A DNA stretch of 64,000 nucleotides from Candidatus Heimdallarchaeota archaeon (GTDB lineage: Archaea > Asgardarchaeota > Heimdallarchaeia > Hodarchaeales > Hodarchaeaceae): contig RDOB01000001.1 in assembly GCA_011364965.1 (NCBI GenBank), positions 1 through 64,000 on the forward strand, read 5' to 3'. Below are positions 1-64,000 of this stretch, piece after piece; position 1 is the stretch's first letter; each line of letters starts with the position of its first letter. The position numbers and the translations under genes are program-made. The notes under the pieces were generated by a model, which was not told the origin of the DNA, did not search any database, and saw nothing but the letters and a program-made list of their open reading frames with translations.

Positions 1-893
1 GATGTTAATGCTTTTCCTGCGAGTTTACAGGTGGGAGGTACTATATAGGCAAAAATTTTATCACATTCATTGGCGAGAACGAGTTTAACAGGAATTTTTT
101 TCCGAGTATGTCCTTTATTCATATTATAATCCGTGATTTTCGTATCCCCATTACAAAGCAGCTCATCCTTATACTTCTGAACCAAAGGTTTTACACCTGA
201 ATTAACACGGGCCCGAATAATAAAAAAAACCTGTTTATCAAGGAGCCACTCGACTAAGTCATAGTTATAAAAATCTCCATCCCCCAATATTCCAATGACC
301 TTTTCTTGAGCGAGTAAAGGGCTTAAGAGGTCTTGAAACCGGTGAAGAGTCGAGTATTTTTTGGGAATTAATTGAACTCCTAATGTAATAGGTTCGGGTG
401 CATTTACCCAAATAACACTGAAAAATTGATAAAATTGGGAAGTACTAGCCTTTGGTTTTCCGTTACGAATATAGGAAGATGTAGTTTTCGCATAATTAGG
501 ATCCAGGTGAAAATCAATCGCAAGTATCATCCCACGCTTTCGTGCACGTTGAAAATTCTCGGGAAGGCTATTTAGAAACTGAAAAAAGCCAATTTGCTGT
601 GTTCCTGTAATTTGGTCAACAGTGTTCGTTTTTAACCAAGCTAAAGTAGTCTCACCGGAAGGAATTGAGATGTTTTGATCTCGAAGATCTCTAGCTTTGC
701 GGGAAATGGAAGTTCGATCTATTGCGGATAGTATAAGTAATTTCAACCGTGATTTCATGTCAAAGGTAGAACTAGTCGGGATTGGATTTGATAATATTTG
801 AAACTTATCAAACCAACGTACCACAAACTTTATAAGAGCTGGAGTTTTTCTAGCTTTTCGTGGTGGAAAGCGAGGTAGCTTTATTTGATCCAT
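1..893 (-). mobile_element. DDE transposase (IS4/ISH3-like), truncated by the window start
   Basis: Reverse-strand reading from ATG at 893: MDQIKLPRFPPRKARKTPALIKFVVRWFDKFQ...MILAIDFHLDPNYAKTTSSYIRNGKPKAS...VIGILGDGDFYNYDLVEWLLDKQVFFIIRARVNSG; AIDFH and LGDGDFYN look like DDE motifs. Open to position 1; missing from the ORF track because it has no stop in the window. Confidence 0.8.
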
Positions 894-1022
894 AATGACT
901 ACTAATCGCTTTTCTCCACATTTAAGTCTTTCCCCTCCAAGATTGGGTCAAACTCTCTCTCTCCCATAGTTACGAAGTACTGACGGATTTGACGATGTTA
1001 ATAATTCTTAGCTTTGTCATTT

Positions 1023-1454
1023 TCAATTTTGATATTGATATTTGAAAAGATAATATGGATTTTCCTCAGGTCCCAAAAACAAAAATGCTCCTCGAAGTGT
1101 TAAAAGGTTTATAGACACCACAATGCCTAGAGTTCCTTTATTAATTGTAACTAATGAGAATGTTATAATTAATAAGCTTATTACGGTACCAGTAAGGATC
1201 ATGGTACGGTGTAGTTTCTTAGTTCGAAACTTTCTTTGTAAAGGATCCTCCTCTGCAAACGCATAATCGATAGCTAATATACTAAGATTGTAAGTAAGAA
1301 TAGCGGCCCAAATTAAAAAAAACACAAAGATAAAGAGCATCATCACGATATCTAAACCTATAATAATTCTAGTAACCTCGTATAAAGAATCAAATACAAT
1401 TAATACGACAACAAGGATACCTAAACCGATATCAAAGCGATTGAGGGAATTCAT
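1023..1454 (-). CDS. Multi-pass membrane protein, unknown function
   Basis: 143-aa ORF with several hydrophobic helices. Confidence 0.6.
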   Translation of the reverse strand: MNSLNRFDIGLGILVVVLIVFDSLYEVTRIIIGLDIVMMLFIFVFFLIWAAILTYNLSILAIDYAFAEEDPLQRKFRTKKLHRTMILTGTVISLLIITFSLVTINKGTLGIVVSINLLTLRGAFLFLGPEENPYYLFKYQYQN

Positions 1455-1545
1455 TCTTTACAGAGAATTCGCGGAGTTTAATGTTTTAAATATGTAATAT
1501 TAATGAAATTAGGGTTTCGCTAGAAAATAGAGGATTCTCTCTTTT

Positions 1546-1731
1546 TCACTCTTTTTTAAAAGAGAAGAAAACCTTTTTTTCCGCGAAACATACAGGACAG
1601 ACCCAATCGTTTGGGAGTCTTGTAAAAGGGGTACCTGGTTTAATTCCTAATACTGCGTCACCTATTTCAGGTTTGTAAATATACCCACATACCCTACAAC
1701 AGAACCATCCTTCTATCATTGAGATAAACAA
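1546..1731 (-). CDS. Rubredoxin-like protein
   Basis: CRVCGYIYKPEIGD...GTPFTRLPNDWVCPVC, classic rubredoxin CxxCGY / CPxC pattern. Confidence 0.92.
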   Translation of the reverse strand: MFISMIEGWFCCRVCGYIYKPEIGDAVLGIKPGTPFTRLPNDWVCPVCFAEKKVFFSFKKE

Positions 1732-1756
1732 CTTTAAATCGATATTTCACTTTTTC

Positions 1757-2776
1757 TCAGTTTCCATCTATTATCCCTTCCGATGTGACGGAAAATACAG
1801 CTTCACTTTCCGGGAGAAGAGGACTATCAACAATTCTAGCAATTCTAAGATCACCCTTAGATTTTCTCAAATAAACACGGGTTTGAGCGGCATGAGCAAC
1901 AATATTTCCACCGACAGGATAAGTTGGATCTCCAAAGAATTGATCTGGTTTTGATTGAACCTGATTTGTGACAATTACAGCCATATTTCCTATTTCCGCT
2001 GCTCTCAATATTGTATGTATGTGTTGATTCAACTTTTGCTGCCTAGCTGCAAGTGTACCTCTTCCTGTGAATTCAGCACGAAAATGAGCAATAAGTGAAT
2101 CGACAACCATTAACTTAACAGGTTCCTTAGGAAGGTAATCTTTGATTGTTTTTTCAACTAGAACCATTTGGTGGTCGCTATTATGGGCTCGACCGTGAAG
2201 AATGTTTTCTAAGACCTTTTCGACATCAAGATCCTCTTTAAACCTTTCTGCCATCGAAACTATTCTTTCGGGTCTGAAAGTTCCTTCACTATCAATATAC
2301 ATCACCTTCGGATACTCATCACCATCACGTAAACCTCCTTTCTCCCGAGGTAATTGGACTGTTACACATAATTGATGAGCAACCTGAGTTTTTCCTGAAC
2401 GATATTCTCCATAAAATTCTGTTACAGCCCCTGTTTCGATCCCTCCACCAAATAACATATCTAATTTCTGACTTCCGGTAGTGATCTTTGCTAAATCCTT
2501 TCGTCTTTCTAAAACAGACTTTGCTGTCTCAAAATCGATATCAAGGGCTGCTTGCGCAGCTTCAATAATCTTCTTGACAGTTCTTTCGCCCATTCCACCT
2601 ATAGCAGCCAATTCACCCACTGATACAGTCGCAATTGATTCTAATGTTGAAAAACCAGCTTCAACTAGCTTGTTTGCTGTGGTTGGTCCAATTCCTGGAA
2701 GATCTGTTATCGATGTAATCTTTGGTTCATCTTTCGAGGGGGGTTCACTAGTTTCAGCTTTTTTCTTAGGTGTCAT
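1757..2776 (-). CDS. radA: DNA repair and recombination protein RadA
   Basis: N-terminal HhH (DLPGIGPTTANKLVEAG), Walker A GEYRSGKTQ, VTNQVQSKPDQFFGDPTYPVGGNIVAHAAQTRVYLRKSKG. Confidence 0.97.
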   Translation of the reverse strand: MTPKKKAETSEPPSKDEPKITSITDLPGIGPTTANKLVEAGFSTLESIATVSVGELAAIGGMGERTVKKIIEAAQAALDIDFETAKSVLERRKDLAKITTGSQKLDMLFGGGIETGAVTEFYGEYRSGKTQVAHQLCVTVQLPREKGGLRDGDEYPKVMYIDSEGTFRPERIVSMAERFKEDLDVEKVLENILHGRAHNSDHQMVLVEKTIKDYLPKEPVKLMVVDSLIAHFRAEFTGRGTLAARQQKLNQHIHTILRAAEIGNMAVIVTNQVQSKPDQFFGDPTYPVGGNIVAHAAQTRVYLRKSKGDLRIARIVDSPLLPESEAVFSVTSEGIIDGN

Positions 2777-3192
2777 TTTTTCTCCTGTCCTTAACTATCT
2801 GCTATATTATGATTAATTTGATCCAATATTCCTCTGAATGAGCCTTCTTTTTTATTCAAAATAATATAATGATAATTTGAATCAATTTAGGCCTTAAATG
2901 AATATTGATCTTTTGGAAATTCTCCTGTAGAAACATTCAATATAACTTTATTAAGTGCTTCGATGAGATTCACCTCAAACTCGCAAATTTCAATCCTATT
3001 TCTTAAAGACTCTAAAGAACGGACTTTTCAAATTAAAAATGCAAAGATTAATATCTTCAATTCAGCTTTTCTCTCTTAATTCCTGTTAGATTTTATTAGG
3101 GAATACAAAAATCCTTAAATCCATCATATAGTGATACACTTCTATAGTGTTAGGAATCACAATAACTATCTGTGAATAAAGAATAAAACAGA

Positions 3193-4119
3193 ATGGGATC
3201 AAACTTGAACATTATCAGATATTCTATGCCTAAATTAAATCTGGGTCGCTTTCTTCACATTCGAAGACGTGCAATTTCTCCAGTTATTGCAACTATCATG
3301 ATTTTCGGTTTAATCATAACAGGTGTAATGATTACATTTATTCAAGTACTTCCCTACATTGAAAAAGCAAAAAGCCAAGAATCGGTTTCAGCGGTACAGA
3401 ATAGCTTCCTTGAATTGGATACTGCTATCAAATCACTAATTAGTGAAAGTGGATCTCCTGGGGGTTATAGAACGGTTTTTGTTCAAAAACCTCAAGGTAG
3501 AATTGATTATATACCCAATCGTAATTTTGTATCTTTTGGTCTTAAAGATCAAGATGATAATTCTATACTCATGATTTTACAGGAACAGGGAATGGGATTA
3601 TTAGATTGGCAATATAGTAGTCCACAATCTCTTCTTCCTCGTGGAACAACGAAATTCTTAACAGGTCCTGATCCTTATAAAACGCGGAATCCTGTTTTCC
3701 TCACTGGTACTTTCTCAAACGAAGAGTATAATGATCTAACAAATTTGACTTTAAGTCATCAGAATGACCGAAAACATCATATTTCTTTAAATTATCGAAT
3801 TTCCGTTTATTTAACTATTTCTACTCAACCAAACCCTCAGATTCAGATTCAAGTCTTTTTGATAATTCTATCAGCAGATTTTAATTCAATTTTCTCTCAA
3901 TATAAACAATTTTCGATACGTTCAACTCAAAATATTTCCACGCCAGTTAATATTCCAAAAAATGATTCAATAGCAGAATTAAATCTTGTGTGGAAGAATG
4001 AAAAAATGCAGACATTTGATTCACTCTGGAATACAAAAGCGATTCAAGGATTCGAACCGAAATATTTCGATATTGTGATTCAAACTTATATATTTGAAAT
4101 TGGTTTATCTACAACCTAA
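3193..4119 (+). CDS. Archaeal pilin/archaellin-like protein (class III signal)
   Basis: RRRAISPVIATIMIFGLIITGVMITF near the N-terminus; first gene of the pilus-like operon. Confidence 0.75.
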   Translation: MGSNLNIIRYSMPKLNLGRFLHIRRRAISPVIATIMIFGLIITGVMITFIQVLPYIEKAKSQESVSAVQNSFLELDTAIKSLISESGSPGGYRTVFVQKPQGRIDYIPNRNFVSFGLKDQDDNSILMILQEQGMGLLDWQYSSPQSLLPRGTTKFLTGPDPYKTRNPVFLTGTFSNEEYNDLTNLTLSHQNDRKHHISLNYRISVYLTISTQPNPQIQIQVFLIILSADFNSIFSQYKQFSIRSTQNISTPVNIPKNDSIAELNLVWKNEKMQTFDSLWNTKAIQGFEPKYFDIVIQTYIFEIGLSTT

Positions 4120-4140
4120 GAAAATGGATTTGGTCAAGAA

Positions 4141-4587
4141 ATGGCGTCTCAATATATTACTTTCATGATTGTTTTCATATTGGGATTAAGTGTTGTTGTG
4201 ATGACAAACACTATGTTCATATCCATGAGCGCACAATTTCAAGAAAATATTGCAGATATCGAAATGGATCAAATATTGAGCAGAGTAAGACTTAATCTTC
4301 AAGAAATGATACTTTTAGTATCAGATTCTAATTTAACTATCCAAAGAGAAATAGATCTTCCCACAATCCTAGGTGAAAGGTTTAGATATTCGATTGATCT
4401 TTCAAATACGACAACCCATATCATTATCAAAGGTTACACAATTAATAGAGAAATATATCAGACAATGGCTTTCTCTATAGAAAATAAATATATTATTCAT
4501 ACCTCAGGTGTTTTTCAAAGCACTTCTAAATTACTAAATCTTAATGTGAGGATTACCTCTAATTTCCTCACAATTTCAATATCCTAA
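4141..4587 (+). CDS. Pilus-associated secreted/membrane protein (pilin- or FlaG/F-like)
   Basis: N-terminal hydrophobic segment ITFMIVFILGLSVVVMTNTMF plus beta-rich ectodomain; inside the operon. Confidence 0.55.
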   Translation: MASQYITFMIVFILGLSVVVMTNTMFISMSAQFQENIADIEMDQILSRVRLNLQEMILLVSDSNLTIQREIDLPTILGERFRYSIDLSNTTTHIIIKGYTINREIYQTMAFSIENKYIIHTSGVFQSTSKLLNLNVRITSNFLTISIS

Positions 4588-4619
4588 AAAATGATACGAT
4601 AAATATTTAGTCTAACAAG

Positions 4620-6140
4620 GTGAATGAAGTAATGGCCGAATCAAGTAGCTTAATTCGTGAAACATATCCACTAATCCCTCCTTTTAGCTATGCACTTGTT
4701 GCTACAGATCCAGAAACAAAACAAACGAAATATACTGTAGTAGAAGTGCCATTAAGTACAAAAGAAAAAGATATTTTAGATATGGTAAAAAATATCCTCG
4801 AAGAAGAGCTTGATGTTGATTTTAACGTTCTTAAAAGTCCAGATGTAGCTCGAGATTATTTGAGATCAAAAGTTATTGCAATTGCAAAAGATTACGGTCT
4901 TAAATTAGATGAAAAAACCTTTGATAAAATAAATTACCATATAGCACGAGATTTTGTTGGTTTCGGCCCGATAGATGCTATGTTGAAAGATCATAACGTA
5001 GAAGATATATCCTGTGATGGTGTAGGAATTCCAGTCTATATTTGGCATCGAAAATTTGAAAGTATCCAAACAAATGTAAAATTTGATAATGAAGATGATC
5101 TAGACGCATTTATTATTAAATTGGCACAGCGGGCTGGAAGGCATATTAGTGTTGCAAGACCTTTACTAGATGCTGCATTGCCAGATGGCAGTCGATTACA
5201 ATTAACGTATGGCAGAGAGGTCACGCAAAGGGGAAGTACATTTACTATTAGAAAATTCCGTTCAGATCCACTTACAATAACAGATATGGTGATTTTTAAT
5301 ACGATTGATGAAGATCTAGCAGCATTTTTATGGTATGTATTGGAAAATAGAAATTCCATTGTGATTGCAGGAGGTACCGCTGCAGGTAAAACCTCATTAC
5401 TTAACAGTTTAGCAATGTTTATTCGTCCAGGTATGAAGATTGTATCTATTGAAGACACTGCAGAATTACACATTCCACATGAAAATTGGATTCCTGCAGT
5501 TGCAAGGGAGGGTTATGGCGGAAGGGAAATGGATGGATCACGACGGGGTGAGGTTTCAATGTATGATCTTCTCCGTGCTGCTTTAAGACAAAGACCTGAT
5601 TATCTTTTCGTAGGAGAAGTAAGAGGAGCGGAAGCTTACAATCTTTTCCAAGCCATGGCTACTGGGCATACTGGAATGGGCACAATCCACGGGGATAGTG
5701 TAACTGGAACCATTAGAAGGTTAGAAAATGAACCAATGAATATTCCGCGAACATTAATTCAAACACTGAATTTCCTTCTTGTTCTTCGAAAAGTACGAAG
5801 GGGAGACAAACAAGTTCGTCGTGTAATTGAGTGTACTGAGATCGTAGGGATAGATCCCGTAACAACAGAACTCATTACAAACAAGGTATTTGGTTGGAAC
5901 GCAAGAGAAGATTCCTATATCAACTATGGACGGTCTTATGCTTTAGAGGGAATACAAGAAGGCCAAGGATTGACAGAAAACCAGGTTTATGAGGAATTAG
6001 ATCGTCGGAAGACAATTTTACGTTGGATGGTGAAAAAGAAACTTGCTCATTATTCTCAAGTAGCTGAGGTAGTAAATAATTATTATCAAAATCCTCTTGA
6101 AACAGTTGATAGAGCAAAACGAGAATTAAAGTCTCTGTAA
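4620..6140 (+). CDS. Type II/IV secretion system ATPase (GspE/FlaI-like)
   Basis: Walker A AGGTAAGKTSLLNSLA; SIEDTAELHIPHENW; LRQRPDYLFVGEVRGAEAYNLFQAMATGHTGMGTIHGDS. Confidence 0.95.
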   Translation: MNEVMAESSSLIRETYPLIPPFSYALVATDPETKQTKYTVVEVPLSTKEKDILDMVKNILEEELDVDFNVLKSPDVARDYLRSKVIAIAKDYGLKLDEKTFDKINYHIARDFVGFGPIDAMLKDHNVEDISCDGVGIPVYIWHRKFESIQTNVKFDNEDDLDAFIIKLAQRAGRHISVARPLLDAALPDGSRLQLTYGREVTQRGSTFTIRKFRSDPLTITDMVIFNTIDEDLAAFLWYVLENRNSIVIAGGTAAGKTSLLNSLAMFIRPGMKIVSIEDTAELHIPHENWIPAVAREGYGGREMDGSRRGEVSMYDLLRAALRQRPDYLFVGEVRGAEAYNLFQAMATGHTGMGTIHGDSVTGTIRRLENEPMNIPRTLIQTLNFLLVLRKVRRGDKQVRRVIECTEIVGIDPVTTELITNKVFGWNAREDSYINYGRSYALEGIQEGQGLTENQVYEELDRRKTILRWMVKKKLAHYSQVAEVVNNYYQNPLETVDRAKRELKSL

Positions 6141-6147
6141 TAGATGC

Positions 6148-7071
6148 ATGGAGTGTCCTTCTGTGAGTAAATTTATCCGAAGAGTTGGTTATCTTAGATT
6201 TGGAAGATATTTGGAGCCATTATTTGAAAAGGGACGATTTGAACGATTAAATACAAGTCTAAAGAAGGCAGGAATGGATATATCGATACGAGCCTACTTA
6301 GGAAGTGCTCTTTTAACCTCAATTTTGCTTACAATTTTCGTATTTATATTCTCATTTTTGACTTTGAACATTGTATTCCAAAATATCACTCCAGATACAC
6401 CACCAGAAAACATATTGACTGTTTCTTTAATTCTTGGAATTTTTTTGGGTATACTTACTGGAATATTTACTTATTTCCCCTTCCTTTATTGGCCTCAGAT
6501 GAAAGCAACGGATAGAAAAATTCTAATTGAAGCAGGCTTAACTTCAACTGCATCGTACTTATCTGCTATGTCGAGTTCGGGAGTTCCCCCTGATAGATTG
6601 TTTTATTCGTTAGCAGGAGAAGAATCAGTTGCACCTGAAATTTCAAAGGAGAGTAAACGTATCACAAGAGATATTGAAATATTTGGGTATGATATTCTAA
6701 AGGCATTAAGAACTGCAGCTGAACGTTCTCCATCCGAGAGATTCGCAAAATTTCTTGATGGTATGTCTGCAACCATTACAAGTGGAGGAGATTTAACGTT
6801 TTTCTTAGCTGCAGAAACAACTGCTTTGATGAAGGTTAAAGAAGAAGAAACTAAAGAATTTATAGATCAATTAGGAGTTCTTGCAGAAATCTTCATGATT
6901 GTTGGGGTTGTTGCTCCCTTATTTTTTGTAGTAATTCTTGCTATTCTTGCTGTTATAAGCCCTGAAGCAACTCTGGGCCAAGTTTTCATGATTTTCTTAA
7001 CATACTTCATAATGCCTATTCTACTTGTTATTATGAATTTAATGGTTAGTACAATTTCAAGAGAAATCTGA
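6148..7071 (+). CDS. Type II secretion system F / TadC-like membrane platform protein 1
   Basis: T2SSF-like helical domain (FLDGMSATITSGGDLTFFLAAETTALMKVKEEETKEFIDQLGVLAEIFMIVGVVAPLFFVVIL) directly after the ATPase. Confidence 0.85.
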   Translation: MECPSVSKFIRRVGYLRFGRYLEPLFEKGRFERLNTSLKKAGMDISIRAYLGSALLTSILLTIFVFIFSFLTLNIVFQNITPDTPPENILTVSLILGIFLGILTGIFTYFPFLYWPQMKATDRKILIEAGLTSTASYLSAMSSSGVPPDRLFYSLAGEESVAPEISKESKRITRDIEIFGYDILKALRTAAERSPSERFAKFLDGMSATITSGGDLTFFLAAETTALMKVKEEETKEFIDQLGVLAEIFMIVGVVAPLFFVVILAILAVISPEATLGQVFMIFLTYFIMPILLVIMNLMVSTISREI

Positions 7072-7093
7072 TCAATATGGAGGTACAAGGATA

Positions 7094-8056
7094 TTGGTAA
7101 AGTTGTCTAAAAAGCGCGAACGAAACCTTTGGATTTTATCTATTGCATTGTTCATAATTAGCTTACCTGTAGGGTTATTATTCTACACTCCCCTAATCGA
7201 ACACTTATTTCAAGTACAACCTCCAACCATTTCAGACCCTCCCTTACCTGAAGGTGAAACTCATCCTTATATCTATTCAATTAGAGAAGTATTTAACATT
7301 GGATTCTTTGATATTATTGATATAACTGCATTAGCTATACTCGCTCTTATTCTGTTACCTGCATTAGCTTACAGATCTGATCGAAACTGGAGGGATAATA
7401 TTGATGAACATATTCCATCCTTACTTAGAGAAATATCTGATGCCCAAAAAACAGGATTACCATTACCCCGAGCAATCATGGAATCATCTAAACATCAATA
7501 TGGTGCTCTTACTCCTGAGCTCAAAAAAATGGCAGCAAAAATTAGTTGGGGGATTCCTTTCTATGATGCACTTCGCAGTCTAACGGAAACTGCAGACACC
7601 CCCTTAATGAAGAGAACATCATTATTGATACTAGAAGCTGAAAGATCTGGTGGTGCAATTGAAGAGGTGTTTGAAGCAGCACATAAACATGTTTCAGAAA
7701 TCTTGGGGCTTAAAAGAGAACGGTTAGGGGCAATGAAACCTTATACTATGATAATTTATGCTTCATTCATTGTTTTTGCTCTAGTGATGCTCATTCTCCT
7801 CTATTCATTCTTTACAATACTCGCTCTTCAAATTGTTGAAGCAGTCGCAGAAGGGCAAAATCCCACCGCAAAGCTCCCCTTTAATTTAGCAGGATTACAA
7901 TTAATATTCTTCCACTTAATGCTAATTGAAGCTACCTTTGCAGGCCTAATTGCAGGAAAAATGGGTGAGGGAGACTCAAAATTAGGTTTAAGACACTCAT
8001 GTATACTAGTGGGGATCTCATATTTATTCTTTAAGATTCCGATATACTTTTTATAA
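7094..8056 (+). CDS. Type II secretion system F / TadC-like membrane platform protein 2
   Basis: T2SSF-like (IPSLLREISDAQKTGLPLPRAIMESSKHQYGALTPELKKMAAKISWGIPFYDALRSLTETADTPLMKRTSLLILEAERSGGAIEEVFEAA). Confidence 0.85.
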   Translation: MVKLSKKRERNLWILSIALFIISLPVGLLFYTPLIEHLFQVQPPTISDPPLPEGETHPYIYSIREVFNIGFFDIIDITALAILALILLPALAYRSDRNWRDNIDEHIPSLLREISDAQKTGLPLPRAIMESSKHQYGALTPELKKMAAKISWGIPFYDALRSLTETADTPLMKRTSLLILEAERSGGAIEEVFEAAHKHVSEILGLKRERLGAMKPYTMIIYASFIVFALVMLILLYSFFTILALQIVEAVAEGQNPTAKLPFNLAGLQLIFFHLMLIEATFAGLIAGKMGEGDSKLGLRHSCILVGISYLFFKIPIYFL

Positions 8057-8075
8057 GCATAAGAGGTTGTAAAAA

Positions 8076-8534
8076 ATGGGAAAAGAAGAAAAAATGTTAA
8101 CAGAACTGCTAGAAAAAATCTCAACGCTGGAAGATAAGATTACAAACATGGAATTCCTCTTAGTTCAAGGTATGGGAACTGGAGGGGGATCACTTCCCAC
8201 TCCAAGTCCTTCAGTAAATACTGGTCAAATTCCAGCAGGCGCAGTAAAAGTTGACCTCGCTCCGATTGAAAATCGCATAACACTGATCGAAGAAAATGTT
8301 AAAGTAATTACAAATCAACTTACATCATTAACAGAAGTAACTAAAGGAATGCAGACTGAAAAAACACAAAAAGCAGATGAATTAATAACTCAAGCTACCA
8401 CCCTTCTTGAAAGAGGACTACAACTCACCGAGTTAGAGACAACAATGCTCGAGGTAAAAGATCGCCTTGAAGAAATTATTGTACAACTTGAGGTAGCAAA
8501 TGTAGGTGTAGTTAGTGAAGAAAAATCTTCGTAG
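8076..8534 (+). CDS. Coiled-coil protein of the pilus operon
   Basis: Heptad-rich 152 aa (MLTELLEKISTLEDKITNMEF...), same strand and tight spacing. Confidence 0.6.
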   Translation: MGKEEKMLTELLEKISTLEDKITNMEFLLVQGMGTGGGSLPTPSPSVNTGQIPAGAVKVDLAPIENRITLIEENVKVITNQLTSLTEVTKGMQTEKTQKADELITQATTLLERGLQLTELETTMLEVKDRLEEIIVQLEVANVGVVSEEKSS

Positions 8535-8571
8535 AATGAAAAAGCTATAAGTTACAGGAATAATTAGAACG

Positions 8572-9753
8572 ATGAACAGGAAGATTGGCTTTTTATTCAA
8601 AAGAAGGAGAGGACAAATAAGAGCAGTGGATTTTGTTGTTAGCCTCTTTCTTTTTTTATTAATGCTATCACAACTAATCTTGTTAATCATTAATGTTCAA
8701 TCAGGAATAATTAGCACTCGTGAGGGATACATTTCATATGATGAATTAGATATTTTTGGAAGAGCAATTCTACAAAAAGAGGGGGATCCTAATTGGGGAT
8801 ATCAGCAAGGACTCCCTGACAATTTTGGTTTAGCCATAGAGAACTCACATTCAGGATTAACCTTAGATCCATCCAAAATTGCACGATTAATAACTGGTAC
8901 AACATATCCTATTTCTTCAGTATCAGGTTTTGATATATTTGACTATTCTACATTAAAGAATTGGATACATCTTGAATCAGAATATGATTTTCAACTTACA
9001 TTAACTCCGAGTCTAAATGTGGATTTATCAGTGACTTTAGAAAATACTTCATGGAACAATCTTGAAGTTTTTGTATCAGGATCCAATGAAATACCTATTG
9101 AGAACGCAATAGCTCAATTTTGGATACTTGATTTGACCGATAGGGAAATTATTAACAATGGAATTCAAACTACAGATCAATGGGGAGAAGCAGTAATTCA
9201 ATATGAAGTACCAAATTTAAATGATCCAGAAAGAGCTCATATTCCAATAGTTATTGTTAGCAAATTTAATTTATGGGGATTAGACTGGGTCAATCCTAAT
9301 CTAGAAAGAGCTGTTGTTGGGACAGTCTCAAACACCACTTTATGGTTAGGAGGTACCTCTCCTTCAACAATGCTGGTTTCAGACATTTTGGAGTCTACAG
9401 GAACTCTTGATACCCACTTTTTATCAATATTATATGAAGATACCAATGGAGTCTACAAAAATATTTCATTAGACGTGTCTACAAGTCTCGATGCAAATGA
9501 ATCACTTGGTATTCCTAGTGAGGGACTAGTAGTATGTTTTAGCATTTCCAAATTTGATAGTGTCTATAAAGTAGGAGTAGGGACATATCCAGCCATATTA
9601 GACAATGACTTATCAGCTTCTGGATCATTTTACCAAATTTTTGGAGAACTGACTTTTCCTGACCGAATCAGAGCAATGATCTCCAAAGATTTTCCAGTAA
9701 TTGTCCGAGGTTTGTCAATGAAGTGTCAAATTACACTTTGGAGGGAAGGTTAA
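8572..9753 (+). CDS. Prepilin-like protein with RRGQ motif
   Basis: KRRRGQIRAVDFVVSLFLFLLMLSQLILLII: basic-G|Q followed by hydrophobic segment; large ectodomain. Confidence 0.65.
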   Translation: MNRKIGFLFKRRRGQIRAVDFVVSLFLFLLMLSQLILLIINVQSGIISTREGYISYDELDIFGRAILQKEGDPNWGYQQGLPDNFGLAIENSHSGLTLDPSKIARLITGTTYPISSVSGFDIFDYSTLKNWIHLESEYDFQLTLTPSLNVDLSVTLENTSWNNLEVFVSGSNEIPIENAIAQFWILDLTDREIINNGIQTTDQWGEAVIQYEVPNLNDPERAHIPIVIVSKFNLWGLDWVNPNLERAVVGTVSNTTLWLGGTSPSTMLVSDILESTGTLDTHFLSILYEDTNGVYKNISLDVSTSLDANESLGIPSEGLVVCFSISKFDSVYKVGVGTYPAILDNDLSASGSFYQIFGELTFPDRIRAMISKDFPVIVRGLSMKCQITLWREG

Positions 9754-9757
9754 AACT

Positions 9758-10255
9758 TTGTTAAACAAAAGAAAAGGACAATTACAGATTGCAGAAACTT
9801 TAGTTTCTGTCACCTTAATGCTAGCTCTTGCTCTCCTTTTAATTAGTGCTGCTAACCAATTAACTTCACCTTCAACAGACTTTACATATTTAAATCAAAC
9901 CGCAGAAGATATTCTTGCCACAGCGGATGAATTAGGATTATTAAGACCATGTGTTTACCTATTTGGTAATATAAATTATGATGATGCATATACTCTCTAT
10001 CAGGATGCATTAATAGATTATATTAAGGTTCATATGCCACCCAAACTAGGTTATTCTTTGATTTGTCATGAAATCATTGATGGTAGTACAAATCCCTCTT
10101 ACTTTACCATCATTGGAACCTCTGCAGATATATTAGCTTATCAGGGGGATGCTATCGTTGTCGCTAATTACCATCTAGGATCTTTCAGTTCCTCAGAATT
10201 TGGATTATTTGATTTACAATATCTTGTTCAATTATTTATTTGGGAGAAGATCTAG
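9758..10255 (+). CDS. Prepilin-like protein with RKGQ motif
   Basis: MLNKRKGQLQIAETLVSVTLMLALALLLISA. Confidence 0.7.
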   Translation: MLNKRKGQLQIAETLVSVTLMLALALLLISAANQLTSPSTDFTYLNQTAEDILATADELGLLRPCVYLFGNINYDDAYTLYQDALIDYIKVHMPPKLGYSLICHEIIDGSTNPSYFTIIGTSADILAYQGDAIVVANYHLGSFSSSEFGLFDLQYLVQLFIWEKI

Positions 10256-20131: not shown

Positions 20132-21638
20132 TGACAGGCTATTTGCGATGCGGAATCCGAAAGAAATTAATATTATAAAAAAGCCAGCATCTGCAGTTCA
20201 ATTTAGAATTGGCCTTGTATATCCAAATACATATCAGGTTGGTATGTCGGGGTTGACTATAAAGCTCCTATACCATCTTTTAAATCAGCATGAGAATATA
20301 GTAGCAGAAAGGATATTCTATTCTCCTAAATCTAACTTTCTTCCATGTTCCTTAGAAAATCAAAAGCCTTTGCGTAAATTCGATCTTCTGATGTTCACAG
20401 TCCAATTTGAATTAGATCTTATAAATGCCATCAACCTCCTGCTACATAGTAAAATTCCAATTTATTCCAAAGATCGGAGCATTGGATTTCCCTTATTAAT
20501 CATAGGAGGACCAGTGATCACCGCAAATCCAGTTTTATTATCTCAAATATTTGATTTTGTATTTCTTGGAGAATTTGAAGATATTTCTAGCAAATTTCTA
20601 GATTCTATTTTTCAAAGTAAGGTATCAGGCTTAGAAGAAATGATTAATTCAATTGAGGGGTTTTATAAACCCCTTAATTTACCTACTAATCCAGTTCCTG
20701 TAATTACTAAAGATTTAGATTTAGTAAATTATCCTTTATCACAAATCAGTCCAATTGAAGAAGAAAAAAAAAGAAAAAGTGCATTAAATGGGTACTTTTT
20801 ACAAGTTTCAAGGGGTTGTCCACATGGATGTCATTTTTGTCTAATTGGCCAAATTTTCAGACCGCATAGAGAAAGATCACTACATATTCTTCAAGAGTAC
20901 ATTAAAGCTGGAACGAAAGCGACGCAAACTGATTTCATCTCTTTAATTGGATCAAGTACAGCTGATTACACCAAATTACCCGAATTATTATCATTTATGC
21001 TTGATAATCAGTATAAATTCACTCTCCCTAGCATCAGAGTAGACAGTGCATTTTCTCTACTAAATTTAATCAAAGATTCAGGGCAAAAAAGTCTAACGAT
21101 TGCCCCAGAAACAGGTAATGATGAACTACGAAGAAATATCGGGAAGAGGATTTCCAATCAAGAAATTAAGAGTTTTTTTAAAGAATCAGTAAATCTTGGA
21201 ATAAATCAATTCAAACTTTACTTCATCTTGGGATTATCACAAGATATAAATTCAGAATCAACGTCAATCTTAGAATTATTAAATGAAATCTCTACAATCA
21301 ACCAGAAAATAATGTTAAACATTTCTATTACTCCATTTGTTCCAAAACAGAAAACTAGATTGAGAGAATTATGCCCTAATTATGAAGAAATAAATTCCCA
21401 GATTTCTAGAATTAAAAAAATCAGAAGTAAGAATCTCAAAATAAAGGTATTTCCACCTAGATGGGCAGAGATACAAGCTATTCTTTCATTAGGGGGAGGG
21501 GAATTGACTAATAAATTAATAGAAGTAGCTAGGGATGGTGGATCGTATCAAAGCTGGAAAAAAACTTTCAACAATGCTTTGACTTCCTATTACCAAAATG
21601 AGATTTGTAATAGTGGTTCCTATCGCGGTTCTGAATGA
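20112..21638 (+). CDS. Radical SAM Fe-S oxidoreductase (B12-binding-type architecture)
   Basis: VSRGCPHGCHFCLIGQIFRPHRERS; N-terminal YPNTYQVGMSGLTIKLLYHLLN. Confidence 0.9.
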   Translation: MKNHLNNDRLFAMRNPKEINIIKKPASAVQFRIGLVYPNTYQVGMSGLTIKLLYHLLNQHENIVAERIFYSPKSNFLPCSLENQKPLRKFDLLMFTVQFELDLINAINLLLHSKIPIYSKDRSIGFPLLIIGGPVITANPVLLSQIFDFVFLGEFEDISSKFLDSIFQSKVSGLEEMINSIEGFYKPLNLPTNPVPVITKDLDLVNYPLSQISPIEEEKKRKSALNGYFLQVSRGCPHGCHFCLIGQIFRPHRERSLHILQEYIKAGTKATQTDFISLIGSSTADYTKLPELLSFMLDNQYKFTLPSIRVDSAFSLLNLIKDSGQKSLTIAPETGNDELRRNIGKRISNQEIKSFFKESVNLGINQFKLYFILGLSQDINSESTSILELLNEISTINQKIMLNISITPFVPKQKTRLRELCPNYEEINSQISRIKKIRSKNLKIKVFPPRWAEIQAILSLGGGELTNKLIEVARDGGSYQSWKKTFNNALTSYYQNEICNSGSYRGSE

Positions 21639-23347
21639 ATTACATCTTTTGCTTCTCTTAAATAACGCAATACATCACGAACGTTTGAAATAGGGGATAT
21701 GGAAACGCTAGAAACTCGTTGATCTCGTATATCGTCTAAAACTTTCTCTGCTAAATTTTTAAATCTGGGGACAGACAGAGAAGAGTGGAAAAAAGGTTCA
21801 AGAATTTCTTCAGCTTCTTCATACCTTCCTTGGGCACATAAAATTATAGATAACAGAAATTCCCCTTTCGAACGATTCGGAATATCTGAAATTTCAGTTA
21901 AAATTCTTTTTACCATAGATTCTGCTTTTCTTAGTGAATTTTGGTTTTCTGAAAGACGATATTCATGCAGATTGCTTTCAGAAAGAGCAAATAAAAGAGA
22001 AGTCTTCATTTTGGAGCATTTATTAGTTTTTGCTAGCCCTTCTTCTAAATATTTCTTAGCATTCCCAATATTAAATCGATCTAACTCAAATTTCCCTTGA
22101 AGATATTTTAGATAGAGCTCTGAACACGGATCAAGATTTTTTTCGTCAACAGATTCAAGGAGACTTGGAATTGCTTCGGTTTTTTTCAAATCTATCATTA
22201 ACTCAATATAATGAAGTAATAAAGATGCTTTTCTTTCATCAGAATCAATCTCATCGATAATTGATTTAAGATTGATTGCATGTTTCAATGCTTGATCATC
22301 ATTATTTTGAAGGTAATTGATAAGTGCAAGACCAGATTCGGCCTTTGATTGATATTGTTGATTATTACAGCCAATAGCATTTTTTAATGTTAATCTATAC
22401 AATTCTTTTGCCTTATGAAGCTCTCCTCTCTCTTTATGGATTGAAGCCCAAGTGGAATATGGATATAATAACAATCCTGTTATTTTTTGATGTTTAATTT
22501 CAATATCTTTCGCGATCGAAATTGCATTTTGAAAGTGTTTCTCAGAAGCTTCATTCTGCATCTTCATTGCGTAATGAGAAGCATAGTTGGTATATGCGAT
22601 TATTATCCGATTCTTAGCATCTATCTTCTTTAAATGAGCAATTGCTGCCTCTTGATGATTTTCATAACTATTTGAATTCTCCTCTTTTGAAAGGAAGGTG
22701 TGCATTAATGCAGAATTAAGATTGTGATTAAATTTAACTGCATTGTTTAGAGACTCACTAGCATCTAGATTAATTGATCTGGATCCTTTAGCTGCTTCAA
22801 AAAATAACGCAGGAGATAAAAGAGCGTTAATTCTCGGATCTAAATCGATTTTTTCCCCAAATAAGTGCTGAAGTGTTTTTTGGAGATTACTTAATTGATT
22901 ATTCCGTCCAGAATTATTGAGTATTAATGCAAATGGGGTGGATAAATCCAGAATCGCTTCTTGGTCTTTATTTTTCTTAGCTAATTCAAAGGCATCTTGA
23001 ATAAGAAGAATCCCCTTTTCTAGATCAAGGAATTCAGCGACTCCTGCCCCTAAATAACCCTGAAGCAGTATATTTGGTGATTCATCAGTCAAATAGTTCT
23101 GATATTTCGCGAAAAAAGATATATCGCATTGAATCCATGCCAATTTGGAGTACAGAGAAAGTATTTCGCTAGAAGAATAATTACTCTTTTCAACAAGAGA
23201 TTTTACTTCTCTAGTCCAGTCAGATAAAGATGGTACGAAATTTTCTGCCTTATTTTTTGAAATTTCTCGTTCAAGTTCCTTTATTTGACTCTTGAGTAAA
23301 TAATTAGCGAAAACTGCTATTTCGCTTGGAAATTCTATAATTTGCAT
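21620..23347 (-). CDS. TPR-repeat protein
   Basis: Repeated helical TPR-like patterns (e.g. AKELYRLTLKNAIGCNNQQYQSKAESGLALI). Confidence 0.7.
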   Translation of the reverse strand: MQIIEFPSEIAVFANYLLKSQIKELEREISKNKAENFVPSLSDWTREVKSLVEKSNYSSSEILSLYSKLAWIQCDISFFAKYQNYLTDESPNILLQGYLGAGVAEFLDLEKGILLIQDAFELAKKNKDQEAILDLSTPFALILNNSGRNNQLSNLQKTLQHLFGEKIDLDPRINALLSPALFFEAAKGSRSINLDASESLNNAVKFNHNLNSALMHTFLSKEENSNSYENHQEAAIAHLKKIDAKNRIIIAYTNYASHYAMKMQNEASEKHFQNAISIAKDIEIKHQKITGLLLYPYSTWASIHKERGELHKAKELYRLTLKNAIGCNNQQYQSKAESGLALINYLQNNDDQALKHAINLKSIIDEIDSDERKASLLLHYIELMIDLKKTEAIPSLLESVDEKNLDPCSELYLKYLQGKFELDRFNIGNAKKYLEEGLAKTNKCSKMKTSLLFALSESNLHEYRLSENQNSLRKAESMVKRILTEISDIPNRSKGEFLLSIILCAQGRYEEAEEILEPFFHSSLSVPRFKNLAEKVLDDIRDQRVSSVSISPISNVRDVLRYLREAKDVIHSEPR

Positions 23348-23491
23348 AACAAGTAGATCCTAGGCAAATAAGATAAAAACTTTAATGTTTACGCAAGCAT
23401 ATTAACATTTTATTATAACCTATCCTGAAACTTGTTCGCAGAAATTTTCAAATAAGAAATCTTAAGTAGGACAAAAAGTGGGTGTAATAAA

Positions 23492-24694
23492 TTGGGTATA
23501 TTAGTTGGAATAGTTGGGAAGCCAAGTTCTGGTAAGACAACCTTTCTCAATGCTCTATGCGCTACTGATGCAAAAACTGGAAATTATCCGTTCACCACAA
23601 TTGAACCAAACCAAGGTGTAGGTTTTGTAACTACTCCTTGCTTATGCAATGAATTGGGAGTCAAATGTAACGCGAGAAATTCAGAATGTATTGACCAAAT
23701 CCGTAAAATCCCAGTAAAAGTAATTGATGTTGCGGGACTCGTTCCAGGGGCGTATGAAGGAAGGGGGATGGGAAATCAATTTCTATCAGATCTAGCACAA
23801 GCTGATATCCTCATTCATGTAGTGGACATTTCTGGATCTTTAAATGAAGATGGAGAAGATGTAGAACCAGGAACACATGATCCTATGAAAGACGTTTTAT
23901 TCTTAGAGAATGAGATTGCTCAATGGATCTTAGGAATTCTTAAAAAGGATTGGATTCGTGCTACTCGAAAAATTAAATCAGAAAGAGGAAATATTGTTGA
24001 TTATATTACAGATAAATTAACTGGCCTAAAAATCACCAGATCTGCTGTTCTTCAAGCAATTAGTGCAGCGGATCTTTCTACTTCAACTTCTGCAGAATGG
24101 TCTGATCAGGATCTTCTGCATTTAAGCTGTCAAATTAGAAAAATAGGGAAACCAATAATTATAGCAGCTAATAAAGTTGACCGACCAACATCAAAAGCTA
24201 ATTATGAAAAACTAACAGCTGAAATGCGTGATACAATTGTTGTACCAACAGCTGCTTTGATTGATATTGTACTTGAGGGATTAAAAAAACAAAAAAAGGT
24301 AGAATATTTCTCTGAGAGCGGAAGATTATCCGTTGCAGGGGACCTATCTCCAAAAGAGGAAGAAATAATAAAAAAAATCCAAAAAGAAATTTTGAATGAA
24401 TATAAAACCACTGGGGTATTTGAAACATTAAATAAAGCCATATTTGATGTATTAAATTTATTCCCTGTGTATCCAGTAGCTGATGTAACTCACTTTAGTG
24501 ATAAAGATGGTTTAATTCTCCCAGATGTTTTTCTCGTGAAAAAAGGGACAACTATCAAAGAATTTGCAGGCATGATTCATCAAGATTTTATGAAGAATTT
24601 TATCTATGGGATCGATGCTCGTGTTAACCGTAAAATCTCTGAAAAACATGAATTGAAGTCAAATGATGTAGTAAAAATAGTTGCAGCAGCCTAA
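23492..24694 (+). CDS. ychF: YchF/OLA1-type translation-associated GTPase/ATPase
   Basis: GIVGKPSSGKTTFLNALC, NYPFTTIEPNQGVGFV, DVAGLVPGAYEGRGMGNQFLSDLAQADILIHVVD, C-terminal TGS. Confidence 0.95.
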   Translation: MGILVGIVGKPSSGKTTFLNALCATDAKTGNYPFTTIEPNQGVGFVTTPCLCNELGVKCNARNSECIDQIRKIPVKVIDVAGLVPGAYEGRGMGNQFLSDLAQADILIHVVDISGSLNEDGEDVEPGTHDPMKDVLFLENEIAQWILGILKKDWIRATRKIKSERGNIVDYITDKLTGLKITRSAVLQAISAADLSTSTSAEWSDQDLLHLSCQIRKIGKPIIIAANKVDRPTSKANYEKLTAEMRDTIVVPTAALIDIVLEGLKKQKKVEYFSESGRLSVAGDLSPKEEEIIKKIQKEILNEYKTTGVFETLNKAIFDVLNLFPVYPVADVTHFSDKDGLILPDVFLVKKGTTIKEFAGMIHQDFMKNFIYGIDARVNRKISEKHELKSNDVVKIVAAA

Positions 24695-24706
24695 TATTGT
24701 CTCCTA

Positions 24707-25192
24707 TTAATCTTCATTAGAAGAAGGATATCTCTTTTTAATAACAGCACGATTCTTTATCTCCTCTGCTTTTTTAAAGTAATATCCAGTGGATCTTTTA
24801 GGTCCAAATGAACGAATCCCCTCTTTTTGTAACTTTTCTATTAATTCGGTCGCTATATGTTCTGAAATTTCTCCGCGATTTTTTAGAAAGTTAATTATTT
24901 CTTGACCTTCCTCTATAGTTTTTGCTCTACCTAAGAAGTCAAATACATTTGGATCATAGTTATTTAATGGATCTATTGGGGATTTATCTTCTTCTTTGAG
25001 GGTTGAAAGAATAAGATCTTCTTTAACCTCATCAATTTTTATCGCCATGCTATTGTCTTGCAACTCTGAATATAAATGTGGAAATTTTTCTTTTAAATCT
25101 TCAATGTCGATATTCTGATCCACGGAAAGAGTTTGAGGAGGAAGATCAGCTTTTTTCTCCTTTTTTCCTCGATCTTCATTATATTCTTTCAT
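24707..25192 (-). CDS. Uncharacterised archaeal protein (possibly DUF2095-like)
   Basis: EDLKEKFPHLYSELQDNSMAIKIDEV...DPNVFDFLGRAKTIEEGQEIINFLKNRGEI. Confidence 0.6.
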   Translation of the reverse strand: MKEYNEDRGKKEKKADLPPQTLSVDQNIDIEDLKEKFPHLYSELQDNSMAIKIDEVKEDLILSTLKEEDKSPIDPLNNYDPNVFDFLGRAKTIEEGQEIINFLKNRGEISEHIATELIEKLQKEGIRSFGPKRSTGYYFKKAEEIKNRAVIKKRYPSSNED

Positions 25193-25204
25193 TTAGTACA
25201 ATCC

Positions 25205-26167
25205 TTATTTTTTATCAAGTTCGTGGAGATTAACACAAAATTCAGGCCGTTTACCTTTCAAAACCAGTCTCACCTGTTCAGCTGTAATTTCTCCTGCTCT
25301 AATTTGAGCTTCAACAGTCGATGCTCCAATATGGGGCGATACATAACTGTTTTTAAGTCCAAATAGGATGTTTTTCTTGGCAGGTTCTTCAGAAAATACA
25401 TCAAGCCCTGCTCCTGCTATTTTCTCATCACTGAGTGCCTTATAAAGAGCTTGTTCATTAATGATTCCCCCACGAGCACAATTTATAATAAAAGCTGTTG
25501 GTTTCATTAATGATAATTCTCGGTCTCCTATCATGTTTCTCGTTTCATCTGTCAAAAGCGCATGAATAGTTATATAATCAGACCTAGCAAATATTTCGTC
25601 TAAATCCATTATTTGTTCAGTACCCATTTTTTGAAATATTTCTTGGGGAAGATAAGGATCATAAATTATACAATTCATTCCGAAAGCTTGTGCCCTCTTG
25701 ACAACCTCAGAACCGATTCTACCACACCCAATGAAACCTAGGGTCTTTTTGAATAATTCTGATCCCATAAGATGTTTTTTTGGCCAATTTCCCGCTTTGG
25801 TTTCATTGTTTGCATCTATAATTTTTCTACTAAGGGCCATTATGAAGGTAAAGGCCATTTCTGCAACAGTAATTGTCGAGGCAAGTGGAGAATTGACAAC
25901 ATAGATACCTTGATTTGTTGCTGCTTCAACATCAATATTATCTACTCCCACTCCAGCTCTTCCAATAACTTTGAGCTTTATTCCCCTTTCTATTACTGTT
26001 TGAGGAATATTGGTGGCACTTCGTACAATTACTGCATCATATTGTTCTATTACTTCTATTAATTCCGATATAGAATAATGATGCTCAGTTACATCGAATT
26101 CTTTTTTTAACTTTTCAACTGCTGAAGCTGCAATTGAATCTGCAACTAAGATTTTAATTTTTAACAC
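25205..26167 (-). CDS. D-3-phosphoglycerate dehydrogenase-like D-2-hydroxyacid dehydrogenase
   Basis: IKLKVIGRAGVGVDNIDVEAATNQGIYVVNSP, LGFIGCGRIGSEVVKRAQAFGM, NCARGGIINEQALYKAL. Confidence 0.93.
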   Translation of the reverse strand: MLKIKILVADSIAASAVEKLKKEFDVTEHHYSISELIEVIEQYDAVIVRSATNIPQTVIERGIKLKVIGRAGVGVDNIDVEAATNQGIYVVNSPLASTITVAEMAFTFIMALSRKIIDANNETKAGNWPKKHLMGSELFKKTLGFIGCGRIGSEVVKRAQAFGMNCIIYDPYLPQEIFQKMGTEQIMDLDEIFARSDYITIHALLTDETRNMIGDRELSLMKPTAFIINCARGGIINEQALYKALSDEKIAGAGLDVFSEEPAKKNILFGLKNSYVSPHIGASTVEAQIRAGEITAEQVRLVLKGKRPEFCVNLHELDKK

Positions 26168-26428
26168 ATCCTAAATATGAAAAGCTTTTCTGATCTATGA
26201 TATGAAAATTTATGGTGAAATCGCCTTGAAAGAGGGAACCTTAAATTGAAGTTTAAGGCTATTTCTTTAGCATACGTAAAATTCAGAAAGCGGTATCCTT
26301 GGATCAATATTCTGCCAAGTATTTAAAACACTGAAGAATAAAGCCTTTATCACGTATCTCCGCTCTGGAATGTTGCAGGAGATTATTTAAACATAATCTT
26401 GCAGAACCTATAGGAGGTATTTATCCCC

Positions 26429-26992
26429 ATGAGTACATATAAATACGTATCTAAATTTTGGAAAGAAAGAAAGGACGATTTCAAACAGTTAAGGATTGAT
26501 CGTTTAATCCAATGGCGAAGGGAACCGACGGTACTTCGAATCGAGAATCCGACAAGAATTGATAGAGCGAGAGCACTTGGCTATAGACGAAAGAAAGGAT
26601 TTATTTTAGCGAGGGTTCGAGTACCACGTGGAGGACGAAGAAAGCCTCGTCCAAATAGTGGAAGACGCTCAAAACGTATGGGTGTCACTAGATTAACATC
26701 GAGGAAATCTCGGCAATGGATCGCAGAAGAACGATGTTCTCGTCGTTATGTAAATCTTGAAATTTTAAATAGTTATCCTGTTCTTGACGATGGAAGGCAT
26801 AGATGGTTTGAAGTAATCATGATTGACCCTCAGGCTCCTGAAATCATATCAGACCCAAAAATCAATTGGATATGTCAAGGAAATCAGAAAAATCGTGTAT
26901 TACGCGGAAAAACTTCCGCAGGACGTAAATCACGAGGTTTACAAAGAAAAGGTAAAGGTTCTGAACACACACGGCCTTCTTATGATAGATAA
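26429..26992 (+). CDS. rpl15e: Ribosomal protein L15e
   Basis: RALGYRRKKGFILARVRVPRGGRRKPRPNSGRRSKRMG...CSRRYVNLEILNSYPVLDDGRHRWFEVIMIDP. Confidence 0.97.
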   Translation: MSTYKYVSKFWKERKDDFKQLRIDRLIQWRREPTVLRIENPTRIDRARALGYRRKKGFILARVRVPRGGRRKPRPNSGRRSKRMGVTRLTSRKSRQWIAEERCSRRYVNLEILNSYPVLDDGRHRWFEVIMIDPQAPEIISDPKINWICQGNQKNRVLRGKTSAGRKSRGLQRKGKGSEHTRPSYDR

Positions 26993-27202
26993 TTTTGTCT
27001 AAGCTAAATTTGGGGCTTAAAATCCCCGAACCTTTCTTTTTTCGCTGATAAATGGGTAAGTAGATAAATCGTTATATGAAGAAGTTACATTTAATAGCTG
27101 CATGGCTAGTTTTGTAAATTATAAAAATAATTCACAATCCTTCTCCTTCAATCTTGAGAAAAATACAAATATCTACACAAATTCACAGGTACTCAAAAAG
27201 AA

Positions 27203-27919
27203 GTGTGCAATTTGCCTAGAGAATACATAGATTCTTTCTATCTTCAATCATCAACTCAACTAGACCAGTTCATTCAATTTGCACAACTATTCGGGTATTC
27301 GGAACTCTGGATTAGTGGATTTAACAAGAAACCAAAAGAAAAAGGATATCCTTCCCTTCGCGTTTTTCTACGCTTAAATTTAGGTGAGAATAATGAAACA
27401 AAAGAACAATTAGCTACTATTCTCAGCAAACAGAGACGAAATTTTTCCATTATATCAATAAATTGCAACACGCCTGATATTGCTGCTTGGGCATCTCAAG
27501 ATAACCGAGTGGATTTGGTTACCTTTCCAGTATTAAGTTTTGGCAAGTTAATGACCCGTTCGGTTGCTAATTTAATGCTCAAATTTGAAAAAACACTCGA
27601 AATATCATTAGCTTCCATTTATCGGTTACCAGAGAGACTTTATATTCCAGCTTTTCGTCAACTTGCCAAAGCATTAGATATTACACAAAAAAAGCATATT
27701 CCAACAGTATTCAATTCTGGTGCAAAAAACATCTTTGAGATAAGATCTCCTAAAGAACTGATTTCTTTATTTCAATTAGTATCAAATGAAATCCATCCTC
27801 CGTTAGATGGGATAAGTGATATTCCGATGGAATTACGAAAACGAAATATGGTGAAAATTAGTCCAGATTATGTATCCCCTGGAATTTATAGGATATATCA
27901 CAATTTTGAGGAGGAATGA
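27203..27919 (+). CDS. rnp3: RNase P protein component 3 (Rpp30)
   Basis: Rpp30-like PHP fold pattern (DNRVDLVTFP, SGAKNIFEIRSPKELISLFQLV), gene order L15e-Rpp30-Pop5. Confidence 0.88.
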   Translation: MCNLPREYIDSFYLQSSTQLDQFIQFAQLFGYSELWISGFNKKPKEKGYPSLRVFLRLNLGENNETKEQLATILSKQRRNFSIISINCNTPDIAAWASQDNRVDLVTFPVLSFGKLMTRSVANLMLKFEKTLEISLASIYRLPERLYIPAFRQLAKALDITQKKHIPTVFNSGAKNIFEIRSPKELISLFQLVSNEIHPPLDGISDIPMELRKRNMVKISPDYVSPGIYRIYHNFEEE

Positions 27920-27923
27920 GAAG

Positions 27924-28325
27924 ATGAAGGAGAGAAATAGGTACTTAACACTACGATTCATCAGTCCAAAAAAAATTTCAGAGAAGGAAGCGTGGTTTAC
28001 CATTTCTTCTTCAGTGAAGAAAATGTATGGATCGTATGGAGCCTCTACTATCGGGTTATTCCTATCCTATTTTGAGGAAGATAATCAAGTCGGAATTTTC
28101 AGAGTTTCACATAATTCAACATATCTTCTCGCAGCTGCATTATGCTTCATTAATACTAGAAATAACCAATCCATTTATATTTATTCAGAAAATACATCTG
28201 GTACAATAAAAAAGGCTCGTACTTTATTGAGTAAGGAAAAATATAATAAAAGAGCTAAAATAATACGTAACCTATTATTCAATCATCTGAATGCAAATCT
28301 CGATGATGACAAACTACATACCTGA
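27924..28325 (+). CDS. rnp2: RNase P protein component 2 (Pop5)
   Basis: MKERNRYLTLRFISPKKISEKEAWFTISSSVKKMYGSYGASTIGLFLSYFEEDNQVGIFRVSH; ATG at 27924 preferred over track start 27870. Confidence 0.88.
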   Translation: MKERNRYLTLRFISPKKISEKEAWFTISSSVKKMYGSYGASTIGLFLSYFEEDNQVGIFRVSHNSTYLLAAALCFINTRNNQSIYIYSENTSGTIKKARTLLSKEKYNKRAKIIRNLLFNHLNANLDDDKLHT

Positions 28326-28361
28326 GCTAGTGAGGTCACCGTCCCAGTCTGAGAGATTATT

Positions 28362-28479
28362 TTAGAGGGGATTCAAGTAAAATCGCAAAGATTTTCTGAT
28401 TGTGTTTAATATTATAGCTCGATTAGCAACCGAGTATATTTTAGAGTCAAATGGTCTAAAATTTGCCAATCTCCTCTAA
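28362..28479 (+). ncRNA. Candidate structured RNA: four-way-junction/cloverleaf-like fold of unknown family
   Basis: Closing stem TTAGAGGGGATT (28362-28373) / AATCTCCTCTAA (28468-28479), 12 bp with one G-U; inner hairpins AAAATC-gcaaa-GATTTT (28379-28395), TATA(g)CTCG-attagcaac-CGAGTATA (28413-28438), ATTTTAGA-gtcaaatgg-TCTAAAAT (28438-28462); ACA lies 2 nt after the closing stem. The last two hairpins compete for nt 28438. Confidence 0.4.
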
Positions 28480-28602
28480 GCACAAAATTTCAGCAATTTG
28501 CTAATAATTTATGGCTTTGTTTAACTAAATCATTCTATTTTGAACAATATATTTCTAACCTAAATCGAAGATTATTTATTTCAAAAACATGATTTTTTAA
28601 TC

Positions 28603-28917
28603 ATGAGTACTGAATTTACAAAAAAGGTGAAATTTCTCATAAAATGCATTCCTCCTGGAAAAGTAGCAACCTATGGCCAAATTGCTACACATGCGGGAAA
28701 TCCCCGAGCTTCCCGTCAAGTAGCGTGGATCTTACATTCAGCAAGCAAAAAAGATGATTTACCTTGGCATCGAGTTATCAATAGTAAAGGAAAAATTTCA
28801 TTGCCACATGGAGGAGGGTACGAAGAACAAGTATCATTATTGGAACGTGAGGGAGTTAAATTTACCAAATCTGGAATGATCAACCTCAAAATGTTTCTAT
28901 GGGATCCATTTGAATAA
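28603..28917 (+). CDS. Alkyltransferase-like (ATL) DNA-binding protein, MGMT family without active-site Cys
   Basis: PPGKVATYGQIATHAGNPRASRQVAWILHS...DLPWHRVINSKGKIS; Trp in place of Cys in P(C)HRV. Confidence 0.9.
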   Translation: MSTEFTKKVKFLIKCIPPGKVATYGQIATHAGNPRASRQVAWILHSASKKDDLPWHRVINSKGKISLPHGGGYEEQVSLLEREGVKFTKSGMINLKMFLWDPFE

Positions 28918-28952
28918 GAAAATCAAGAATAAGATTAGATCCGTGGAACTGG

Positions 28953-29378
28953 TTAATCATTTCCAAGGGTAAAATAAAGATATGCAACAATTGCACCGGC
29001 AATTGCAGTAAAGAATACGGAGAACCACATATCAAAAAGAAGAAGTGTGGAAATGAAAAATACTATAAATAAACCTGCGATTTCTAGAATATTCATGTTT
29101 CCTCCTGCATACTCACGTATTATTGCATAAACAACAATAGTTGAGAAGAACATGATACCCCAGATAAATAAATGAAATAATATTAATAATGGAGTAAAAG
29201 TGCCTCCGAATAAATCTACCTCGAGAAATAAAAATCCGAAAAATGTAGTTTCTATATCTCTAGAGAAAAACAGAAAGATTATTTCAATAAGAAAGCTTAT
29301 AGATAAAATGAATACTCCTAAAATGACTGTTCTTGTTTGCTCTGAAACCCATATATTTCGATAAAGAGATTTGGCCAT
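28953..29378 (-). CDS. Membrane protein, unknown
   Basis: Four hydrophobic helices in 141 aa. Confidence 0.55.
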   Translation of the reverse strand: MAKSLYRNIWVSEQTRTVILGVFILSISFLIEIIFLFFSRDIETTFFGFLFLEVDLFGGTFTPLLILFHLFIWGIMFFSTIVVYAIIREYAGGNMNILEIAGLFIVFFISTLLLFDMWFSVFFTAIAGAIVAYLYFTLGND

Positions 29379-29859
29379 TTTCTCAAAAACTCCAACCTAA
29401 GTTCTCCAAACTCTGCTTATTGAGATTGAGCTTTTATCTTTTATTTTTCTAAATTGACTTTTCTTAATAATCCTAAGAGAGATACAAAGTAAAACCAGAT
29501 TAGTACGTCCTTTGCCAAAACAGCTTAATATCGCTTTTCTATTTACTTCATTTGAAGCGTAAAATTTGCTATTATAGTTGGTAGAACATTACATGATTGA
29601 TTCTTAATAACTACTAACTACTCGTCAATAAGGAAACAAAATAAAAGCGAATCTTTATAAAGAAAAGAGATAGGAGGAAATTAATAGAATGTTTGGGAAC
29701 ATTGTCCTCTGACACCAAAAAAGCACTTTCACAATAATGATCTCTTAAGCTTGCCATGCTCAAACACTTCAATTACGTATACACTAAAAAAATTGACCAT
29801 GAGTTAAAAAAACGCCCTGAGAATTAATCAACTTGTAGTTCCCAAGAGGAATTCCGAAA

Positions 29860-30561
29860 ATGAAGATCGTGTTATTAGGACCATATAATTCAGGAAAATC
29901 AACAACAGTTCATAAAGTGTGTGGCAATTCAGCAATTTCTATTGACTATGGGGGTACAACTGTTGCTTTAGATCATTGCCGAACTCAAATTTATGGCGTG
30001 GAAATATTCTTATTTGGCACACCAGGGCTCAGTCGGTTTGAAGTGATCAGAAAAATCTTAAGTAAAGGCGCTGATGGAATTTTATTTGTAGTGGATTCAG
30101 TGAATGTCGCATCATTTGAAGAAGCACACAAACTTCTTCAGGAAGTATATGAAATTCTGCCTGGTGTTCCTGTTGTATTATGTGCGAATAAACAGGACAT
30201 TCGGGGTGCTAAAACCCCCCAAGAGGTTGCTGACGCGGTTTTAGGTAAAGACCAAGATGTTATATCAGTAATTGGTACCTCAGCTACTACTGGAACCAAT
30301 TTGGAGAAAGCTTTTGGAGCTATTGTATTAAATGCAATTAAGCAGTATTATGAAATTCTCCTTGCAGTAAAGCATTCAAACGGAGAATTAGCAAATATAG
30401 CAGAAAATTTGAATGAACCTAAAGAGAAAGTTCATTCTAGGCTTCAATTCGCCTCTTGGCGGCGATTAATTTCTGCTGATTGGGATAATTTAACTTTTAC
30501 TCTTCCAAAAGGAGTATCTAATATCTTAGATATTTTGGAATTTGGTAGTAAACAGATTTAA
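29860..30561 (+). CDS. Small Ras-like GTPase (COG2229/SRPRB-like)
   Basis: LLGPYNSGKSTTVHKV, LFGTPGLSRFEVI, GADGILFVVDSV, CANKQDI. Confidence 0.88.
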   Translation: MKIVLLGPYNSGKSTTVHKVCGNSAISIDYGGTTVALDHCRTQIYGVEIFLFGTPGLSRFEVIRKILSKGADGILFVVDSVNVASFEEAHKLLQEVYEILPGVPVVLCANKQDIRGAKTPQEVADAVLGKDQDVISVIGTSATTGTNLEKAFGAIVLNAIKQYYEILLAVKHSNGELANIAENLNEPKEKVHSRLQFASWRRLISADWDNLTFTLPKGVSNILDILEFGSKQI

Positions 30562-30588
30562 AATGCTAGAACAAATTTTTGATAATTA

Positions 30589-30780
30589 ATGGAGTTGAAT
30601 CATATGGTTGAAAAACCTGATGTTTATATTTGTCAGAATAAGGAATGCGAACATAGATTTCAAAAAGCAAAATTTGTAACAGTCCAAGATGAGGATGGTA
30701 TATACATAACTAAACCAGCTTGTCCCAACTGCGGAACCACAGATATTATTTCTTCAGCTTGGTTATTACGAGATGAATAG
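30589..30780 (+). CDS. Small zinc-ribbon protein
   Basis: YICQNKECEHRFQKAKFVTVQDEDGIYITKPACPNCGTTDI. Confidence 0.65.
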   Translation: MELNHMVEKPDVYICQNKECEHRFQKAKFVTVQDEDGIYITKPACPNCGTTDIISSAWLLRDE

Positions 30781-30810
30781 CAACCCGATTTAATAACTCG
30801 GAGCCATAAC

Positions 30811-39314: not shown

Positions 39315-40565
39315 ATGGATTCGGATATTCCTTCTTCAAGATTTGATAGACAGGAGCGCCTATCACTCTGGGATCAAAAATTAATTGAAAAAATAACGGT
39401 TTTAGTCGTTGGTGTTGGAGGTACAGGGAGTGAAGTATGTAAGAATTTATCTTTACTAGGGATTGGTAAATTGATTCTTGTAGATGTTGATTCTATAGAA
39501 TATTCCAATTTAAATCGCCAAATGCTTTTTAGCAAAGAAGATATCGGACAAAATAAAGCTGAAGTAGCTAAAGTAAGGATACTCCATCACTTTAATCCTG
39601 AATTAGAGGTAGAAGTATTTCCTTTTTATGTCCAAGAAATACCTGATAAAACTTTTGAATCGGTGGATGTCATTGCAGGATGCGTAGATAACTATTTAGC
39701 TAGACAATTTCTGAATTCAATAGCTATTGAACATCGAATTCCTTTAATAGATTCAGCAACTGATGGCTATTTAGGCCAAGTACAATCTATTATACCATTT
39801 CAAACTGCTTGCTTAGCATGTGATAATCCTCCTCCACCACAAGAAACTCAAGTTTTAATGGAACCATGTTCAATAGTGGGCGTTCCAAGATCCCGTGAAC
39901 ATTGTGCTTGGAAAGCTCTTTACGAATTTAATACATTATTCAATCGGAAACCAAATGAGACTGAAAAAGATCTGGAAAAATTAACTCAATTGGCCAACGA
40001 ATACACAGAAAGGTATAATTTTGGAAAATTTGAGAGAAAAGAATTATTGCAATTGATTATGTTTCATGTGCCAAGCCTTATCACGGTGAACGCTGTAACC
40101 AGTGGAATTCAAACTCAAGAGATTATAAAAACGATTTTTTCGATTAAACGGAGGGAGCTAAGAAAATCAGAAAGGTTAGCCTTGCAGCAATTAGAAACCT
40201 TAACAAGATTCAAAATTCCAAGTTTGTCCATTTATTCAGCATTAACAGGAACTCTAAATACATTTGATCTTGTTCAGGATCCAGAATGTACTGTATGCGG
40301 AAATATGTCCAATTTAACCCAAAAAATTGAAAAAATAAAGATAAATAAGAAAAATTCCTTGAAAACAATAATAAATGGTTTTTCAGAGAAGTTTAATAAG
40401 GAATTTATAGCTTTTAAAGGAAATTCGGTTCTACAAGAGGATAGATCATTAGAATCGTTATTGAGGGATGGAGATCGCATTACACTTAGTTCTAAAGAGG
40501 ATGAGCAAGAATTTAGAGTACGTATAACTTTTACTCCCCCAAGAAAACAAAGAAAGAAAGAATAG
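39315..40565 (+). CDS. E1-like ubiquitin-activating enzyme (ThiF/UBA family)
   Basis: VLVVGVGGTGSEVCKNLSLLGIGKLILVDVDSIEYSNLNRQMLFSKEDIGQNKAEVA; CLACDN...CTVCGN; C-terminal Ub-fold-like tail. Confidence 0.95.
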   Translation: MDSDIPSSRFDRQERLSLWDQKLIEKITVLVVGVGGTGSEVCKNLSLLGIGKLILVDVDSIEYSNLNRQMLFSKEDIGQNKAEVAKVRILHHFNPELEVEVFPFYVQEIPDKTFESVDVIAGCVDNYLARQFLNSIAIEHRIPLIDSATDGYLGQVQSIIPFQTACLACDNPPPPQETQVLMEPCSIVGVPRSREHCAWKALYEFNTLFNRKPNETEKDLEKLTQLANEYTERYNFGKFERKELLQLIMFHVPSLITVNAVTSGIQTQEIIKTIFSIKRRELRKSERLALQQLETLTRFKIPSLSIYSALTGTLNTFDLVQDPECTVCGNMSNLTQKIEKIKINKKNSLKTIINGFSEKFNKEFIAFKGNSVLQEDRSLESLLRDGDRITLSSKEDEQEFRVRITFTPPRKQRKKE

Positions 40566-40579
40566 GAAAAATCTAAAAG

Positions 40580-40906
40580 TTATCTTTTATAAAATACTTT
40601 GATTCGATTTCTTTTGATCGGTAATATCACAGGGATATCAGGATTCAAATATGGTTCCTTATATCCTCCATCTACTTCCTTCTCGGCCGTCAATTGTTCA
40701 TACAATTGCTTCATAACTTGGTCTCTTGACATGGAAGGTAAAATAGATTTCTTGGGATATCTTGAACCTTTCTGAGCGTAATTCCTCTCAATTTTTACAT
40801 TTCTGCGACCACATTTTGGGCAATACCAAACCCCTGATTTAGGAACTTGACGAGGATTATATCCGCAATTACTACATTTGAGATCTGGATTGGACATTAA
40901 TATCAT
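40580..40906 (-). CDS. Zinc-ribbon protein
   Basis: LKCSNCGYNPRQVPKSGVWYCPKCGRRN. Confidence 0.7.
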   Translation of the reverse strand: MILMSNPDLKCSNCGYNPRQVPKSGVWYCPKCGRRNVKIERNYAQKGSRYPKKSILPSMSRDQVMKQLYEQLTAEKEVDGGYKEPYLNPDIPVILPIKRNRIKVFYKR

Positions 40907-41079
40907 AATCCATTATTGGTTTAAAATTCAGTTTATTCTTTGAGCTTTCAATATAATATTAACTTATAGATAGCTCCATTTAAAATTCTACTAATTATAT
41001 TGATAAATCACTCATTATTGCCAATCTCAGTTTAAATTAGACTTAAGAAAATCTAATCTTACTTGTAAAAGGGACTGCA

Positions 41080-42828
41080 ATGCTTAAGCGGAAATTGAAA
41101 TCATGGTTGAAACTGGCTTCTGCTTCAAATGAACCTCTTACACTCCATGATTTCTCTGAAGCTAATATTGAAATTCTTGCAGATTTTTTAAGACATAAGA
41201 TTGGATCTAAGGAACTTAATGGAATTGTTACTCCTGATAATTCGTTTTATATACCAATGAAATATATAGACGCATTAATAACGAGTAGTTTAGAATCTAA
41301 TGGTACTATAGACATTTGTGATTTAATAGATGCTACCAATTTACCAGGAGAAATTTTAGAAAGCGTTATTCGTAGAAAAGTAAGCCAAATAGATGGATTC
41401 TTTGATGTAATAAATAGAAAATTCTTCACTAAAAAAGGCGCAAGACTAGAATTACTCAAATTGATCGGTAGTACTCTTTCTTTGGATTTAAATTATCTAT
41501 TGAATAGCCTTTATTGGACACAAGATTATCTTGAAGCAGTTTTAAATATGCTAACACAAAATGGCGAGTTTATAGGTTATATTGATCCTTTAAAACAGCG
41601 ATTATACAATTTCACGATTCTCAATTTCAGTTTAAATCAAGATTTTGATAGAAATCTCGAATCGATGAGAAAATTCATACAAACAAATTTTGATCTAAAT
41701 TCAGAGGTATCATTAAAAGATTTAGCAGGATTAACACGATTATCTGAAACTGAAATCAGAGATCTATTGAGAAAACATTGCAAAAATATCACTTTTTTGT
41801 TTTCCTCTGATTTCAAAAATATCTATAACGTATTAGAAATCTTTGGGTATGTATTAAGAGACATTCATGTTTATAATGAAATTCCTATTGAATTTTGGTT
41901 ACAAAGATTAGACATTGATAAAAACGATTTTATGACTTTCCTAAGGGTAATAAATCAGAGTTTGGGAGCTGAGCTTTCAGAAAAGGAATTAAAATCGAAC
42001 CCAATTGAAAATTGGTTCAATCAGGGTATAGATATCGAAGAATTAGCCCTGAAGCTACATTTGGAACCTTTACAACTGCTAACGGAGATCAAAAAATTCT
42101 CAGATCAACTAGGGTTGATTTTAATAACAGGGGAATTTAGAGATCCTTTTTTAATTAAAGGTATAGAGGAATTTGAGATTTTTTGCCAAGTTGATACATC
42201 TATTCATCACAATCCTCAATTATATTTTGAATGTCAAAATTGTCGACGAATAATGTGCTCAAATTGCCGTTCTTCAGGAAGCACACATGTCTGTCCGTTC
42301 TGTGGGAATATTTCAGCATTTATTATCGATCTTCCAAGGCATTGCCAAACCTGTGAGTTGAACTACACCCATTCATTTAATTTAGAGAGTACCGAAGAAT
42401 GTTATTTTTGTAAAAAAGGTCCCTTAAAATCTGGATGGATTGAAAAAAAGGAAATTTTGTACCCTGAAACAGAATTGGACCGAAAATTACTTGAATGGTT
42501 AAACACCGTAAGAAATGAAAGAATTCCTCTTCGTGAAATAATTTCGAACCTTGGAGCTCCTGATCGTGTAGTTATTGAACTACTAGAAACCCATATACTC
42601 TCTAGCAAGGTTAGTGGAAAGATTGATATTAAAGATCTAACTCTTAATAGGAAGGGAGAAAAAAAAGGTGTTTTATGTAGTATATGTGAAACTATACAAC
42701 CAGAGGGAAATGAGTATTATTGTAATTTCTGTAAAACCACTATTTGCATAAATTGCTACAATAAGATGAAATCCGTTGGAATGATTTCGTGCACGGAGTG
42801 TGGAAGCGAGTTGGTGAAATTTAACTAA
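41080..42828 (+). CDS. UFL1-like winged-helix-repeat protein with C-terminal zinc/RING-like domains, candidate E3
   Basis: GIVTPDNSFYIPMKYIDALITSSLESNGTIDICDLIDATNLPGEILESVIRRKV resembles UFL1 N-terminal WH repeats; C-terminal CSICETIQPEGNEYYCNFCKTTICINCYNKMKSVGMISCTEC. Confidence 0.65.
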   Translation: MLKRKLKSWLKLASASNEPLTLHDFSEANIEILADFLRHKIGSKELNGIVTPDNSFYIPMKYIDALITSSLESNGTIDICDLIDATNLPGEILESVIRRKVSQIDGFFDVINRKFFTKKGARLELLKLIGSTLSLDLNYLLNSLYWTQDYLEAVLNMLTQNGEFIGYIDPLKQRLYNFTILNFSLNQDFDRNLESMRKFIQTNFDLNSEVSLKDLAGLTRLSETEIRDLLRKHCKNITFLFSSDFKNIYNVLEIFGYVLRDIHVYNEIPIEFWLQRLDIDKNDFMTFLRVINQSLGAELSEKELKSNPIENWFNQGIDIEELALKLHLEPLQLLTEIKKFSDQLGLILITGEFRDPFLIKGIEEFEIFCQVDTSIHHNPQLYFECQNCRRIMCSNCRSSGSTHVCPFCGNISAFIIDLPRHCQTCELNYTHSFNLESTEECYFCKKGPLKSGWIEKKEILYPETELDRKLLEWLNTVRNERIPLREIISNLGAPDRVVIELLETHILSSKVSGKIDIKDLTLNRKGEKKGVLCSICETIQPEGNEYYCNFCKTTICINCYNKMKSVGMISCTECGSELVKFN

Positions 42829-42832
42829 AATA

Positions 42833-43735
42833 TTACTCAGAGGTTTTAGATTTATATTGGGCAAGCTTTTGGGCATATTTATCCGATAATTCCTTATAAC
42901 TTTCTTCAGATAATTTCCCACTTAGAAACATCTCATCAGCTTGCTCCAACATATGTTCGTACTTAGAAATTTTAGCTGAAACGTCATCGAATGATTTTCG
43001 CTCCTCATCAAGTTCTCTTTGAGTTTCTAATACTTGTTTTTCAACCTCATATGCTAGTAGTGTTTGATATTCTTCAGGGACTTTAAAACCTCCAATTTCA
43101 AGACCCACTAATTCTAATCCCCAGCGAGATGTTTCTGGTGCCAGTTCGGATCTGGTCTGTATTGTTAAACTCCTTCTCTCCCTCAAAAGATCGGAAACGG
43201 TATAACGCGACATAATGTGTTTCACAGCTGCAATAATCGTTTGCTTTATCCAATTTCTTAACTCCTCACTTGTATAGTAGTGCTTATGTGAGACAACATT
43301 CATAATAAAGTTCCTTGGATTAACAACTCGTAATCTGGATATTCCATAGCATCCAATCATTATATTATCAATTGTATATACCCCAGGTGAACCCCACTTA
43401 ACTAGAAACTCTCCCTTGGTAATCCAAATGATTTCACCTCCAGGCCGTTTAGCTGTTTTGTCTAATTCATAAATTCCACTCCCAGCAACACCAACTAAGG
43501 CTCCTGATTGCAATAGGACAGCAGCTTCAAGCTCTTTAACGATAAATCCATCAAATTTTCGAAAACTATCGTACTCATCAGATTTTAATCTTGAAATAAG
43601 CGATTCTTGTCCGAATTCAGAGGAGAGAATAGTTTTTCCTTTAAACTTTTTCGTCCCGATATGCACTGTATCTCCAATTCGTTTGAATAAACCCCCAAAT
43701 TTTTCTGTTTCCGCCATTTGAGTTCCACCTACCAA
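42833..43735 (-). CDS. SPFH/band-7 domain protein
   Basis: AAVLLQSGALVGVAGSGIYELDKTAKRPGGEIIWITKGEFLVKWGSPGVYT...LGLELVGLEIGGFKVPEEYQ. Confidence 0.8.
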   Translation of the reverse strand: MVGGTQMAETEKFGGLFKRIGDTVHIGTKKFKGKTILSSEFGQESLISRLKSDEYDSFRKFDGFIVKELEAAVLLQSGALVGVAGSGIYELDKTAKRPGGEIIWITKGEFLVKWGSPGVYTIDNIMIGCYGISRLRVVNPRNFIMNVVSHKHYYTSEELRNWIKQTIIAAVKHIMSRYTVSDLLRERRSLTIQTRSELAPETSRWGLELVGLEIGGFKVPEEYQTLLAYEVEKQVLETQRELDEERKSFDDVSAKISKYEHMLEQADEMFLSGKLSEESYKELSDKYAQKLAQYKSKTSE

Positions 43736-44715
43736 TTATCGTCTCCATATATTCCTGGAAAGTAATACTGATCCCCTGTATCTAATGAGCTCACCTTTCG
43801 TGCGATTTTTTGATTTATCAAACTCTCCAACACTCTTGTTACTCTTTGGTGATCCCATTTTGTTTTGATCATGATTTCTTCAATTGTGACATAACCCTTG
43901 TTTACAGCTAAATTGAAGATCTTACTTGCATCATTAGTCAAAGAAACTGGTGTAAATTCTATTATTTTAACACCAGAACGCTTTGATATATCTTCAATTA
44001 GACCATCATCCTTTAAATTCTTACAAGATTTTTCTAAATCTTTAATTGAGAATTCCACATCTGGAACTTGGCTTTTCAACTTGGTGTATAAATTTGCAAG
44101 GGTAATATACCCACCTGAACTAGCTGGAAGTTTTTTACCCTGTTCGAGTATTAAATCCCCAAGAAATTCCTCGAATTTCCCTTTTCCAAATAATTTGGGC
44201 TTTTTACTTGCATCAAGCGCAGTTACAGTTAAAGAAAGTCCTTCTTTGCGAATTAACTCTTCCTCTAACTGCTTTATCCGCTTCTCATATTTTTTCTGTA
44301 AATCTTTAATGTTTTTTGTTGAAACTGAGGCACCATTGGCCAGTTTTTGCTGAACTTGAATGATTTCATCAAGCTGTTGGATTTGTTCATTAAGTTCCCG
44401 GAGTTCCCCCCGAACATCCAAATTTTCTTCTCCAAAATCAATAGATTCTGATAACTGAATACACTGGTCTGCTATTCTATCACAGATGATTGATGATAGT
44501 AATTGAGCAACACGGATTTCACCACTCATTTTTAAATTAGATTTGGTATTATCTGGATGAATAATATAATCAGGAATGGATTCACTTGCGTAACGGATCT
44601 CATCAAATTTTGATATAATCTTTAAGATTAGATCAGATGCACTCCTAGCATTAGAAGAAATACTGCTATTTAATGTTATTAATGAGTCACTAGCCTTAAG
44701 AAAGAATTCTTTCAT
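43729..44715 (-). CDS. ESCRT-II EAP30/Vps22-like protein
   Basis: C-terminal AVNKGYVTIEEIMIKTKWDHQRVTRVLESLINQKIARKVSSLDTGDQYYFPGIYGDD closely resembles human SNF8 (AEKNGYVTVSEIKASLKWETERARQVLEHLLKEGLAWLDLQAPGEAHYWLPALFTD); N-terminal coiled coil. Confidence 0.88.
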   Translation of the reverse strand: MKEFFLKASDSLITLNSSISSNARSASDLILKIISKFDEIRYASESIPDYIIHPDNTKSNLKMSGEIRVAQLLSSIICDRIADQCIQLSESIDFGEENLDVRGELRELNEQIQQLDEIIQVQQKLANGASVSTKNIKDLQKKYEKRIKQLEEELIRKEGLSLTVTALDASKKPKLFGKGKFEEFLGDLILEQGKKLPASSGGYITLANLYTKLKSQVPDVEFSIKDLEKSCKNLKDDGLIEDISKRSGVKIIEFTPVSLTNDASKIFNLAVNKGYVTIEEIMIKTKWDHQRVTRVLESLINQKIARKVSSLDTGDQYYFPGIYGDDNW

Positions 44716-44990
44716 TAGTAATTTCCCCAGAATGAGAAGATACTTGATTTTAGAGGAGAATTCTATGTTCTACCTCTATTTGCATTTGCTACGTTTTCTG
44801 GCTTTTTAAAGTTTTATATGCGGGACTTGTTTAATTCCTTCTTAATGGTTTTTATGCTTTTTGGATTAGACTCCTATTAAATAATATGAATTGGTGCATT
44901 TATTTTTTTATTTTTGAGATAATATAGATTTTAAATTGCTATTGAGTTCGCACAGACCCTTAATTCAACCTGTTAATACTCATATAGAGT

Positions 44991-45488
44991 TTAGAGAGGA
45001 TCTTGGGAGACTTTTTTAGCCATTAGGTAAGCAGATTCGAAATCGCGATAATAATGACGAATTTCTTTCAAAATTTCATATCCTAAGGTTTTATAAAGAT
45101 TAACTGCTGCAGAATTAGATACTCGAACCTCAAGATATAGCTCAGTTGCCCCCTGTTGAATCATCGCTTCCATAGATTTTTTCAATAAATAAGTAGCAAT
45201 TCCTCGATGTCGAAATTTTGGTTTAACAGCGATACTTACTGTATGCCCCTTTTTAGCGCGATGAAATATTGAAAAATAACTCAAACCGCTTTCTAATCTT
45301 GCCATGGTGTATCCGACGATTTCAGATCCGATTTGACAGACTATAAAGGCAGAGGGTAGTTCTGCATAGATTGTTCGAAAAAAACGTTCAGGGTAATTCT
45401 CCGGAAGAGTTTGATGATTTATTTCCATAACTTGTTCAAGATCAGCTAATTCAAATTTCCTGATTACAATTGGAGATTGTTCCGTCAT
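44991..45488 (-). CDS. GNAT N-acetyltransferase (RimI/Ard1-like)
   Basis: RKFELADLEQVMEINHQTLPENYPERFF, SIAVKPKFRHRGIATYLLKKSMEAM, LYLEVRVSNSAAVNLYKTLGY. Confidence 0.93.
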   Translation of the reverse strand: MTEQSPIVIRKFELADLEQVMEINHQTLPENYPERFFRTIYAELPSAFIVCQIGSEIVGYTMARLESGLSYFSIFHRAKKGHTVSIAVKPKFRHRGIATYLLKKSMEAMIQQGATELYLEVRVSNSAAVNLYKTLGYEILKEIRHYYRDFESAYLMAKKVSQDPL

Positions 45489-45661
45489 AATAGTCCCTTT
45501 TCTTTCGCCAATTCTTTCATTCGTCTACGATAGCCAGCATATTTATCGTGTAAAGAAAATCTTGGAGGAGAAGCGTTCATAAACCTTTCATTACATTTTT
45601 CACAGACTGTACGGTCTGGATCAATAGTGTAACTACATTCACATTTCTTTAATAGACGCAT
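45485..45661 (-). CDS. nop10: H/ACA RNP component Nop10
   Basis: Missed by the ORF track (58 aa): MRLLKKCECSYTIDPDRTVCEKCNERFMNASPPRFSLHDKYAGYRRRMKELAKEKGLL. Confidence 0.93.
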   Translation of the reverse strand: MRLLKKCECSYTIDPDRTVCEKCNERFMNASPPRFSLHDKYAGYRRRMKELAKEKGLL

Positions 45662-45684
45662 GAAAACCCCTGAAAATAATGAAT

Positions 45685-46470
45685 TTATATCCTTTCAAAT
45701 GACATTTCAGCTTGAAAAGGTTTGAATTTTTTAATAATTTGATCCTGTAAATCTTTCCAAAGAGATTCGGCCTTCTTCCAATCCTCACTTTCGATCGTAC
45801 AACGGTATTCGGGAGGTGAAATGATTTGCAATCCTATTTTTGAATTCATATGCTTTTTCTGAAAGTTCTTAAAATAAGACGAAAAAAAATCCCTAATTCT
45901 TACAGCTCCATCAGGTTCATAACATGTAAGTTTAATAGTTCCATGTAATTCAACTAGAGATGGTTCCAATTCTTTAATAGCTAATTGGTGAATCTCATTT
46001 GCAGCTTCCTTTTGTACCCCCTTATCAATTAGAAGCTTAGCTTCTTCCTCTCTTGCTCTTAGTAAACCCTCATAAATTGAACCAAAATTAGAAAGAAGAA
46101 TTTTCTCAACAGATTCAGTAGAGATTCCTACTTTTTCACAAGCGACTGCAACAATTCCGCGAGCACGATTCTCTTGTTTGAACTCATTTAACTTCTGTCG
46201 ACGTTGAGGTTCAGAGACCCGCCGAATTGACATATCGATTTCTCCCCTCTTTTCATCAATACGGAGTATTTTGGCCACAGCTTTTTGCCCTTCGCGGATA
46301 TGGCTTCTAATATTTCGAACCCAAGTTCGACTTAACTCCGAAATATGAACAAATCCTGCTTCAGAACCGAGGATTTCATAGTCAAATATTTCGAAATATG
46401 CTCCATGATCAGTTAATTTAGAGCACGTTCCTATTACTAACTCTCCAACTTCGGGGAACTTTGAATCCAT
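45685..46470 (-). CDS. eif2a: Translation initiation factor aIF2 subunit alpha
   Basis: PEVGELVIGTCSKLTDHGAYFEIFDYEILGSEAGFVHISELSRTWVRNIRSHIREGQKAVAKILRID. Confidence 0.97.
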   Translation of the reverse strand: MDSKFPEVGELVIGTCSKLTDHGAYFEIFDYEILGSEAGFVHISELSRTWVRNIRSHIREGQKAVAKILRIDEKRGEIDMSIRRVSEPQRRQKLNEFKQENRARGIVAVACEKVGISTESVEKILLSNFGSIYEGLLRAREEEAKLLIDKGVQKEAANEIHQLAIKELEPSLVELHGTIKLTCYEPDGAVRIRDFFSSYFKNFQKKHMNSKIGLQIISPPEYRCTIESEDWKKAESLWKDLQDQIIKKFKPFQAEMSFERI

Positions 46471-46483
46471 AGATTATCGCCTA

Positions 46484-46675
46484 TTACTGGTCTAAAACAT
46501 CAATTACTTCAGCATTGAGTCCAGCACGTCCAGATCGGGGCTCTGCTAAAACTTTTCCGCAAACACGGCACTCAACAATAGTGGTAGCATGAGTAAAAAC
46601 CTCTTGCACATTTCCACATTCGCATGTTACTTTTAAGAAATTTGAGCGGGGTTCAGGAATATACTTCTTTTTCAT
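46484..46675 (-). CDS. rps27e: Ribosomal protein S27e
   Basis: FLKVTCECGNVQEVFTHATTIVECRVCGKVLAEPRSGRAGL. Confidence 0.97.
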   Translation of the reverse strand: MKKKYIPEPRSNFLKVTCECGNVQEVFTHATTIVECRVCGKVLAEPRSGRAGLNAEVIDVLDQ

Positions 46676-47343
46676 TTTTGTTCACTTAAATTTAACTTTG
46701 CCTTATCTATTTCAACTAAACGGGCAACTAATTTCGCTATTAAAGCTTTAGCGTTCTCTTGGGGTAAGAAAGTTACATCAGTCTTCTTAAAGGGCCCATA
46801 TACATTATTATCCAATCCAACAAAACTCTCAACGTCCTCAAGGAACCGAATCATTATCTTTGGGGGAGAATCTATAAAATTCTCTTCAATATCCTCATTT
46901 ATTGTCGAATGTTCTATTGAATCAATGGACAATTCTATATTTGGAGAAATTTTTTCAAGATCTAAAATGTTTTCAGAATCATGGTACGGGTTCTCCAGAC
47001 CAAGGGCTTCTATTGAACGTTTAAGATTTGTGATTAGACGCTTCTCACCCCAAGTAAGTAGATTTTCACTAATTGGATTATTCGATAGAACTAGATCGGT
47101 AATTTTCCTTAAACGTATTCGAGCTAGATCTTTTCGCAGAAATTCTATCCTTTGTATCACCAATTCAGCGATTTCGGGCCATTCATTGGATGTAGAGTCA
47201 CTGTATAGTTTTGAAAGCTTCCCATCCAGAGATATATAAAGATCAGATGGTATTTCTAGTAATGAAGGACTTTCCCATTCTTGTTTCCACAATCTATAAA
47301 GCTCTTTATACTCCAAAGTCTTAATCCCATTCAAAAGAAACAA
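46672..47343 (-). CDS. GINS complex protein (Gins51-like)
   Basis: IQRIEFLRKDLARIRLRKITDLVL; C-terminal MIRFLEDVESFVGLDNNVYGPFKKTDVTFLPQENAKALI. Confidence 0.9.
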   Translation of the reverse strand: MFLLNGIKTLEYKELYRLWKQEWESPSLLEIPSDLYISLDGKLSKLYSDSTSNEWPEIAELVIQRIEFLRKDLARIRLRKITDLVLSNNPISENLLTWGEKRLITNLKRSIEALGLENPYHDSENILDLEKISPNIELSIDSIEHSTINEDIEENFIDSPPKIMIRFLEDVESFVGLDNNVYGPFKKTDVTFLPQENAKALIAKLVARLVEIDKAKLNLSEQK

Positions 47344-47735
47344 TAATAAAGATATTTATATTCCATTCTTTCATATACGAAGGCAATATGTCATAGAAAT
47401 GCCAAAGAAAAACAGAAATATTAAACTATATTAGCTAAATTAGCCTGTTTCTCAGAAGCTGAAAAATTTGATAAAATAAGTTGATAGGAATCTAAAATAA
47501 AGTAAATAAAGGGGATTCAAAGAATATTTCGTATTAATTTGTACTATTCAAGATAAATTATATTCTTTTACTTGTACGAGGCTTGGAAACCAGAATTGCA
47601 AAGAAAATGACTATTTTATGACAAGCTTTTTTATGATCTAATAGAATTGGAAAAGATGATAAATATGACAGAAAACAAGTAAAAACGACGTATATCCAAG
47701 CTTTATAGACTTCTTGTTGAAGTAATTCTTAGTAA

Positions 47736-47857
47736 GCCACTGTGGCTTAGTTTTTGTTTAGATAGCTTGAAAATTGAGCATCTAGCAAATAGAGCAACTC
47801 GGTTATAGCGCCTCCTTGGTAAGGAGGATGTCGGGGGTTCAAATCCCCCCAGTGGCT
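47736..47857 (+). tRNA. tRNA-Thr(GGT), intron-containing
   Basis: Acceptor GCCACTG/CAGTGGC, anticodon arm CCTCC-TTGGTAA-GGAGG, T arm GGGGG-TTCAAAT-CCCCC, discriminator T; no encoded CCA. Spliced product 75 nt. Confidence 0.9.
47751..47797 (+). other. Predicted 47-nt tRNA intron in the D-loop
   Basis: Removal restores GTGGCTTAG|CTCGGTTATAGC. Intron can form TAGAT/ATCTA and TTTG/CAAA; exon GCTT pairs with intron GAGC and the cuts fall as AG^T and AA^C (relaxed bulge-helix-bulge). Confidence 0.75.
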
Positions 47858-48077
47858 CTTTTTATCATGCATTATCATTTTTTTAAAAATGTAGATTTGT
47901 TCAAATTAGAATTGGTTCCGATTTTCCCACTAAATAACAAAATCTTAATATAGTAGAGCACTTTCTACCGATGTGTTTATCAAAATTTTCAATTCCAAAA
48001 TACCCTTGTGATTTTCTTCCTATCTTCTGAATGATTAGCATTATAAATTAAAGTTACAATATGGAGATTTCTTTCTA

Positions 48078-48905
48078 ATGATTTCTATTGACCTTACTAG
48101 TTTTTCAATTATATTTACTCTAGCGGTTCTTTTTATAGGTTCTTGGCAAGATATCCATTCTCGTGAAGTCACTGATTTGATTTGGTATATTTTAATTCTT
48201 GGAGGGATAATAATTCATTTGTTTCAAATAAGGGTTTTTCTAATATCTGAAATCCCACCTGATAGCTATATTGCCACATGGATTTCCAATATTGGGGTAG
48301 GAATTTTCCTTGTAGTCTTTTTGACGATATTTGGCCTTGGAGGGGAAGCTGATCGCATAGCTTTTCTAGTTTTGGCAATAATTTCTCCTATTAACCTTCC
48401 TATTTTTCAAGTTAATAATCCAAATTATTCCTTAATTTCTTCTGTTATTCCAAATATTCTGGGTACATTCTTTAACGCTTATTTCATTACCTTACCAGTT
48501 CCATTGATTATTTTTCTTTTTAATTTATTCAATCAAATCGCTAATCCTAAATTTTATAACTTTTCTCATGAATCGAAGCTATCTACCTTTTTTCTAAGAT
48601 TTATTGGTTATCCCAAGTCAACTGTTAACTTGGAAACATTATTAGAAAAGAATCCATGGCATTTTGACTTTCTTGAGGATTATAAAGAAGAATCGGGATG
48701 GTTTATATCGTATCGAATTCGATTAGACACCCCTGAAGAGGATCTAAAGCGAAAAAAACGTGTATTAAAAAAGATACAGGCAACGAATAAATCAGAAGTT
48801 TGGATTCAACCTACATTCCCTTTTATTCTCCTCATAACGCTGGGATACACCTTAAATGTATTTTGGGGGAATTTGATCTTCTTATTTGTAGCTTTATTAT
48901 TCTGA
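48078..48905 (+). CDS. Archaeal prepilin peptidase (FlaK/PibD-like, A24)
   Basis: GSWQDIHSREVTDLIWYILI and FGLGGEADRIAFLVLAI give the two aspartate regions; multi-TM. Confidence 0.82.
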   Translation: MISIDLTSFSIIFTLAVLFIGSWQDIHSREVTDLIWYILILGGIIIHLFQIRVFLISEIPPDSYIATWISNIGVGIFLVVFLTIFGLGGEADRIAFLVLAIISPINLPIFQVNNPNYSLISSVIPNILGTFFNAYFITLPVPLIIFLFNLFNQIANPKFYNFSHESKLSTFFLRFIGYPKSTVNLETLLEKNPWHFDFLEDYKEESGWFISYRIRLDTPEEDLKRKKRVLKKIQATNKSEVWIQPTFPFILLITLGYTLNVFWGNLIFLFVALLF

Positions 48906-49162
48906 TGATGTTATTAATTCGAATATCCCGAATTTATACCCGTATTTCAATGAATTTGAGTAAAAAGTTAATATTCTGGAGTAAATTTAATATTAATCAC
49001 ATAATTCGGGAGATAAGAGAATTTGTGTCAATAATAAATGCATATTCTAATTCGCTAAATTTATTAATATTCACTTAATATTTGGAATTGACAAGAAGAA
49101 AGAGAACGCTTTTCTTCACTTATTGAATTATTGCATTACTTTCACCACAGGAGCAACCTAGG

Positions 49163-49657
49163 TTGATTGATCCCAGAAGATTTGACACAGTTCTTAGTAA
49201 AATCATCAAGAGCGAGCCTGGTATAAAAAAAGTGATATTAGTTGATCGTACAGGCCTAACTATAGCTCATGTCTCAAAATTTAGTTACGTTTCAGTTGAT
49301 GTCGACGGAATTGGTGCAATTGCATCTGCTGTATTCATGGCTTCCGCAGAACAAGGCAATAATCTGACTATTGGAGGTCTTGACATAGTTACCTCTGAAT
49401 TTGATACAGGTAAGATTTTTGCGAGTGCTTGTGGAAGGGGAATTCTAACTATCATTTCCGACGCAGAAGTAAATATTGGAATGATTCGCTTATTGATGAG
49501 AAAAGCGAATGAAGAACTCAGCAGCATTTTAGACGAGTTTCTTGCAGGACAGCCGACACGAACGATAGTGGGACCTTCCTCTAGTTCTCCTGAAGTTAGA
49601 TCAAGCTTGGAAAAAGATGAATTAGAAGCAGCACTACGTGAACTTGAAAAATTCTAG
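49163..49657 (+). CDS. Roadblock/LC7 domain protein
   Basis: IKKVILVDRTGLTIAHVSKFSYVSVDVDGIGAIASAVFMASAEQGNNLTIGGLDIVTSEFDTGKIFASACG. Confidence 0.88.
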   Translation: MIDPRRFDTVLSKIIKSEPGIKKVILVDRTGLTIAHVSKFSYVSVDVDGIGAIASAVFMASAEQGNNLTIGGLDIVTSEFDTGKIFASACGRGILTIISDAEVNIGMIRLLMRKANEELSSILDEFLAGQPTRTIVGPSSSSPEVRSSLEKDELEAALRELEKF

Positions 49658-49701
49658 CATTTCCTGTTATTTTATTTCCATTACAAAAGGAGCTTCCCCA
49701 T

Positions 49702-50283
49702 TTGCGAAAGGATGCTGAAGGTCGCCATAGATTCAAGATTGCTTTTTATGGCCCCTCCTTATCGGGTAAAACATCTACACTTGCTTGGTTATATAATAAA
49801 GTTGATGGACTGGAGAAAGGAAAATTTACACAGCTAGCTGATCCAACAGGAAGGACTCTATTTTTCGATTTTGTACCAATGCAGGCAACAACAGGAGTGG
49901 TTTTCGATGTTTATACTACAGCGGGACAGGAGAGACATAAACATCAGCGAAAAATCGTAATTCAAGGGGTTGATGGAATCATTTTCGTTGTAGATTCTAG
50001 TGCCTCTCAAATGGAAGAGAATCTAGAATCATTAGAGGAACTACGATCTCATCTTGGAGATCAATTAGGTAATTCGATTCCTATGGTTATTACGTTAAAT
50101 AAAAGAGACGTTCCAGACGCTTTATCAAGATCTGAGTTAATAGAAAAGTTGAATATTCACAATTACCCGATTTACGAAACAGTTGCTACAACAGGGATTG
50201 GAGTGAAAAGAGCGTTTCAATCCCTAGCAAGAGAAATATTAATGATCCAACTATATGGGACTAAAGAGGCTCAAATTAAGTAA
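49702..50283 (+). CDS. MglA-like small GTPase
   Basis: KIAFYGPSLSGKTSTLAWLYNKVDGLEKGKFTQLADPTGRTLFFDFVPM...YTTAGQERHKHQRKIVIQGVDGIIFVVDSS. Confidence 0.92.
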   Translation: MRKDAEGRHRFKIAFYGPSLSGKTSTLAWLYNKVDGLEKGKFTQLADPTGRTLFFDFVPMQATTGVVFDVYTTAGQERHKHQRKIVIQGVDGIIFVVDSSASQMEENLESLEELRSHLGDQLGNSIPMVITLNKRDVPDALSRSELIEKLNIHNYPIYETVATTGIGVKRAFQSLAREILMIQLYGTKEAQIK

Positions 50284-50284
50284 T

Positions 50285-50536
50285 TCACGATTTTTCGATT
50301 ATCGCGGTCCAACCTCTTGTTTCAATCAAATGCATATTACTAGGCAATCTTTGTTCTAAATGAGACAGAGCCACTTTTCGGTTATCGAATGGAGCATTTT
50401 TTAATATTTTTACCCTTATTCTCTTATAAACCTTTAGTTGTTCCTTTAATTCATTAAAGAAAGCTTCACTCAATCCATTCTTACCAATTTGTATCGTGGG
50501 TATATTATTTTGATGAAGTGGTTTCGCTCGGGTCAA
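50285..50536 (-). CDS. YhbY/CRM-domain RNA-binding protein
   Basis: PTIQIGKNGLSEAFFNELKEQLKVYKRIRVKILKNA. Confidence 0.88.
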   Translation of the reverse strand: MTRAKPLHQNNIPTIQIGKNGLSEAFFNELKEQLKVYKRIRVKILKNAPFDNRKVALSHLEQRLPSNMHLIETRGWTAIIEKS

Positions 50537-50942
50537 TATTTGTCACGTTTACTTTATTTTATTTTATATTTATCAAAAGACGCGGAATCTCTCCACAATT
50601 TTACATTTTTCGATTTGTTGATTTCATTTTCTCTCGATTAGTATAAGAAATAATAATAATAGAAATATGCTCTATTTGGTTTCCAAGTTTTAGTATTCTT
50701 AATGACATGAATGATCTGAGACTGAATTTCCAATTTCACGTTTAGACATACAAGATAAGGGAGCTTAGGGAGGTTTTAGTGATATAAATTAATTATAAAG
50801 GTAATTAGGTTCGTTATTTGAATAATCTGAAAATAGAATTCACAACGTTTTTAAAGTTGAAGATCGTGTTTTCAATTAAGAATCCTGTGAGGGGTGTTTT
50901 TCACCCTATAATTTTGTAAATCCAGAAAAAAAGGGCAAAATT

Positions 50943-51347
50943 ATGTATATACCAGATAGTGAAGCTGATCTCCAGATACATAAAGAGATCGTGAGCGTTC
51001 TTGAGGCTTTTGTGAGCAAATTACCAGCAATCGATTTTGCTAGCGTTGTTTCATTGGAAGGATTGCCTATTTCTTCTTTTCCAGCTACTCTCCCAGGAGG
51101 ATTAGACGATGTAAGGGTTGCTGCAATGACAGCTGCTATTTTGAGCCTCGGAGAACGAGCTGTAATGGAAACAGGGAAAGGTGAAATGACTAGGATACTT
51201 GTTGAAGGAGATAATGGATACTTAATCTCTGTACAAGCAGGAACAAAAGCGGTCCTTACAGCCTCTGCAAATCGTTCCGTAAAGCTCGGTTTAATATTTT
51301 TGGATATGAAACAAGCAGCAGAAAAAATTGGGGAAATACTTGGATAA
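50943..51347 (+). CDS. Roadblock/LC7 domain protein
   Basis: LPAIDFASVVSLEGLPISSFPATLPGGLDDVRVAAMTAAILSLGERAVMETGKGEMTRILVEGDNGYLISVQAG. Confidence 0.88.
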   Translation: MYIPDSEADLQIHKEIVSVLEAFVSKLPAIDFASVVSLEGLPISSFPATLPGGLDDVRVAAMTAAILSLGERAVMETGKGEMTRILVEGDNGYLISVQAGTKAVLTASANRSVKLGLIFLDMKQAAEKIGEILG

Positions 51348-51354
51348 GAATGAC

Positions 51355-52614
51355 TTAGAGGGAATCCATTAATCGATTTCTCATATCTTGAGCTTTTTGG
51401 TAAAAATGTTCTTGGAAGATGTGTTTATTTAAAGATTGAGCTTGTTCTGAGGCTAATTCATAATGAATTAAAGCTCCCTCAAAATTCTTTTGAGCAGCTT
51501 CAAGATCTCCAAATGATCCATGAGTCATCATCAGCCCTTTGATATCTTCCAACTGCTCGAAACGCTCTTTAGCTTCTCTTAAGTAATATTCAGCCTGATC
51601 AATGCTTTTATGAGCAATTAATACCTTGGCTAAATAAACTTGAGCTATTGCTAAGGATTGTGGTTCATTTCTTTCTTCAGCTAAAGAACGAGCTTTATCA
51701 AATTGCCTCATTGCTTCTTCGTATTGTCGAAGCCTGAAATAACACTCTCCTAGGTTGCATAAGGCATTTATAACTGCTTTATGTCTGTTGGCTTTCTTGG
51801 CATAGGTCAACGCTTCTTCAAACTTTGAGATTGCTTGATCATAGACACGACTTTCATATAAGAGAATACCTTCAGTTGATGCAACATTTTCTTCTAGCAT
51901 GGGATCTCCTAATTGACTTGCAAGGATTTGTGCTTTTGATAACAATTCTTTTGCTAAATCATAATTCTTTGTGTCAAGAGTAAGCTCTGCTTGTGCAAAA
52001 ACGGCATGGAACTGACCATTTACATCTGCTAGCACATCGAATATTTTTGAAGCTTTTGATAGGATATCCATTGCCTTTTTGGGTTCACTTTTAGTCATTC
52101 TTCTTCCTTGTTCAATTAATCCCCAGGGTTCCTCTCCAATTATGTCACCTATCACTCGCCATTCACTTTTTGGCATTGAAGCGATTATTATCTTGTTTCT
52201 CCATAAATTTGGTTTATCAAAAAGATCGGAAACTAAACCTAAAAGCAAATCTCCACCATCTACTCCAGATTTTTCAGAGAGACTTTTGGGCCCAACAGCT
52301 CGTAAACGTAAATCCCCATCAGTAAATTCGAATAAGACACCCATTGGAATATTCCTTGTTCGTGATTCTCCCCATTTTCTTCCTACAACAACAAGAAAAT
52401 TCTTGGGGGACATCTCCAAATCTCCTCTAGAAACACTTCGAAGCCCCTGGATCCATGCATACTCTGTTTTAAAGAAACTTGAGATCAATTCACCTTTAAA
52501 CTCAGGATCCCAGTCTACTAAGTTCTCAGCGTCAGATAGATCGATAACATCGGTATCTTCTGTGCCACCTAAAGCAAAAGTTACCTTCCAAGTAACCATA
52601 ATATTTCCGCTCAA
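51355..52614 (-). CDS. TPR-repeat protein
   Basis: Multiple TPRs (AISKFEEALTYAKKANRHKAVINALCNLGECYFRLRQYEEAMRQFDKA). Confidence 0.88.
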   Translation of the reverse strand: MSGNIMVTWKVTFALGGTEDTDVIDLSDAENLVDWDPEFKGELISSFFKTEYAWIQGLRSVSRGDLEMSPKNFLVVVGRKWGESRTRNIPMGVLFEFTDGDLRLRAVGPKSLSEKSGVDGGDLLLGLVSDLFDKPNLWRNKIIIASMPKSEWRVIGDIIGEEPWGLIEQGRRMTKSEPKKAMDILSKASKIFDVLADVNGQFHAVFAQAELTLDTKNYDLAKELLSKAQILASQLGDPMLEENVASTEGILLYESRVYDQAISKFEEALTYAKKANRHKAVINALCNLGECYFRLRQYEEAMRQFDKARSLAEERNEPQSLAIAQVYLAKVLIAHKSIDQAEYYLREAKERFEQLEDIKGLMMTHGSFGDLEAAQKNFEGALIHYELASEQAQSLNKHIFQEHFYQKAQDMRNRLMDSL

Positions 52615-52695
52615 TTGGTATTTCCTATATAAATTGATAATTTATCCTACTTTTTAATTGCATCTTAATACAATTTTACATATTATAAACCATAG

Positions 52696-54129
52696 CTAAG
52701 GATCAGGATCGTTAAGTGTTAGTTCTTTTCTATGTCGATATTTGGGATGATATAATTTCAACATTCGTGGGGGGATTCGTTTTAGCTCATCTTCAGGAAG
52801 ATCGCTCAACAAATCCCACGCTAGTTCCAACGTTTCAAATATCCCTCGTTCCTCATAATATCCTTGACTTAAAAATTCATTCTCAAATCGATCTGCGAAT
52901 GTTAAATATTTTTTATCTACAGGAGTTAAACTTTCTTCACCGACAACAGCGACTAAATCTCGCAAATTTCTTCCCAAAGAATAACCAGCAAACATCTGAT
53001 CAGCAACTGATTTGTGACATGCATGAGTTCGACCTTTTCCAATTCCTTCCCTCATCAATCTACTCAAGCTAGGCATAGGATCAATGGGAGGGTATATCCC
53101 CCTTCTATACAGGTCTCGGTCAACGATCAGCTGCCCTTCAGTAATGTAACCCGATAAATCAGGAATAGGATGAGTAATATCATCAGAAGGCATTGATAAT
53201 ATTGGTAGCTGAGTTATGGTTCCTTTTTTCCCTTTAATCCGTCCTGCACGTTCATAGATAGTCGCTAAATCAGTATAAAGATAACCAGGATATCCTCTTC
53301 TCCCAGGTACTTCTTCTCTTGCTGCAGATATCTCTCTTAAAGCCTCTGCATAGTTTGTCATATCTGTTAAGATAACTAAACTATGATAATCATATTCAAA
53401 TGCTAGGTATTCTGCAACAGAAAGAGCAATTCGGGGAGTAATTAATCGTTCAGCTGCAGGAGAATCTGCTAAGTTAAGAAATAATATCACTCGTTCTAAT
53501 GCACCTGTTGTTTCAAAATCTGATCTAAAGAACCGAGCTTCTTCCGTAGTAATACCCATCGCTGCAAAAATAACTGCAAATTCTTCTTCTTTTCCCAGCA
53601 CACGAGCTTGCCTTGCAATTTGTGAAGCTATGTTGTTATGAGGTAATCCAGACCCAGAAAAAATTGGTAATTTCTGGCCACGAATAAGAGTATTTAGTCC
53701 ATCAATTGATGAAATCCCAGTTTGTATGAACTCTCTTGGATATTCGCGTGCATAGGGGTTTATCGGAGCTCCCGTAATATCTAATCTCTCTTCAGCAAAT
53801 ATTTGAGGTCCTGCATCTATTATCTTACCACTACCTGAAAAAACTCTTCCTAGCATATCCTGTGAGACAGAAATTTTTATATTTTCGCCTAAAAATCGAA
53901 CAGAGGTTTTTTTGGTATCTAAACCTTGTGTTCCCTCGAATACCTGAACCACAGCGATATCTTCTCCCACTTCTAACACTTGTCCAGTCCGTTTCTCTCC
54001 GTTAGGGGCTGAAATCCTTACGATCTCACCATAAGAAACTCCTTTGATGTCTTTTACAAAAATTAAAGGGCCAGCAATAGATGAAACTGTTGAATAGGTT
54101 ATTGTGGAGGAAGGTAATTCATTAGACAT
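52696..54129 (-). CDS. atpB: A/V-type ATP synthase subunit B
   Basis: [38 protein letters not shown]...[60 protein letters not shown]. Confidence 0.97.
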
Positions 54130-54279
54130 TATATGACCCCGAAAAAAAGCTAATTTATGGGATTAAGCTAGGGAAATTAGACTTTCAAATTATTTTCGTA
54201 TGAATAAGTGGTGATTTCTTTTGCTTAGTTATTTAAAAAAGGAAAGATTAGCTCTTGTTATCATTACAGAACCTATTCT

Positions 54280-55068
54280 CTATATTTTTTCCCAATATGG
54301 TATATCTCCTGCTGTAAATTCTCGCATAACCATTTTAGAAACTTCAATAATATTAGGTACGCCTCCCTTTCCGAGAAATCCTCTGTTTTGAGCGATATAT
54401 GAAAGAATCTCATCATTTGTCATATCAAGCTTTGGTAAGCCATATCTCTCTGCAATTCCTTCAGGGTGATGCGATTTAATTCTATTAAGAAAATAATGGA
54501 CAGAAGCCACAGGATCTTCCACTATGTCGATAGAAGAAGCACCCATAAACGTGTGCAGGTCTTTATCAGGATGATCAAATGGAATAATGCCAGGTGTGTC
54601 ATACATTAGAATTTTCCTTGACATTCTAATTGCTTGTGTATGTCGTGTAACACCTGGTTTTTGACCAGTACGAGCAACATGTTTACCTCTCAAAACATTG
54701 ATCAAGCTGCTCTTTCCTGTGTTTGGAATGCCAACAATCGATACTAAAGTCTCCTCCCTTTTTCTAGCATATCTATGGATTTTTTCACGTAACTTTTTTG
54801 TACCAAGTCGCTTTTGTGACGAAACGTAGACCGATGGAAATTCTTTATTGAAGGAAGATATTATAACATCACACACCTCTCTTGGAACGAGATCACATTT
54901 ATTAATCACAATAATTAAGGGAATACTAAGCTCTTTCGTAAAATTCTCTACCGTTGAAACCCTGCTTAAGAGGGGGAATCTACTATCTATTACTTCCAAT
55001 ACGATATGACTGCTTTTTATTAGCTGGAAAACTTGACGGTGTTCCTTCTTTCTTTGCATATATCTCAA
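54280..55068 (-). CDS. Circularly permuted GTPase (YlqF/RbgA/Nog2-like)
   Basis: VINKCDLVP (G4) before GIPNTGKSSLINVLRG (G1) and DTPGII (G3). Confidence 0.93.
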   Translation of the reverse strand: MRYMQRKKEHRQVFQLIKSSHIVLEVIDSRFPLLSRVSTVENFTKELSIPLIIVINKCDLVPREVCDVIISSFNKEFPSVYVSSQKRLGTKKLREKIHRYARKREETLVSIVGIPNTGKSSLINVLRGKHVARTGQKPGVTRHTQAIRMSRKILMYDTPGIIPFDHPDKDLHTFMGASSIDIVEDPVASVHYFLNRIKSHHPEGIAERYGLPKLDMTNDEILSYIAQNRGFLGKGGVPNIIEVSKMVMREFTAGDIPYWEKI

Positions 55069-55402
55069 CTAATATCAAGGTATTCTTTCTTTTTTCAAGT
55101 AAAACATGTGGAAATTTTACCATTATAAATAAGTGGTATGGTGATTATGTTTAATAACTTTTTATTCCAAATTATTCTTCCTATTCTTAAGATCATCCTT
55201 CTTATGATCCGTAAATAAAACTTTGTGCGATTATCACACAATAACAAAGGAATTTAATCATTCTCCAGTTTTATTTTTTTCATCATATCAAAGTGGTTAA
55301 AAGGTGTCAGGAATTTTCTTGATATGTGAAAGATGAGGTAATACTTCAGTAGAAATTTGTCAACTCCTCTCTCTACACCTTTTCGATAAGCCTTTCGATA
55401 TA

Positions 55403-55831
55403 ATGATGATGATTATGACTTCAGAAAATGATTATCTTACAAAGTTAAAAAGAGCACGAGAAAAACTTCCTTCACACGTTTTTGAAAAATCAAGATTTGA
55501 GATTCCTACGGCGGATGTATTTCCAGAAGGAAATAAGACTTGGATTACTGATTGGAATCGAATTTTAAAAGTTTTGAATCGAGAGGAAGATGCAGATCAT
55601 CTTGCTAAGCATTTAGCGAGGGAATTTGCGACTTCTGCCGTAGAAGAACGGGGAAGACTTGTTCTGCAAGGAAAATTTTCAAAAAAACTGATCAATCGTG
55701 AATTAGAAACATATGTGAAAGAATTTGTAGTATGTGAAGAATGTGGGAAACCAGATACAAAATTGATTAAAGAAGGCAGAATATTAATTAAAACTTGCGA
55801 AGCCTGCGGGGCTAGAGTCGCAGTGCGTTGA
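55403..55831 (+). CDS. eif2b: Translation initiation factor aIF2 subunit beta
   Basis: FEIPTADVFPEGNKTWITDWNRILKVLNREEDADHLAKHLAREFATSA...YVKEFVVCEECGKPDTKL...KTCEACGA. Confidence 0.97.
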   Translation: MMMIMTSENDYLTKLKRAREKLPSHVFEKSRFEIPTADVFPEGNKTWITDWNRILKVLNREEDADHLAKHLAREFATSAVEERGRLVLQGKFSKKLINRELETYVKEFVVCEECGKPDTKLIKEGRILIKTCEACGARVAVR

Positions 55832-55863
55832 GGAATTAAGCTTCAAGTTTAGTAGAAATAAGA

Positions 55864-56214
55864 TTGGGGAAAAAAATGAATGATTCTCAACCCTCAAAAA
55901 AAGTATCTTTCAAAGTACATCAAAAGGATAAAACTGAAATCCTAGCTATTTGTGATAAAGAGTTATTTGGAAAAAGGTTGAGAGGAGAGAAAGCAGGAAT
56001 GATTGTTCCTTCCGAATTCTATGATGGAGAAGAAATCCCAACGGAAGATGCTTTACAACTTATGAAAAGGTATCAGAATGTTAACGCTCTTGGGTCTGTT
56101 CTTGAATTAGCAATTCAAAAAAGACTTTTTAATGAAGAAGCAGTCCTTTGGTTCAAAACTGAAGAGGGAAAAAAAATTCCACACCTGTTAATATTCTCTA
56201 TCCCCCCAATCTAA
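55864..56214 (+). CDS. DUF424-family protein
   Basis: ILAICDKELFGKRLRGEKAGMIVPSEFYDGEEI...NVNALGSVLELAIQKRLF; follows aIF2 beta. Confidence 0.8.
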   Translation: MGKKMNDSQPSKKVSFKVHQKDKTEILAICDKELFGKRLRGEKAGMIVPSEFYDGEEIPTEDALQLMKRYQNVNALGSVLELAIQKRLFNEEAVLWFKTEEGKKIPHLLIFSIPPI

Positions 56215-56237
56215 AAAGATTTCTTGGAGGAAAAAAG

Positions 56238-57326
56238 CTGAATTCAAATTGCATTGAATGTGGAGAAAATTTAGTATTTTTTCGGCATTTATGTCAAGCT
56301 TGCTTTTTAAAGCTAAATCCGATTGTAAAAAAGAAAAATATACTGAAAGCAGTAGCTTGTGACAAGTGTGAACTAATGTTTACAAGGGGTAAATGGACAA
56401 AATTCTATCTTGTAGATGTGGGTGACGCAAAATTCAATGAATTTCTTTCACAAGAAATTCTGCAAGTGTGGGATTTCAATTTTAAACCCACAACAATCAC
56501 TCTTGAAGGGATGAGCGTGTCTTTCAATGAATTTAATCATACTCCGCAGATAACTGGAGTGGTTAAAATCTTAGCTAGCCCCGATGTCTTTGTTCCTTTA
56601 ATTGAAATCTCTGAAGATCTTGAGATAGACGTTGATTGGGGAGAATGCATTGAATGCCGAACCCGATTATCGGGATCTTATAGCTCAAAGATTCAAATAC
56701 GTCGCGATCTTAAAATTGGAAAAAAAACCTTGGAAAAGTGGGTTATGGAAATTGAACAGATGAGTCTGGAATTTTTGACATCTGAACGGAAAAATCCCTT
56801 ATTCAGTATAACATACTTAAAAAATGGGATCGACGCTCTATTCCGTACAAAATCTCCAGCAAATACAATAGGTAGATTATTTGCAAAAAAATATGGAGGA
56901 TTAGTTACTGTAACTACCGAATTTGCTGGTTTTGATAAATCCAAATCTAAAGAATACCCTCGAAAACCTGTTGTATTGGTAACTCTGCCACCTTTTGAGA
57001 TCGGAGAATTAGTTGAGTATAATTCTAAAATTATTCAGATACATTCCTTTGGAGACTATGGAGTGGAATTTTGGGATTTTGAGAAAAAAGAATGGATTAA
57101 GAGTCCAGTTAAACAATTTTTCGACTCAAAACCAAATAAAATTGACTATATCGAACTAGAATTACAAATAATTGCTTTTGAGCATGATGGAACTGCTCAA
57201 TTGATGAGTTCTGATAACTATGAGATTTTTTATACTCACTCTTCAGATTTGGGAATTACAAAAGAAGGAGAATTAATTCATGGTTATTTATATAACGGAA
57301 AAATGTTTATTAAGCGAGGAAAATGA
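56238..57326 (+). CDS. NMD3-like ribosome export/biogenesis factor, predicted CTG start
   Basis: The open frame extends upstream of the track ATG (56376) through the zinc-binding N-terminus CIECGENLVFFRHLCQACFLKLNPIVKKKNILKAVACDKCELMFTRGKW; CTG at 56238 after GGAGG; downstream CIECRTRLSGSYSSKIQIRR. Confidence 0.85.
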   Translation: MNSNCIECGENLVFFRHLCQACFLKLNPIVKKKNILKAVACDKCELMFTRGKWTKFYLVDVGDAKFNEFLSQEILQVWDFNFKPTTITLEGMSVSFNEFNHTPQITGVVKILASPDVFVPLIEISEDLEIDVDWGECIECRTRLSGSYSSKIQIRRDLKIGKKTLEKWVMEIEQMSLEFLTSERKNPLFSITYLKNGIDALFRTKSPANTIGRLFAKKYGGLVTVTTEFAGFDKSKSKEYPRKPVVLVTLPPFEIGELVEYNSKIIQIHSFGDYGVEFWDFEKKEWIKSPVKQFFDSKPNKIDYIELELQIIAFEHDGTAQLMSSDNYEIFYTHSSDLGITKEGELIHGYLYNGKMFIKRGK

Positions 57327-57344
57327 TTAGGAAGGACCAATATA

Positions 57345-58727
57345 TTGAAGAGTCAAAAAGGCTCGTTGTCGCAGAAGAACATTATTGAAATATCTGCTCA
57401 AATAATTACTTATTATGAAGAGAATCAAATTTCTCTAAGAAATGCAATGAAAATTGTAGAAACACAATTTAATGTAGAAGATCCAGAATCTTATTCACGA
57501 ATTCATGCTCTAGTTTTTGAGACAGTTAGACACCAAAATGTCTTAAATCGTCTTTTTCATAATTTTTTTCAAAAATATTTGGCAAACAAGGTCGAAACTG
57601 AATTTCGGAATCTATTACGAGTAATTACATATCTTTTAACCTTTTCTGACCAAAAAAATGATGAAAATCTTTGGTTTGAGACACAAAAAATATTAGATGG
57701 TTCTAAATTTAATAATTATTCAAGAGACCTTTCTAAAAATTATATAATTCAACTAAAGAATTGGGAATTGGATCATCTTCTCAAAGAGATCGAAGATCCT
57801 GAAGAGAAGTTGGCAGTAGGGTATTCTCATCCAACTTGGTTTGTAAGAGATTTAATAAAATTCTATGGATTAGAAACAGCTGTTGAAATTTTCAAGTCAA
57901 ATAATATTATTGGCGCAGTGTACGTCCGTCTAAATCTATTGAATTATCGTAAAGAAGAGATCTTTAAACGATTACAAGAAGAAAAGGTCAATTATCAAGT
58001 TGATAGTGATTTGAATGATGTTCTAAAGATTATTTCAAGTGAGAGCCCATTACCACGTCTTCAGTCTTTTATAGATAATATGTATTATATGCAAAATAAA
58101 GGTTCAGCATTAATCTCTCATGTACTGAACCCCCAGAAGAATGATCTTATTTTGGATACCTGCGCAGCCCCAGGGGGAAAAACTTTTCATATTATGACTT
58201 TGGTTGAAGATTCAGCTAAAGTAATAGCAATAGATAATAACTTTAGAAGAATGAATGAGTTATTAAAAAAGATCCAAGCTTTCCGTGTTGAAAATATTTA
58301 TCCCATAATATTTGACCTTCGGATCTCTCTTCCCTTTAAAATGCAATTTGACAAAATATTGGTAGATGCCCCTTGTTCAGGTTCTGGAACATTTAGCTCG
58401 AGACCAGATTCCAAATGGAGAGTAGATAGACACCACGTAAAATGGTTAAGTAAATTGCAGTATAACCTTCTAGATAATGCAGCAAAATATCTAAGAAAAT
58501 CACCTGAAGCTGCTTTGGTATATTCAACGTGTTCTCTTCTTCCTCAAGAAAATGAAGAAGTTATATCGAGATTTCTCAGAAATAATAAATACTTCACCCT
58601 TAACCCACAATCCCCTTTTATTGGAGTACCAAGCCCATCTTTTCCTTTAGCTCAACGGTTATTTCCACACATCCATGAAACAGAAGGATTCTCAATATTC
58701 AAAATGGGATGGAAAGATATCAACTAG
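57345..58727 (+). CDS. RNA m5C methyltransferase (NSUN/RsmB-like)
   Basis: LILDTCAAPGGKTFHIM, ILVDAPCSGSGTFSSRPDSKWR, YSTCSLLPQENEEVI. Confidence 0.95.
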   Translation: MKSQKGSLSQKNIIEISAQIITYYEENQISLRNAMKIVETQFNVEDPESYSRIHALVFETVRHQNVLNRLFHNFFQKYLANKVETEFRNLLRVITYLLTFSDQKNDENLWFETQKILDGSKFNNYSRDLSKNYIIQLKNWELDHLLKEIEDPEEKLAVGYSHPTWFVRDLIKFYGLETAVEIFKSNNIIGAVYVRLNLLNYRKEEIFKRLQEEKVNYQVDSDLNDVLKIISSESPLPRLQSFIDNMYYMQNKGSALISHVLNPQKNDLILDTCAAPGGKTFHIMTLVEDSAKVIAIDNNFRRMNELLKKIQAFRVENIYPIIFDLRISLPFKMQFDKILVDAPCSGSGTFSSRPDSKWRVDRHHVKWLSKLQYNLLDNAAKYLRKSPEAALVYSTCSLLPQENEEVISRFLRNNKYFTLNPQSPFIGVPSPSFPLAQRLFPHIHETEGFSIFKMGWKDIN

Positions 58728-58731
58728 CTTT

Positions 58732-64000: not shown

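Follow-up and report, generated by a model that had tools for sequence, protein, structure and literature searches.

A UFL1-like winged-helix protein with RING-like zinc modules, encoded in a Hodarchaeales ubiquitin cluster, as a candidate scaffold-type ubiquitin E3

Asgard archaea are the microbes closest to eukaryotes, and the lineage that bears the fusion described here has been proposed as the sister of eukaryotes. Homologues of UFL1 and DDRGK1 have been reported in Asgard archaea, which were put forward as their place of origin (PMC10183829), whereas a search of 228 Asgard genomes found UFM1 in none of them. Human UFL1, the UFM1 E3 that acts with DDRGK1/UFBP1, is built of tandem winged helices, contains neither a RING nor a HECT-like domain, has an N-terminal helix that binds UFC1 and a partial winged helix that DDRGK1 completes, and works with UFM1, UBA5 and UFC1, an E2 without the HPN motif (PMC9627666). 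The 582-aa Hodarchaeales protein shares with UFL1 the tandem winged helices, a specific sequence and fold similarity and the lack of a HECT-like domain, hence a scaffold-type mechanism is plausible for it; it differs in carrying RING-like modules, with the C-terminal zinc modules conserved in 13/13 family members, and in being encoded beside a canonical E1 and an HPN-bearing E2. The C4C4-type RING E3s, such as NOT4 (the MAT1 RING is a related fold), share with its second zinc module the eight-ligand pattern, the CPxC ending, the four-residue gap between ligands four and five and a hydrophobic residue between ligands one and two, whereas the module lacks the linchpin arginine, sits after UFL1-like winged helices and comes about as close to ZZ domains by fold. 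RING-type archaeal ubiquitin cascades (PMC5654768) and Asgard ubiquitin-ESCRT clusters, including that of B3_Heim (PMC9192718), have already been published, and the present locus resembles these Asgard and Caldiarchaeum clusters in bringing together a ubiquitin-like protein, E1, E2, JAB and a RING-like zinc protein, but differs in that its RING-like protein is built as a winged-helix scaffold and in that the same genome also has the general Asgard cluster elsewhere. Neither a UFL1-RING fusion nor a second Hodarchaeal ubiquitin cluster was found in the UFL1/UFM1 and Asgard literature, most subscription journals lying outside the search; while Asgard UFL1-like proteins were already known, what appears new is the fusion to a RING, the ubiquitin cluster around it and the second cascade.

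The window, a stretch of 64,000 nucleotides at the start of contig RDOB01000001.1 of a Candidatus Heimdallarchaeota archaeon (GCA_011364965.1), contains at 41080-42828 on the + strand an intact, ATG-initiated open reading frame of 582 aa, exactly where a preliminary description of the sequence had placed it. Relatives of equal length, 26-51% identical and with the same zinc ligands, were detected in 12 other species, which indicates that the frame is a real gene. The family of 13 used throughout consists of the window protein, 11 proteins from the same genus (Candidatus Hodarchaeota or Heimdallarchaeota in public records, including Ca. Hodarchaeum mangrovi and B3_Heim) and one from a sister family (L078). 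The domain order comprises six winged helices, RING-like module 1, a zinc ribbon, a seventh winged helix and RING-like module 2. The AF2 model, built from the 13-sequence alignment, reached a pLDDT of 77.6 and a pTM of 0.66, with six successive winged helices up to aa 359, the seventh from aa 465 to 524 and, close to the C-terminus (530-581), a small zinc domain; pLDDT was mostly above 80 as far as aa 290, while the zinc region was modelled with low confidence in the full-length chain.

The six tandem winged helices (aa 2-359, 41083..42156, + strand), assigned from the AF2 secondary structure, include a degenerate first member in the single-chain model, which also has a helix at its N-terminus, and UFL1 came first for them in both sequence and fold searches. 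The Pfam family E3_UFM1_ligase (PF09743) matched the window protein at aa 67-168 (41278-41583) with 24.0 bits against a curated cut-off of 23.2 (E 3.7e-5), a partial match covering profile positions 121-225 of 272, and matches at E<=0.1 were obtained for 8/13 family members. A single-sequence search of the PDB was too weak, giving UFL1 at E 0.44, and a profile of the 13 sequences was therefore searched against 177,635 distinct PDB sequences. The top four matches were human UFL1 entries (E 4.4e-8 to 2.1e-6, totals that sum repeated matches of related winged helices, the best independent single-domain E being 0.003), followed by RING proteins; the match lies at roughly aa 20-170 within 41083..42156 and is confined to the N-terminal ~250 residues of UFL1. 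No winged-helix protein other than UFL1 appeared below E 0.1 in this search (DDRGK1 0.13). In the fold search with the predicted model, UFL1 structures occupied ranks 1-5 (E 4.1e-10 to 6.5e-7), followed by SelB (E 9e-4) and then ESCRT-II and COP9 subunits; the TM-scores to UFL1 were low, probably reflecting relative orientations that differ along the array. The nearby winged-helix protein Vps22 served as a negative control and matched only the ESCRT-II subunit SNF8 in the PDB search, indicating that the UFL1 match is not a generic one. As no other winged-helix chain ranked above UFL1 in either the sequence or the fold search, a generic winged helix was ruled out. The N-terminal likeness to UFL1 claimed in the preliminary description is thereby upheld, and the HMMER alignment pairs the very stretch quoted there with the UFL1 stretch set beside it. 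The seventh winged helix (aa 465-524, 42472..42651, + strand) is of the PCI type, with a PCI match of 41.4 bits in the relative L078, and resembles DDRGK1 weakly.

The zinc ligands are kept in 13/13 members across both RING-like modules and the ribbon, with the exception of D372 (12 Asp, 1 Cys) and C551 (12/13). Module 1 (aa 369-408, 42184..42303, + strand) has the ligands C369, D372, C385, C388, C393, C396, C405 and C408 and weak PDB matches to PHD, FYVE and TRIM proteins; it has no room for a RING central helix, and because its second ligand is Asp and its last loop is short, its likeness is rather to a B-box, and E2 binding is less to be expected of it. The zinc ribbon (C422, C425, C441 and C444; 42343..42411, + strand) retains all four cysteines in every member. 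Module 2 (aa 533-574, 42676..42801, + strand), the candidate E2-binding RING of C4C4 type, has the ligands C533, C536, C548, C551, C556, C559, C571 and C574, spaced C-x2-C-x11-C-x2-C-x4-C-x2-C-x11-C-x2-C. Eight-ligand patterns like those of the two modules were not met once in 20,000 shuffles of the 582-aa protein. The RINGs matched by the full 13-member profile were MAT1 (6e-4), then UHRF1, BRE1 and TRIM, whereas the profile of module 2 matched the cellulose-synthase RING (1.4e-3) and NOT4 (3.3e-3); no curated zinc or RING family exceeded its cut-off for the window protein itself, so the likeness is one at profile level. A separate model of module 2 (pLDDT 83) matched the RINGs of PCGF5/RING1B, BRE1 and TRAF3 and the p62 ZZ domain at modest E values (0.035-0.2), ZZ domains matching about as well as RINGs. 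At the positions that we take to face the E2, assigned together with the linchpin position by comparison with Cbl, the family has I/V at aa 535 in 12/13, M/I/L at aa 563 and Pro572 in 11/13, while the linchpin position is Gly in 12/13 and a linchpin Arg is missing. Ligand spacing and fold matches point to module 2 as a RING-type eight-ligand cross-brace that would bind zinc, in keeping with the RING-like C-terminal cysteine pairs that had been noticed from the sequence at the outset.

The surrounding genes form a conserved ubiquitin cluster. On the - strand, an E2 with an HPN motif and candidate catalytic Cys98 (37363..37905; Pfam UQ_con 5e-24; E2K/UBE2D-like in the PDB) adjoins a JAB/JAMM isopeptidase with the motif HSHP...SNTD (36853..37218; Pfam JAB 9e-8). 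The listed JAB frame is short at the N-terminus: within the gene (36853-37362, - strand) no canonical start serves the N-terminal ~50 residues and the frame is open to the E2 stop codon, while the congener proteins are full at ~190 aa, and an assembly indel or an unusual start may account for this. Also in the cluster is a membrane protein of high conservation (36027..36887, - strand), which had no PDB match and resembles CCDC47 weakly at best (E 9e-4, below cut-off). On the + strand lie a conserved protein with an N-terminal zinc ribbon (38140..38940), directly upstream of the ubiquitin-like gene, which had no known Pfam family or PDB match and for which a UEV/RWD identity drew no support from either search; the ubiquitin-like modifier (38965..39288), identified by Pfam, with a Gly-Gly end, no C-terminal extension and 79-86% identity in congeners; and a canonical-type E1 (39315..40565) recognised by Pfam and motifs, with a ThiF domain, GVGGTG and a candidate catalytic Cys in PCSIVGVPR. 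A small zinc-ribbon protein examined by Pfam search and conserved in congeners (40580..40906) lies on the opposite strand between the E1 and the 582-aa gene, so that their co-transcription is not assured. Downstream follow, on the - strand, a conserved, convergent SPFH/Band-7 gene (42833..43735; Pfam Band_7 7e-16) and the ESCRT-II gene Vps22/SNF8 (43729..44715; Pfam EAP30 3e-11; PDB SNF8 2.4e-13). Congeners keep one gene order wherever the contig extends far enough: ThrRS, two Arf-like GTPases, the membrane protein, JAB, E2, the zinc protein, the ubiquitin-like protein, E1, the zinc-ribbon protein, the 582-aa gene, Band-7 and Vps22. In L078 the homologous gene is immediately next to Band-7 and Vps22, all on one strand, and lies on a contig other than that of the E1. 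Judged by its sequence, the E2 is canonical (HPN, UBE2-like) and of a RING-compatible type, and since UFC1 lacks the HPN motif (PMC9627666), the cascade beside the 582-aa gene is classed as ubiquitin type and not as UFM1 type.

A separate ubiquitin cluster was observed in the same genome (L147:6925-11561, corresponding to G000:C1:54925-59561), with two ubiquitin-like proteins, an E1 (57590), an E2, a JAB protein and a membrane protein whose C-terminus carries a RING-like motif. A gene order like that of this separate cluster recurs in other Asgard genomes and represents the general Asgard cluster, and the E1s of the two clusters are only 35% identical. Hodarchaeales thus carry two separate ubiquitin cascades, one of which seems to be linked with the membrane genes for ESCRT-II and Band-7.

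The top UFL1 match, the RING matches, the ligands, the E2-facing residues, the gene order, the canonical E2, the absence of UFM1 and the position of the L078 gene next to Band-7 and Vps22 together tip the balance slightly towards the 582-aa protein being a scaffold-type ubiquitin E3, or the core of one, in a second Hodarchaeales cascade, the one encoded in the window. The general Asgard cluster has a membrane RING-like protein of its own, and the 582-aa protein is the E3 candidate of the window's cluster because no other RING-like gene was seen there. In such a ligase, module 2 would dock E2~ubiquitin, and the winged-helix array would act as an arm binding a substrate or membrane partner, much as UFL1/DDRGK1 does on the 60S ribosome; ubiquitin would pass straight from the E2 to the substrate, and the tagged substrate might then enter the ESCRT machinery or be freed by the JAB protease. 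Several observations weaken the ligase reading, namely the Gly at the linchpin position, the match of ZZ domains to module 2 about as well as RINGs by fold, the low model confidence in the zinc region of the full chain, the opposite-strand gene between the E1 and the 582-aa gene, and the location of the L078 gene off the E1 contig. The zinc module is also common in Hodarchaeales, on soluble 365-420-aa winged-helix/RING proteins, on WD40-membrane proteins, on a Cache/HAMP-like (receptor-like) protein and on a polytopic protein that has winged helices and carries the module twice, and it may therefore be a general binding module. The main rival, which we regard as possible though rather unlikely, is a non-catalytic adaptor: its winged helices and B-box/ZZ/FYVE-like modules would bind other proteins (ubiquitinated cargo, Vps22, Band-7) and so couple ubiquitin tagging to ESCRT, with a different protein as the source of E3 activity. 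An adaptor would suit the cramped module 1 with its weak PHD/FYVE fold matches, the ZZ-like module 2 without a linchpin, the presence of the module on receptors and WD40 membrane proteins, and the L078 gene joined to Vps22/Band-7 and not to E1. The adaptor, however, fits poorly with the cluster offering no other E3 candidate, with the RING-like residues kept at the E2-facing positions, and with a RING-like protein accompanying each of the two ubiquitin clusters in this genome.

That UFL1 is the best PDB match by profile and by fold, together with the reported Asgard origin of UFL1 and DDRGK1 (PMC10183829), would also suit a genuine orthologue of UFL1 that acts in a UFM1-like pathway and acquired its RING later. 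This is improbable, as UFM1 is missing from the 228 genomes, no UFC1 or DDRGK match was obtained in the genus of the window protein, the linked E1 and E2 are of ubiquitin type, and Lokiarchaeal-type proteins match UFL1/DDRGK1 more strongly than the 582-aa family does; membership of the UFM1 pathway itself was ruled out by the absence of UFM1 and the ubiquitin-type E1/E2. A DNA- or RNA-binding regulator made of generic winged helices and zinc fingers, lying near the ubiquitin genes by chance, is highly improbable, for although the fold search places SelB, with its RNA-binding tandem winged helices, directly behind UFL1, the PDB profile matches up to E 10 contain no transcription-factor winged helix and the neighbourhood is conserved throughout the genus.

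The full fusion was detected in 13/228 Asgard genomes, all of them Hodarchaeales. Two other families (G080, G081) have the winged-helix/RING C-terminal half but lack the UFL1-like arm, and the Lokiarchaeal-type proteins have a UFL1-like arm but lack this C-terminus. As the halves occur separately elsewhere, the fusion looks like the joining of two available parts in Hodarchaeales, and such a lineage-specific joining is simpler than the ancestral architecture advanced in the preliminary description, which the distribution and the stronger UFL1/DDRGK1 matches of the Lokiarchaeal type leave unsupported. Of the hybrid ligase put forward there, the UFL1-specific match and the RING-type modules in one chain have stood, the ancestral status has not, and E3 is kept as a candidate assignment. 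The 582-aa and Lokiarchaeal UFL1-like families are related by profile-profile comparison (probability 95%, E 2e-8, 160 columns), and the Lokiarchaeal ~790-aa proteins likewise combine UFL1-type winged helices with a cross-brace zinc pattern in one chain (33/35), but their zinc module is N-terminal and B-box-like, they hold DDRGK1- and UFL1-type helices in the same chain, and no ubiquitin cluster was found near their genes in the loci examined. A further, doubtful proposal is that UFL1-type scaffolds served first in ubiquitin ligation, here with a RING, and were later recruited to UFM1 with the zinc module lost or replaced; if true, the RING-free mechanism of UFL1 would be secondary. With its UFL1-type scaffold and RING in one chain and the genes of a complete ubiquitin cascade beside it, the 582-aa protein offers a testable candidate for such a scaffold role before UFM1.

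Some related proteins were also observed. In the Lokiarchaeal-type ~790-aa proteins (L105:9446-11812 and relatives), the DDRGK1-type and UFL1-type winged helices are contiguous in one chain, and the L105 type aligns with the engineered human DDRGK1-UFL1 chimera 8b9x in a single alignment of 203 positions (E 1.9e-13); human UFL1 and DDRGK1 may derive from one Asgard protein. A 915-aa polytopic membrane protein (L120:3797-6544, genome G042) that combines UFL1-like winged helices with two ribbon-bearing RING-like modules represents a membrane-anchored relative of the 582-aa architecture. In another family, genome G078, which also possesses a ubiquitin cluster (L149) related to that of the window, encodes a 666-aa protein (L122:2935-4935) of winged-helix repeats ending in a RING-like/ribbon module. 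The genome of the window itself encodes a 794-aa protein (L063:334-2718, G000:C11 near 158116) in which HEAT-like repeats at the N-terminus precede winged helices that score weakly on the UFL1 model.
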